Of a stretch of 42,784 nucleotides of DNA, positions 1 to 42,784 are shown in pieces. Position numbers and translations under genes: made by a program. This stretch comes from Candidatus Hodarchaeota archaeon (GTDB lineage Archaea > Asgardarchaeota > Heimdallarchaeia > Hodarchaeales > Hodarchaeaceae), in contig JAEOTQ010000068.1 of assembly GCA_016839785.1 (NCBI GenBank), positions 1 to 42,784 on the forward strand, written 5' to 3'. The notes beneath the pieces were generated by a model. It saw only the letters and a list, made by a program, of their open reading frames with translations, was not told the DNA's origin and ran no database searches. Every line of letters starts with the position of its first letter. Within the stretch, counting starts at the first letter, position 1.

Positions 1-1
1 A

Positions 2-481
2 CAAGGTCGACTATCGCTTCAAGAACTCTCCAAACGTATTGAAATTGATGTGGAAGTGATAAATGAACGATTGGATTATCTCCGTCATCATAATCTCATT
101 CACGAAACAATCCAAATTAATCCAGTAAAATCTCCAAGAGAAACCCTGACCATGTTTCAATGCGAATTTACAATCTTAAACCATTTAATACAACAGGAAA
201 TTATGCGAGAAATAAATACACTACCACATTTTTGGCCAATTAGTTCATGGCGCTCATCTGATAAACCTATTTTGTTTTTAAGTTTTTACTGTTCATCTTA
301 TACCGAAGTAGGAAAAATACAAGCTCTTTTGACTGAATTACCAGGAGTTAAGAGTATAATTAAGATTATGGGTGGAACTACGTATTATTTCACTGATATT
401 CGGGATGAACTCATAGAAGAAAAGCGTAGCCACGGGTGGTTCTCCCCAGAAAAATGGGTCACTGATTCTACGAGAGAATAA
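2..481 (+). CDS. Lrp/AsnC-type transcriptional regulator (5' end outside window)
   Basis: The frame is open from the first bases of the window, so the gene begins upstream; the GTG at 50 is internal. The first visible residues (GRLSLQELSKRIEID, then an ERLDYLRHHNLI helix) look like the helix-turn-helix of an Lrp/AsnC or winged-helix regulator. The rest (about 120 residues) has alternating hydrophobic strands and could be the ligand/dimer (RAM-like) domain, with a GVKSI strand near the end. By family it would bind DNA as an oligomer and respond to a small molecule. Its 3' end faces the HEAT-repeat gene, so the two are convergent. The target is unknown. The family call is moderately sure because most of the DNA-binding domain is cut off. 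Confidence 0.6.
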   Translation, partial: QGRLSLQELSKRIEIDVEVINERLDYLRHHNLIHETIQINPVKSPRETLTMFQCEFTILNHLIQQEIMREINTLPHFWPISSWRSSDKPILFLSFYCSSYTEVGKIQALLTELPGVKSIIKIMGGTTYYFTDIRDELIEEKRSHGWFSPEKWVTDSTRE

Positions 482-526
482 TACTCGTAGCTTTATATTG
501 CAAGAAAAATTAAGAGGGGGAGAGTT

Positions 527-572
527 GGCCTTTGGGGAATAAATTCCTCAAAAGCCTGGAAGAGTGTTCCAG
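527..572. other. Two adjacent RNA hairpins between convergent genes
   Basis: Stem one pairs 527-537 with 546-556 (GGC, one mismatch, TTTGGGG with CCTCAAA, one G-U pair), with an 8-nt loop. Stem two is a perfect CTGGAA/TTCCAG pair at 556-561 and 567-572 with a 5-nt loop. They lie in the 128-bp gap between two convergent 3' ends, so a bidirectional termination or 3'-end stability role is plausible. There is no U-run after them as in a typical terminator. Confidence 0.4.
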
Positions 573-609
573 CAAAGCAATCACTCATAAGTTAATAAAC
601 ACCTAAGAA

Positions 610-1251
610 TTAATATCCTACTACTGGGTCATCTTTCTTCTTGGAATGGATTGAGATTACTTCTAATATTGTTTGTTTAACCATTTCTGATGTTTCTTTG
701 TTAAGATGACCATCTAGTTGATCTAACAATTCTGAATCTAGAAAATCAAGCAATCCTAATCCCACAACTGCACCAGCGCGAACAACCGCAGATGAATCAT
801 AAATAAGAGCATGCAGTAAGATTTCTTCGGCTCCTTGTACCTTTAATCTTCCTAAAGCTCTAGCACATCGATCTCTAATTTGGATGTTTTTTTCATTCAT
901 ACATTCCCTGAGTTTTTTCGATAAATTATCTGATAGGGGGGCTTTTGAGTAGCTTAAGGCGGATATGGTATTACTACGGACAATATCGATGGGATCTGAC
1001 AGTAATGGTTCTAAGAGGGGATTAATTATGTCTCCTTCAAGAAAAGCTAATGTCATCACTACCTCTGCTCGAACTTCAGATGTAGGATCAGAAAGAGCTG
1101 AAACTAGTTTTGAATGGAGTTCCATCGAAATATCTGCTATTGGGATTTCAAGCCTACCTATTTTTCTAATCGCTTCGGCTCGCACATATGAACTAGATGC
1201 TTCCATTTTTTTTAAAAGTCTTGAAAGCTCCTCTTTCTGTGACATTCTCAT
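610..1251 (-). CDS. HEAT-repeat protein
   Basis: This 213-residue protein is almost entirely paired helices with the HEAT/PBS-lyase-type signature, repeated about every 33 residues: VRAEAIRKIGRL, VRAEVVMTLAFL, VRSNTISALSYS, IRDRCARALGRL and VRAGAVVGLGLL. Such proteins are scaffolds for protein-protein contacts. It has no signal peptide or membrane segment, so it is cytoplasmic. ATG codons at 1251 and 1245 are both possible starts, and no strong Shine-Dalgarno sequence precedes either. It is the last gene of a leftward run behind the LuxC/LuxE-like genes and the Cys-rich protein, about 100 bp from the latter. Its partner cannot be read from the sequence. Confidence 0.8.
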   Translation of the reverse strand: MRMSQKEELSRLLKKMEASSSYVRAEAIRKIGRLEIPIADISMELHSKLVSALSDPTSEVRAEVVMTLAFLEGDIINPLLEPLLSDPIDIVRSNTISALSYSKAPLSDNLSKKLRECMNEKNIQIRDRCARALGRLKVQGAEEILLHALIYDSSAVVRAGAVVGLGLLDFLDSELLDQLDGHLNKETSEMVKQTILEVISIHSKKKDDPVVGY

Positions 1252-1349
1252 TAACCAAGCTGATTATTGTAAAGAATACAAATAAAATCCTTGGTACTAT
1301 TAGCTTCTAAAAATCAATCCATCGTGACAATTTCATAATCCTCATTCAT

Positions 1350-1679
1350 TTAGGTACTTTGACTCGAATTTGTACTTGGGTTCGAAGTGACTTTTAATGG
1401 GCAATTAGGACAATCAGGAACATGTCCTGTTAATTCACAAATAAATGATTGGTTGTCATTCGTTGTACATTGTACCAAGCTGTGGAAGTAGGTACACTCG
1501 AAATCATAATTATTACGATAAAGACGATCAAAGGAAAGAGGAGATCCAGCGCTGCGATAATGACACTTGGAGGGACAGAACCGAAAATAATCTTTATAAA
1601 CTATACAAAGGAATAAATTTTCACTTGCAGTTTGATCTATGACTTGATGTTGGCAGGTTCCTATAATAAATCCCTCCAT
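1350..1679 (-). CDS. Small cysteine-rich (probable zinc-binding) protein
   Basis: This 109-residue frame starts 5 nt after the luxC-like stop, which suggests co-transcription. It carries two cysteine clusters: CIVYKDYFRFCPSKC near residue 24 and a second one ending CELTGHVPDCPNCP near residue 92. The clusters suggest two zinc knuckles. The C-terminus is a Ser/Thr/Asn-rich tail. The pattern (C-x9-C then CPxC/CPxxC) resembles the small protein at 27035-27232. I do not recognise a named family. The opposite strand also has an open frame here, but the cysteine pattern and operon position favour this strand. Function unknown. Confidence 0.5.
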   Translation of the reverse strand: MEGFIIGTCQHQVIDQTASENLFLCIVYKDYFRFCPSKCHYRSAGSPLSFDRLYRNNYDFECTYFHSLVQCTTNDNQSFICELTGHVPDCPNCPLKVTSNPSTNSSQST

Positions 1680-1684
1680 TCTTG

Positions 1685-3133
1685 TTAAACAACAGATTTT
1701 TCATCAGTGATCCATTTACACATTCTACGGAGGGGTTCTATTGCATCTTGGGGTGTCGCCATACTAGCACTAGCAGCAAAACCCAGAGAAACAACTCTCT
1801 GTACCCCATAAAGAGGTAAGATGTTTCGAATTTGCAGTTTGAGACCCTCTGGATATACACCGACTGTTTGGGTATAAGAATTCACTGAGCGAATTGCTGA
1901 ATCGATGGTATCAATTGGAACAAGATTTACAACTCGACTGCATAATCGATGAGAAAAATCAACAGGTTCATCAAATTGAGAAACTATTACAGCTCCTTCG
2001 TTGACTTTACCCCCATAGACCTGATAAAAGTCATCCTCAAGGCGAATACCCTCGATATCATCTTTAAGTGATTCATTAAAGATCTTCGGGGGAGTAGAAA
2101 CATGCGAGGGAAGATTGACTAGAGCAGAGTAAAGTAACTTTCCGAAATGGTTTAGATTATTTATTCCATCATCATTAGTCCCCGATTGGACATACATAAT
2201 GCGCGAATTCAAGCAAGCCTCTTGGTTAAATGCTCCCACATCAATTGCAGCTCTTTGAGCAACGGCATGTAGAGTATATTCGTCCTGAAACGCTTCATGA
2301 CCAATGATCGAGATACTGATCTTAGGATCAAAAGTTATCAAGTCTAAACCTGGTTGAAGATATTGACTAATATGTTTGATTGAATTGAAACCACCCCAAG
2401 CAATAATTTTCTCAATATTTTCAGGACGATAGAATTTTTCTTCAAATTGTCTATCCCCTCCTCGCCAATAAAGGACACTACAATGTTTAGTTATAGGATG
2501 TTGGGGATCCATGTCCATCATTGTTTGAATTAGAGCTGTAGCAGTAAGAGGGTCATTGGAAGGTAGCTTGAAAATGGCGTCACTCCGTGTACCGCAACTT
2601 CTAATAAGAGACGCGGCGGCAACAGTCGGAACATTTCCCGCAATGATATGAACTGTACGAGACCCGAATGCCCTTATAGATATGGTTCTCCCATCTTCCA
2701 TTGTCGTAGGTACCCAGTTTTCAAGATATTTTAGACCTATTCTTTTTTCTAGCATCTCACGAATGTTTGATGGGTGAAATAATATAGGTAATGAGCGATA
2801 AGTAGTATGAAGTACTTCAGGTGTTAAACCTGAAGCCTCACATGCAAGGGCATATGCTGCTTGTAGATATTCATTTTCTTTTAAGACTAAATGTTGTCCT
2901 AAATCGTGGAGAAAAGAAATTATCTCTTCTATAGACAAATCATAAAGATCTCTCATCTTTGACAGGTCAGACAGGGAAATTTGGTTCACGTACTTCTTAG
3001 CGCTTGGTGTAATAAATTTAGCTCCGTTTCTTCCACCAAAAGTGTCGGTGTAGTCATTTATTTGCTTTCCCCTAAGAAGAATGGGAATCTCAAATAATTC
3101 GGAATCTAGAGTTTTAGTAAGGGTCGATTGCAT
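1685..3133 (-). CDS. luxC-like: LuxC-like long-chain acyl-CoA/acyl-protein reductase
   Basis: Of the aldehyde-dehydrogenase superfamily, LuxC (PF05893) branch: it would reduce an activated fatty acyl group to the aldehyde with NADPH. Visible marks are the nucleotide-binding stretch IAGNVPTVAAASLIRSCG (about residue 165), a KLPSNDP segment, an AWGGFNSIKH segment and the probable catalytic cysteine in NQEACLNSR (about residue 305), which forms the thioester. Length (482 aa) matches the family. The ATG at 3133 is preferred over the upstream TTG at 3148 because GGAGG sits 8 nt before it. The LuxE-like gene lies 30 bp upstream on the same strand, so the two should form the acyl-activation/reduction complex. 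No luxAB luciferase genes are present, so light production is not implied. The aldehyde's use is unknown. Confidence 0.88.
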   Translation of the reverse strand: MQSTLTKTLDSELFEIPILLRGKQINDYTDTFGGRNGAKFITPSAKKYVNQISLSDLSKMRDLYDLSIEEIISFLHDLGQHLVLKENEYLQAAYALACEASGLTPEVLHTTYRSLPILFHPSNIREMLEKRIGLKYLENWVPTTMEDGRTISIRAFGSRTVHIIAGNVPTVAAASLIRSCGTRSDAIFKLPSNDPLTATALIQTMMDMDPQHPITKHCSVLYWRGGDRQFEEKFYRPENIEKIIAWGGFNSIKHISQYLQPGLDLITFDPKISISIIGHEAFQDEYTLHAVAQRAAIDVGAFNQEACLNSRIMYVQSGTNDDGINNLNHFGKLLYSALVNLPSHVSTPPKIFNESLKDDIEGIRLEDDFYQVYGGKVNEGAVIVSQFDEPVDFSHRLCSRVVNLVPIDTIDSAIRSVNSYTQTVGVYPEGLKLQIRNILPLYGVQRVVSLGFAASASMATPQDAIEPLRRMCKWITDEKSVV

Positions 3134-3163
3134 TAGAGTATCCTCCAAAAAAAGGGGAAGAAA

Positions 3164-4591
3164 TTATTCTTCCTCTAAATCTAGTAAATAGTCGATAAAA
3201 GTGTCATATGCTTCTTGACTGCCTGCACAACTAATTTTATCGCCCCCATCGCTCTTCTCACTAATTCGCTGGATTTTCTTCTCTAACCAAGGACCAGTTC
3301 GACCACAGGCACATTGATCATCGTCCCAATGGAGAGTAACTTCATCACCTGTGAGAAATCCACCCCAGTAGCTTTCTGTTAACAAATCGTAGAAACCAAA
3401 GCGTCCTGTTTGTGTACCATTTCGTGGTAATACTTGTCCATTATTATCAAAAATGAATGGAATGAAGTGGGGATAGATATGATAATGACTTTTATCACAT
3501 GAGGGACAATAGCCAGTTGTTTCTGTCATCCCGTAGCCATCACGTATGTTTTGAACTCCATAGAACTTACAGATCCTTTCATACCAATCATCAGGAACAG
3601 TTTGTCCTTTTAATCCTCCACCAGTGACAATGGCAGAATTGGAAGCAAAAACATTGCTCAAACCCTGCTTTTCTCCTTCTAGAGCGGCATCAATCATTGA
3701 TGTCAGTGTACCCATGATAAACACCTGACGACCTCTATAATTTGTAACCATATTATCAAAGAAAGCCGCCATATATTTTGGACGATTTCGCTTTAATCGA
3801 ATGAGTTCTCCTTTGTTATAACTTAGTGCTTTTAACATTTGGAGTTTTCCTAGTTCTCCTTTTGCTTTTGCTGATTGCAATCTGCCAGCTAGAGACATGA
3901 AATCTGCAGATAAGAAACCTGGGATGGCTGTATGGTATTCTTCCTCTGAACCAGCTAATATTGGACCGAAACGACTCAAAACTCTTTGAGCTAGTTGCCT
4001 ACCATCAGCAAAACTAGGAAAAAATACAGGCATTTTCGTCTTATGAGGATCCGCGCCAGTAAGAACCTCTATGAACAGATAAAAGGCATTCTTGAAATTC
4101 TCCATTTCACTTTCACTGCGAGGGAGAAAACTCAGCTTTCCAGTTGTTCCTGTGGAATGGACAATATGAATCTCTGATTGGGTTTCAATTGCCTCTAACC
4201 AAGAATCAATTGAGTTACAGTTAGCTGTTTGTATTGATGATAAATCATGTGTGGTTAATTTATCTAACCAAGCTGTCAGTTTATCAAATTTCTTTTTCTC
4301 GATGAAAGTAAGTGGATAGCTCTTGTAGACCGTATGTTGGAATAAAATTGGAGCTAAATCGTTCAAAGTACTGATTTCAGATATTTTTTGTTCATCTGCA
4401 AGCTTTTTAAGTGCACGAATTCGGGGGTAGAACCAATTAAATCGCTTTTGAGCACCAGCTAATTGGATTTGATTCACAAATTCTGTTTCAAGGCTAAACA
4501 ATTCATCATTGGTAGCATGGACCAGAGATTGTGGATTTTCAAACATTTTCGTTTGTCTTTCCCCCGTAAGTTTACTTGTTGATATTACCAT
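3164..4591 (-). CDS. luxE-like: LuxE-like acyl-protein synthetase
   Basis: Member of the acyl-protein synthetase LuxE family (PF04443), within the adenylate-forming superfamily. It would activate a fatty acid with ATP and pass the acyl group to itself and then to LuxC. The P-loop-like STGTTGK motif (about residue 150) and the adenylation motif DGYGMTETTGYC (about residue 355) are clear. It has extra cysteines, CPSC shortly after that motif and CACGRTG near the C-terminus, spaced like a structural zinc site seen in PaaK-like relatives. The ATG at 4591 has GAGGT 8 nt before it and is chosen over the GTG at 4612. A TATA box lies at 4626-4634. It is probably the first gene of the leftward operon luxE-luxC-Cys-rich-HEAT. 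Confidence 0.87.
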   Translation of the reverse strand: MVISTSKLTGERQTKMFENPQSLVHATNDELFSLETEFVNQIQLAGAQKRFNWFYPRIRALKKLADEQKISEISTLNDLAPILFQHTVYKSYPLTFIEKKKFDKLTAWLDKLTTHDLSSIQTANCNSIDSWLEAIETQSEIHIVHSTGTTGKLSFLPRSESEMENFKNAFYLFIEVLTGADPHKTKMPVFFPSFADGRQLAQRVLSRFGPILAGSEEEYHTAIPGFLSADFMSLAGRLQSAKAKGELGKLQMLKALSYNKGELIRLKRNRPKYMAAFFDNMVTNYRGRQVFIMGTLTSMIDAALEGEKQGLSNVFASNSAIVTGGGLKGQTVPDDWYERICKFYGVQNIRDGYGMTETTGYCPSCDKSHYHIYPHFIPFIFDNNGQVLPRNGTQTGRFGFYDLLTESYWGGFLTGDEVTLHWDDDQCACGRTGPWLEKKIQRISEKSDGGDKISCAGSQEAYDTFIDYLLDLEEE

Positions 4592-4625
4592 TTTCACTAA
4601 CCTCTGATACACATCCCGAGAATGC

Positions 4626-4634
4626 CTTAAATAT
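4626..4634 (-). promoter_or_regulatory. TATA box of the luxE-like operon
   Basis: On the minus strand this reads ATATTTAAG, the same 9-mer found before three other genes in the window. The expected start point (about 25 nt downstream, near 4605) leaves room for the GAGGT ribosome-binding site before the ATG at 4591. Confidence 0.6.
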
Positions 4635-4753
4635 TCAAAATCTGTCCAACAAAGGCGTAATCAACACATATATTATAAACTCCTTTTAAGGAAATGCTTT
4701 TTTTAACAATTTCACATTCATAAGGTGAAGTTGGGATTCACTCTTGAGCACTG

Positions 4754-7513
4754 ATGACGATAGCTCCGAAAAACGAAAAGGTCCTTTGGAAAAGGTATGA
4801 GTCTGCCTTAGAAGACTATACTTTAACCCGAGACCTTGACGATATGGTTGCAGTTTTCAAAGATATTGTTGAATCATCCTCTCCCAAACCTCCTATTGCA
4901 TTATTATCTAGTATCGCAAATCGTTTTGCGAAAATCAAACGCTATAATGATGCCAAACTGATCTTTGGTATGATCTTGCAAGAAGAAGGTCACCATAGGG
5001 AGACTTGGAAGGCCCTTTCCTCCCTCTACTTTAAATTAAAAGATAACAGCAAAGCTGAGTTTTGTTTACAGAAGTATTATTCACTTAAGGGAGGTAGTGT
5101 GTCTATAAATCCCTCTGTGAGAAACAGATTAGCGAGCGCAGGGAAACTCAAATCATTACCAAGTGATCAACAACTCGGTCTTCAAAAAGCAAAACAAATT
5201 CAAAATCATGCCCCCAAAAGTGTATTATCCTTAGATGAATTTTACAAACATTTTAAGATAAAGAACGAATCTCTTCCACCTGTAATCAAGCGGATTATTC
5301 AATTTGCGGAACATCAAATAGTTGATTATAGATTCTTTAATAAACAGAGCGGAGAATATGGAAAAGAGGGATTGCAGTTACTTCATAATGAAGAAATAAT
5401 TCAATATTTGAAGGAAAGAAATATTACACGGCTATACAAGTTTCAAGAGGAAGCTTTTGAGAGAATTTTATCGAATCAAGACGTAGTGATTTGTGCTCCC
5501 ACTGGCAACGGTAAGACAGAGGCCTTCCTTCTCCCCGCTCTATTGAAGATAAAAAAATTTGCAGGTTATGGGGTGCAGCTTCTAATAATTTATCCTCAAA
5601 AGGCCCTAGCTAAAGATCAGCTTAGAAAAATTACAGAGATTGCCAATATACTCAAGCTTTCAGCAGAAGTATTTGATGGTGACACCTCCCAATATAGACG
5701 CAGGAAAATCTTTGCTGATCCCCCAGAAATATTGATCACAAATCCTGATATTCTTCATTATCATCTTGGAATTGGAAAGAATTCTGGATTTTTTCAGAAT
5801 TTGATCAGTAATTTAAAAATAGTCGTGCTAGATGAAGTACATACGTTTTCGGGTACTTTTGGGAGCAATATGCACTTCATTCTTCGACGTCTAGAACGAA
5901 TTTTGGATCAGAGGATTCAATATATTGCAGCGTCTGCAACTGTAGCTAATCCTCAACTCTTTACTAGTCGCTTATTGAATCGGCCAATCACAGTAATTGA
6001 ATGTCAATATGGACGAAGAGGTCGATTACATTTCTTAATGATCGCCCCATTCGACGGTATGTCTACTTTTGATGGAATTTCAAGTTTATTGAATTCAATT
6101 AAACAATTTGGGAAAATTCTAGCTTTTCAGGATTCACATAGAAGTGCAGAATATTTATTTCAGAGATTAAGAGGATCTTCTGAAAGCATAGGAATTCATA
6201 GGGCTGGATTATCGAAGAAAATTCGTGAGGAAGTAGAAGCGCAATTCAGAGAAGGAGAAGTCGATTTGCTTATAGCCACTCCGACCTTAGAATTGGGAAT
6301 TGATATTGGTGAGCTAGAAATTGTTGTTACACCTCCAATATCTGTAAATCGTGCTATCCAGAGAATAGGTCGTGCAGGAAGAAAAGGTCAAGATGCTGTA
6401 GCAATCATCCACCTTAATTCTGATGATCCGATTAGTCATTATTACTACAGTAATCCTGAACGTTATTTTCAAGAGGTAGAAGATATTTTTTTCGACCCAA
6501 CCAATCCTAATGTGGTTGAACATCAACTTCTAGCCGCAGCTCTTGATCATCCATTAGGGATTGATGAATTTCCTGAAAATATCCCTACTATACAAGAATT
6601 AGAGGAGAATAACTATTTTCAACGATTTGAGAAAGGAATTTTTGTCCCAACAGAACAAGGTATAGAAAAAGCTCGAAAATATTCAATCAGGGGGACGAAC
6701 CATGAAATCCAAATTAAAATTCATGGTGGGAGGTATATTGGTAAACGAGCAATGCCGCTTGCGATGTATGAATTGTACCCAGGCGCTTATTATCTAGCAG
6801 GTGGGACAAGGTATCGAGTGTTTAGCTATAGATTTAATGGATATCGGGGAACTGCTGAGTTAGTAAAGCCAAAAAATGTCTGGGGGCAAACGTTTCCAGT
6901 AGCAAGGATGAAGCCTCAAATTCTAGAGGTTCAAGAACCCTTAATTGATGCTTATGGCGTTGAGGTTGGATTAGTAACGGCAAAAATTCTTCAATCAGTT
7001 GTAGGATATAGACTTCAAACCCCGTCTGGAACAGAAATTAAGAAACTACGAACTCCCCAATATTATTCCTCCCAATCTAGAGGATTATTGTTTCAAATTC
7101 CATTATCATCTCTAGATATGCAATTAGATCAGAACAGGTTTAATAATTCCTTACATACTCTTGTACATGTACTCCTTCATGCAAGTTTACCTTTTATTGG
7201 TGGCCAAATTCATGAAATTGGAGGATTAACACTCCTTCCTCAAGGATATATACTTTTATTTGATCAGGCCACTGGATATGGAATATGTGAAATGTTGTTG
7301 AGGCATTTATCCGAACTCTTTACACGAGCACGGAAAATTCTTGATTGTGACTGTCAAGATGGGTGTCCCAAATGTTGCTACTTACACCGTTGTAGTAAAA
7401 ATAATGCATCATTAGAGAAAGAGGGAGCACAAAAAATTCTTGATTATATCATACAGGGGGCGAAAATTCCCCTGGGTACGGATTATAACGAATGTAGAAT
7501 ATTTATTTCTTAA
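4754..7513 (+). CDS. TPR-fused DEAD/DEAH-type helicase, MrfA/Hrq1-like, with C-terminal zinc/DUF1998-like domain
   Basis: Superfamily 2 DNA helicase, 919 aa. Residues about 15-130 look like TPR helices, unusual at the front of this family. The motor follows: Walker A APTGNGKTEAF (about 247), DEVH box (about 360), SATVANP motif III, TLELGIDIG motif V and QRIGRAGRKG motif VI (about 535). The C-terminal part ends in the cysteine cluster CDCQDGCPKC plus CYLHRC (about 865-880), as in the DUF1998 domain of MrfA and Hrq1, which unwind DNA 3' to 5' in mitomycin-type or crosslink repair. All motor motifs are intact, so it should be active. It is transcribed divergently from the luxE-like operon and starts at ATG 4754 without a strong Shine-Dalgarno sequence. 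Confidence 0.9.
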   Translation: MTIAPKNEKVLWKRYESALEDYTLTRDLDDMVAVFKDIVESSSPKPPIALLSSIANRFAKIKRYNDAKLIFGMILQEEGHHRETWKALSSLYFKLKDNSKAEFCLQKYYSLKGGSVSINPSVRNRLASAGKLKSLPSDQQLGLQKAKQIQNHAPKSVLSLDEFYKHFKIKNESLPPVIKRIIQFAEHQIVDYRFFNKQSGEYGKEGLQLLHNEEIIQYLKERNITRLYKFQEEAFERILSNQDVVICAPTGNGKTEAFLLPALLKIKKFAGYGVQLLIIYPQKALAKDQLRKITEIANILKLSAEVFDGDTSQYRRRKIFADPPEILITNPDILHYHLGIGKNSGFFQNLISNLKIVVLDEVHTFSGTFGSNMHFILRRLERILDQRIQYIAASATVANPQLFTSRLLNRPITVIECQYGRRGRLHFLMIAPFDGMSTFDGISSLLNSIKQFGKILAFQDSHRSAEYLFQRLRGSSESIGIHRAGLSKKIREEVEAQFREGEVDLLIATPTLELGIDIGELEIVVTPPISVNRAIQRIGRAGRKGQDAVAIIHLNSDDPISHYYYSNPERYFQEVEDIFFDPTNPNVVEHQLLAAALDHPLGIDEFPENIPTIQELEENNYFQRFEKGIFVPTEQGIEKARKYSIRGTNHEIQIKIHGGRYIGKRAMPLAMYELYPGAYYLAGGTRYRVFSYRFNGYRGTAELVKPKNVWGQTFPVARMKPQILEVQEPLIDAYGVEVGLVTAKILQSVVGYRLQTPSGTEIKKLRTPQYYSSQSRGLLFQIPLSSLDMQLDQNRFNNSLHTLVHVLLHASLPFIGGQIHEIGGLTLLPQGYILLFDQATGYGICEMLLRHLSELFTRARKILDCDCQDGCPKCCYLHRCSKNNASLEKEGAQKILDYIIQGAKIPLGTDYNECRIFIS

Positions 7514-7542
7514 CCAATGAATTCTCTTTTTACAGATTTTAG

Positions 7543-7551
7543 ATATTTAAG
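7543..7551 (+). promoter_or_regulatory. TATA box upstream of the membrane/acidic protein gene
   Basis: ATATTTAAG, the exact 9-mer also found at 9909 (+), 4626 (-) and 17064 (-). The predicted transcription start falls at about 7570, exactly at an ATG that opens a 13-codon frame ahead of the main gene. Confidence 0.55.
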
Positions 7552-7570
7552 TTGAGTTAAGGATACAATA

Positions 7571-7612
7571 ATGATAAGTCTAGAATTTCGGAGAATTTTC
7601 AATATAAATTAA
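7571..7612 (+). CDS. Possible leaderless 13-codon upstream ORF
   Basis: ATG at 7571 lies about 28 nt after the start of the TATA box at 7543, the spacing expected for a leaderless mRNA. It opens MISLEFRRIFNIN and stops at 7612, 13 nt before the main ATG at 7626, which starts with the same three codons (Met-Ile-Ser). It might be a leader peptide or merely untranslated leader. The evidence is position only. Confidence 0.25.
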   Translation: MISLEFRRIFNIN

Positions 7613-7625
7613 AAATGAGAGTAAA

Positions 7626-8810
7626 ATGATAAGTAAGAATATTTTAACTACAATTATTGGATTTCTATTTGGTTACTTGTTGTATTCTGTTATTGACATT
7701 AGTACAATATTAATATTTCTTTTTGGAGGAACAGGATATTTCATTGGCCTAATTCTTGATAATGCAGATAGGAGACTCCAAATTGACAAGTTTCATTTTT
7801 CCAATATCGCTTCTAGCCATGAAGTTTTTTACTCGGATATTCTGCCAGAAGCTGTGATTATATATTCTATGTTCGATAATATAACCACAGTCTTACTTGA
7901 TTATAAAATTGATGCAAAACCTGAAGATTATCGATTATCAGTTCTAAAAAATCTTCAAGAATTTGATTTTCGAGTTATAGAAGATTCTTCCAAGACAATC
8001 TTCTCCCTAAATATTGAATTTCCAGAATTTAACTATTCAACAATTACTAATTCTGAAACAGAGTTAGAAAAATTTCTCTACGATATAAGAGAACAAAGTA
8101 TTGATTTCCAGGGAGCTGTGCAAAAAATAATACCAGGATTAGTTCTGAGCACCATCGAAAGGCCAGATATTTTTGGGGATCAAAATCGACGTGTTTCTGA
8201 CACCGACAATTTCCCTCACTCAAGTATTCCCCCTGATTCTCCCAATGGAAGTAGAAAATTATATTCCATACTAGAGAAAGAGGATGAACTGTCTTCTAAC
8301 TCTACCGAGAGGATTGAAGAACCAGAAACTTCAGAAATAAAGACTGAAACTGAAAATGATATAATATCTGATCTATTTAGTTCTCGTTCAACCGCTCAAA
8401 TAATTTCAGAATCGGTAAATCAGACAATGAGTGAAATTACTGACTCTGATATTAAGAAACATCCAAATTTATTAACTGCGAATAAAATCAAAGAACAGAG
8501 TAAAGCAATATTCCCCCTCCAAGAGGAAGAAGAAGTGGATATTCTTCCCCAAATGGAATCTGAAAACGAATATCAACCCACAAAATTAGATCTTGAGAAT
8601 CGTAGTTCATCGAGCGAGATTAAAAATAATATTAAGAGTGAGAAGAGCTTAGATGCTCTGGAAGAGGCAGCAATCCATGAAAATGACAAACCATTATTAG
8701 CGAAAATAGTTGAACAGATAGATTTCGTAAACAGTGAACGTAAAAGTAATATAGAATCTGAATTTAATGAAAATATTAAACTAAAAGAATCATCTAAGCA
8801 AGAAACTTAG
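7626..8810 (+). CDS. Membrane-anchored protein with long acidic disordered tail
   Basis: No family recognised. The N-terminus has two hydrophobic helices separated by a short turn (about residues 6-24 and 27-46), ending at a basic stop (DNADRRLQIDK), so both ends should face the cytoplasm. Residues about 55-185 look folded (mixed helix and strand). From about 190 to the end the chain is low in hydrophobics and rich in Glu, Asp, Ser, Lys and Asn, which suggests a disordered, highly charged tail able to bind basic partners. It overlaps the 3' end of the convergent TPR/zinc gene by 17 bp. A possible short leader ORF precedes it. Confidence 0.7.
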   Translation: MISKNILTTIIGFLFGYLLYSVIDISTILIFLFGGTGYFIGLILDNADRRLQIDKFHFSNIASSHEVFYSDILPEAVIIYSMFDNITTVLLDYKIDAKPEDYRLSVLKNLQEFDFRVIEDSSKTIFSLNIEFPEFNYSTITNSETELEKFLYDIREQSIDFQGAVQKIIPGLVLSTIERPDIFGDQNRRVSDTDNFPHSSIPPDSPNGSRKLYSILEKEDELSSNSTERIEEPETSEIKTETENDIISDLFSSRSTAQIISESVNQTMSEITDSDIKKHPNLLTANKIKEQSKAIFPLQEEEEVDILPQMESENEYQPTKLDLENRSSSSEIKNNIKSEKSLDALEEAAIHENDKPLLAKIVEQIDFVNSERKSNIESEFNENIKLKESSKQET

Positions 8811-9318
8811 CTAACATTGATGGACGACATTTTAAACAGTAAGACCGTCTTTGATAAAAGAATAAATATTCTCCACAATAGGAACAATGAATGTTAATCT
8901 GTGCAACAATTGGTGGTGTATTCTGATTTTCGTTTGTGTCTAGAAAATATAATCGAAACAATTTCTGCTTTTCACAATTACTTAATGGTGAATTTAGCAA
9001 AATGAGAAAAGAATTTTGTAATTGATCTTGAGAAATTAATGATTGTATTGCTAGTTCAGTTATATCCTTATTCGATGAAGGGAGGAGGGGACTTAAACTG
9101 ATCAATGCTTGAGTGGGGTCATTTCTTGATAAATAAATACGTGCTAGTTTGTGTCGAATTTCTTGATCTCGCGTTGGAGCAGTACGTAGTAAATAGTTCA
9201 AGTCACTTATTGCCTGATCAAATCGTTTTTCCTTGAGCAGGCCTTCAATCCCATTTAAGATTTCGACCTTTTTTTTCTCGTTTGGAGTACAAACTAAAAT
9301 TTTTTTCCGACTTGGGAT
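8794..9318 (-). CDS. TPR-like protein with C-terminal zinc ribbon (start codon non-canonical or frame-disturbed)
   Basis: Helical repeats (EGLLKEKRFDQAISDLNYLL, then IRHKLARIYLSRNDPTQALI) look like TPRs. The C-terminus carries CSYCGEYLFFYQRRSYCLKC, a probable four-cysteine zinc ribbon. The only standard start is a TTG at 9201, which would cut the first TPR in half. The frame is open back to a stop at 9343-9345 without ATG, GTG or TTG. A strong Shine-Dalgarno sequence, GGAGGGAG (9324-9331), lies just after the previous gene's stop, and an in-frame ATC at 9318 sits 8 nt after its GGAGG core. I give 9318 as the likely start (174 aa). A homopolymer indel in the A8 run at about 9269-9277 is an alternative. 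It follows the PD-(D/E)XK-like gene in one operon. Confidence 0.6.
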   Translation of the reverse strand: MPSRKKILVCTPNEKKKVEILNGIEGLLKEKRFDQAISDLNYLLRTAPTRDQEIRHKLARIYLSRNDPTQALISLSPLLPSSNKDITELAIQSLISQDQLQNSFLILLNSPLSNCEKQKLFRLYFLDTNENQNTPPIVAQINIHCSYCGEYLFFYQRRSYCLKCRPSMLAKFLA

Positions 9319-9334
9319 AGAATCTCCCTCCAGT

Positions 9335-9844
9335 TCAACTTTTTAATACTCGAGGACGATACCATAATGGGACGGTTGAAAAAGGAATTTTGTATCGTTT
9401 GTTCATGGCATTTACTATTACTTCTCTAATTTCAGGGTCTAAAGGTTGTTGAATTGCTGGTATCCGATTTCTTATCTTCCCCTCCCTTGAGATCGAAATA
9501 ACTCCAACTCCTACTTCTTTTGCCCAAGAGAGCTGTTCCTCCAAAGTATCTCCATTTAATATCTCAAATTGCTCGTCAGGACATAATAAATAACAATAAT
9601 CACAAAATTGACTGTAGATTGTTGGATGATTGACATGTATCTGTGTTTCTGCTTCGAAGAAGTGAATAGAACTATCCAACTGACAGATACTCGCTAAATC
9701 AATTCGAATTAAGTTCTGATTTACCATTTCAGAGATTCTAATATGTTCACTATTTCCAATTTGAAGTTCTGTATATGTTTGGAACTGAACTTCATCTCTC
9801 AAATAAAACTCTAACCGAGTAACAAGCTGATTTTCTGATAACAT
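9335..9844 (-). CDS. PD-(D/E)XK nuclease-fold protein
   Basis: About 169 aa. The central part fits the restriction-endonuclease fold: RIDLASI supplies an Asp, FFEAET supplies the E-x-E/T edge in place of the usual E-x-K, then a YSQFCDYCYLLCP strand and WAKEVGVGVISISREGKI, a layout common in small archaeal predicted nucleases of this fold. The missing Lys leaves catalytic activity open. The ATG at 9844 follows GAGGTTT and is preferred over the TTG at 9853. A TATA box sits at 9871-9880. It is divergent from the Cys-rich mini-protein and pseudo-Hef pair and co-directional with the TPR/zinc gene that follows it by 16 nt. A DNA repair role is inferred from fold and neighbours. Confidence 0.55.
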   Translation of the reverse strand: MLSENQLVTRLEFYLRDEVQFQTYTELQIGNSEHIRISEMVNQNLIRIDLASICQLDSSIHFFEAETQIHVNHPTIYSQFCDYCYLLCPDEQFEILNGDTLEEQLSWAKEVGVGVISISREGKIRNRIPAIQQPLDPEIREVIVNAMNKRYKIPFSTVPLWYRPRVLKS

Positions 9845-9870
9845 AAACCTCAATTATGATTGAATTTTCC

Positions 9871-9880
9871 CTTTTTATAC
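9871..9880 (-). promoter_or_regulatory. TATA box of the PD-(D/E)XK-like gene
   Basis: GTATAAAAAG on the minus strand, about 30 nt before the ATG at 9844, giving a very short leader. It faces away from the TATA box at 9909, so the 122-bp gap is a divergent promoter region. Confidence 0.55.
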
Positions 9881-9908
9881 TTGAAATACTAGACTGTACA
9901 AATTTTGG

Positions 9909-9917
9909 ATATTTAAG
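9909..9917 (+). promoter_or_regulatory. TATA box of the Cys-rich/pseudo-Hef pair
   Basis: ATATTTAAG, identical to the boxes at 7543, 4626 (-) and 17064 (-). The predicted start near 9936 leaves a leader that contains the AGGTG ribosome-binding site at 9955-9959. Confidence 0.55.
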
Positions 9918-9966
9918 TCTCATTTACCTATACTAGATGAATACAATCAGAATAGGTGAATCATGA

Positions 9967-10194
9967 GTGACAAGTCAACCATTAATCCAACTAAAAAGCT
10001 TGCCCTTTCTCGATGAAATTTTTGTAAATAGTCCGTTATGCCAAATATGTGAGTTTGCAAACTGGGGAATGGGAGGAGTCTGTTCATTGTTGTTGAATAG
10101 ACGTATACCTTCAGTATTAGTTGTAAAAAGTTCACAAGTGATCTCCTGTAGTGCTCATCGGAATTGGGTTGAAAATTTAGAAGGACAGGATTAA
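9967..10194 (+). CDS. Cys-rich mini-protein (probable zinc binder)
   Basis: 75 residues, GTG start with AGGTG 8 nt upstream; the nearer ATG at 9963 opens only an 18-codon frame. Cysteines at 25, 28, 39 and 61 plus His64 could bind one zinc. The segment NSPLCQICEFANWG aligns well with NPFCESCQYAKLG in the short frame at 27266. It ends 17 bp before the Hef-like gene and shares its promoter, so a joint function is likely. No known family recognised. An opposite-strand open frame here is rejected because it lacks a ribosome-binding site and a cysteine pattern. Confidence 0.6.
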   Translation: MTSQPLIQLKSLPFLDEIFVNSPLCQICEFANWGMGGVCSLLLNRRIPSVLVVKSSQVISCSAHRNWVENLEGQD

Positions 10195-10211
10195 TCGAAA
10201 AAGAATCTTCT

Positions 10212-11642
10212 TTGTTGGTAATTTGGATAGAATTAGATGTGAGTGTAGCAAAAATCAGTAAAAATCAGTCTCATAAGCTGAAATTCACCCCCGCTCTGGA
10301 TGAACAGATATTACTCGCTAAAATTCAGAAACAAAAATGTCTAATTCAATATCGTATCGAGGAAAGGTTGTATCGGATCCTGTCATTACTAATCAGTCTG
10401 TATATATCCGCAGAAAAATCACAGAAAACAATACCGAGAGTCCTTATCCTTACAAAACGACAAAACCAGGATATCATTAAAACAGGAGTACAAGATAACT
10501 TAAATCAAATTGTAACCATTCATAATGGCCAAATACTACCCCAAGCGCGGAAAATGGATTATAATCGTTTTAGTATTGTAATTTCAACTCCAAAAACGGT
10601 GAAAAATGACTATAAGCAGGAATTTTTCGTAAAGGATCACTTTTCATTGATAATAATTGATTATGCGGAGATGGGGGTGTCCTCATCTTCATTGAGATAT
10701 ATAATCAATAATTTAGAGCCCAATCAAGTAGTCGGGTTGACGAGAGAGAAAAATGTGATAAAATTGGAACAAGCTTGTATAAACTTGGAGCTATTGGAAA
10801 TCATCAAAATAGACGGAAAAATAGGGAAAGAAAGATCCAATATTCAACATTATTCACTTCCTCTACCTAAAGAATATTTTTTTGTACTAGATATTCTTAA
10901 TCAACTGAAAAAGAATAGATTAGTCCAACTTGAAAGTTTAGGATTTGGAGTGTCTATGAAAAGCACTCCTCAAGAGATTGCGGCAATTCATACGAGTTTA
11001 TTGAATGAAAACAATGGGAAAATTTTAGTGAAAACAGCAAATTTGCAACGAATCATGGCAATGCAACGGATAGTAGTTTCTCAAGGTTTTCCTGCGCTAA
11101 TCTCATTTCTTGATGATTTACTTCTTCGCCTTAGCGAGGATCAGCCGTTTGTTGGGAGAAAAGCATTGGTTCAGTTCTTAGGAAATCCTATCATCAAGAA
11201 GCTCTACGAATATATTCTCTTATTTTCTGACCTAGAACACCCAAAAATGAAACAGGTCCTGAAACTTGTAAATGATTATGAGTCTGCAGTTTCCATAGTT
11301 ACTAATAATCGCTACAATGCAACTTTCATTGAAGAAAACCTGAAGAAAAACGGGATATCTACAATATGTATTGCACAACCAGTCTCATCGCTTAAACGAA
11401 TCCAGCTTCAAAAGAAGTTATTTGCTTTTGGGAGCAAAGTGCATGTTTGTATTACAAACACAGCAAATGACCTCATAGCCAATTTAGCTAGCATCATTAT
11501 TGCATACGACGTCAATGCAGATGTTGTTGAGAAATTGAATAGTATTACAGTCCCTATTCCTAAGGTATTTTTAATTACTAAACAAACAAATGAGGAAGCA
11601 CGATTTTTCCATTTAAAGAATTTAGGGAGGGGAATCAGATAG
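10212..11642 (+). CDS. Hef/FANCM-like superfamily 2 helicase with all catalytic motifs lost (pseudoenzyme)
   Basis: 476 aa, matching in length and order the helicase half of archaeal Hef. Matches recalled from Pyrococcus Hef: the start LDEQILLAKIQKQKCLI (Hef LIYAKCKETNCLIV-like), TPKTVKND (Hef TPQTIEND), VVGLTREKN (Hef VIGLTASPG), LEHPKMKQVLKLV (Hef LDHPKMDKLKEII), IVTNNRYNATFIEENLKKNGI and the end ITKQTNEEARFF. Walker A (GLGKT) is replaced by YRIEERL at 47-53, DEAH by DYAE at 150-153, and motif VI (QRRGRTGR) is gone. There is no C-terminal ERCC4 nuclease. The frame is long and unbroken, so it is probably maintained as a non-catalytic protein. Start may be TTG 10212, TTG 10215 or GTG 10239. 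The 3' end overlaps the XPD-like gene by 21 bp, tail to tail. Confidence 0.75.
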   Translation: MLVIWIELDVSVAKISKNQSHKLKFTPALDEQILLAKIQKQKCLIQYRIEERLYRILSLLISLYISAEKSQKTIPRVLILTKRQNQDIIKTGVQDNLNQIVTIHNGQILPQARKMDYNRFSIVISTPKTVKNDYKQEFFVKDHFSLIIIDYAEMGVSSSSLRYIINNLEPNQVVGLTREKNVIKLEQACINLELLEIIKIDGKIGKERSNIQHYSLPLPKEYFFVLDILNQLKKNRLVQLESLGFGVSMKSTPQEIAAIHTSLLNENNGKILVKTANLQRIMAMQRIVVSQGFPALISFLDDLLLRLSEDQPFVGRKALVQFLGNPIIKKLYEYILLFSDLEHPKMKQVLKLVNDYESAVSIVTNNRYNATFIEENLKKNGISTICIAQPVSSLKRIQLQKKLFAFGSKVHVCITNTANDLIANLASIIIAYDVNADVVEKLNSITVPIPKVFLITKQTNEEARFFHLKNLGRGIR

Positions 11643-13376
11643 GAATTTTCTCTTCATCTTAGCATAGAAAGTATCATATGTGGTATAACATTGATTGAGA
11701 TCACGAAAAATATTTTGTCTGGGTAACATTGTTCGAAGAGTGGCTGCACGATAATCCAAGATTAAACTTGCAGCAAAATCTGTTTCTGATCGAATTCCTC
11801 TCCCTATCGCTTGTGTTATGACTCGTGTTACTGGCAAAAGGGTGAGATGATCTGCCATCTTTCTCCCCCACTTTCTTGCATAAAGGTATTTAATAAGTTG
11901 ATTTGTTGCGTCCGGTCGTGTGTAGGGTACACCAGCGATAATAATGAGAGTTAACAGACTACGTTTTGTTTGTGGATGAAGGATTTCGATACCTTCAGAT
12001 AACTTTCCACCTAGGACACCAAAAATCACTTCATGGGTTTTTCTGTGCAGATCATCAATAAAAATTGGTCTCTCACCTGACTGTTCAACATAAACGTTAG
12101 GAATGGTCATATGTACAAGAATTTGTTGTTTGAGTTCATGTGAAGGTGTGAAAACTATGGTATGAAAGGGGTTACTCTTATGCATTCGTTGAATGACCGT
12201 TGCCATAGCTTGAAAGGTTTGAGAAGTTCTTTCTCTAAATTTCGTTGTGAATCGTCTGTGATATAGAATACCATTGAGACTAAATTGAAAATCCGAGGGA
12301 ATATGCAATCCAGGAAAATTTAACCCATACAAAGTCTTATAGGAGGATACAGGTTGGAAGGTTCCCGACATCAGAAGGATGTTCTGAAAATTGTTATCCA
12401 CATATTTAAAAGTAGTTTGAGGGAACGGATTAAGTTGTATCAATTTTTCTGGTTCTGAAATCCAGATTTCTCCTCTGCTGTTTAAAAAATCTTTAATTGT
12501 AAGGAGATTATTTTGCTCCCACAAGGATAATTTGGTTTGATGATCAAGAAATGCATCTATCGCGTCTGATGTTAAATTTTGGGGACGGTCCACTCTCCCA
12601 TGTCGATTTTGAATTAATTCTTGTAGATTGTCAAATACTTTTAACGGAATAACGTTTTTTGCTTTATGGATATCATTTAAAGATATTTCTGACTCGATTT
12701 CTGCTGAAAAATTATGGCCCTCATCAATAATGCAGATTTTGTGTGGATAGGTACTTTTTTGAAGGAGGGTAGAAAGCATACTCTGCAGATTCTTGCTTCT
12801 TAGATATGTATGTGTAGTAACAATGATATTTGCGTAAGGAATGCAGCGTTTAATGATATAATATGGACACCCAAATTCCTGGAGTGTATCCTTGAAATTT
12901 TCAATCTTATTTTCCCCTTCATGAGTTGTTATGGGAACCTGTTCTACAATAGCTGGAAAATCTTCTTCAGGGATAGAACGGGCTTTTTCTAAGTGCGGAC
13001 ATCGCAGCTTCCCACATATACCCTGATAGAAAAAAGGGATATCATTTCGGATACACAAATCTGACTTCAGAATTAACGGAAGAGCAGTTAAATATCCATA
13101 TCTATTAGTATTCGCTATTTTACGGATTTCATTGAGAAACACATGGAAAATTTGAGCTTTAGTCCGTACGAAAATATAAAGCTGGTACTGTCGTGTTTTT
13201 ACTAGTGGTAAAGTACTTATTAGTGCCATTACCGTTTTTCCAAACCCAACTGGAGCATGGATAATTGCCCGTGGGTGTCGTTCGACAAATCTGAGAAATC
13301 TTGCTTGATATGCACGTAGTTCTTCATGTGGAAAAAGTTCTATTTCGGGAGGGAGGTTTATTTCCAAAGGTAGCAA
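11622..13376 (-). CDS. XPD/Rad3/DinG-family iron-sulfur DNA helicase
   Basis: Superfamily 2 5'-to-3' DNA helicase, 584 aa. Walker A is HAPVGFGKT (about 40-48), the DEGH box is in CIIDEGHNF, motif III-like LMSGTF follows, and the end has GVLGGKLSEGIE and QAIGRGIRS (motif VI). Cysteines 108, 121, 126 and 170 are placed like the four ligands of the XPD 4Fe-4S cluster. All motifs are intact, so it should be active in nucleotide-excision-type or branched-DNA processing. TTG starts at 13376 and 13367 are both possible; the second has GAGG 9 nt before it. It starts 3 nt after the HerA-like gene, in a radA operon. Confidence 0.87.
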   Translation of the reverse strand: MLPLEINLPPEIELFPHEELRAYQARFLRFVERHPRAIIHAPVGFGKTVMALISTLPLVKTRQYQLYIFVRTKAQIFHVFLNEIRKIANTNRYGYLTALPLILKSDLCIRNDIPFFYQGICGKLRCPHLEKARSIPEEDFPAIVEQVPITTHEGENKIENFKDTLQEFGCPYYIIKRCIPYANIIVTTHTYLRSKNLQSMLSTLLQKSTYPHKICIIDEGHNFSAEIESEISLNDIHKAKNVIPLKVFDNLQELIQNRHGRVDRPQNLTSDAIDAFLDHQTKLSLWEQNNLLTIKDFLNSRGEIWISEPEKLIQLNPFPQTTFKYVDNNFQNILLMSGTFQPVSSYKTLYGLNFPGLHIPSDFQFSLNGILYHRRFTTKFRERTSQTFQAMATVIQRMHKSNPFHTIVFTPSHELKQQILVHMTIPNVYVEQSGERPIFIDDLHRKTHEVIFGVLGGKLSEGIEILHPQTKRSLLTLIIIAGVPYTRPDATNQLIKYLYARKWGRKMADHLTLLPVTRVITQAIGRGIRSETDFAASLILDYRAATLRTMLPRQNIFRDLNQCYTTYDTFYAKMKRKFLSDSPP

Positions 13377-13379
13377 TCC

Positions 13380-15974
13380 TCAGTGTGATTCAAGTTCTTC
13401 TTGAAGCCTTTTTCCTTGTTTAAGCAGACTAAGGTGGATATCAAGAACTCCGATGTCAGGGTAAGTTTTCAACTCTAATGCCTTAGTGATGGATTGTAGT
13501 GCCACATATCTTTCGTTAGGCAAAAAATCATCAAGATTACTAGCAGTCACATCCGAAACACTAGGTAAAATTGGAGGTGAGTCTAATTTTGCATTTTTAG
13601 GCGCATTCTTTATGTTTCGAATATCCACCATTAATTCAGAACAAAGCTCATCAGCCAAAGAGAACAGCTGACGAAAGTCTTTTCCCTCAATTCCATCAAT
13701 CGCGAGCAAATCGGTATATTGGGCATATCGCTCCCACGGTATCGAATTGTTTCTTTGGTAGAGATGATGGAGAACTCCCCCAACCATATTTTTGATTTTA
13801 ACATTATCCTCACGACATTTCTGTACAGAAGCAGTTCTTTCAAAAAATCTCTCTGTATTTCTAATCTCCCATCGAGTTTGTTCAATTGTATTGGCATTTT
13901 TAGCCACTGGTAGATTTTCCAACATTGTCAAATGTAGATCGTAGAAGTCGGATCCTTTTACAGTAATATCCCATTGCCGTGCTGATCCAATTTCTACTTC
14001 TTTGAACAATCCATAGGATTTTAACCCATCTAGAAGCTTTTCTTGGGTACTATCAATATCCAATTCTTCGTGAAGTGCGTCTCTATATAACGTTTGATTC
14101 CTTAGAATTTTTAGGGTCTTCATTAACATTTTAAATTTTGTGGGACTTAATCCTAAAGTTTTCGATCCTCTTAATTGAGTTTCTTTGACCTTAATCGGAG
14201 CAAGATCAATTGGAACTTTTCCAGAATCCATTTTAAAATGATAGGCAGTACTTTGAGAAGTATCACCTCTGAATAATAAACCTTCACCCTCCCTAATTCC
14301 CATAATTTGGCGTTCGATGAATGAGGATTGCGTATACTCCCTAACTTTTAATTGGTGTTGGGTAATAACGATTTCCCGATCCGCCGTATTCACTAGTCGT
14401 AGGTAGATCTGATTCTTTATTTCTTCGAAAGAATTCACTTTCGTAGCTAATGCCTGGACACTTTGACTACCAAGAACAAGTACATTTTTTCGTGCAAGAG
14501 AATTACACGAGTCAATTAAAACTGTAGGAATTCCAGTTTGTCCTCTCCCATATGATGTTTTTCTGCTTAAAATTTCATCTGCATGAGGAAATATAATATA
14601 CCCGTTATAAGCTACATTAGATAAGAATTGAAGTAGAAATGCAACTACAGCTCGTTTAATCATAGGAGGTTGAGCTCCAAATTGAAAAATAGTAATTGAA
14701 TCATCTCGAAAAAGCATATTACTAAGATGTCCTGTAAAAGCTGGATAATTTACCTCATCAAATGATTTAAACTGATTTAAGATCCCATTTAAATGTTCAA
14801 TTGCCATCAAATCAGCAAAAACTCCATCCGTTGCCCCAATAGAGGGCTGTTCTACATCATCAGAAACCTCACCCAATGTCGTGACAACATCATTAAGAGT
14901 AAATGATGTTGAACCCGCTGCATTTCTAATTTGGGCTTCAAGAGGTATTGCAAATCGTGAAGTGAGATAATCAGAAGTTGATAATGAGCTTAAAAGAATA
15001 TTACTAACTAGATGAGCCTTCCAAGTATTTATAGCTTTAGATTCTTGTATTTTCCCACTCGGAGAGGAAGGTATAATGACATCACATAGATTAATAAACA
15101 TGTTTGTGCCCAATCGAAACAACTGAAGATTTATTCCCGTTTTAATAGATGAAAGTGATTGAAAATGGTGAATTAATCCATTAAATTCATTGTGAGTATC
15201 GATGACGAAAGTACCCTTATTTTTCGAATTGCTAAAGGAGAGAATCAAGTTCTGAAAAAGAGTGATTAATTCGTTTTTATCAGATCCACACACGAGAACG
15301 GATCCATTAGATAAAATAGGAAAGCCAACAGGTATTGAGACATTATCAATGCGATGACCAATCCTATGTGTTACAGGTAAATCAGGAACAGGGAAATCCT
15401 GAATAAAACGTGAAGGTACTCGTTCTAGGCTAAAGAATCTGTCAATCAACTTTGATGTGGATCCCGTTTGAGAGGGAAATATTGTGATTCCTTTTTTCGT
15501 CTTCTTTCCATGAAAATGGAGATCAAAAATCTGTTTTCCTTTAACAATCGTTACTTCGAATCCAGCTGCCTTGAGAATAGTATATGTAAGCGTACGTCGT
15601 TTAAGAAACTCATTTCTCACTTGGCGCACTATAGTAGGCAAAATTGACTCTGAGCGAATGTAAAAACGATAGTATACACGTACTATAAGGGAAAGCCCCG
15701 TATAGGAAGTTTCCCGCCTTGAATACGATTTTGAGTCTCGGGGAAGGGCAGTAAAAGCTTGTCGGAGAACTTGAACTCCAGGTTGACTCGTTACTCTGAA
15801 TAAGTTCTTAGAAGCGTTGTCTAAATCGTGGACTGGTTGAATTGCATAGTAGGAAACAAGAATTCCTATGGAAGCATACAGTTGTTCTGTTTCACTGGGC
15901 GAGTGGTCAATCTGAAGAAGAGTGGTATTATCCTCCAGAATTTTTGTTGCTAATTGTGTGGAAAGCGTTCCAAC
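13380..15974 (-). CDS. HerA/FtsK-like ATPase with degenerate P-loop, in radA operon (5' end extended; start codon unclear)
   Basis: Around residue 115-200 of the frame from TTG 15641 the order of HerA-type motor elements is visible: GSVLVCGSDKNEL where HerA has G-x-TGSGKS, FVIDTHNEF (HerA ID-HGEY), IIFPHADEI at the Walker B position, and VLVLGSQSVQAL for the tQ sensor. Walker A has lost its Gly-Lys-Ser/Thr, so ATP hydrolysis is unlikely. The frame is open another 111 codons upstream of 15641, to a TGA at 15975-15977, with protein-like sequence but no ATG, GTG or TTG. GGAG (15979-15982) precedes a GTT at 15974, and a TTG at 15973 with ideal spacing is one base out of frame, so a one-base indel would restore a normal start. 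It lies 25 bp after radA and 3 bp before the XPD-like gene, so a role in repair with both is likely. Confidence 0.6.
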   Translation of the reverse strand, partial: VGTLSTQLATKILEDNTTLLQIDHSPSETEQLYASIGILVSYYAIQPVHDLDNASKNLFRVTSQPGVQVLRQAFTALPRDSKSYSRRETSYTGLSLIVRVYYRFYIRSESILPTIVRQVRNEFLKRRTLTYTILKAAGFEVTIVKGKQIFDLHFHGKKTKKGITIFPSQTGSTSKLIDRFFSLERVPSRFIQDFPVPDLPVTHRIGHRIDNVSIPVGFPILSNGSVLVCGSDKNELITLFQNLILSFSNSKNKGTFVIDTHNEFNGLIHHFQSLSSIKTGINLQLFRLGTNMFINLCDVIIPSSPSGKIQESKAINTWKAHLVSNILLSSLSTSDYLTSRFAIPLEAQIRNAAGSTSFTLNDVVTTLGEVSDDVEQPSIGATDGVFADLMAIEHLNGILNQFKSFDEVNYPAFTGHLSNMLFRDDSITIFQFGAQPPMIKRAVVAFLLQFLSNVAYNGYIIFPHADEILSRKTSYGRGQTGIPTVLIDSCNSLARKNVLVLGSQSVQALATKVNSFEEIKNQIYLRLVNTADREIVITQHQLKVREYTQSSFIERQIMGIREGEGLLFRGDTSQSTAYHFKMDSGKVPIDLAPIKVKETQLRGSKTLGLSPTKFKMLMKTLKILRNQTLYRDALHEELDIDSTQEKLLDGLKSYGLFKEVEIGSARQWDITVKGSDFYDLHLTMLENLPVAKNANTIEQTRWEIRNTERFFERTASVQKCREDNVKIKNMVGGVLHHLYQRNNSIPWERYAQYTDLLAIDGIEGKDFRQLFSLADELCSELMVDIRNIKNAPKNAKLDSPPILPSVSDVTASNLDDFLPNERYVALQSITKALELKTYPDIGVLDIHLSLLKQGKRLQEELESH

Positions 15975-15999
15975 TCAGCTCCAGAAAAAAAAGAGGGAG

Positions 16000-17016
16000 C
16001 TATTTCCCCGAATAGTCCCGGATTCCATCCGTATCGATAGAAAATTCGACTTTTCCATCAGGTAACTCTGGATTCTTGGTAAGAGTTGCAGTACGCTTTA
16101 CATCTTTTCCTTTACGAATCATGAGACGTGTAGTGACCGTGTGACCTACAACATTACCACCAATTGGTTTATTTGGATCTCCAAAGAACATAGCATCAGG
16201 TTTTGCCGAAACTTGGTTTGTTACCACCGCAACACAATTCATAATCTCTGATTGCTTTGCCATGAATGCCAAATATTTTCCAATAAGCTGTTGACGTTCA
16301 GCCAAGGTTGCTCTTCCAGCGAACTCTGAACGGAAATGTGCCATCAGGGAATCAACAATGATTAAACCTACATTGGGAACCATCGTTAAAGCCTCTTCTG
16401 TTAAAGCCATTTGATGTTCACTGTTGAATGCTCTTCCCACCGTTATCTGTGACAATATAGTATCAGGATCAAGATTAAGTGCTTTGGCCATTTGAGAAAT
16501 TCTTGTAAATCGGAAAGTTCCTTCAGTATCAATCCAAACTGCAGCTTTTCCATTTTTTACACAGTTTACCGCTAGTTGGTGCGAAATCTGTGTTTTACCA
16601 CAACCATTTTCACCAGCTATCTCAGTAATTGATCCAGTTTCGAATCCTCCTCCAAGTAGCTCATCGAATGCTTCAGAAGAGGTTGTTAAGTACTCACGTG
16701 TCTCACCTAGTTTCGCATAATGAGATCCAGGTTTTAATCCAAGATCAAATTGGGAACGAGCTTCTTGTATCAGTAAAGTTGCCGTTTTTTCAGCAATTCC
16801 TGATATTTCGGAGAGCTGTGATCGAGTAGCTAAGGCTATGGTCTCTTTAGAGCCAAAACCAGCTCCTTCTAGTCTTTTTCGTGTTGTTGGACCTATTCCT
16901 GAAATTGTATCGAGAAAGTTCGGCTCTTTTGTATCCTTTCCTCGGATTTTATTTCCTTTTTCGGGAATCGGGTCCTCAACAACAGTTTTTTCTTTTTTTG
17001 CTTCAGCTTTTGCCAT
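16000..17016 (-). CDS. radA: RadA recombinase
   Basis: Archaeal RecA/Rad51 homologue, 338 aa, which forms filaments on single-stranded DNA and carries out strand exchange in homologous recombination. An N-terminal helix-hairpin-helix domain (DTISGIGPTTRKRLEGAGF, about 36-85) is followed by the RecA core: Walker A GENGCGKT (135-142), Walker B GLIIVDS (about 214-220), the RATLAERQQ segment and VVTNQVSAKPD (L2 region). A short Lys/Glu-rich tail precedes the HhH domain. All features are normal and it should be active. TATA box at 17064-17072 on the minus strand. It is the first gene of the leftward radA, HerA-like, XPD-like set. Confidence 0.97.
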   Translation of the reverse strand: MAKAEAKKEKTVVEDPIPEKGNKIRGKDTKEPNFLDTISGIGPTTRKRLEGAGFGSKETIALATRSQLSEISGIAEKTATLLIQEARSQFDLGLKPGSHYAKLGETREYLTTSSEAFDELLGGGFETGSITEIAGENGCGKTQISHQLAVNCVKNGKAAVWIDTEGTFRFTRISQMAKALNLDPDTILSQITVGRAFNSEHQMALTEEALTMVPNVGLIIVDSLMAHFRSEFAGRATLAERQQLIGKYLAFMAKQSEIMNCVAVVTNQVSAKPDAMFFGDPNKPIGGNVVGHTVTTRLMIRKGKDVKRTATLTKNPELPDGKVEFSIDTDGIRDYSGK

Positions 17017-17063
17017 TAATATACACCGGATTTCGTTGTATTCAAAATGGAATATGTCTGAAA

Positions 17064-17072
17064 CTTAAATAT
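17064..17072 (-). promoter_or_regulatory. TATA box of radA
   Basis: ATATTTAAG on the minus strand, 48 nt before the radA ATG, predicting a leader of about 25 nt. Same 9-mer as the luxE-like, 7626 and 9967 promoters. Confidence 0.6.
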
Positions 17073-17107
17073 CTGAAATCAAGAAAAATTGTTTATTTAT
17101 AAACTAC

Positions 17108-17115
17108 TTATAAAG
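17108..17115 (+). promoter_or_regulatory. TATA box of the surface-protein gene
   Basis: CTTATAAAG-type box; a start about 25 nt downstream (near 17138) would place the hairpin at 17146-17161 in the leader. A second box, ATATATAA near 17127-17134, would give a start inside the hairpin instead. Confidence 0.45.
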
Positions 17116-17145
17116 ATCAGTTTCGAATATATAAGATGTAGATTC

Positions 17146-17161
17146 CCCTCATTACTGAGGG
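17146..17161 (+). promoter_or_regulatory. Hairpin enclosing the Shine-Dalgarno sequence of the surface-protein gene
   Basis: CCCTCA and TGAGGG pair perfectly around a TTAC loop. The 3' arm is itself the ribosome-binding sequence (GAGGG, 17157-17161), 8 nt before the TTG start at 17170. Folding would hide the ribosome-binding site. A close relative of this arrangement occurs at 42723-42747. Confidence 0.45.
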
Positions 17162-17169
17162 TCTTTCGA

Positions 17170-18783
17170 TTGTGGAAAAAAATTGAAACTGGATTAAGAA
17201 ATTCTTTATTATTTATTATACTTGGAATATTCGTTTTAGTAAATCTAGGTTTTACTCAAGTCATGGCTGCGGATCTAGAGACTTCGACAGCAGTATTAGC
17301 TGATAAAGGCAATGTGGGTTCAGGTGAGATAATTCACTTTTTAATGTGGACATACATGGGATTTGATTCTGTAGCATTTGGTCAAATCCGATTAACAGAC
17401 ACCTTTACAGGTGCATATATCACTACTACAATTACGAATGGCACCGCAACAGTCGATTGGCTTGTCCCTTCTCCCATTCAATCTGGTGAGCATATTTTTC
17501 TTGCAGAGTATCTGGGTTTTTCAGGCTATCTCCCTTCAAATGGATCTTGTGTTGTAATCTTTGAAGAGATTAGTCCAGGAAGTACTCGTTCCACCTCTTT
17601 GCTATTGGGCGTTAACTCTACAACCGTGTATAAGAATGCCTCAATTCATTTTACACTTACACTATTTATTCATTATAGGTGGTGGTTCCAGGGGGGATTC
17701 CTCACCGTAACTAATGTCAATCTGACTGGATCTCCAGTAATCTATACCTATGGACCGTTAGAAAACTATTATCCAGGAACGGATCCTGCAATCTTGACAC
17801 TTGAGTTTGATTATGAAATTCCTGTCTTTTCGGAAATTGGGGCTTCCCAATTTTATGCAAGTTATACTGGTAGTTCTCAGAGTCAAACAACTCCCTGTAG
17901 CTCAAATCTCGTTAATGTAACTGTTTTAAGTTCGGGTTACTGGCTAACTCAAGACATCAACGCAACAAAAGTTCAACGTACAGAAGAATCAGTGTTAATC
18001 AATACAACAATTCTTGGAGACAATCCTAGTGGATTAACGCTTTCCATTTTTTATAAAATTGACATAAAACAGATAATAATTGCAAAAAAAGTGGTAGTCG
18101 ATCGAAATATTCGTACTTTGTTTTTTCCTAACAGTTCACTACCTTTAGGAGACCTCATAATCTTTACTGAGCTAAGAAATGAAATTTCTGACGATTTGTA
18201 TGCTAATACTTCATCATCTACCACCATACAGGATCGTGCAAGGATTCAGTCTTATTTAAATTCCACATATTATAGGCAAAATGAAACAATTCTTCTTGAA
18301 GCCTACATTACACTAGAAGATATCCATACTGTTCCCGTGATATGTCAGGTTGAATTGAGAGATTTAACAGAAGGAAATATTTCATTAATGAATAAATCTA
18401 CTAACTCAAATGGATTTGTCTCATTTACTTATTCTTTAACAGAAGATAATACCGTTGGAAACCATGAATTCGTCATAGCGATATTCGATCTTGAACCAAA
18501 TATTCTCAAGGTTTCTACGAGTATTCTTGTTCCAATAAAAGGATTAATCGAATTTGATTTGACATACGAAAGTGGGGGAATCCTTCGAAACACGAATACT
18601 CAGATAGAAGTGACAGTATTATCCGGGGGAATAGTAATTAACGAAGGACTAGTCTCATTTATGTACAACAATTATACTATTATTGACACTCAAAGTTGCA
18701 TTGCAGGATTGGTCTTTAATTATTACATAAGTCATGATCATCCCTTAGGTGATACATATCTCCTTATCGCCTTTCATGATTAA
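17170..18783 (+). CDS. Large surface protein, N-terminal part, ending at an in-frame TAA
   Basis: The TTG at 17170 gives a typical secretion signal (basic WKKIETGLRNS, then LLFIILGIFVLVNLGF and a cleavage-like VMAAD site) and has GAGGG 8 nt upstream; the more 5' TTG at 17089 lacks these. What follows is a long beta-rich extracellular chain with many Asn-x-Ser/Thr glycosylation sequons and Ig-like or MG-like modules, e.g. RIQSYLNSTYYRQNETILLE and LIEFDLTYESGGILRNTNTQ. Translation meets TAA at 18781-18783 (codon 538), but the same frame continues without break into the next entry. This product alone would have no membrane anchor. Confidence 0.6.
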   Translation: MWKKIETGLRNSLLFIILGIFVLVNLGFTQVMAADLETSTAVLADKGNVGSGEIIHFLMWTYMGFDSVAFGQIRLTDTFTGAYITTTITNGTATVDWLVPSPIQSGEHIFLAEYLGFSGYLPSNGSCVVIFEEISPGSTRSTSLLLGVNSTTVYKNASIHFTLTLFIHYRWWFQGGFLTVTNVNLTGSPVIYTYGPLENYYPGTDPAILTLEFDYEIPVFSEIGASQFYASYTGSSQSQTTPCSSNLVNVTVLSSGYWLTQDINATKVQRTEESVLINTTILGDNPSGLTLSIFYKIDIKQIIIAKKVVVDRNIRTLFFPNSSLPLGDLIIFTELRNEISDDLYANTSSSTTIQDRARIQSYLNSTYYRQNETILLEAYITLEDIHTVPVICQVELRDLTEGNISLMNKSTNSNGFVSFTYSLTEDNTVGNHEFVIAIFDLEPNILKVSTSILVPIKGLIEFDLTYESGGILRNTNTQIEVTVLSGGIVINEGLVSFMYNNYTIIDTQSCIAGLVFNYYISHDHPLGDTYLLIAFHD

Positions 18784-21700
18784 GATAATTATGATGAAGA
18801 GATTACTACATTCAAAATTACTGTGCTTTCGGTTCCTCATTTTGATTCGCTTAATCAAAACTCAACAGAACTGAGTAAAGGACAATCAGGAAGGTTTTGG
18901 GGATATATCTTAGACGAGGATGGAGAGGCCGTAATTAATGAAGTTATTCACTTTACAGACACTACAATTGGGGAATATCTAGGGTTTGTGCTTTCTGATG
19001 CAGAAGGCCTGTTTTTCTACGATTATCTTGTTTCTGAAACCTCCCAAATAGGAGTACACATCATGCAATGTGATTATCAAGGAAATATCGGGGCTTTCTA
19101 TTTACCGACAGTCAACCCAAGAATTTTTTCGATAATTGTTCGTCCTGCTCTGTCACTAATGGTTGAGGAAGTACTACTCGCCAATCACTATTCTGTTCTA
19201 GAACTCAAAGGTGGGTTGAATGAAGACATATCTCTACATTGGCAACGAGATGGTTCAGCAGTTTGGGATTTCATTGCTGTTGTTTCCTTGAATGCTTCTG
19301 GAATTGGAAACTATAATTGGACAACACCTTACTATAAGGGTGGGTTATCTTTACGTGCTTCGAATTTGAATAATACGAGTTTTAAGTTTGATCATACGTT
19401 CATGTATAGTATTGCTAATATTGAAGTTATTGGGGATGGCATTGGGAATGTCAATAGTGATTATCATTTTACGATTAATTGTACAGAAATTTATCAGATT
19501 TGGATAGATGGTCTTTTATGGAAAGACTGGATTCCCTCAGGAAAGCATTCATACTTATACAGTTTCAGTAGTAGGGGAATAAGGGAGATTAGTATTATCA
19601 GTAATGATACATATGTCTTCTACAAGGTCTATCAGCATCAAGTTACTATATATGAGGATCTAATTGTTTCTGTCAGTGTTCCTCAAGAAGCTCTTGTAAA
19701 TTTGTCAATTAATATTGACGGTACTGTGATCGGAGAAGTATCAGGACCAATAACTGGGATAGATGCAATTCTCCAAATAAATGAGGTGGAAAGAGAGATT
19801 GATTCTACAAATGGTGCGGGAATGTTTGATTTTTTAATTTCATTCGACCATCCCGGAATCTATACAGTATCGGTAAAGGTGCCTTTACAAATTGAAGATT
19901 ACTATAATACCTCATTTAGTACTCAATTTTCTATTATAATCCATTCTCTTCCCTCTAATATCGAAATCATCTCCCCCACAAATAATTCTAGTTATGGAGC
20001 AATAATAGAACTTTCTTTTCATGGAGATGCTGAGAATTATTGGTATTTTATTGAACCTCTTGATCTTATGAACACTTCATGGGTTGATACGGTTTATCGT
20101 GAATTACCTGAGGGTGATTACACCTGTCATGTATATGGAGAGAATTCCTATGGTATCTTATCTTATGCTTCCTCATCATTTCGAATAGATATTACTGCGC
20201 CTTCATTAATTGTTACCAGTCCAAGAAACGAGTCCTATAATACGAATACTGTGTTACTTTCGTATTTAACTAATGCAGATGATGTAAGAATATTTCTAGA
20301 CGGCAGTACAATCATCAAAAGTTCAGGTACAAGTTTGACAGAATTATCAGAAGGAGATCACAACTTAACTATCCTTGTTAGGGATACGGTAGGTAATTTC
20401 GTACTAAGGTCCTCCATTTTCAAGGTTGATACAGTTGCCCCATTTTTAACAGTGTATTCTCCCTATAATCGTAGCTACATTGAGAAGGTACCTTTGACCT
20501 TCGATTCAGATGGTCAGCTAGTCCTTTACTATATTACAGATGTTCACAGTACTAATCTAACTTTTAAATCTTCTATACAACTGTATTTACCGATTGGAAG
20601 TTATACACTCAATATTTATTCTTTTGACTCAGCTGGAAACGTTAAAACAGAGCAAATTGATTTTTCTATGGTCGAAAAGATTGACCTTTTAGTTAACTCC
20701 CACCTCACTGTAGTAAATCCTGCTGGAAATTACCTTCTAAGTACAGAGATATTATCCAACCCATATTTCGATCAAGTTGGTTTTTACTTGAATGGGAGTC
20801 ATTTCGGATTATTAACCTGGGATCCCTTTCATCAGGATTATCGAATTGCCCTTCAGTTACCCTCTCCAGGCAATTGGGAAATAAGCCTGTATGCAAGAAC
20901 AATAGATGAGAGGTATGATTTCAGAGAATTTCTTGAAATCTGGTCTCCGCCGAAGCCAATTATCACTTCTCTGTCGGTTTCATGGGAATCAAATTATTAC
21001 GAATTGAGAACAACGATTGATTCACAGTCTCTTGATCTTGATCTTGTTCAAATCTCACTAGATGAGACGAATTATAGTTTAAACAATTTTTTCGGAGATC
21101 AATGGTATGTACAAGTGTATATTAATCCACAAAATTATACTCTTAACTTAAATATATGGTATCCGTGGGATAACGAACCCTCGATAAGTAAAGAATTTGA
21201 TATTCTGTGGTATGCACCTCAAATTATTGTTGTAGACTCACATTTTGAAAGAAATGGGTTCGATTTAGAAATACGTATTGAGAAGGTAAACGCATCAATT
21301 TCTAACGATATCCCAGTAATGATATTAGAGGGCCTACCTCGAAACTACTCTGTTAACGGAAACTTAGTCTATGAATCAGCAATTGGAAGTTACCAAATAT
21401 GGCATTTCACATCCCCATGGCTAGCCCCTGATATGTGGAACTATAGTCTATCTATTTCTGATATCTATGGACAGTCTAACCAGTTTTTTGGCGTTTTCAA
21501 TTCAACAGATTCTCCACCAGAGATCGGCGATTTATCTCTAACAATTTTAGATAATACATCAACAGGGGTTTTATTTCGTATATCTGTCCAAGTCATTGAT
21601 GATTATGCTATTAGTGATGCGATTCTCTATATTAATGGTGTAGAATATTCATTCACTTTGATAAATGATTCATACATAACTCTTGATTTCTTTCTAACTC

Positions 21701-21984
21701 CAGGTTTATACGTTCTCCATTTATCTGTGGTAGATGATGTAAATCATGAAACTGCTAAGTGGTTAACTAATTTACATATCCAGAGTACGACTAATCTAAC
21801 CACTACTTCTGAACTAATCGATTTGACTAATCAGTCTACCCAAACGTCTCATAACTATACTCAACAAGAAGTAAAATCGCCTTCAGGTGTTAGTGGTCTA
21901 GTTGAAGTCGGTTTAGGCACAAGTTTATTTGCTACTCTTGTCGCTCTCGCTAATTCAATATTTCGAAAAAAGAGGTCTGAGTAA
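18784..21984 (+). CDS. Large surface protein, C-terminal part, with membrane anchor (same frame as the preceding entry)
   Basis: Directly after the TAA the frame continues D-N-Y-D-E-E-I-T-T-F; a GTG at 18823 is the first formal start, but no ribosome-binding site or signal peptide precedes it. The roughly 1,050 residues hold repeated Ig-like beta-sandwich modules, with repeated phrases such as ITSPRNESYN..., SPTNNSSYGAIIELSF and VAPFLTVYSPYNRSYIEK (a repeat of about 90 residues). Sequons are frequent. The C-terminus is a transmembrane helix (VGLGTSLFATLVALANSIF) followed by RKKRSE, so the chain is anchored in the membrane facing outward. Most likely the two parts are one gene of about 1,604 codons. 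Confidence 0.6.
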   Translation, partial: DNYDEEITTFKITVLSVPHFDSLNQNSTELSKGQSGRFWGYILDEDGEAVINEVIHFTDTTIGEYLGFVLSDAEGLFFYDYLVSETSQIGVHIMQCDYQGNIGAFYLPTVNPRIFSIIVRPALSLMVEEVLLANHYSVLELKGGLNEDISLHWQRDGSAVWDFIAVVSLNASGIGNYNWTTPYYKGGLSLRASNLNNTSFKFDHTFMYSIANIEVIGDGIGNVNSDYHFTINCTEIYQIWIDGLLWKDWIPSGKHSYLYSFSSRGIREISIISNDTYVFYKVYQHQVTIYEDLIVSVSVPQEALVNLSINIDGTVIGEVSGPITGIDAILQINEVEREIDSTNGAGMFDFLISFDHPGIYTVSVKVPLQIEDYYNTSFSTQFSIIIHSLPSNIEIISPTNNSSYGAIIELSFHGDAENYWYFIEPLDLMNTSWVDTVYRELPEGDYTCHVYGENSYGILSYASSSFRIDITAPSLIVTSPRNESYNTNTVLLSYLTNADDVRIFLDGSTIIKSSGTSLTELSEGDHNLTILVRDTVGNFVLRSSIFKVDTVAPFLTVYSPYNRSYIEKVPLTFDSDGQLVLYYITDVHSTNLTFKSSIQLYLPIGSYTLNIYSFDSAGNVKTEQIDFSMVEKIDLLVNSHLTVVNPAGNYLLSTEILSNPYFDQVGFYLNGSHFGLLTWDPFHQDYRIALQLPSPGNWEISLYARTIDERYDFREFLEIWSPPKPIITSLSVSWESNYYELRTTIDSQSLDLDLVQISLDETNYSLNNFFGDQWYVQVYINPQNYTLNLNIWYPWDNEPSISKEFDILWYAPQIIVVDSHFERNGFDLEIRIEKVNASISNDIPVMILEGLPRNYSVNGNLVYESAIGSYQIWHFTSPWLAPDMWNYSLSISDIYGQSNQFFGVFNSTDSPPEIGDLSLTILDNTSTGVLFRISVQVIDDYAISDAILYINGVEYSFTLINDSYITLDFFLTPGLYVLHLSVVDDVNHETAKWLTNLHIQSTTNLTTTSELIDLTNQSTQTSHNYTQQEVKSPSGVSGLVEVGLGTSLFATLVALANSIFRKKRSE

Positions 21985-21985
21985 A

Positions 21986-22549
21986 ATGAAAAACAGCACT
22001 CATTATCTGTTTTCTTTAGGTTTAATAAACACATACGGGATGTTTGTCATTGATGGAAGGCTTTTCTCCTGGTTGATCATTATTCTATCAACAATTCTCA
22101 GTTTCTTTAGTTGGGTTCCTAATATACTTGATCAATACATGGGGGCACAATATGAAAATGAAGGTGTGTTATTAACGAGGAATAGACATCCATTAACGCA
22201 TTCTCCTTGGACGATATTCTATTTTCTTCCTTTCCTTTATCTTGTCCAAAAATCACATATTCCAATTTTAGAATCGATAATATCATTACTTGCAATAAGT
22301 TGGATTTCACATTTGGTGCTGGATTCCTTGAATCCAGGTGGATTACCTTTAGGAATACAACCTGTCTTTAGGAATCATCCTGTCAAACATTACAGATTTC
22401 ATTCTACAAGACCTCAAGAAACAAGACGATTACGTTTAGCAAGAATTCCATTCAATGATCCAAAAGCAAATAAGAATCTAGGACAATTTGGGTTATTCAT
22501 TTTTTCATTAAATTGTACAAGAACGTTTCTTTCATTCTTTAGGAGCTAA
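21986..22549 (+). CDS. YdjM-like (DUF457) membrane-bound metal-dependent hydrolase family protein
   Basis: 187 aa, starting at ATG 21986 with AGAGGT about 9 nt upstream and only 1 nt after the surface-protein stop. Family marks are RNRHPLTHSPW (about 65) and SHLVLDSLNPGGLPL (about 110), the two His/Asp motifs of the YdjM/YbcI group. Hydrophobic helices at about residues 22-42, 75-92 and 97-112 place it in the membrane. Activity in this family is poorly known; a metal-dependent hydrolase of lipids or other membrane substrates is only inferred. Together with its neighbours it forms an envelope-related operon. Confidence 0.75.
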   Translation: MKNSTHYLFSLGLINTYGMFVIDGRLFSWLIIILSTILSFFSWVPNILDQYMGAQYENEGVLLTRNRHPLTHSPWTIFYFLPFLYLVQKSHIPILESIISLLAISWISHLVLDSLNPGGLPLGIQPVFRNHPVKHYRFHSTRPQETRRLRLARIPFNDPKANKNLGQFGLFIFSLNCTRTFLSFFRS

Positions 22550-22555
22550 CGAGGG

Positions 22556-23614
22556 TTGTATAAAAGAAGTATGGGGCGAATAAATGTTATAGTTATCATG
22601 TTCATCATTATCCAAGGATTAACGGTCATAATTGAGGGAAATTCAACGGATTCTGTCATTCAGCAGGAGAAAAATTCTAGCTCGTATGATTTGAATTATT
22701 CTTACGTGATGAACTCACCAGAACTGACTTTTAATCGTATAATTGTATTATCTAGAAACTGGAATAAGTTATTTCTTAATTTATCGGTTCAAAATTATGG
22801 TGAACCCATTGATACAGTACTCACATCAGTTAAAATTAATAATGTACTTACTGAGCAAGCTTTTTCTAGTATTGAACGAGAAGGACTTAAAAATTGCATT
22901 GTTTACCAGTTCGACCAACCTCAATTCTTAATTATCCCCCTAAATTATTCATATCAAGAAATTCTGTCTATTTCGATTTCATTACATTTGGATTCTTTGA
23001 TATCATGGCGTGAAGTGGAATACAATTTTGCCATATTTTCTGCAATCCTTTATTCTGTTAATCTTGTAGAACCTCTAAATAACCAATCTTTAATGATTTT
23101 CTCTAATAGCTTTCAGTTCGCTCTCCAACCGTCACGAATATCATCTTTTGGAAAACGCCTACTATTGAAAAGTTTAATTCCCGTGGAGATTCCAGATAAT
23201 ATGTACCTTTCCTCAATTCTTGAAATTACAATGAGTGGTGGACGATTTGATTATGTAACTGTCAGTACAGGAACTAATTATGCGATAAATGGAAATTTCG
23301 TAAGAATCAATTCAACAGTAAACAGAAACAACCTCAAAAATCAGATTTGGCACTTAAATCTTTATATTATACCAATTATTGACTCTCAGGAAGAATATTC
23401 GTTAATCACTTTTTCTATTCAGGCTTACGGGTTTTTAAAAGAAAAAATAATCAGATATCAGAACTTGGATCTGATCAATCATCCCATCCCAGGAATTATT
23501 ATGACACCAGTTTTGATCCTACTCCTATTTGGAATTCCATATTATTATGTTTATCAGGAAGAATTGACTGAAAAAGACGATAGAATTATAGAATCTGAAT
23601 TAGGAAGAGTGTGA
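22556..23614 (+). CDS. Secreted, membrane-anchored surface protein
   Basis: 352 aa. N-terminal hydrophobic signal (INVIVIMFIIIQGLTVII) and a C-terminal transmembrane helix (PGIIMTPVLILLLFGIPYYYV) followed by a charged tail (EELTEKDDRIIESE), so it is a type I surface protein with a cytoplasmic tail. The ectodomain is beta-rich with many Asn-x-Ser/Thr sites. TTG 22556 sits directly after GAGGG with no spacing; ATG 22571 is an alternative. No known family recognised. It lies 6 bp after the YdjM-like gene and continues the envelope operon. Confidence 0.65.
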   Translation: MYKRSMGRINVIVIMFIIIQGLTVIIEGNSTDSVIQQEKNSSSYDLNYSYVMNSPELTFNRIIVLSRNWNKLFLNLSVQNYGEPIDTVLTSVKINNVLTEQAFSSIEREGLKNCIVYQFDQPQFLIIPLNYSYQEILSISISLHLDSLISWREVEYNFAIFSAILYSVNLVEPLNNQSLMIFSNSFQFALQPSRISSFGKRLLLKSLIPVEIPDNMYLSSILEITMSGGRFDYVTVSTGTNYAINGNFVRINSTVNRNNLKNQIWHLNLYIIPIIDSQEEYSLITFSIQAYGFLKEKIIRYQNLDLINHPIPGIIMTPVLILLLFGIPYYYVYQEELTEKDDRIIESELGRV

Positions 23615-23618
23615 AAGC

Positions 23619-24065
23619 ATGATAATCTCTTCTCAACCTTCTTTAGTTTCACCTCGTCCAAATGTCTTGATAGGGGATTATGACTCTTGTCTACACTTCA
23701 TTATTGAGAATAAATATGACGAATGGGTAGTTCCCAACCTCTTATGGATCGAGTATCGTGTAATTCCATTATCTTTTTTCTATCAGATCTCCCATCAACA
23801 TCCTAACTTGAATAGTAGTTTGTACTTCTTGGAGATGCTGTCATTCGAGGATTATAACAAAATTCTCGGTTCAAATATGCTTTCAACATTACATAAAGAT
23901 GGATTTGGATCACTGATAGTGAATTATCCTCACTTTTTTACTAACAACCATGAAAACTGGGCATTCCTCAAAAAATTGGCAAGCTCTTTGGTAGTTACTG
24001 TTATAGTTCCCAAAGATCTGTTTCCATTAGAGGAATGCACCCAAATTGTAGTTAATTCACCATGA
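23619..24065 (+). CDS. Unknown protein overlapping the radB-like gene
   Basis: 148 aa, ATG start 4 bp after the previous stop, and its stop overlaps the next ATG by 4 bases (ATGA), so it is translationally coupled to the RadB-like ATPase. The fold looks alpha/beta: NVLIGDYDS near the start and SLVVTVIVPKDLFPLEE near the end resemble strand-loop turns of a RecA-type core, but no Walker motif is present. It could be a degenerate partner of the ATPase. I do not recognise a family. Confidence 0.6.
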   Translation: MIISSQPSLVSPRPNVLIGDYDSCLHFIIENKYDEWVVPNLLWIEYRVIPLSFFYQISHQHPNLNSSLYFLEMLSFEDYNKILGSNMLSTLHKDGFGSLIVNYPHFFTNNHENWAFLKKLASSLVVTVIVPKDLFPLEECTQIVVNSP

Positions 24066-24763
24066 GAACCACAGTTCAATTGAAAAGTTTCCAATGTATG
24101 AATGACGAACTCGAAACTTCTCATAAAATTCCAACAGGTATGGATATTATTGATAATCTTCTAGGGGGCTTTTTTGCAGGACATATTCATTCGATTATAG
24201 GTGAATCTGGAGTCGGAAAATCCTGGTTATGTCAAAGAGTTGTTAACTCACTCCTTGAATATGATCAGAATGCTAGTGTTCTTTATTCAGATTTTTCGGG
24301 CAATATTCGGTTAAAAAATCTCAAGAAATCGTTGAAAAAAACTGAATTCATGGAACAGGTTCATTTCTACCGACCCTCTTCTCTTCTAGAGAATGTTATT
24401 TTCTGTAAGAAAATTCTTGATGGACAACTTCCAAATATTTCCCTGTTAATCTTAGACACGGTATTTGGATCCCCTATGCAAGTTTACGAGCTATTGGGCA
24501 GATCTAAGAAAAAATGGGAACGAAATATTTTTCTTTTTATGTTAGATCTCAGAAAAATTGCTATTACTAAAAATATTCCCATTCTCATTTCTCACCATGC
24601 ATCTTCCAATAACATAAAGAAAATAAAGGGTGAAGAAGATCGAATAGACCCTTTCTGTACAACAAAATCTGTATTACAAAAATCTGGTCAAGTATCTTCC
24701 CTAAAGTTTTACGTCTATAATCAATACTTGGGCTCAACAACTTTTAAATTGTTTTCAGAGTGA
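24062..24763 (+). CDS. radB-like: RadB-like RecA/Rad51-family ATPase
   Basis: 233 aa, the size of archaeal RadB, and without the N-terminal HhH domain of RadA. Walker A is GESGVGKS (about 49-56), preceded by GMDIIDNLLGGFFAGHI, the standard RecA/KaiC entry. Walker B is LLILDTV (about 139), and PILISHHAS is the sensor strand. The ATPase residues are present. RadB paralogues modulate RadA or Holliday-junction processing rather than doing strand exchange; that role is taken from the family. It shares 4 bases with the unknown gene in front of it. Confidence 0.8.
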   Translation: MRTTVQLKSFQCMNDELETSHKIPTGMDIIDNLLGGFFAGHIHSIIGESGVGKSWLCQRVVNSLLEYDQNASVLYSDFSGNIRLKNLKKSLKKTEFMEQVHFYRPSSLLENVIFCKKILDGQLPNISLLILDTVFGSPMQVYELLGRSKKKWERNIFLFMLDLRKIAITKNIPILISHHASSNNIKKIKGEEDRIDPFCTTKSVLQKSGQVSSLKFYVYNQYLGSTTFKLFSE

Positions 24764-24791
24764 TTAGATGACCAAGAAGGCCATTGCTATT

Positions 24792-25661
24792 CTATAAATC
24801 AAGGTCTTCGAGAGAAAGGAAATCAATTCCTGTCTTATTCGTAAGTTTTCTCGCAGGTTTTTCAGTAGGTAACCAGAATAAGACGGGTTTCTTCACTTTT
24901 CCACCTTGTGCGATATAACCCACAATAAATAAACCAATTATATACACAACAAACCATATTGTTCCCAGAAAAATTGAAAGAAAAAAATTCTGTGTTCTCC
25001 AAAGTGTATCGAACGTGAAAACGATGTATACCAATATCGCGTTATAAAACCAAAAGGGTCTAATTTGAAGATTTATCATCAAAGCATGGATCATGAAATA
25101 CCAGTCATTAATACTAGGCATTAGCACTCCGAAAATCCCAATGAAGAGATATAAATGAACTAATCCTCCCACTTGAGACGATAGAACACCTGTGTCAGCA
25201 AATATCAACGGAGTCACAATAAAATACCCGAGTAACATCACAAAAGCGAGTTTATTAGGAGCAAAAGCTACTCGTCTAGCATAGTCGAAACGATTAAATC
25301 CCATAAGAAGTCCGGGATTTTCATCTGGAACATCTATACCTGAAATTAGGGATGCACGAAGATTACCAGTATCAATGATTGGTTCCTTTTCCCCAGATTC
25401 TTTACGTGATTCAATTTCCTTTAATATCTGCTTTGCTGTGTATACATGTAAATAAACATGAATCCATCGGAAGGGGAGGAAAAATATCACTAGAATTCTT
25501 CGCAAAAAAGGGAGGAAATAGAGAGTAATTTGTAGTAATATGTAGTATGAAAATTGTTTTACAAAAAAATCTACGAAATTCTCACCCTGAATAGCCTCCA
25601 CTGCATACCAATTAATGAAATCACTAAAACTCTTTACAAGAAGGTCCAATAGTTCAACCAT
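24792..25661 (-). CDS. Polytopic membrane protein
   Basis: 289 aa with hydrophobic segments at about 33-60, 135-152, 165-180, 205-222 and 227-250 and a conserved-looking cytoplasmic middle (ENPGLLMGFNRFDYARRVAF). The terminal 40 residues are charged. No family is recognised, and no catalytic motif is seen. It overlaps the Cas4-like gene by 8 bp, which points to co-expression. Confidence 0.65.
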   Translation of the reverse strand: MVELLDLLVKSFSDFINWYAVEAIQGENFVDFFVKQFSYYILLQITLYFLPFLRRILVIFFLPFRWIHVYLHVYTAKQILKEIESRKESGEKEPIIDTGNLRASLISGIDVPDENPGLLMGFNRFDYARRVAFAPNKLAFVMLLGYFIVTPLIFADTGVLSSQVGGLVHLYLFIGIFGVLMPSINDWYFMIHALMINLQIRPFWFYNAILVYIVFTFDTLWRTQNFFLSIFLGTIWFVVYIIGLFIVGYIAQGGKVKKPVLFWLPTEKPARKLTNKTGIDFLSLEDLDL

Positions 25662-26439
25662 TGTTAATTACTCCCTCTGAATGTTCGCATACCAATTTAA
25701 ATTCGCATTTACTGCACGAGTTTGATTCTTTTGGTCTAAATTCATGAGATTGGAACTTTTTTATCAAAACATCTAACTTAGGTTTAAATGTTCTGGAATT
25801 ATAACTACTTATGCTATTGAACGAAATTTTCATTGATCGGTAATCAATCGAAATAATTCTAGTCAGGTCACTAGGATATAAGTTAACCAAACATAGACTA
25901 AAAATATTAGTTTGAGATTTATCTTCATTATCTCGGGGGAGGGAGTAATTTTGAATTATTGCAACTATTTTATTGTCAGAATATTGGATTAGAGCAGTTG
26001 GACTTTCCCTTATTAGGTTTTTCAGGACTTTGGTTTGAGGGAGGAATGAAATAGAGATAGGATATCTCTTTTTTTTACCCCTTTTTTCGCTTTCTTGGCT
26101 GATAGATTGCAATATAAAATTTAAGAACATGTAAACTTTAGGTGTAAAATTCTCTCCAGAAGTTAATTGGATTGGAGTATGCTTAATACAGGAATAGTCT
26201 AAAGGTAATGTTTCTCTAATTTTTTTGAAGTCACTAAAGGTATTCTCAGTTTGAATATCTAAAATTGCAGCAAGGATTGAAAAATATTGGGATGAAACTC
26301 GTTTAATGTCATTATATGCGTTTTCAACCAAACTCCAGCTAGATTCCTCAGTTAAACGTATATTTCTTATTTTATATAAATAAAAATATCGTGGGCAAGA
26401 CAAATACTGCTCCAGTATTTCTGATGTTAAGTAAGCCAT
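25654..26439 (-). CDS. Cas4/RecB-like PD-(D/E)XK protein with intact iron-sulfur cysteines but degenerate active site
   Basis: 261 aa. The entry LEQYLSCPRYFYLYKI (Cys15) and the exit CSKCEFKLVC (Cys242, 245, 251) match the four-Cys 4Fe-4S clamp of Cas4 and AddB/RecB nucleases. Between them the core is recognisable by position: ALIQYSDNKIVAIIQNYS stands where Cas4 has G-x-x-D...(E/D)-x-K, and DKSQTNIFSLCLVN where the Gln motif (QL-x-x-Y) is. The second acidic residue and the Lys are missing (IIQNYS), so nuclease activity is unlikely. No CRISPR array or other cas gene is present. Neighbours are an unknown gene 14 bp upstream and the membrane protein downstream. Confidence 0.55.
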   Translation of the reverse strand: MAYLTSEILEQYLSCPRYFYLYKIRNIRLTEESSWSLVENAYNDIKRVSSQYFSILAAILDIQTENTFSDFKKIRETLPLDYSCIKHTPIQLTSGENFTPKVYMFLNFILQSISQESEKRGKKKRYPISISFLPQTKVLKNLIRESPTALIQYSDNKIVAIIQNYSLPRDNEDKSQTNIFSLCLVNLYPSDLTRIISIDYRSMKISFNSISSYNSRTFKPKLDVLIKKFQSHEFRPKESNSCSKCEFKLVCEHSEGVINNG

Positions 26440-26452
26440 TGTACACCCATTT

Positions 26453-26911
26453 TTACATAATTATTTCAATATCCTCGAACTCTATCCGGTGAAATCGAGA
26501 TTTCAATAAACCTCTTGAAAGGAGAAACATGACTTTCTGAATACGATCCTCAGATGAAGCGCCAAAAGCCTGTAAAGTAATTTTAGTCTCCGAAATAATC
26601 CTCACACCTAATCCAATCAATTGTCGATTTGCTAGATCTGAGTAATTGATGAATTGGATGAACAGGCCACTATTTTCAATGAAACTTCTAAGATCACTTC
26701 TGGAGATCATATTAGATGCTTTTCCTGAATAATAAGGTAATATCGCTTCTAATTGAGCAGCTCCCTCCTTGTAAACTTGTCTAACTATTACAAATTCCTC
26801 TATGGTCCAATATGTCTCAGTAATCATGATAATATCGAATTTTCCTAAAGATAATCCGAAAAATAAGTTATCATAGATAACTATATGGGGATCCTGTAAT
26901 AAATTTGTCAT
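26453..26911 (-). CDS. Unknown 152-residue protein
   Basis: The ATG at 26911 is preferred: GAGG lies about 10 nt before it, whereas the upstream in-frame codons (to 26986) give a hydrophobic, unlikely N-terminus. It looks alpha/beta, with FDIIMITETYWTIEEFVIVRQVYKEGAAQLEAIL in the middle and EFEDIEIIM at the end. No recognised motif. It is the first gene of a leftward trio with the Cas4-like and membrane proteins. It is divergent from the Cys-rich gene at 27035. Confidence 0.55.
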   Translation of the reverse strand: MTNLLQDPHIVIYDNLFFGLSLGKFDIIMITETYWTIEEFVIVRQVYKEGAAQLEAILPYYSGKASNMISRSDLRSFIENSGLFIQFINYSDLANRQLIGLGVRIISETKITLQAFGASSEDRIQKVMFLLSRGLLKSRFHRIEFEDIEIIM

Positions 26912-27034
26912 CCTGATAAAGCCTCGAAGAAAAATTGTTCTTCTAATACTGATTATGTACAGAGCATATATACTCAAAATCAACACAGAAATCGAGATAC
27001 TTATAATACGGTAAACTCAATTTAGAATTGAAAG

Positions 27035-27232
27035 GTGGTATTCTTGGGAAATGAGACCAACAAATCAACATTCAAACTGTGTATCTCTTTGCTAGCAACT
27101 TCGGGCAACTCCCTTTCTTATTGCACTAAGTATCATGAGTGGATAAGTAAATGCCCCAATCAATGCACATTCTTTACTGAAGGGGAAATTGGAGTATTAG
27201 AAGAGGCTGAACGTAAAAAATATAACATCTAA
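27035..27232 (+). CDS. Cys-rich mini-protein (probable zinc binder)
   Basis: 65 aa, GTG start. Cysteines: CISLL..., NSLSYC, then WISKCPNQC. The end of the pattern (N-x2-x2-C-x8/9-C-P-N-x-C) resembles NQSFICELTGHVPDCPNC in the protein at 1350-1679. After its TAA the same frame is open for another 35 codons and contains the 27266 peptide. It stands alone between divergent and convergent neighbours. Family unknown. Confidence 0.45.
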   Translation: MVFLGNETNKSTFKLCISLLATSGNSLSYCTKYHEWISKCPNQCTFFTEGEIGVLEEAERKKYNI

Positions 27233-27265
27233 TGCTTTTATTTTTCAAGAATAATTACCAATAAG

Positions 27266-27340
27266 GTGAGATTTCATTGTACGTTATTCACTCAAGATAA
27301 TCCATTTTGTGAATCTTGTCAATATGCTAAATTGGGGTAA
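27266..27340 (+). CDS. Possible 24-codon Cys-rich peptide
   Basis: GTG start; MRFHCTLFTQDNPFCESCQY plus AKLG. C-x9-C-x2-C. It resembles CIVYKDYFRFCPSKC in the 1350-1679 protein and NSPLCQICEFANWG in the 9967 protein. The AAGGTGA before it overlaps its own GTG, so the start is uncertain. It is in the same frame as, and follows, the stop of the 27035 gene; it also overlaps the hydrolase-like gene's 3' end by 14 bp. Confidence 0.3.
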   Translation: MRFHCTLFTQDNPFCESCQYAKLG

Positions 27341-28664
27341 TTTCTTCTGATTCCTCTAAGTTGATATCAGCTAGAAGCCTAGGTTTAATCTTAAAATACC
27401 GGTCTTCATAGTTTACCAAGTCAGGTAACTTGAGTGATACAATTGTCTTTACTGTGTGGGTCAATGCTTCCTCAGCATCAAGCTTAATCCATGGTAAACT
27501 CTTATTTTCAACACGTTCAACATTTAATAATGGTAATAATGAGTGAAAGCTAGATCGAAAAGGTAATTGGAATTCATAGGTTTCTTCTGCGCCTAAAAAC
27601 CAAACTCGTTTATGATGTAATTGATTTTTCCTATCAGAAACTGTAATCAAAACGGGTATATGATCCATCTGAGGTGGAAGAGCTGAAATAGTAATTAATG
27701 CCGAAAATTTCTTTTTTCCTTTCTTGGAAACCTTCATTTCACAATGCCATTCTGGAGCTGGTTCTTTATTCAACCATCGGTTATAAAACTCCTTCACCTG
27801 AGAAAAATATTCATCTGGCCAAGTATCTCGAATCCCCCCTGTTGGGAGAAGAGCGCTTTCAACCCAAAGCTGCTTAGGTTTGTATAAAGAGGTAAAGTTT
27901 CGAATAATATTCTGATTGGGTTGATCTTTGTGATCAAAAACTGAAATGAGAAATGTAGGGCAGGAATGGAGCATAGATAGAGAATGATGTCTATCCCATC
28001 TAGTCCTCCACAGAAATGGCCAGAGTAATACTCGTGTCAGAAATCTGAAGAAAGAGACACCAAAACCAGAATAGGGTAGATTACATGTAATTAACGTACT
28101 TAAAGGGATAGGTCCATTTTCAAGGATAACTGCTTTTATTGGTTGGTCTTTTACCAAAGCACTCGCCAATAATGTACTAAGTGATTCGCTATATATTGCA
28201 ATTTTCCGTTTGTCAAGATTATCTCTGGAGATAAGATATTCGTATGCTTTTATGATCGTTAAAGTGTAATATCTTGGGGAATAGTTCTTTTTTAGGAGAA
28301 GTCGAGTTGACTCATCAATGATATGAATAACGGGGAGTAAAACATTGAACCCCATTAGTTGCAGTACTCCAGATGTTTTCAAACTATTTTCAAACGAACG
28401 CTCATTAATCCAATCAGGGATCATGAGAATGGTGGAATCATTTTCTTGCTTGCTGGGAAAGAACCAGGCTTTTTGCAATTTATCTTTGACAGGAAAGGAA
28501 ATCGGGATGGCTTCTAGGCCAAAATCACTCGGAAGATTCACAGGAAGATCCTTCCGTGCAGTAAAATAGATATAGAGATACGGGATGATCTCGGTACGAC
28601 GAATAATAATGACTAAGCAGATCAGTAGAATAAAGACTACTCCAAGCAATAAAGGATCAACCAT
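27327..28664 (-). CDS. Membrane-anchored alpha/beta-hydrolase-like protein, probably inactive
   Basis: 445 aa. An N-terminal membrane helix (PLLLGVVFILLICLVIII) anchors it. The hydrolase core is visible as TILMIPDWINERSFE (entry strand and oxyanion region), KIAIYSESLSTLLASAL at the nucleophile elbow and FLISVFDHKDQPNQN at the acid position. The elbow has Ser-Glu-Ser-Leu-Ser instead of Gly-x-Ser-x-Gly, keeping the nucleophile Ser but not the two glycines. Where a His is expected the sequence is TGGIRDTWPDEYFSQVKEF, with Arg. The C-terminal 130 residues look like a beta-sandwich. This suggests loss of hydrolase activity, although other residues could compensate. Confidence 0.6.
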   Translation of the reverse strand: MVDPLLLGVVFILLICLVIIIRRTEIIPYLYIYFTARKDLPVNLPSDFGLEAIPISFPVKDKLQKAWFFPSKQENDSTILMIPDWINERSFENSLKTSGVLQLMGFNVLLPVIHIIDESTRLLLKKNYSPRYYTLTIIKAYEYLISRDNLDKRKIAIYSESLSTLLASALVKDQPIKAVILENGPIPLSTLITCNLPYSGFGVSFFRFLTRVLLWPFLWRTRWDRHHSLSMLHSCPTFLISVFDHKDQPNQNIIRNFTSLYKPKQLWVESALLPTGGIRDTWPDEYFSQVKEFYNRWLNKEPAPEWHCEMKVSKKGKKKFSALITISALPPQMDHIPVLITVSDRKNQLHHKRVWFLGAEETYEFQLPFRSSFHSLLPLLNVERVENKSLPWIKLDAEEALTHTVKTIVSLKLPDLVNYEDRYFKIKPRLLADINLEESEEITPI

Positions 28665-28738
28665 AGTTCAAACTCACTTCCAATGGGGTACAATCAAAAC
28701 CTGTCTTAAAATAGGTATGGAAATTTAGTTAATATAAA

Positions 28739-29182
28739 TTATTTTGATAGAAGGCGTGAGTCCATTTCTTTTTCAATTTTTTTCAACGAAGCTATCATTG
28801 ATTCAAGGAATTGATTGTGTTCTTCAAATGTCGCATTTAGTTCCTTCAAAATATCAGCATTGGCTCTCTGAAACTCCCTAATTAAGCTCACTTTGTGTGC
28901 TTTTTGGTTTAAAGGATTTGTATGTTTGAAATCCCATTCACGCTTAAGAGCAAGCTTGCGTGAAGAATATTTTTCTAAATAAACTAGCTCAATTGGTTGT
29001 TTACGAGTGATTCGTGCACCTTTGGTACTATTTACTCCTATATGTTGGGTAAGACGATTTATAAGATGATGAGTATAACCTGTGTAAATTTTCCTGTTAA
29101 ACCCACGTGATTTTTCTCCCACAAGGAGCATATAGACCCAAAACGGCAATTTGAAACCCAGCTTCAGAAAGATTTCTGTCAC
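28739..29182 (-). CDS. GIY-YIG family endonuclease-like protein (UPF0213 type)
   Basis: 147 aa. The GIY-YIG core is seen as FWVYMLLVGEK and RKIYTGYTHHLINRLTQH, then KGARITRKQPIELVYLEKYSS and ALKREWDFK, which matches the UPF0213/YhbQ-like group (VYM, YTG-x-T, R-x-x-x-H, KGAR-x-TR, E). The catalytic Arg and Glu are present. The extra C-terminal 50 residues are helical and charged. Start is GTG 29182; no better start is in frame. In vivo substrate is unknown; the family cuts DNA. Confidence 0.82.
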   Translation of the reverse strand: MTEIFLKLGFKLPFWVYMLLVGEKSRGFNRKIYTGYTHHLINRLTQHIGVNSTKGARITRKQPIELVYLEKYSSRKLALKREWDFKHTNPLNQKAHKVSLIREFQRANADILKELNATFEEHNQFLESMIASLKKIEKEMDSRLLSK

Positions 29183-29281
29183 TTAAGTTTTCCACGCTTT
29201 TGCAATTTTTTTTCTACTCTTCTCATGATTCTATACTTGATTGAAGGGCAAAACTGACTTAAATGAATGCACTGAAAAGAT

Positions 29282-32200
29282 GTGTGGATAAGTATGAGTG
29301 ACCAAGACAAGGAGCAAAAATCCACTTCATCGTTATTGGAAAACGAAACGTTGGAAAAGATTGCAATAAAACTTTGGGGGTATTTTATACAGTATCGACT
29401 TCTGGTATTAGTAGGAGCACTTGCTTTTTGGGTAAAAATAGCCTACGCACCGTCAATTGATATGTGGGATGAAGGATGGTTTGTATCTATTGCATCGAGA
29501 ATTGCTGACGGTTTATCCGATCCTTTTCTGCCCTTATATTATAGGGGGGATGATCAAGTCCTTCAACTCTTTGATAAACCTCCATTTGCTTTTATTTTTG
29601 GTGCGTTGCTTATGACTATCTTTGGTAAAAGCACCTTTGGAGCAAGTGGTCTAAATGCAATCGGTGGGGCTGGTCTTGCAGTTGTAATTTACCTTTTATT
29701 CAGTCATCAGAAGGAGAATAAAAGTGCGCATGTGATTTCAGGTCTGTTGATTGCACTCGCTTCCTTCCTCACATTCTACTCTCGAACGGCATATATTGAC
29801 CCATTTGTAATTTTCATGGGAAGTTTGGTATTATTAGCAGGGATCCGTGCTATTGATGCAATCTTTGTTGATAATGACCTTAAGAAAGGGTTTATTTTGA
29901 TTGTAATAACAGGTATCCTGAATATACTCAATGTTATGACTAAAGCTTGGCAAGGTATTCTAATTGCCCCCTCTATTGCCCTTTACCTAGTTTTTAGATA
30001 TACAGAACGGCATGTCAATTTCTCTCACTTGAAACCAGCATTGCAAGAGATCCGTGAATTATTTTCTCTCAATCTTTCAAAAGAAGAAAAAAATAAGACG
30101 TCTTCGAATAAAGAAGTTGGTTCCTTTCCGTATCTCATATTTTTACTTTCTCTGACGGTCTCATTTGTAGTTTGTTTTTTTTACAATCAACTACTTGTCT
30201 CTGGGATAATAATTGCGATTTTCAGCGCGTTTACATGCTATGCAGTATTCTTAAGATTTTGGAAAATGGAGTTAATTGAAAATAAGATTAGTATTTCAAT
30301 ATCTGTTGGCCTTTCAGCGGTTATGGCGTCTTTCGCTGGTAGTATTGCCGTATCGATGTTTTATAATAGGTTAGAAGAACCTTTCAGAGGATTTGCAACA
30401 GCAATAGGCTCGAATGATGTCTTTACTGGTATATTTTCAGGAATCCTTTCTTTTGCCTCAGAAGAAGCACTAGGTAATGAAATTATCACATTAACTTTAT
30501 TGGAAGTGATTAGTGGATTAATCGGTTCGATCATCACAATTCTTCTTGCATTGGTGATTTTAGGACTCTTTTTGGATTTTTTTTCCACCGATCGAGCATT
30601 TGTCAGTTTTTGTTATGAACTAGTCGACTGGATACCTTTAATGATAATGGGTTTATGGTTACTGTTTTGGTTCGTAGGATTACTTCTGCTTGGACTTGTT
30701 TTTGAGCGAGATGCTATACAAATTACCTTATTTGGTATAGCATTCTCTTTGTTACTCATTCCCCTTTTAGTCTATTATCCACATCTAAAGAATGGTATTA
30801 TAAGATTCTTTAATTTAAAGGCAAGAATTCGCTCTCAAACTGAGCTTTCAATTTTTTCCTGGCATATTCTGTTTATAGGATTTACCCTTATAGTAATAAT
30901 TTCCAGCTTTTATCCTTTTATTGCCTGGGTCCAATATATCGATGCCAACATCCCCCCAAATGGAACATTTCCGGTTATACGGACGCCAGGAGAGCTAGTT
31001 AAAGACCCAAATAGACCTAATGTTATCACAATGACTTTCTTATTTTTTGAATACTATATTGGATGGCGATACGCGTATGGCACAAAGTACAACCTTGCTG
31101 ATAGCTTAGGAGGTGCCATAGGTGATTACGCGCTGATTGTGATGTTACCCTTTGTAATAATTGGATTATGGGCATTTTTCTTTTCAGAACATAGGAATCC
31201 AGCATTAGGCTCCGCCCTAATTACATGGTTACTTGTTATCCCCCTCGTCTTTTTCCCTGCTATGTTTCAACTAAATTACTATTACATTCCCCTTGTGATT
31301 CCATATTTTGCTATAGCCGCGAAAGGATTCGAATACATTTACTCATCTGAAAAAATGCGATTATTGGCTATTGATAATGTGGAAAAAGCACTTGCAGGAG
31401 GATATTTTTTTCTAGAGATTGGCTACTCTTTCGTGGTATTTCCCATCAGGATTTTTATAGATAATGTCATTGCATTCCTTTTTGGGGGTGAATCGTTCTC
31501 TTATCTTCTTGGGAGTATTGATACTTTATTTAAGAGTCTCTTTGTGGCAGGCATCTATCTTATACCATTTATTTTTCTGTCTTTCTATGTTCTAAAAACG
31601 TTCCCAGGAATCATTACTGCGGGGTTTGCGTATAAATTCTTTATCGATGCCTGGTTTAGGGGTGGGAGTGGGTTGTATCGATTATACGACTATATATTTC
31701 ACGATTTCTTTGATTTTCTTGTAGATTTGGATTTCTCATGGGTTGGAAAAGTCATGGAGTTTGGAGCTCCTTTAGCAACTTTTGTTGGACTAGTATTACT
31801 CATAATAGGGTTGTACTGGCTAAGACCAAAGATAAAACCTCAACTTACCATACTTCTTGCCCTTTCTTTGTCAGGAATGCTAATAAATGTCTCCACTCAA
31901 ATTCATTACAATCAAATCTTCGATCTTCGGTATCAGGAGATGGCTATTTATATTAATAATCATGGTGGGGATTATAACTATAGTACATGGGCAATTCACG
32001 AGACAGGTACCCAGTTTGCTCTCAGATATTACCTTGAACATGAAGTGTTGAATACAATGAAGTATCCATTTACCACAAATTCCTCAATAGCAGTTCATTC
32101 ATACTTTACAAATAATTATCCGAATGTCTCATTTTGGGTAATTGTGAATCATACTGGCCATTGGTGGGACCCTGAAGAAGGATCTGGAGTGCCACCGTAT

Positions 32201-32365
32201 GCGGAAATGTATCCTGAAGCCTATAAATGGTTTAGGACGAACCCAAATTTGATATGTGTAGATGAAATTGTAGGCTTGACTACTTGGCATAAAATGCACT
32301 TGTTTGTGAATAAAACTTGGATTGTAGAAAGAGGGTATAACTGGAAAACCTTGTCAGGAAAATAA
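29282..32365 (+). CDS. Large GT-C type membrane glycosyltransferase (ArnT/PMT-like)
   Basis: 1,027 aa, about 14-16 hydrophobic segments. The first extracytoplasmic loop has MWDEGWFVSIASRIADG, the Asp-Glu motif of GT-C enzymes (PMT/ArnT/dolichyl-phosphate-sugar dependent). After the next helix come FYSRTAYIDPFVIFMGS. A soluble C-terminal piece (from about 910) has a WAIHETGTQFALRYYLEH segment. It would move a sugar from a lipid carrier to a protein or lipid outside the cell, consistent with the sequon-rich surface proteins in the window. Start GTG 29282 or ATG 29294; the ATG is equally plausible. It is followed by a truncated HMGL-like remnant. Confidence 0.82.
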   Translation: MWISMSDQDKEQKSTSSLLENETLEKIAIKLWGYFIQYRLLVLVGALAFWVKIAYAPSIDMWDEGWFVSIASRIADGLSDPFLPLYYRGDDQVLQLFDKPPFAFIFGALLMTIFGKSTFGASGLNAIGGAGLAVVIYLLFSHQKENKSAHVISGLLIALASFLTFYSRTAYIDPFVIFMGSLVLLAGIRAIDAIFVDNDLKKGFILIVITGILNILNVMTKAWQGILIAPSIALYLVFRYTERHVNFSHLKPALQEIRELFSLNLSKEEKNKTSSNKEVGSFPYLIFLLSLTVSFVVCFFYNQLLVSGIIIAIFSAFTCYAVFLRFWKMELIENKISISISVGLSAVMASFAGSIAVSMFYNRLEEPFRGFATAIGSNDVFTGIFSGILSFASEEALGNEIITLTLLEVISGLIGSIITILLALVILGLFLDFFSTDRAFVSFCYELVDWIPLMIMGLWLLFWFVGLLLLGLVFERDAIQITLFGIAFSLLLIPLLVYYPHLKNGIIRFFNLKARIRSQTELSIFSWHILFIGFTLIVIISSFYPFIAWVQYIDANIPPNGTFPVIRTPGELVKDPNRPNVITMTFLFFEYYIGWRYAYGTKYNLADSLGGAIGDYALIVMLPFVIIGLWAFFFSEHRNPALGSALITWLLVIPLVFFPAMFQLNYYYIPLVIPYFAIAAKGFEYIYSSEKMRLLAIDNVEKALAGGYFFLEIGYSFVVFPIRIFIDNVIAFLFGGESFSYLLGSIDTLFKSLFVAGIYLIPFIFLSFYVLKTFPGIITAGFAYKFFIDAWFRGGSGLYRLYDYIFHDFFDFLVDLDFSWVGKVMEFGAPLATFVGLVLLIIGLYWLRPKIKPQLTILLALSLSGMLINVSTQIHYNQIFDLRYQEMAIYINNHGGDYNYSTWAIHETGTQFALRYYLEHEVLNTMKYPFTTNSSIAVHSYFTNNYPNVSFWVIVNHTGHWWDPEEGSGVPPYAEMYPEAYKWFRTNPNLICVDEIVGLTTWHKMHLFVNKTWIVERGYNWKTLSGK

Positions 32366-32377
32366 CCATTTGAAGGG

Positions 32378-32719
32378 ATGCCTACGTATCGAGATTTATC
32401 ACAGCTAATCTATGAATGTAATTTTGATTACTCATCAAATTCGAAGGGCCCCGCTGATTTACAATTTTTGGATGAGACTTTACGAGATGGATTGCAATCA
32501 GCCAGCGTTAGACACCCGTCGCTTGAGGAAAAAGCCCAAATTATTCGTCTTATGGAACAACTTGGAATAAATAGTGTAAACCTCGAAATGGCGTTTGCTT
32601 CAACAAAATTTCACGAAGATGTGGTGGGACTTGCTCAAATAATTCCCCAAGAAGAGCTATCTATAAAGACTATACTGAAACACACATACTACCTGAATTA
32701 CTCGAACGATAAAAGGTGA
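32378..32719 (+). pseudogene. N-terminal remnant of an HMGL-type (2-isopropylmalate/homocitrate synthase-like) gene
   Basis: The 113-residue frame starts well (GAAGGG before ATG) and reads the family's entry: QFLDETLRDGLQSASVRHPS and KAQIIRLMEQLGINSVNLEM, the DxT-LRDG metal/catalytic strand of HMGL-like TIM barrels. It then goes off into ELSIKTILKHTYYLNYSNDKR and ends; the other 250-300 residues, including the HxH metal site, are missing. The next gene, a parvulin, starts 5 bp later. It is therefore a truncated, inactive gene, most likely from an internal deletion. Confidence 0.7.
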
Positions 32720-32724
32720 ACATA

Positions 32725-33003
32725 ATGGTTAACAAAGTAACTGCACGACACATTCTTGTAGATAAAAAAACACTGGCCGAAAATATCATTGAAGAAATTA
32801 ATGCTGGGGCAAAATTTGAGGAAATGGCTCGTAAGCACAGTACCTGTCCATCAAAGAAAAAAGGTGGGAATTTAGGAGAATTTGGTAGAGGCGCCATGGT
32901 AAAAGAGTTTGAAAAAGCTGCATTTGCGTTACAAAAAAATCAAATGACCCAAATCCCTGTAAAAACAAAATTTGGGTATCATATCATAAAACGAACAAGA
33001 TAA
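32725..33003 (+). CDS. Parvulin-type peptidyl-prolyl isomerase
   Basis: 92 aa single-domain parvulin (PpiC/PIN4-like rotamase) that speeds cis-trans proline isomerisation in protein folding. Clear signature: ARHILVDKKTLAENIIEEI, FEEMARKHSTCPSKKKGG, LGEFGRGAMVKEFEKAAF and KFGYHIIKR. ATG 32725 has AGGTGA 6 nt upstream and is preferred to GTG 32716. No signal peptide, so cytoplasmic. The gene has full family length. Confidence 0.93.
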   Translation: MVNKVTARHILVDKKTLAENIIEEINAGAKFEEMARKHSTCPSKKKGGNLGEFGRGAMVKEFEKAAFALQKNQMTQIPVKTKFGYHIIKRTR

Positions 33004-33170
33004 ATTGTGTAATCTCGTAAATAGTAAACAGAAGGAGTTGCTCTACAAGTTTTAACAATTTTTATCAAAATTTTACACAGTAATTATCCAAATCCTTATA
33101 ATCAGACACATTCTCAGAGGAAAATGATAAGACATTCAAATCGTAAATCATTGTTGGAATGACCTAAAAT

Positions 33171-33644
33171 ATGGCATTACTTGATGGAGAAATCAGACTT
33201 TCATTACAGCGTATAGAGAACGCTCTCCAAAATTTTATGGAGCTTCGTGATTTCAGGAACTTTATGTTGGCGAAAGCATACATAGAGGAAGGCCAAGTTC
33301 AGACTGCAATCCAATTCTTGAATCGTATAGACCGAGATGCTGATTACAATGCCCAATTGGTCATATCACAAAGTTTATTCATACGAGCTCTAATTTTAGT
33401 GTATGATCTGCAGTTTACTGATGCTTTAGCACTATTAGTACGGATAAGAGGGATGAGCTTCGAGAAAGATGAGAAATTATCAAAGGACATAACAAAACTC
33501 ATCAATGACATCAAAATTCTCCAACAGGCTAGCGCTATCTATGATAATACTAAAACGGCCGAAACATTACATAATTTTCAACAAGATACGTTACGGAATT
33601 TAGAAGGCTATCTCACATCTGCCCGAGCCCTATTGAAAAAATAA
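33171..33644 (+). CDS. Unknown helical (TPR-like) protein
   Basis: 157 aa, almost wholly amphipathic helix, with a TPR-like pair AKAYIEEGQVQTAIQFLNRI then IRALILVYDLQFTDALALLVRI. Likely a protein-binding scaffold. No other motif. ATG start; its 3' end abuts the convergent tmk gene (1 bp between the two stops). Confidence 0.6.
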   Translation: MALLDGEIRLSLQRIENALQNFMELRDFRNFMLAKAYIEEGQVQTAIQFLNRIDRDADYNAQLVISQSLFIRALILVYDLQFTDALALLVRIRGMSFEKDEKLSKDITKLINDIKILQQASAIYDNTKTAETLHNFQQDTLRNLEGYLTSARALLKK

Positions 33645-34286
33645 TTAGGATTTCACAAACTCTTTTAAAAACTCAATAATTGTTTTACCTAGAACCTGCG
33701 TCAATTGGGCTTCTTCAATACTGGCATCGATCCATATCACTTGCCCACCGATATCCATCTTAGACAACTGCTGATAATTGACTAAGACTTTTTTCTGATA
33801 TTCAGCCTTCTCTAATTGATCATCGTTATGCTTGTCACGCATTTTCAAACGGGCCTGACCAAGTTTGACTGGAACATCCAAGATAATCCACAAATCTGGT
33901 CGTTTGGCGAACGAATTCTTTTCTAAAACATAGTTTAAGGTAAAAACCTCTAATGCACCTTGGTAGGCTGCACTAGACATATAGTATCGATCAACCAACA
34001 CCAGTTCATTTCTCGCAAGAGCAGGTAGTATGTTATTTTCTAAATCCCAGCGCCTGTCTTCAGTGTACCAATCTAATTCTTGTTCGGGGGTGACATTTTC
34101 GCGTTGCTTCTTCACTCTCTGTTGGATTAACTGCGAAAATGGACTATTAGGATTAGGCTCGTGAGTGACAGTTACTGGATAACTAAGTCCTCGTAGGTAT
34201 TCTGCAACTTTGTAAATTTGGGTTGTTTTTCCTGAACCGTCGATTCCCTCGAAAGCTATCAAAATCCCGTACGAAAGAGAAGTCAT
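33645..34286 (-). CDS. tmk: Thymidylate kinase
   Basis: 213 aa. Phosphorylates dTMP to dTDP with ATP, needed for dTTP supply. P-loop FEGIDGSGKTTQI (about 12-24), THEPNPNSPF (the DR/E-P substrate loop), DRYYMSSAAYQGAL (about 100, the DRY motif that binds the nucleotide) and a KMRDKHNDDQLEKAEY lid. Archaeal/bacterial Tmk length is normal. ATG start. Confidence 0.95.
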   Translation of the reverse strand: MTSLSYGILIAFEGIDGSGKTTQIYKVAEYLRGLSYPVTVTHEPNPNSPFSQLIQQRVKKQRENVTPEQELDWYTEDRRWDLENNILPALARNELVLVDRYYMSSAAYQGALEVFTLNYVLEKNSFAKRPDLWIILDVPVKLGQARLKMRDKHNDDQLEKAEYQKKVLVNYQQLSKMDIGGQVIWIDASIEEAQLTQVLGKTIIEFLKEFVKS

Positions 34287-34496
34287 AGATGAAAAAACGT
34301 CCTCAGAAATAAATGTTTATGTGAACAGGTCAGTTGATTCCCAGAAAGTCCCAAATTAAATAATTTCTGCTGTTCAAAGGTTTTCTTTCGACCGAAATCT
34401 AGGTTATCTGTATAAGCCTCATAATTTCGAATAAGTATACCCAACTTACGCAATCATTGGGCGAATATTTTTGAAGATTATTAGGGTAGATATTCT

Positions 34497-34507
34497 TTGA
34501 TAAAAAT
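34497..34507 (+). promoter_or_regulatory. TATA box of the acyl-CoA dehydrogenase
   Basis: TTTGATAAAAATA-type box. The expected start about 25 nt on is at or very near the ATG at 34529, so the mRNA may be leaderless. Confidence 0.4.
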
Positions 34508-34528
34508 AACAATAATGGTGTCTTTGCG

Positions 34529-35701
34529 ATGATCGATTTTAGTTTATCCAAAGAGCAAATTACTCTTCAAAAGAAAGCACGTGATTTTGCTCTAAATGAG
34601 ATAATCCCCGTCTCCCGAAAATATGACCAATCAGGGGAATTTCCATATGATGTGTATCAAAAAGCATTTGAAGCTGGATTACTCAACATTACTATACCAA
34701 CAGAATATGGAGGACAGGGATTAGGAATTCTTGATTCTTGTTTACTCGTAGAGGAAACAGCAGCAGCTGATCCTGGTATAACCACTTCACTTTTTTGTAA
34801 CAGTCTTGGACAAGAACCTATCATTTTAGGGGGAACTAAGGAACAGAAGGAAAAATGGTTGAGACCATTTACCGAAAAATTGCAGTTTGCCTCCTTTGCA
34901 ACAAGTGAACCAGGAATGGGAAGCGATGTTGCAGGAATTGCTACTACAGCACAGGTAGAAGGGGATGAACTTGTAGTTAATGGCCGGAAAATGTGGATTA
35001 CCAATGGGGGAGTGAGTAAAATAATAAGTCTATTTTGTCGTATGGAGGGAACTACTCGTCATAAAGGAATCACTGCTGTGGTGGTACCGACAGAGACGGA
35101 TGGAGTATCAATCGGGAAACCTATCCCCAAAATGGGTCATAAAGCTTCTAATACTGTCATGTTGCGATTAGATGATGTTAGAATACCGCTAGAAAATGTA
35201 CTAGGAGAACCAGGAAAAGCATTTCCCCTTGCAATGCAGACTTTTGCCCATACTCGACCTACAATTGGAGCTTTTGCATGTGGAATGGCACGAGGAGCAA
35301 TGGAATACGCTATTGCGTATGCCAAAAAACGAAAGGCGTTTGAAACAGAAATAGCAAACTTTCAGGCCATTCAGTTTATGATCGCTGAAATGAAAATGCA
35401 TTACGAAGCAGCTCGCCTACTTACATGGAAAGCAGCATGGGAAGCAGATAAAGGATGGGATAATACGATAACAGCGAGCTGTGCAAAGGCATTTGCCACA
35501 GATTATGGGATGAAAACCGCTTCTGATGCATTACAGATATTTGGGGGATATGGATATACCACGAATTATTTGATCGAAAAGCTATTCCGTGATGCGAAAC
35601 TGTACCAAATTTATGAAGGCACTTCTCAGGTACAACGGATGATTGTAGGCCGCTTTATGTTGTCCAAATATGCCCCTGTATTCGAAAAAGTGCACAGCTA
35701 A
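34529..35701 (+). CDS. Acyl-CoA dehydrogenase
   Basis: 390 aa FAD enzyme that makes the alpha-beta double bond in acyl-CoA. Clear family segments: FATSEPGMGSDVAGI (about 127), MWITNGG, KMGHKASNTVMLRLDDVRIP, the long helical bundle from 240 and the C-terminal FGGYGYTTNYLIEKLFRDAK. The catalytic base Glu sits in YEGTSQVQR (about 363), the arrangement of short/medium-chain enzymes. Its partner electron-transfer flavoprotein is not in the window. This and the LuxC/E pair suggest acyl-CoA metabolism. It is just upstream of the glutaredoxin/thioredoxin-reductase gene. Confidence 0.95.
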   Translation: MIDFSLSKEQITLQKKARDFALNEIIPVSRKYDQSGEFPYDVYQKAFEAGLLNITIPTEYGGQGLGILDSCLLVEETAAADPGITTSLFCNSLGQEPIILGGTKEQKEKWLRPFTEKLQFASFATSEPGMGSDVAGIATTAQVEGDELVVNGRKMWITNGGVSKIISLFCRMEGTTRHKGITAVVVPTETDGVSIGKPIPKMGHKASNTVMLRLDDVRIPLENVLGEPGKAFPLAMQTFAHTRPTIGAFACGMARGAMEYAIAYAKKRKAFETEIANFQAIQFMIAEMKMHYEAARLLTWKAAWEADKGWDNTITASCAKAFATDYGMKTASDALQIFGGYGYTTNYLIEKLFRDAKLYQIYEGTSQVQRMIVGRFMLSKYAPVFEKVHS

Positions 35702-35718
35702 AGTGAGAGTGAAGAATA

Positions 35719-36963
35719 CTGTCAGAGACAAAACAAATAGAAGTTAATGTATATGGAGCCAATTGGTGTAGTGACTGTAAACGCACAAAAAAATATCTAG
35801 GAGAGCAACGAATCCACTATGGGTGGTTTGACATTGAAAAATCGGATTCTGAAGGGGAAGAAGCTTTACAGTTTGTGTATGACACGAATGAAGCAATTTT
35901 TGGAACAAAAAAAAGAAAAGTCCCTGCAGTTGAAGTAATCAAGGATGGAGAACGAAAATTATTTGTGGAACCCTCCAATTATGAGCTGGCAAATTTCCTA
36001 GGTTTAGCAACACAAGCAAAAAAATCCTTTTATCATACTGTAATAATAGGTGCAGGACCAGCAGGGCTAACTGCCGCGATTTATCTAGCAAGAGATGGTT
36101 ATGATGTGTTGGTAATAGAACAGTCAACGATTGGAGGGCAAGCCTTCATAACAAATAGATTAGATAATTTTCCCGGATTTCCAGATGGTATTACGGGTGC
36201 GGACTTTGCAGAGAATGTTAGACGACAAGTCGAACGCTTTGGAGTCGAAATCCTTTCCCCTCAAAAAGTACAAAGTATTGGAACTTGTCATCCTGGTGGG
36301 ACATTTGATGAGTGTCAGTATAAAGTCGTTAAAACTGAAGCCCAAGAGTTTACCTGTTCTACTGTTCTTGTTGCGACAGGATCGAATTATCGTCAACTAA
36401 CTGTTCCTGGATCAGATGCACTACTTGGTATAAATATCCATTATTGTGCCACTTGTGACGGATTTTTCTACAAAAATAAGAAAATTTTTGTAATAGGAGG
36501 AGGAAATAGTGCCTTTGAAGAATCTCTCTTCTTAAAAGAAAAATTCGCAGACCATGTGACGATTATCATTCGTAGAGAAGAACCACAGGCATCTCCCGTT
36601 TTGCAAGAAAAAGTAAAAGATAAGGAGGGGATTGATGTTTGGGTGAATACAGAAGTAGTGGAGCTTGTAGGCGAGGATAGTTTAGAGGCTGTTAGAATTA
36701 AACATACCAATACTGGAGAAGTAAAAGAGTATCATCCCGATGGAATTTTCGTTTTTATTGGATTGTCACCCAATACTAAATTTCTGAAAGGAGTAAGTTT
36801 AGATCCCCTAGGTTTTATTACAACTTCTCAACAACAATCGTCAGTAAAAGGCATTTTTGCAGCGGGTGATTGTCGCTTAGGATCAGTTAAACAGGCTGTG
36901 GCCGCTGCAGGTGAAGGAGCTGCAGCTGCTATCGCTATTCGGGAATACTTGAGTAATACCTGA
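35719..36963 (+). CDS. trxB-like: Glutaredoxin-thioredoxin reductase fusion (non-canonical or disturbed start)
   Basis: Standard calling would start at GTG 35875, inside a domain. The frame is open back to a TGA at 35710-35712, and the added residues (VNVYGANWCSDCKRTKKYLG, then TKKRKVPAVEVIKDG) are a glutaredoxin-like fold with the active-site CSDC. No ATG/GTG/TTG exists; a CTG at 35719 or ATA at 35716 follows GAGAGTGA. GTG 35703 would work if one A of the AAAA near 35732 is extra. The rest is a normal thioredoxin reductase: FAD GAGPAGLTAAIYLA, redox-active CATC (about residue 245 from CTG), NADPH site GGGNSAFEE, and AAGDCRLGSVKQAVAAAGEG. It would pass electrons from NADPH through CATC, maybe directly to its own CSDC. 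Confidence 0.75.
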   Translation: MSETKQIEVNVYGANWCSDCKRTKKYLGEQRIHYGWFDIEKSDSEGEEALQFVYDTNEAIFGTKKRKVPAVEVIKDGERKLFVEPSNYELANFLGLATQAKKSFYHTVIIGAGPAGLTAAIYLARDGYDVLVIEQSTIGGQAFITNRLDNFPGFPDGITGADFAENVRRQVERFGVEILSPQKVQSIGTCHPGGTFDECQYKVVKTEAQEFTCSTVLVATGSNYRQLTVPGSDALLGINIHYCATCDGFFYKNKKIFVIGGGNSAFEESLFLKEKFADHVTIIIRREEPQASPVLQEKVKDKEGIDVWVNTEVVELVGEDSLEAVRIKHTNTGEVKEYHPDGIFVFIGLSPNTKFLKGVSLDPLGFITTSQQQSSVKGIFAAGDCRLGSVKQAVAAAGEGAAAAIAIREYLSNT

Positions 36964-36966
36964 GTA

Positions 36967-36988
36967 TTTCTCTCTCTCTTTATTTTTT
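36967..36988 (+). terminator. Pyrimidine-rich terminator tract after trxB-like gene
   Basis: A run of T and C (TTTCTCTCTCTCTTTATTTTTT) just after the stop at 36963, as typical for archaeal termination. Confidence 0.45.
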
Positions 36989-37140
36989 GTCGAGTTACTC
37001 CTAAATAATTTAAGAGAGACTTTCTTCTTTGGACAAATAAATACAGTTTAATATCGAAAATTCTCTCTCTACGGGTTTTTATACCAACAATTCTATTTTC
37101 AATTAGAAACACAGTACTTAGTGTCTTTTTGGGTTTCTAA

Positions 37141-37149
37141 ATATATAAG
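37141..37149 (+). promoter_or_regulatory. TATA box of mini-protein A
   Basis: ATATATAAG, about 27 nt before the ATG at 37168, so probably a leaderless mRNA. No other start of transcription is needed. Confidence 0.5.
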
Positions 37150-37167
37150 TCGAAACAGGAATCATGG

Positions 37168-37326
37168 ATGATGAAAATGATTGATACAGAATCAATAAAC
37201 CTAAGCAATCTAAATGAAATACTCGCTTATCTGAAATACCAGGGTCCTCTATATTTACGTAGAATCGAAGAGTGTCCCCCAATTCCTCCCAAAATATCAT
37301 CCTCTCCTCTATCTAATTTTGTGTAA
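37168..37326 (+). CDS. Tandem mini-protein A (52 aa)
   Basis: First of three related frames. The core is LNEILAYLKYQGPLYLRRIE (residues 15-34), followed by a Pro/Ser-rich tail. ATGs at 37168, 37171 and 37177 are all in frame; the first two fit a leaderless mRNA from the TATA box at 37141. The core aligns with B (IEYLNYTGPVFTSV) and C (LEYLNYNGVLYTQN): L-x-Y/x-L-x-Y-x-G. An overlapping opposite-strand frame is a shadow. It is too short for a family search by eye; the core resembles a first helix of a winged-helix fold but nothing more. Confidence 0.6.
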   Translation: MMKMIDTESINLSNLNEILAYLKYQGPLYLRRIEECPPIPPKISSSPLSNFV

Positions 37327-37447
37327 GATTTGATCAATAGTAAATATAGAGGTTTTGTGACTTTCTTTGTTATGTGCAAATGGATCTGAATATCTTTTTT
37401 TGAAGTAGGTGGCATTTTCTGTTGGTACTACTAGGGTATCACAGAGA

Positions 37448-37456
37448 TTAATATAT
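37448..37456 (+). promoter_or_regulatory. TATA box of mini-protein B
   Basis: TTAATATAT, with its centre about 27 nt before the ATG at 37480; the same promoter-to-start spacing as for A. Confidence 0.45.
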
Positions 37457-37479
37457 CCCTCTAGATCAAATATTCTAAT

Positions 37480-37635
37480 ATGGCACGTCCTTTACTACAA
37501 CCATCACAAGAACGACTACAGTCAACTATCGAATATCTCAATTATACTGGCCCCGTGTTCACGAGCGTTCGCAGTGAACTAAGTACAGACGATACGAAAA
37601 GCTCACTCAAAATTATTGGTTCGTCTGCGTTTTAA
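37480..37635 (+). CDS. Tandem mini-protein B (51 aa)
   Basis: Core RLQSTIEYLNYTGPVFTSV, tail Ser/Thr/Lys-rich, ending IIGSSAF. Closely related to C at the core (EYLNY identical), less to A. Own TATA box, probably leaderless, own pyrimidine-rich terminator tract at 37687-37713. No cysteines, no membrane segment. Function unknown. Confidence 0.6.
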   Translation: MARPLLQPSQERLQSTIEYLNYTGPVFTSVRSELSTDDTKSSLKIIGSSAF

Positions 37636-37686
37636 TTATTTAAGTCGGATCAAGAAGACTCTCAACGGCAATGCCATACCCTTAAT

Positions 37687-37713
37687 CCTTTTCTCCTTTT
37701 TCCTTTTTTCTCC
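37687..37713 (+). terminator. Pyrimidine-rich tract after mini-protein B
   Basis: 27 nt of only C and T, with T runs of 4, 5 and 6, beginning 51 nt after the stop codon; an archaeal-type terminator. A TATA-like TATTTAAG at about 37638-37645 lies between stop and tract and would start a very short transcript. Confidence 0.4.
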
Positions 37714-37767
37714 TAAGAAGCTCTAAGAAGGATCCCTAGTGTGTGATATTCTGGAAATGTTATGGGA

Positions 37768-37776
37768 ATATAAAAA
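37768..37776 (+). promoter_or_regulatory. TATA box of mini-protein C
   Basis: AATATAAAAA; the expected start near 37797 leaves AGAGG (37799-37803) 6 nt before the ATG at 37810. Confidence 0.5.
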
Positions 37777-37809
37777 GAAGGTCTGAGGTGATACAACTAG
37801 AGGAACTAA

Positions 37810-37977
37810 ATGACTTCACAACCAGTGGAAAACTCTGACGAGCGGCTAGCGTTAATTCACCAAGAAACTCGTCTTCGACTTACATTAGAATACCTAAATT
37901 ACAACGGCGTTCTATATACTCAAAATCTCATTCCCACAGTTAAATCTCCAGAGAAAGTTGATCGGTCTGCCGCTTAA
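37810..37977 (+). CDS. Tandem mini-protein C (55 aa)
   Basis: Core ETRLRLTLEYLNYNGVLYTQ (residues 19-38), N-terminal extension acidic and Ser/Pro-rich, tail with Pro/Lys. Own TATA box and an AGAGG ribosome-binding site. The coding pattern matches B at residue level (EYLNY) but the codons differ (for example TAC/TAT, CTA/CTC), which indicates old duplication kept at the protein level rather than recent DNA copying. Confidence 0.65.
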   Translation: MTSQPVENSDERLALIHQETRLRLTLEYLNYNGVLYTQNLIPTVKSPEKVDRSAA

Positions 37978-38002
37978 CAGTTCCTAATCTCACCCATTAG
38001 TT

Positions 38003-38099
38003 TACGTAGTCCTAGGAAGAATTTTCCCGTAATTCATCACCCCAAGAATTAAATCGTGTTTATTGTACACCTACGTTGCTTCAACCTGGCGACTACGTA
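38003..38099. repeat. 9-bp inverted repeat closing a 97-nt intergenic segment
   Basis: TACGTAGTC at 38003-38011 is exactly reverse-complementary to GACTACGTA at 38091-38099. A T-rich run (38102-38123) follows. As RNA it could close a stem over 79 nt, with a smaller GTGT/ACAC stem inside. Possibly an ncRNA or a terminator for mini-protein C; chance is not excluded. Confidence 0.3.
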
Positions 38100-38121
38100 T
38101 ATTTTCTTTTTCTTCTTATTT

Positions 38122-39099
38122 TTACCACGGTGGGAGATAAACAGGGTGAGTTCTCGGTTTATTATTTAGAACTTCTTCTACTTGTTCAAGGGTTTGGCTA
38201 TCCAGAGTGATGTCAGAGGCTGCAACGTTAGAAACTACATGAGCTTCTGAGGTGGCTCCAGTAATTGCACAGGATATTTCGCTCCGACGTAGAATCCAAG
38301 CAAGGGCTAATTGACCAACAGTAATATCTTTATTCGCAGCTATCTCTTGCAAACGACGAACTTTCGCTAAATTATCTTCAGTCAAATCTCGTTGAATGAA
38401 ATTACTTGTGGTTGCACGGCTTCCCTCGGGTGTTCCATCATTGTATTTTCCAGTTAAAACTCCTTGAGCTAAGGGTGACCAGCAGACAACACCAATACCA
38501 TTGCGATCACAGGTCTCCATTATATCTCGTTCAATGTATCGGTCCAACATGTTGTAGCGCGGTTGTTCTACACGAGGAGGATGTAATCCAAGCTCTTTTG
38601 CCATCCAAACAGCACGTTCTAGTTGAACAGCTGGCCAGACAGATGTTCCCCAGTAGTGAACAAGTCCTTGATCAACCAAGTCTGACATTGCACGAAGAGT
38701 TTCTTCGAGATCAGTATGATAATCAAATCTGTGTGCAAAGTAAATATCCAAGTAATCTGTTCCAATTCGCTCTAAAGACCTGTCAATACTTTCCATAATG
38801 TGCTTGCGAGAGAGTCCGCGATCATTGATTCCATCAGACATTGGCCAGAAAACTTTACTACTAATTACTAGATCTTTTCTGTCATAATTTTCGTTGGCGA
38901 TTACTTTCCCAACCACTTCTTCCGCTTTTCCTCGAGCGTAGACATCAGCAATATCTATAAAGTTTACTCCCAATTCCACGGCTTTTGCAATACAAGTTTG
39001 GGCACCCTGTTCTTCTACGGTTCCACCGTAGGTTAACCAGGCACCTAAACTAATTTCACTTATCTTTATTCCAGTACGACCCATTTGACGATATTTCAT
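38122..39099 (-). CDS. Aldo/keto reductase
   Basis: 325 aa, NADPH-dependent (beta/alpha)8 oxidoreductase, close to the K-channel-beta/YghZ group. The catalytic tetrad is readable: Asp and Tyr in FIDIADVYARGKAEEVVG (about 49-66), Lys in VISSKVFW and His in DIYFAHRFD. The C-terminal LAWILRRSEISCAITGATSEAHV is the coenzyme-phosphate region. Length is normal for the family. Substrate unknown. Upstream is the flavodiiron/rubredoxin pair on the same strand, about 100 bp away. Confidence 0.93.
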   Translation of the reverse strand: MKYRQMGRTGIKISEISLGAWLTYGGTVEEQGAQTCIAKAVELGVNFIDIADVYARGKAEEVVGKVIANENYDRKDLVISSKVFWPMSDGINDRGLSRKHIMESIDRSLERIGTDYLDIYFAHRFDYHTDLEETLRAMSDLVDQGLVHYWGTSVWPAVQLERAVWMAKELGLHPPRVEQPRYNMLDRYIERDIMETCDRNGIGVVCWSPLAQGVLTGKYNDGTPEGSRATTSNFIQRDLTEDNLAKVRRLQEIAANKDITVGQLALAWILRRSEISCAITGATSEAHVVSNVAASDITLDSQTLEQVEEVLNNKPRTHPVYLPPW

Positions 39100-39198
39100 A
39101 AATATTCACGATTCTTTTAGTGGTTTTTTTTAGATAAATCAGACTATACCTCTTATCAGTAAGAATCTTTTTCTGAATATAACGAAAGTCAGGTGAAG

Positions 39199-40416
39199 TT
39201 ACTTTTCTCTTTCCAGATGCATACTTTTCAAATGTTGAGCAAAACGCTTTCCGAGCTCTTCCCCTTTTTGGAGATCTTCTAGCGTTGGACCTCCCTGCCA
39301 TTCGAAAAATTCGAGGAGATTCCATTTCAGTTTATCTAACCGTGGTTCAAGATCACGTTGCGCTCCACCGGACCAGCCGTAACTTCCGAAACGGATGACT
39401 TCCTTATTTATTACACGTTTAGAGGTTGCGATATCTAATACATAGGCCATTGGGGGAAATAATTTAGCTTCATACGTCGGTGTTCCAATGACGACTCCTC
39501 GATACTTCCAGAGATAAGGGAGAATATAACTGACATGTGTTCGGGCGACATCGAAAATTTTAATTGGGATTCCTTCTTGCGAGAGTCCTTGAGCCACAGC
39601 TCCCATTAGTTTTTCGGTATTTCCATACATTGACGCATAGAGAAATGTAACTCCTTCTTCCCCTGCAGTCTCAGTCCCATAGCGTGCCCATTGTTCATAC
39701 AGATCTATAATTTCTTTTGGATTTCTCCAGATGAGGCCATGTGATGGCGCAATTATTTTGATATCTAAATCTTTTAACAAGTTAATTGCTTTTAGAGTAA
39801 AACGACTGAACTTTGCAACAATATTAGAGTAATAGCGTAGAGCTTCCTCCTTATAGAAGTCTAAATTCTCATATTCATCAGCAAAGATTGATCCTCCTAA
39901 GGCCCCATATCCACCAAATGCATCACATGGAAACAGGATTTTACTAGTTCGTTCATAGGTGGCAATAGTCTCCGGCCAGTGAACAAATGGAATGTCATAA
40001 AATTCTAGGATATGTGTTCCTAGTTCAATTGTATCGCCTGTTTTTACAACTTTGAAATTTGCATCAAGGTGATAAAATTTTTCTAGCATTTGTTTTGTCC
40101 GTTCTGAGCCCACAAAGATAACATTTGGAGCAATTTTTTGCATAGTTTTGATCATACCCGTATGATCGGGTTCCATATGATTAATAATTACATAATCAAC
40201 AGTTGCAGGATCTACCACTTCTTCTATCTGACTTAAAAAATCATCAGTCTTGATTCCTTTGACTAAATCGATCAGTGCGACTTTGTTATCAGCAATGATG
40301 TACGAATTATAGGAAACCCCTTCTTTGGTTATAGGCCAGATTCCTTCAAAAAGGTCACTAGTGCGGTCATTCAATCCATTCCAGTATATATTGGGTGTAA
40401 TCTCGATACAAACCAT
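39199..40416 (-). CDS. fprA-like: Flavodiiron protein (rubredoxin:O2/NO oxidoreductase)
   Basis: 405 aa. Reduces O2 to water (or NO to N2O) using electrons from rubredoxin. The N-terminal metallo-beta-lactamase domain holds the diiron ligands in INHMEPDH (about 77-84), the DAFGGYG segment and PSHGLIW. The C-terminal flavodoxin domain begins FLYASMYGNTEKL (about 255), the FMN phosphate loop. ATG 40416 with GAGGTGA 5-6 nt upstream is preferred to GTG 40425. Rubredoxin lies 41 bp upstream, the expected electron donor. Together they would protect an anaerobe from oxygen. Confidence 0.95.
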   Translation of the reverse strand: MVCIEITPNIYWNGLNDRTSDLFEGIWPITKEGVSYNSYIIADNKVALIDLVKGIKTDDFLSQIEEVVDPATVDYVIINHMEPDHTGMIKTMQKIAPNVIFVGSERTKQMLEKFYHLDANFKVVKTGDTIELGTHILEFYDIPFVHWPETIATYERTSKILFPCDAFGGYGALGGSIFADEYENLDFYKEEALRYYSNIVAKFSRFTLKAINLLKDLDIKIIAPSHGLIWRNPKEIIDLYEQWARYGTETAGEEGVTFLYASMYGNTEKLMGAVAQGLSQEGIPIKIFDVARTHVSYILPYLWKYRGVVIGTPTYEAKLFPPMAYVLDIATSKRVINKEVIRFGSYGWSGGAQRDLEPRLDKLKWNLLEFFEWQGGPTLEDLQKGEELGKRFAQHLKSMHLEREK

Positions 40417-40466
40417 AAAGGTCACCTCACTAAGCGGAGGAGAGAAAAAAAGGAAATGGGTGAAGA

Positions 40467-40601
40467 TTAGATTTCTTCAAAATCTTCTTTCGGAGCCCCA
40501 CATTCGGGACATACCCAATCATCAGGGAGATCTGCGAATTTTGTCCCCTCTGCGTCTTCGTCATAAATATAACCGCATATCATACATTCCCATTTTGCCA
40601 T
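40467..40601 (-). CDS. Rubredoxin
   Basis: 44 aa, one iron bound by four cysteines: C-x2-C in [16 protein letters not shown] and C-x2-C in [15 protein letters not shown]. One-electron carrier in the cytoplasm; the flavodiiron gene follows it, the usual pair. Complete (ATG to TAA), slightly shorter than the common 52 residues because the N- and C-terminal tips are trimmed. Confidence 0.95.
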
Positions 40602-40672
40602 AATCTTCAACTCTTAGTATTTCTTGCTATTTAGTGAGTTTAAACAAAACAAAGCCCCCAGCCAATTGCTCC

Positions 40673-40682
40673 CTTTTATATT
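40673..40682 (-). promoter_or_regulatory. TATA box of the rubredoxin/flavodiiron operon
   Basis: AATATAAAAG on the minus strand; leader of about 50 nt. Faces away from the hsp90 promoter. Confidence 0.45.
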
Positions 40683-40722
40683 ATGTTATTCCAAGAAGAA
40701 TCCATAAAGCATTAATTTTTGA

Positions 40723-40732
40723 TTTTATAAAT
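40723..40732 (+). promoter_or_regulatory. TATA box of hsp90
   Basis: TTTTATAAAT, predicting a start near 40755 and a leader of about 35 nt with AGAGG in it at 40771-40775. No heat-shock operator was recognised. Confidence 0.45.
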
Positions 40733-40789
40733 GTTCTACAAAGTTAAAATCCGTTATAGGGTTCATTTTTCAGAGGATTGTGTATCTAA

Positions 40790-42646
40790 ATGAGTGAAGA
40801 GAGCAAAACATACGATTTTCAAGCGGAAATTCAAAAAGTTCTTGATATCTTGATCAATCGTCTCTACAAAAATCGAGAAATCTTTTTACGTGAATTAATT
40901 TCAAATGCTGCGGATGCGTTACATCGATTTCGGATCGTACAGCTTGAACAAAAAGAGGGAATACTAGATCCAGACCAAGAGCTGGCTATCCAAGTGTCCT
41001 TTGATGAAGATGGGAATACACTTACAATCACGGATTCTGGAGTGGGTATGACCTACGAAGAAGCCGTTCAGAATCTTGGAACTATCGCACAGAGTGGGAC
41101 TCTTGAGTTTCTGGAGGAACTTGACGATACTTCAGATGTTGCGAATCTAATAGGTCAATTTGGAGTGGGCTTCTACAGTGCATTTATTGTGGCCACTGAC
41201 GTAACTGTACGATCGAGATCTTTTACCACCGAATCTAAGGGAATTGAATGGCGATCTAAGGGAACGGGTAAATTTACAGTAACTCACTATGATAAACCTA
41301 CTCGTGGAACCGACATAATTTTAACAATGAAGGATGATGCGAAAGAATTTCTCAATAAATACAAATTGGAAACGATTATTAAGAAATACAGTGATTTCGT
41401 CGGGTTTCCCATTCGTATAGGTGATGAGGAAAAACCCGTCAACAGACAAACACCTATTTGGCATCAGCCAGAGGATGAGGTTAAAGATGAAGAATATAAC
41501 GAATTCTATCGACAAGTAAGTATGGATTTTACCGAACCCTTTCATAGAATCCGAATGAACGTAGATGCACCAATCCAATTTAAGGCATTACTATTTATTC
41601 CCAGTAGACGAGACCGTTCTATGACTTCTGTCCAATTTCAAGATTACGGTTTGAAATTATACAGTAAAAAGATTCTCATCCAAGAAAAGGCTAAAGACCT
41701 TCTTCCTGAATATCTACGTTTCGTTTTTGGGGTGGTGGATTCCGAAGATCTTCCATTAAATGTCAGTCGTGAAGTGATTCAAGTCGATCGCAATATTCAA
41801 CGGATTTCAAAATCAATTACGAAGAAAATCATTGAAGAGCTCGGCAAATTTACCAAGGAAGATGAAGAGAAATATCTGGAATGGTATGAGCAATTCTCGG
41901 TGTTCCTTAAAGAAGGGATTGCTAATGATCAAAAACGAAGGGAAAAGCTGCTTGAGCTTATTAGAGTGAAGACATCAAAATCTGAGGATAAACCTATTAC
42001 ACTTACAAAGTATGTTGAAGGGATGCCTGACGAGCAAGAGGAATTACTTTATCTTTTAGGAGAAAATCTACGATCACTTAAACAAAGTCCTCATCTGGAG
42101 CATTATAAGAAGCTTGACCAAGAAATCATTCTCTTTGACGAACCTATTGATACGTTCTTAATGATGCATGTAACTACATTCAATGAAAAACCATTTAAGG
42201 CAATAGATCAGGCCGAACCCGAACCTCCGACGGAATCCGAAGATGAAAAAGACGAAGATGAAGACAAAGAGGAGGAAAAGGAAAAAGATCCGTTCCTTGT
42301 AGGTATCAAGGAGATATTGGGTAATCGTGTCATTGATGTTCGTTTTACTGATGCACTCACGGATAGTCCATGTCGCTTACTTGGACAAGGGGCCGCAGCA
42401 TATTCACGGATGATGCGCTATATGACTGAAGATTATATTCCACAAGCAAAGATAATGGAATTAAATACAACGCATCCCATTGTCGTTGGATTAAAAAAGT
42501 TGTTTGAAAACGATCCAGAATCTTCTTTATTGAGAGAATGTTGTTTTCAATTACTTGAAAGTCAAGAATTGGCTGAAGGTAATTTAAAGGATGTTAATGC
42601 GATGATTGCGCGTACCACTGATTTTATGAAACAATTACTTGAATAA
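40790..42646 (+). CDS. htpG: Hsp90/HtpG-type molecular chaperone
   Basis: 618 aa ATP-dependent chaperone. N-terminal GHKL ATPase: RELISNAADAL (Glu35, Asn39), TDSGVGM (Asp82) and GQFGVGFYSAF (about 122-132). The middle domain carries SREVIQ with the catalytic Arg loop. The C-terminal dimerisation domain has LTDSPCRLLGQG. No MEEVD tail, so it is HtpG-like rather than eukaryotic cytosolic. A very acidic, Glu/Asp-rich insert at about 475-501 sits between the middle and C-terminal domains, not between N and M as in eukaryotic Hsp90. Hsp90 is uncommon in archaea. Confidence 0.95.
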   Translation: MSEESKTYDFQAEIQKVLDILINRLYKNREIFLRELISNAADALHRFRIVQLEQKEGILDPDQELAIQVSFDEDGNTLTITDSGVGMTYEEAVQNLGTIAQSGTLEFLEELDDTSDVANLIGQFGVGFYSAFIVATDVTVRSRSFTTESKGIEWRSKGTGKFTVTHYDKPTRGTDIILTMKDDAKEFLNKYKLETIIKKYSDFVGFPIRIGDEEKPVNRQTPIWHQPEDEVKDEEYNEFYRQVSMDFTEPFHRIRMNVDAPIQFKALLFIPSRRDRSMTSVQFQDYGLKLYSKKILIQEKAKDLLPEYLRFVFGVVDSEDLPLNVSREVIQVDRNIQRISKSITKKIIEELGKFTKEDEEKYLEWYEQFSVFLKEGIANDQKRREKLLELIRVKTSKSEDKPITLTKYVEGMPDEQEELLYLLGENLRSLKQSPHLEHYKKLDQEIILFDEPIDTFLMMHVTTFNEKPFKAIDQAEPEPPTESEDEKDEDEDKEEEKEKDPFLVGIKEILGNRVIDVRFTDALTDSPCRLLGQGAAAYSRMMRYMTEDYIPQAKIMELNTTHPIVVGLKKLFENDPESSLLRECCFQLLESQELAEGNLKDVNAMIARTTDFMKQLLE

Positions 42647-42673
42647 TAATCCATTTTCTTGACCGTAAATGAC

Positions 42674-42704
42674 AAGGAGTAACTCTCCTTCTCTTTTCCT
42701 TTCT
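42674..42704 (+). terminator. Hairpin plus pyrimidine tract after hsp90
   Basis: AAGGAG/CTCCTT perfect 6-bp stem with a 5-nt loop, then CTCTTTTCCTTTCT. It follows the hsp90 stop by 27 nt. Confidence 0.5.
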
Positions 42705-42722
42705 AGCAATGTGAGTTCCAAA

Positions 42723-42784
42723 CCCTCATTAGAGGGGGAATTCCTTGATTTTTCTGGACAATATAGGCTGTAAGAAATTTTTAC
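42723..42784 (+). other. Second hairpin-plus-TTG start arrangement; possible gene cut by the window end
   Basis: CCCTC and GAGGG pair around ATTA (42723-42736). The 3' arm is a Shine-Dalgarno sequence and a TTG lies 8 nt after it, at 42745, as at 17146-17172. From that TTG the frame is open to the window end (MIFLDNIGCKKFL...), too short to identify. No TATA box is evident, so this may be a chance look-alike. Confidence 0.3.

What the first reader, a model, noticed from the sequence alone, without database searches (positions are those of the whole stretch)
37141..37977. Tandem family of three separately promoted mini-proteins sharing L-x-YL-x-Y-x-G
Seen in sequence: three small frames of 52, 51 and 55 residues lie in one direction between trxB-like and the aldo/keto reductase. 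Each has a TATA box about 27-40 nt upstream. Their cores align: LNEILAYLKYQGPLYLRRIE, LQSTIEYLNYTGPVFTSV and LRLTLEYLNYNGVLYTQN. Flanks diverge and codons differ, so protein-level conservation after old duplication is likely. All are too short for standard gene callers. I do not recognise the family. Inference: a diversified set of small binding proteins or regulators.
Basis: partly seen in the sequence, partly recalled or inferred. Interest (0 to 1): 0.78.

Follow-up and report, generated by a model that had tools for sequence, protein, structure and literature searches.

The report
Hodarchaeal tandem micro-protein family
Three overlooked genes for about 50-residue proteins in an Asgard archaeon are real, belong to a new family confined to one group of close relatives, and each has its own conserved control sequence, but what they do in the cell is not yet known.

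Summary
Three small frames (A 37177-37326, B 37480-37635, C 37810-37977, + strand) are genuine genes. Orthologues of all three occur in the four closest genomes, with dN/dS about 0.05-0.25 in nearly all pairs. A and B-like copies occur in 10 of 11 same-genus genomes, between tmk/acyl-CoA dehydrogenase and the aldo/keto reductase. The A versus B/C split predates the genus. The window is a Heimdallarchaeia/Hodarchaeota draft genome. Nothing convincing was found in 216 other genomes of the phylum, nor in Pfam, NCBIfam, PHROGs, PADLOC, the PDB, phages or viral contigs.

Two points go beyond the finding. An unlinked fourth paralogue (E, 79 aa) carries the same core plus a C-terminal extension, next to a superoxide-reductase gene. 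The promoters also carry conserved family-specific elements: a 19-bp, 11-bp-period direct repeat upstream of every B-type gene (one exact site in the genome), and a 20-bp element with exact sites in this genome only upstream of A and E.

AlphaFold gives one helix over the core and a largely disordered tail. I judge them docking micro-proteins: one conserved helix-G-P-aromatic binding motif with exchangeable tails and separate regulation. Partner and function are unknown. A winged-helix origin was tested and not supported.

The parts
37177..37326 (+). Gene A: 49-aa micro-protein (52 aa if started at 37168), core LNEILAYLKYQGPLYLR
   Evidence: ORF; orthologues; dN/dS 0.06-0.23; start-site comparison
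37480..37635 (+). Gene B: 51-aa micro-protein, core LQSTIEYLNYTGPVF, conserved C-terminus ...SSAF/Y
   Evidence: orthologues; dN/dS mostly 0.05-0.23; tails
37810..37977 (+). Gene C: 55-aa micro-protein with N-terminal extension ERLALIHQE, core LRLTLEYLNYNGVLY
   Evidence: orthologues; dN/dS 0.05-0.24
37056..37084 (+). Distal element of gene A: GAAAATTCTCTCTCTACGGG followed by TTTTTATAC; shared with unlinked paralogue E
   Evidence: 14-16 of 17 in five A promoters, below 1 in 1000 shuffles each; exact sites in own genome only upstream of A and E
37139..37148 (+). Proximal TATA box of gene A (AAATATATAA), 28 nt before ATG 37177
   Evidence: kept in close orthologues and similar in G004 and G007
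37424..37442 (+). Operator of gene B: direct repeat GGTACTAC-TAG-GGTATCAC, 11-bp period, just upstream of TATA
   Evidence: 12-16 of 16 positions in B-type promoters of 11 genomes; only exact site in own genome
37448..37456 (+). TATA box of gene B (TTAATATAT), 23 nt before ATG, predicts leaderless mRNA
37638..37669 (+). Conserved non-coding block between B and C, followed by a T-rich tract; role unknown, probably 3' end of B transcript
   Evidence: alignment; (close matches at this site in own clade); no stable RNA fold
37747..37776 (+). Conserved element plus TATA of gene C (TATTCTGGAAATGTTATGGGAATATAAAAA)
   Evidence: conserved in five closely related genomes only
37799..37806 (+). Shine-Dalgarno-like AGAGGAAC before gene C
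   Evidence: kept in all C orthologues

Best explanation
A genus-level family of protein-coding micro-genes. Shown: real genes, one family, ancient A versus B/C duplication, a fourth paralogue E, separate TATA boxes, conserved family-specific upstream elements, a helical core and a largely disordered tail in prediction. Inferred: each product is a docking micro-protein. An amphipathic helix (L-x3-[IL]-x2-L) ending in N-Y-x-G-P-[LVI]-[FY] binds one common partner, and the divergent tails (for B the kept ...SSAF/Y end) supply a second contact or control stability. Separate promoters let each copy be made under a different condition, so the common partner can be modulated by several inputs. The neighbourhoods (flavodiiron protein, Grx-TrxB-like reductase and aldo/keto reductase around A-C; superoxide reductase beside E) make redox or oxygen stress the likeliest setting; this last step is a weak inference.
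For: Orthologues and synteny; purifying selection; tree with all A copies in one clade, 91/85 (75); invariant L, L, G in the core with divergent tails; AF2 helix 10-20 in B and 7-39 in C, tail of B below pLDDT 50; no enzyme, transmembrane or known domain; operators; no same-strand gene downstream before the convergent aldo/keto reductase, so not leader peptides; context annotation.
Against: No partner is identified. AF2 models rest on 13-14 sequences and are of low confidence (mean pLDDT 64 and 68). The redox neighbours are not kept around every dispersed copy: G006 and G008 A2 copies lie by a PHP phosphoesterase gene. The element search found no redox gene sharing the A/E element.
Confidence: 0.45

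Rival explanations
1. Micro-proteins derived from a winged-helix regulator: paralogue E is a degenerate winged HTH and A, B and C keep only its first helix, acting as regulators that poison or autoregulate transcription factors.
For: By eye the core resembles helix 1 of wHTH domains (ILEYLxxxGPL), and E continues with helix-helix-strand-like sequence. In G003 the E-type gene has an in-frame TAA after the core, leaving a 33-aa micro-frame. Private operators suggest autoregulation.
Against: Profile comparison of E and of the micro-proteins with 29 ArsR-type wHTH domains from the same genus scores no better than column-shuffled alignments. No HTH family hit in Pfam. No basic DNA-binding surface in the core.
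Confidence: 0.18
2. Precursors of ribosomally made, modified or secreted peptides (RiPP or archaeocin-like): conserved core as leader, variable tail as product.
For: Small size, tandem copies, conserved motif plus divergent tail; radical SAM-like genes about 5 kb away in G006.
Against: No maturation enzyme or exporter beside the genes in the window or in most relatives. Orthologous tails are conserved under purifying selection. No signal or hydrophobic segment.
Confidence: 0.1
3. Stress-linked chaperone or solenoid client peptides: the core docks on the TPR-like protein encoded next to tmk, or on HSP90, both near neighbours across much of the genus.
For: TPR-like gene (33171-33641) and tmk stay near the micro-genes in most array loci, HtpG in several; TPR grooves bind short helices.
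Confidence: 0.12
4. Chance open frames or decayed fragments.
For: Short, unannotated, draft genome.
Against: dN/dS 0.05-0.25 in nearly all pairs, genus-wide synteny, conserved promoters.
Confidence: 0.02

Closest known systems
Small regulatory proteins of Methanosarcina mazei (MtrR, 49 aa, PMC13370731; sP26, 23 aa, PMC11957540)
   Same: Unannotated archaeal proteins under about 50 aa, lineage-restricted; MtrR is induced by a condition (H2) and acts by binding an enzyme complex.
   Different: No sequence relation was tested or found; MtrR is an oligomer at the membrane; ours form tandem paralogue arrays with a shared core and separate operators.
MicroProteins (single-domain interfering proteins, concept as stated in PMC7534434)
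   Same: Core shared with a larger paralogue (E), and an E-type gene in G003 is cut by a stop right after the core.
   Different: E is not shown to be a regulator, and a wHTH relation was not supported.
Winged-helix (ArsR-type, PF01022) regulators
   Same: Superficial resemblance of the core to helix 1.
   Different: No profile similarity above shuffles; no Pfam hit.

Membership tests
Winged helix-turn-helix (PF01022 / ArsR type) | Profile similarity over the HTH domain | tested here: not met
   hhalign scores 8.1 (E) and 8.2 (micro-proteins) versus shuffled means 8.8 and 7.6; no Pfam HTH hit
Winged helix-turn-helix (PF01022 / ArsR type) | Three-helix plus wing fold | tested here: inconclusive
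   A, B and C are too short; AF2 gives one helix (56, 57).
MicroProtein (truncated single-domain regulator) | Derived from a larger protein and binds its interaction domain | tested here: inconclusive
   shared core with E and the truncated G003 frame; direction of evolution and binding not shown
RiPP precursor | Linked maturation or export genes | tested here: not met
   none in the window region tested; only G006 has radical SAM-like genes about 5 kb away
Leader peptide / attenuator uORF | Located just upstream of a regulated gene on the same strand | tested here: not met
   next gene after C is the convergent aldo/keto reductase on -
Known Pfam, NCBIfam, PHROGs or PADLOC family | Match above curated cut-off | tested here: not met
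Small regulatory proteins of archaea (functional class) | Translated in the cell and binds a target | not testable with these tools
   needs ribosome profiling or pull-down

The most novel reading that the evidence does not exclude
A lineage-specific set of interchangeable docking peptides in the proposed sister group of eukaryotes: one conserved short linear motif carried by four or more separately regulated micro-proteins (and grafted onto a larger protein, E), each wired to its own operator, modulating one common target.
Probability: 0.3. Interest if true: 0.72.

Novelty: new variant of a known kind. Interest (0 to 1): 0.55.

Why it matters
Small proteins are essentially undescribed in Asgard archaea: the library searches found no survey of them. 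Here is a family validated by selection and synteny, with operators precise enough to search for the regulator. If the docking idea holds, it would show motif-based regulation by micro-proteins in Hodarchaeales, the order proposed as sister to eukaryotes (PMC10307638; contested in PMC12395588).

Tried and rejected
Winged-helix homology of E and of the core: scored no better than shuffles. Genome-wide hunt for further YLNYxG proteins by DNA pattern: counts not above the reversed-pattern control, and the inspected hits outside the family were chance. Hits outside the genus: best E 3e-4 in G091, a 28-aa frame without a start codon, expected by chance in 228 genomes. PDB hits with either profile: none significant. 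RNA family or structured RNA in the intergenic blocks: none. Other genomic sites of the A/E element with 1-2 mismatches: the five inspected fall inside long reading frames. Second site of the B operator: inside a long ORF (58). Viral and phage origin: no relatives. Gapped local alignment of the A and E promoters was only marginal; the ungapped element test was decisive.

Full report
Setting. The window is contig C19 of a 4.04 Mb, 248-contig draft genome. Named relatives holding gene C are MAGs labelled Candidatus Hodarchaeota or Heimdallarchaeota. The three frames lie between a Grx-TrxB-like FAD reductase and a convergent aldo/keto reductase. Beyond these are a flavodiiron protein (ODP beta-lactamase plus flavodoxin), HSP90, an acyl-CoA dehydrogenase, thymidylate kinase and a TPR-like protein.

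The genes are real. Each protein alone finds orthologues at 77-90% identity in G001, G002, G009 and G011, with E down to 1e-27, and weaker relatives in the rest of the genus. Pairwise dN/dS is 0.05-0.25 in all but one comparison (0.44 for the very close G001/G009 pair of B, with few changes), while the other frames carry stops. Gene A most likely starts at 37177, since G002 lacks the upstream ATGs.

One family, old duplication. Of the 11 other same-genus genomes, 10 (all but the small G005) hold at least two copies, nearly always between tmk or acyl-CoA dehydrogenase and the aldo/keto reductase. In the tree all first-position (A) genes form one clade (91/85) apart from B/C, so the split predates the genus; C is extra in the window's own clade. 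Dispersed A-type copies exist beside PHP-type genes in G006 and G008 and beside truA-like genes in G003. Across 228 genomes of the phylum nothing convincing appears outside this genus; the best is E 3e-4, a 28-aa frame without a start. The two other genomes of the order have none, but they are only 80-85% complete.

A fourth paralogue. The profile also finds E (79 aa, G000:C102:8479-8715, -) carrying PLHVVMSYLNYSGPI at its N-terminus and a conserved aromatic C-terminal part. It lies beside a desulfoferrodoxin (superoxide reductase) gene and an FAD reductase-like gene. It is found in six genomes; in G003 the frame is interrupted by TAA right after the core, which is either decay or a natural route to a micro-protein.

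Promoters. Each gene has its own TATA box. For A and B it lies 23-28 nt before ATG, so leaderless mRNAs are predicted; C has an SD-like AGAGGAAC. Upstream of every B-type gene is SGTAYTACNNNSGTATCAC, two half-sites 11 bp apart next to TATA, scoring 12-16 of 16 in 11 genomes (shuffle P at most 0.0055). The consensus was drawn from some of these sites, so the test is not fully independent. The own genome has a single exact site, B's. Upstream of A, at 37056-37075, lies GAAAATTCTCTCTCTACGGG; its only other exact genomic match to the consensus GAAAAWYCTCYCYCTACNNG is upstream of E. Sites with 1-2 mismatches that I inspected lie inside long ORFs. Unlinked family members thus share a private control element.

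Structure and function. No library or PDB match exists. AF2 gives one helix across the core (B 10-20; C 7-39) and, in B, a tail below pLDDT 50; the alignments are shallow and confidence is modest. Leader peptides are excluded because no same-strand gene follows. Maturation enzymes for peptide products are absent in the window region tested. I tested a winged-helix origin of the core and of E against 29 wHTH domains of the same genus; it scored no better than shuffles.

Mechanism. Most likely these are docking micro-proteins: a fixed helix-G-P-aromatic motif binds one partner, tails vary, and promoters vary. Archaeal precedent: M. mazei MtrR (49 aa), induced by H2, binds the Mtr complex (PMC13370731). 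Partner and condition are unknown. A redox or oxygen-stress setting is suggested only by neighbours.

Limits. No expression data. Novelty is at family level; the class (lineage-specific small regulatory protein) is known.

Noticed in passing
window 35710-35740: The Grx-TrxB-like reductase keeps its CxxC thioredoxin-like N-terminus in frame (from about 35740), but its start codon position reads CTG where relatives have ATG; the ORF listing therefore starts it at GTG 35875. CTG start, or draft error.
   Followed up: partly
L119:1908-2206 (G003:C123): E-type gene interrupted by an in-frame TAA just after the core, leaving a 33-aa micro-frame and a separate C-terminal frame.
   Followed up: partly
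L065:6048-7376 (G003:C24): An IscB/TnpB-like gene (N-terminus with PLMP) sits immediately upstream of, and overlaps the frame of, the A-type micro-gene.
   Followed up: no
L117:6072-6395 (G010): A 98-aa protein with a similar N-terminal QEIVQYLNYSGAI core and a C-terminal CxxC...CxxC zinc-finger-like part; possible further fusion of the motif, weak score only.
   Followed up: no
window 37638-37669: Strongly conserved non-coding block AAGTCGGATCAAGAAGACT followed by a T-rich tract, without a stable fold.
   Followed up: partly
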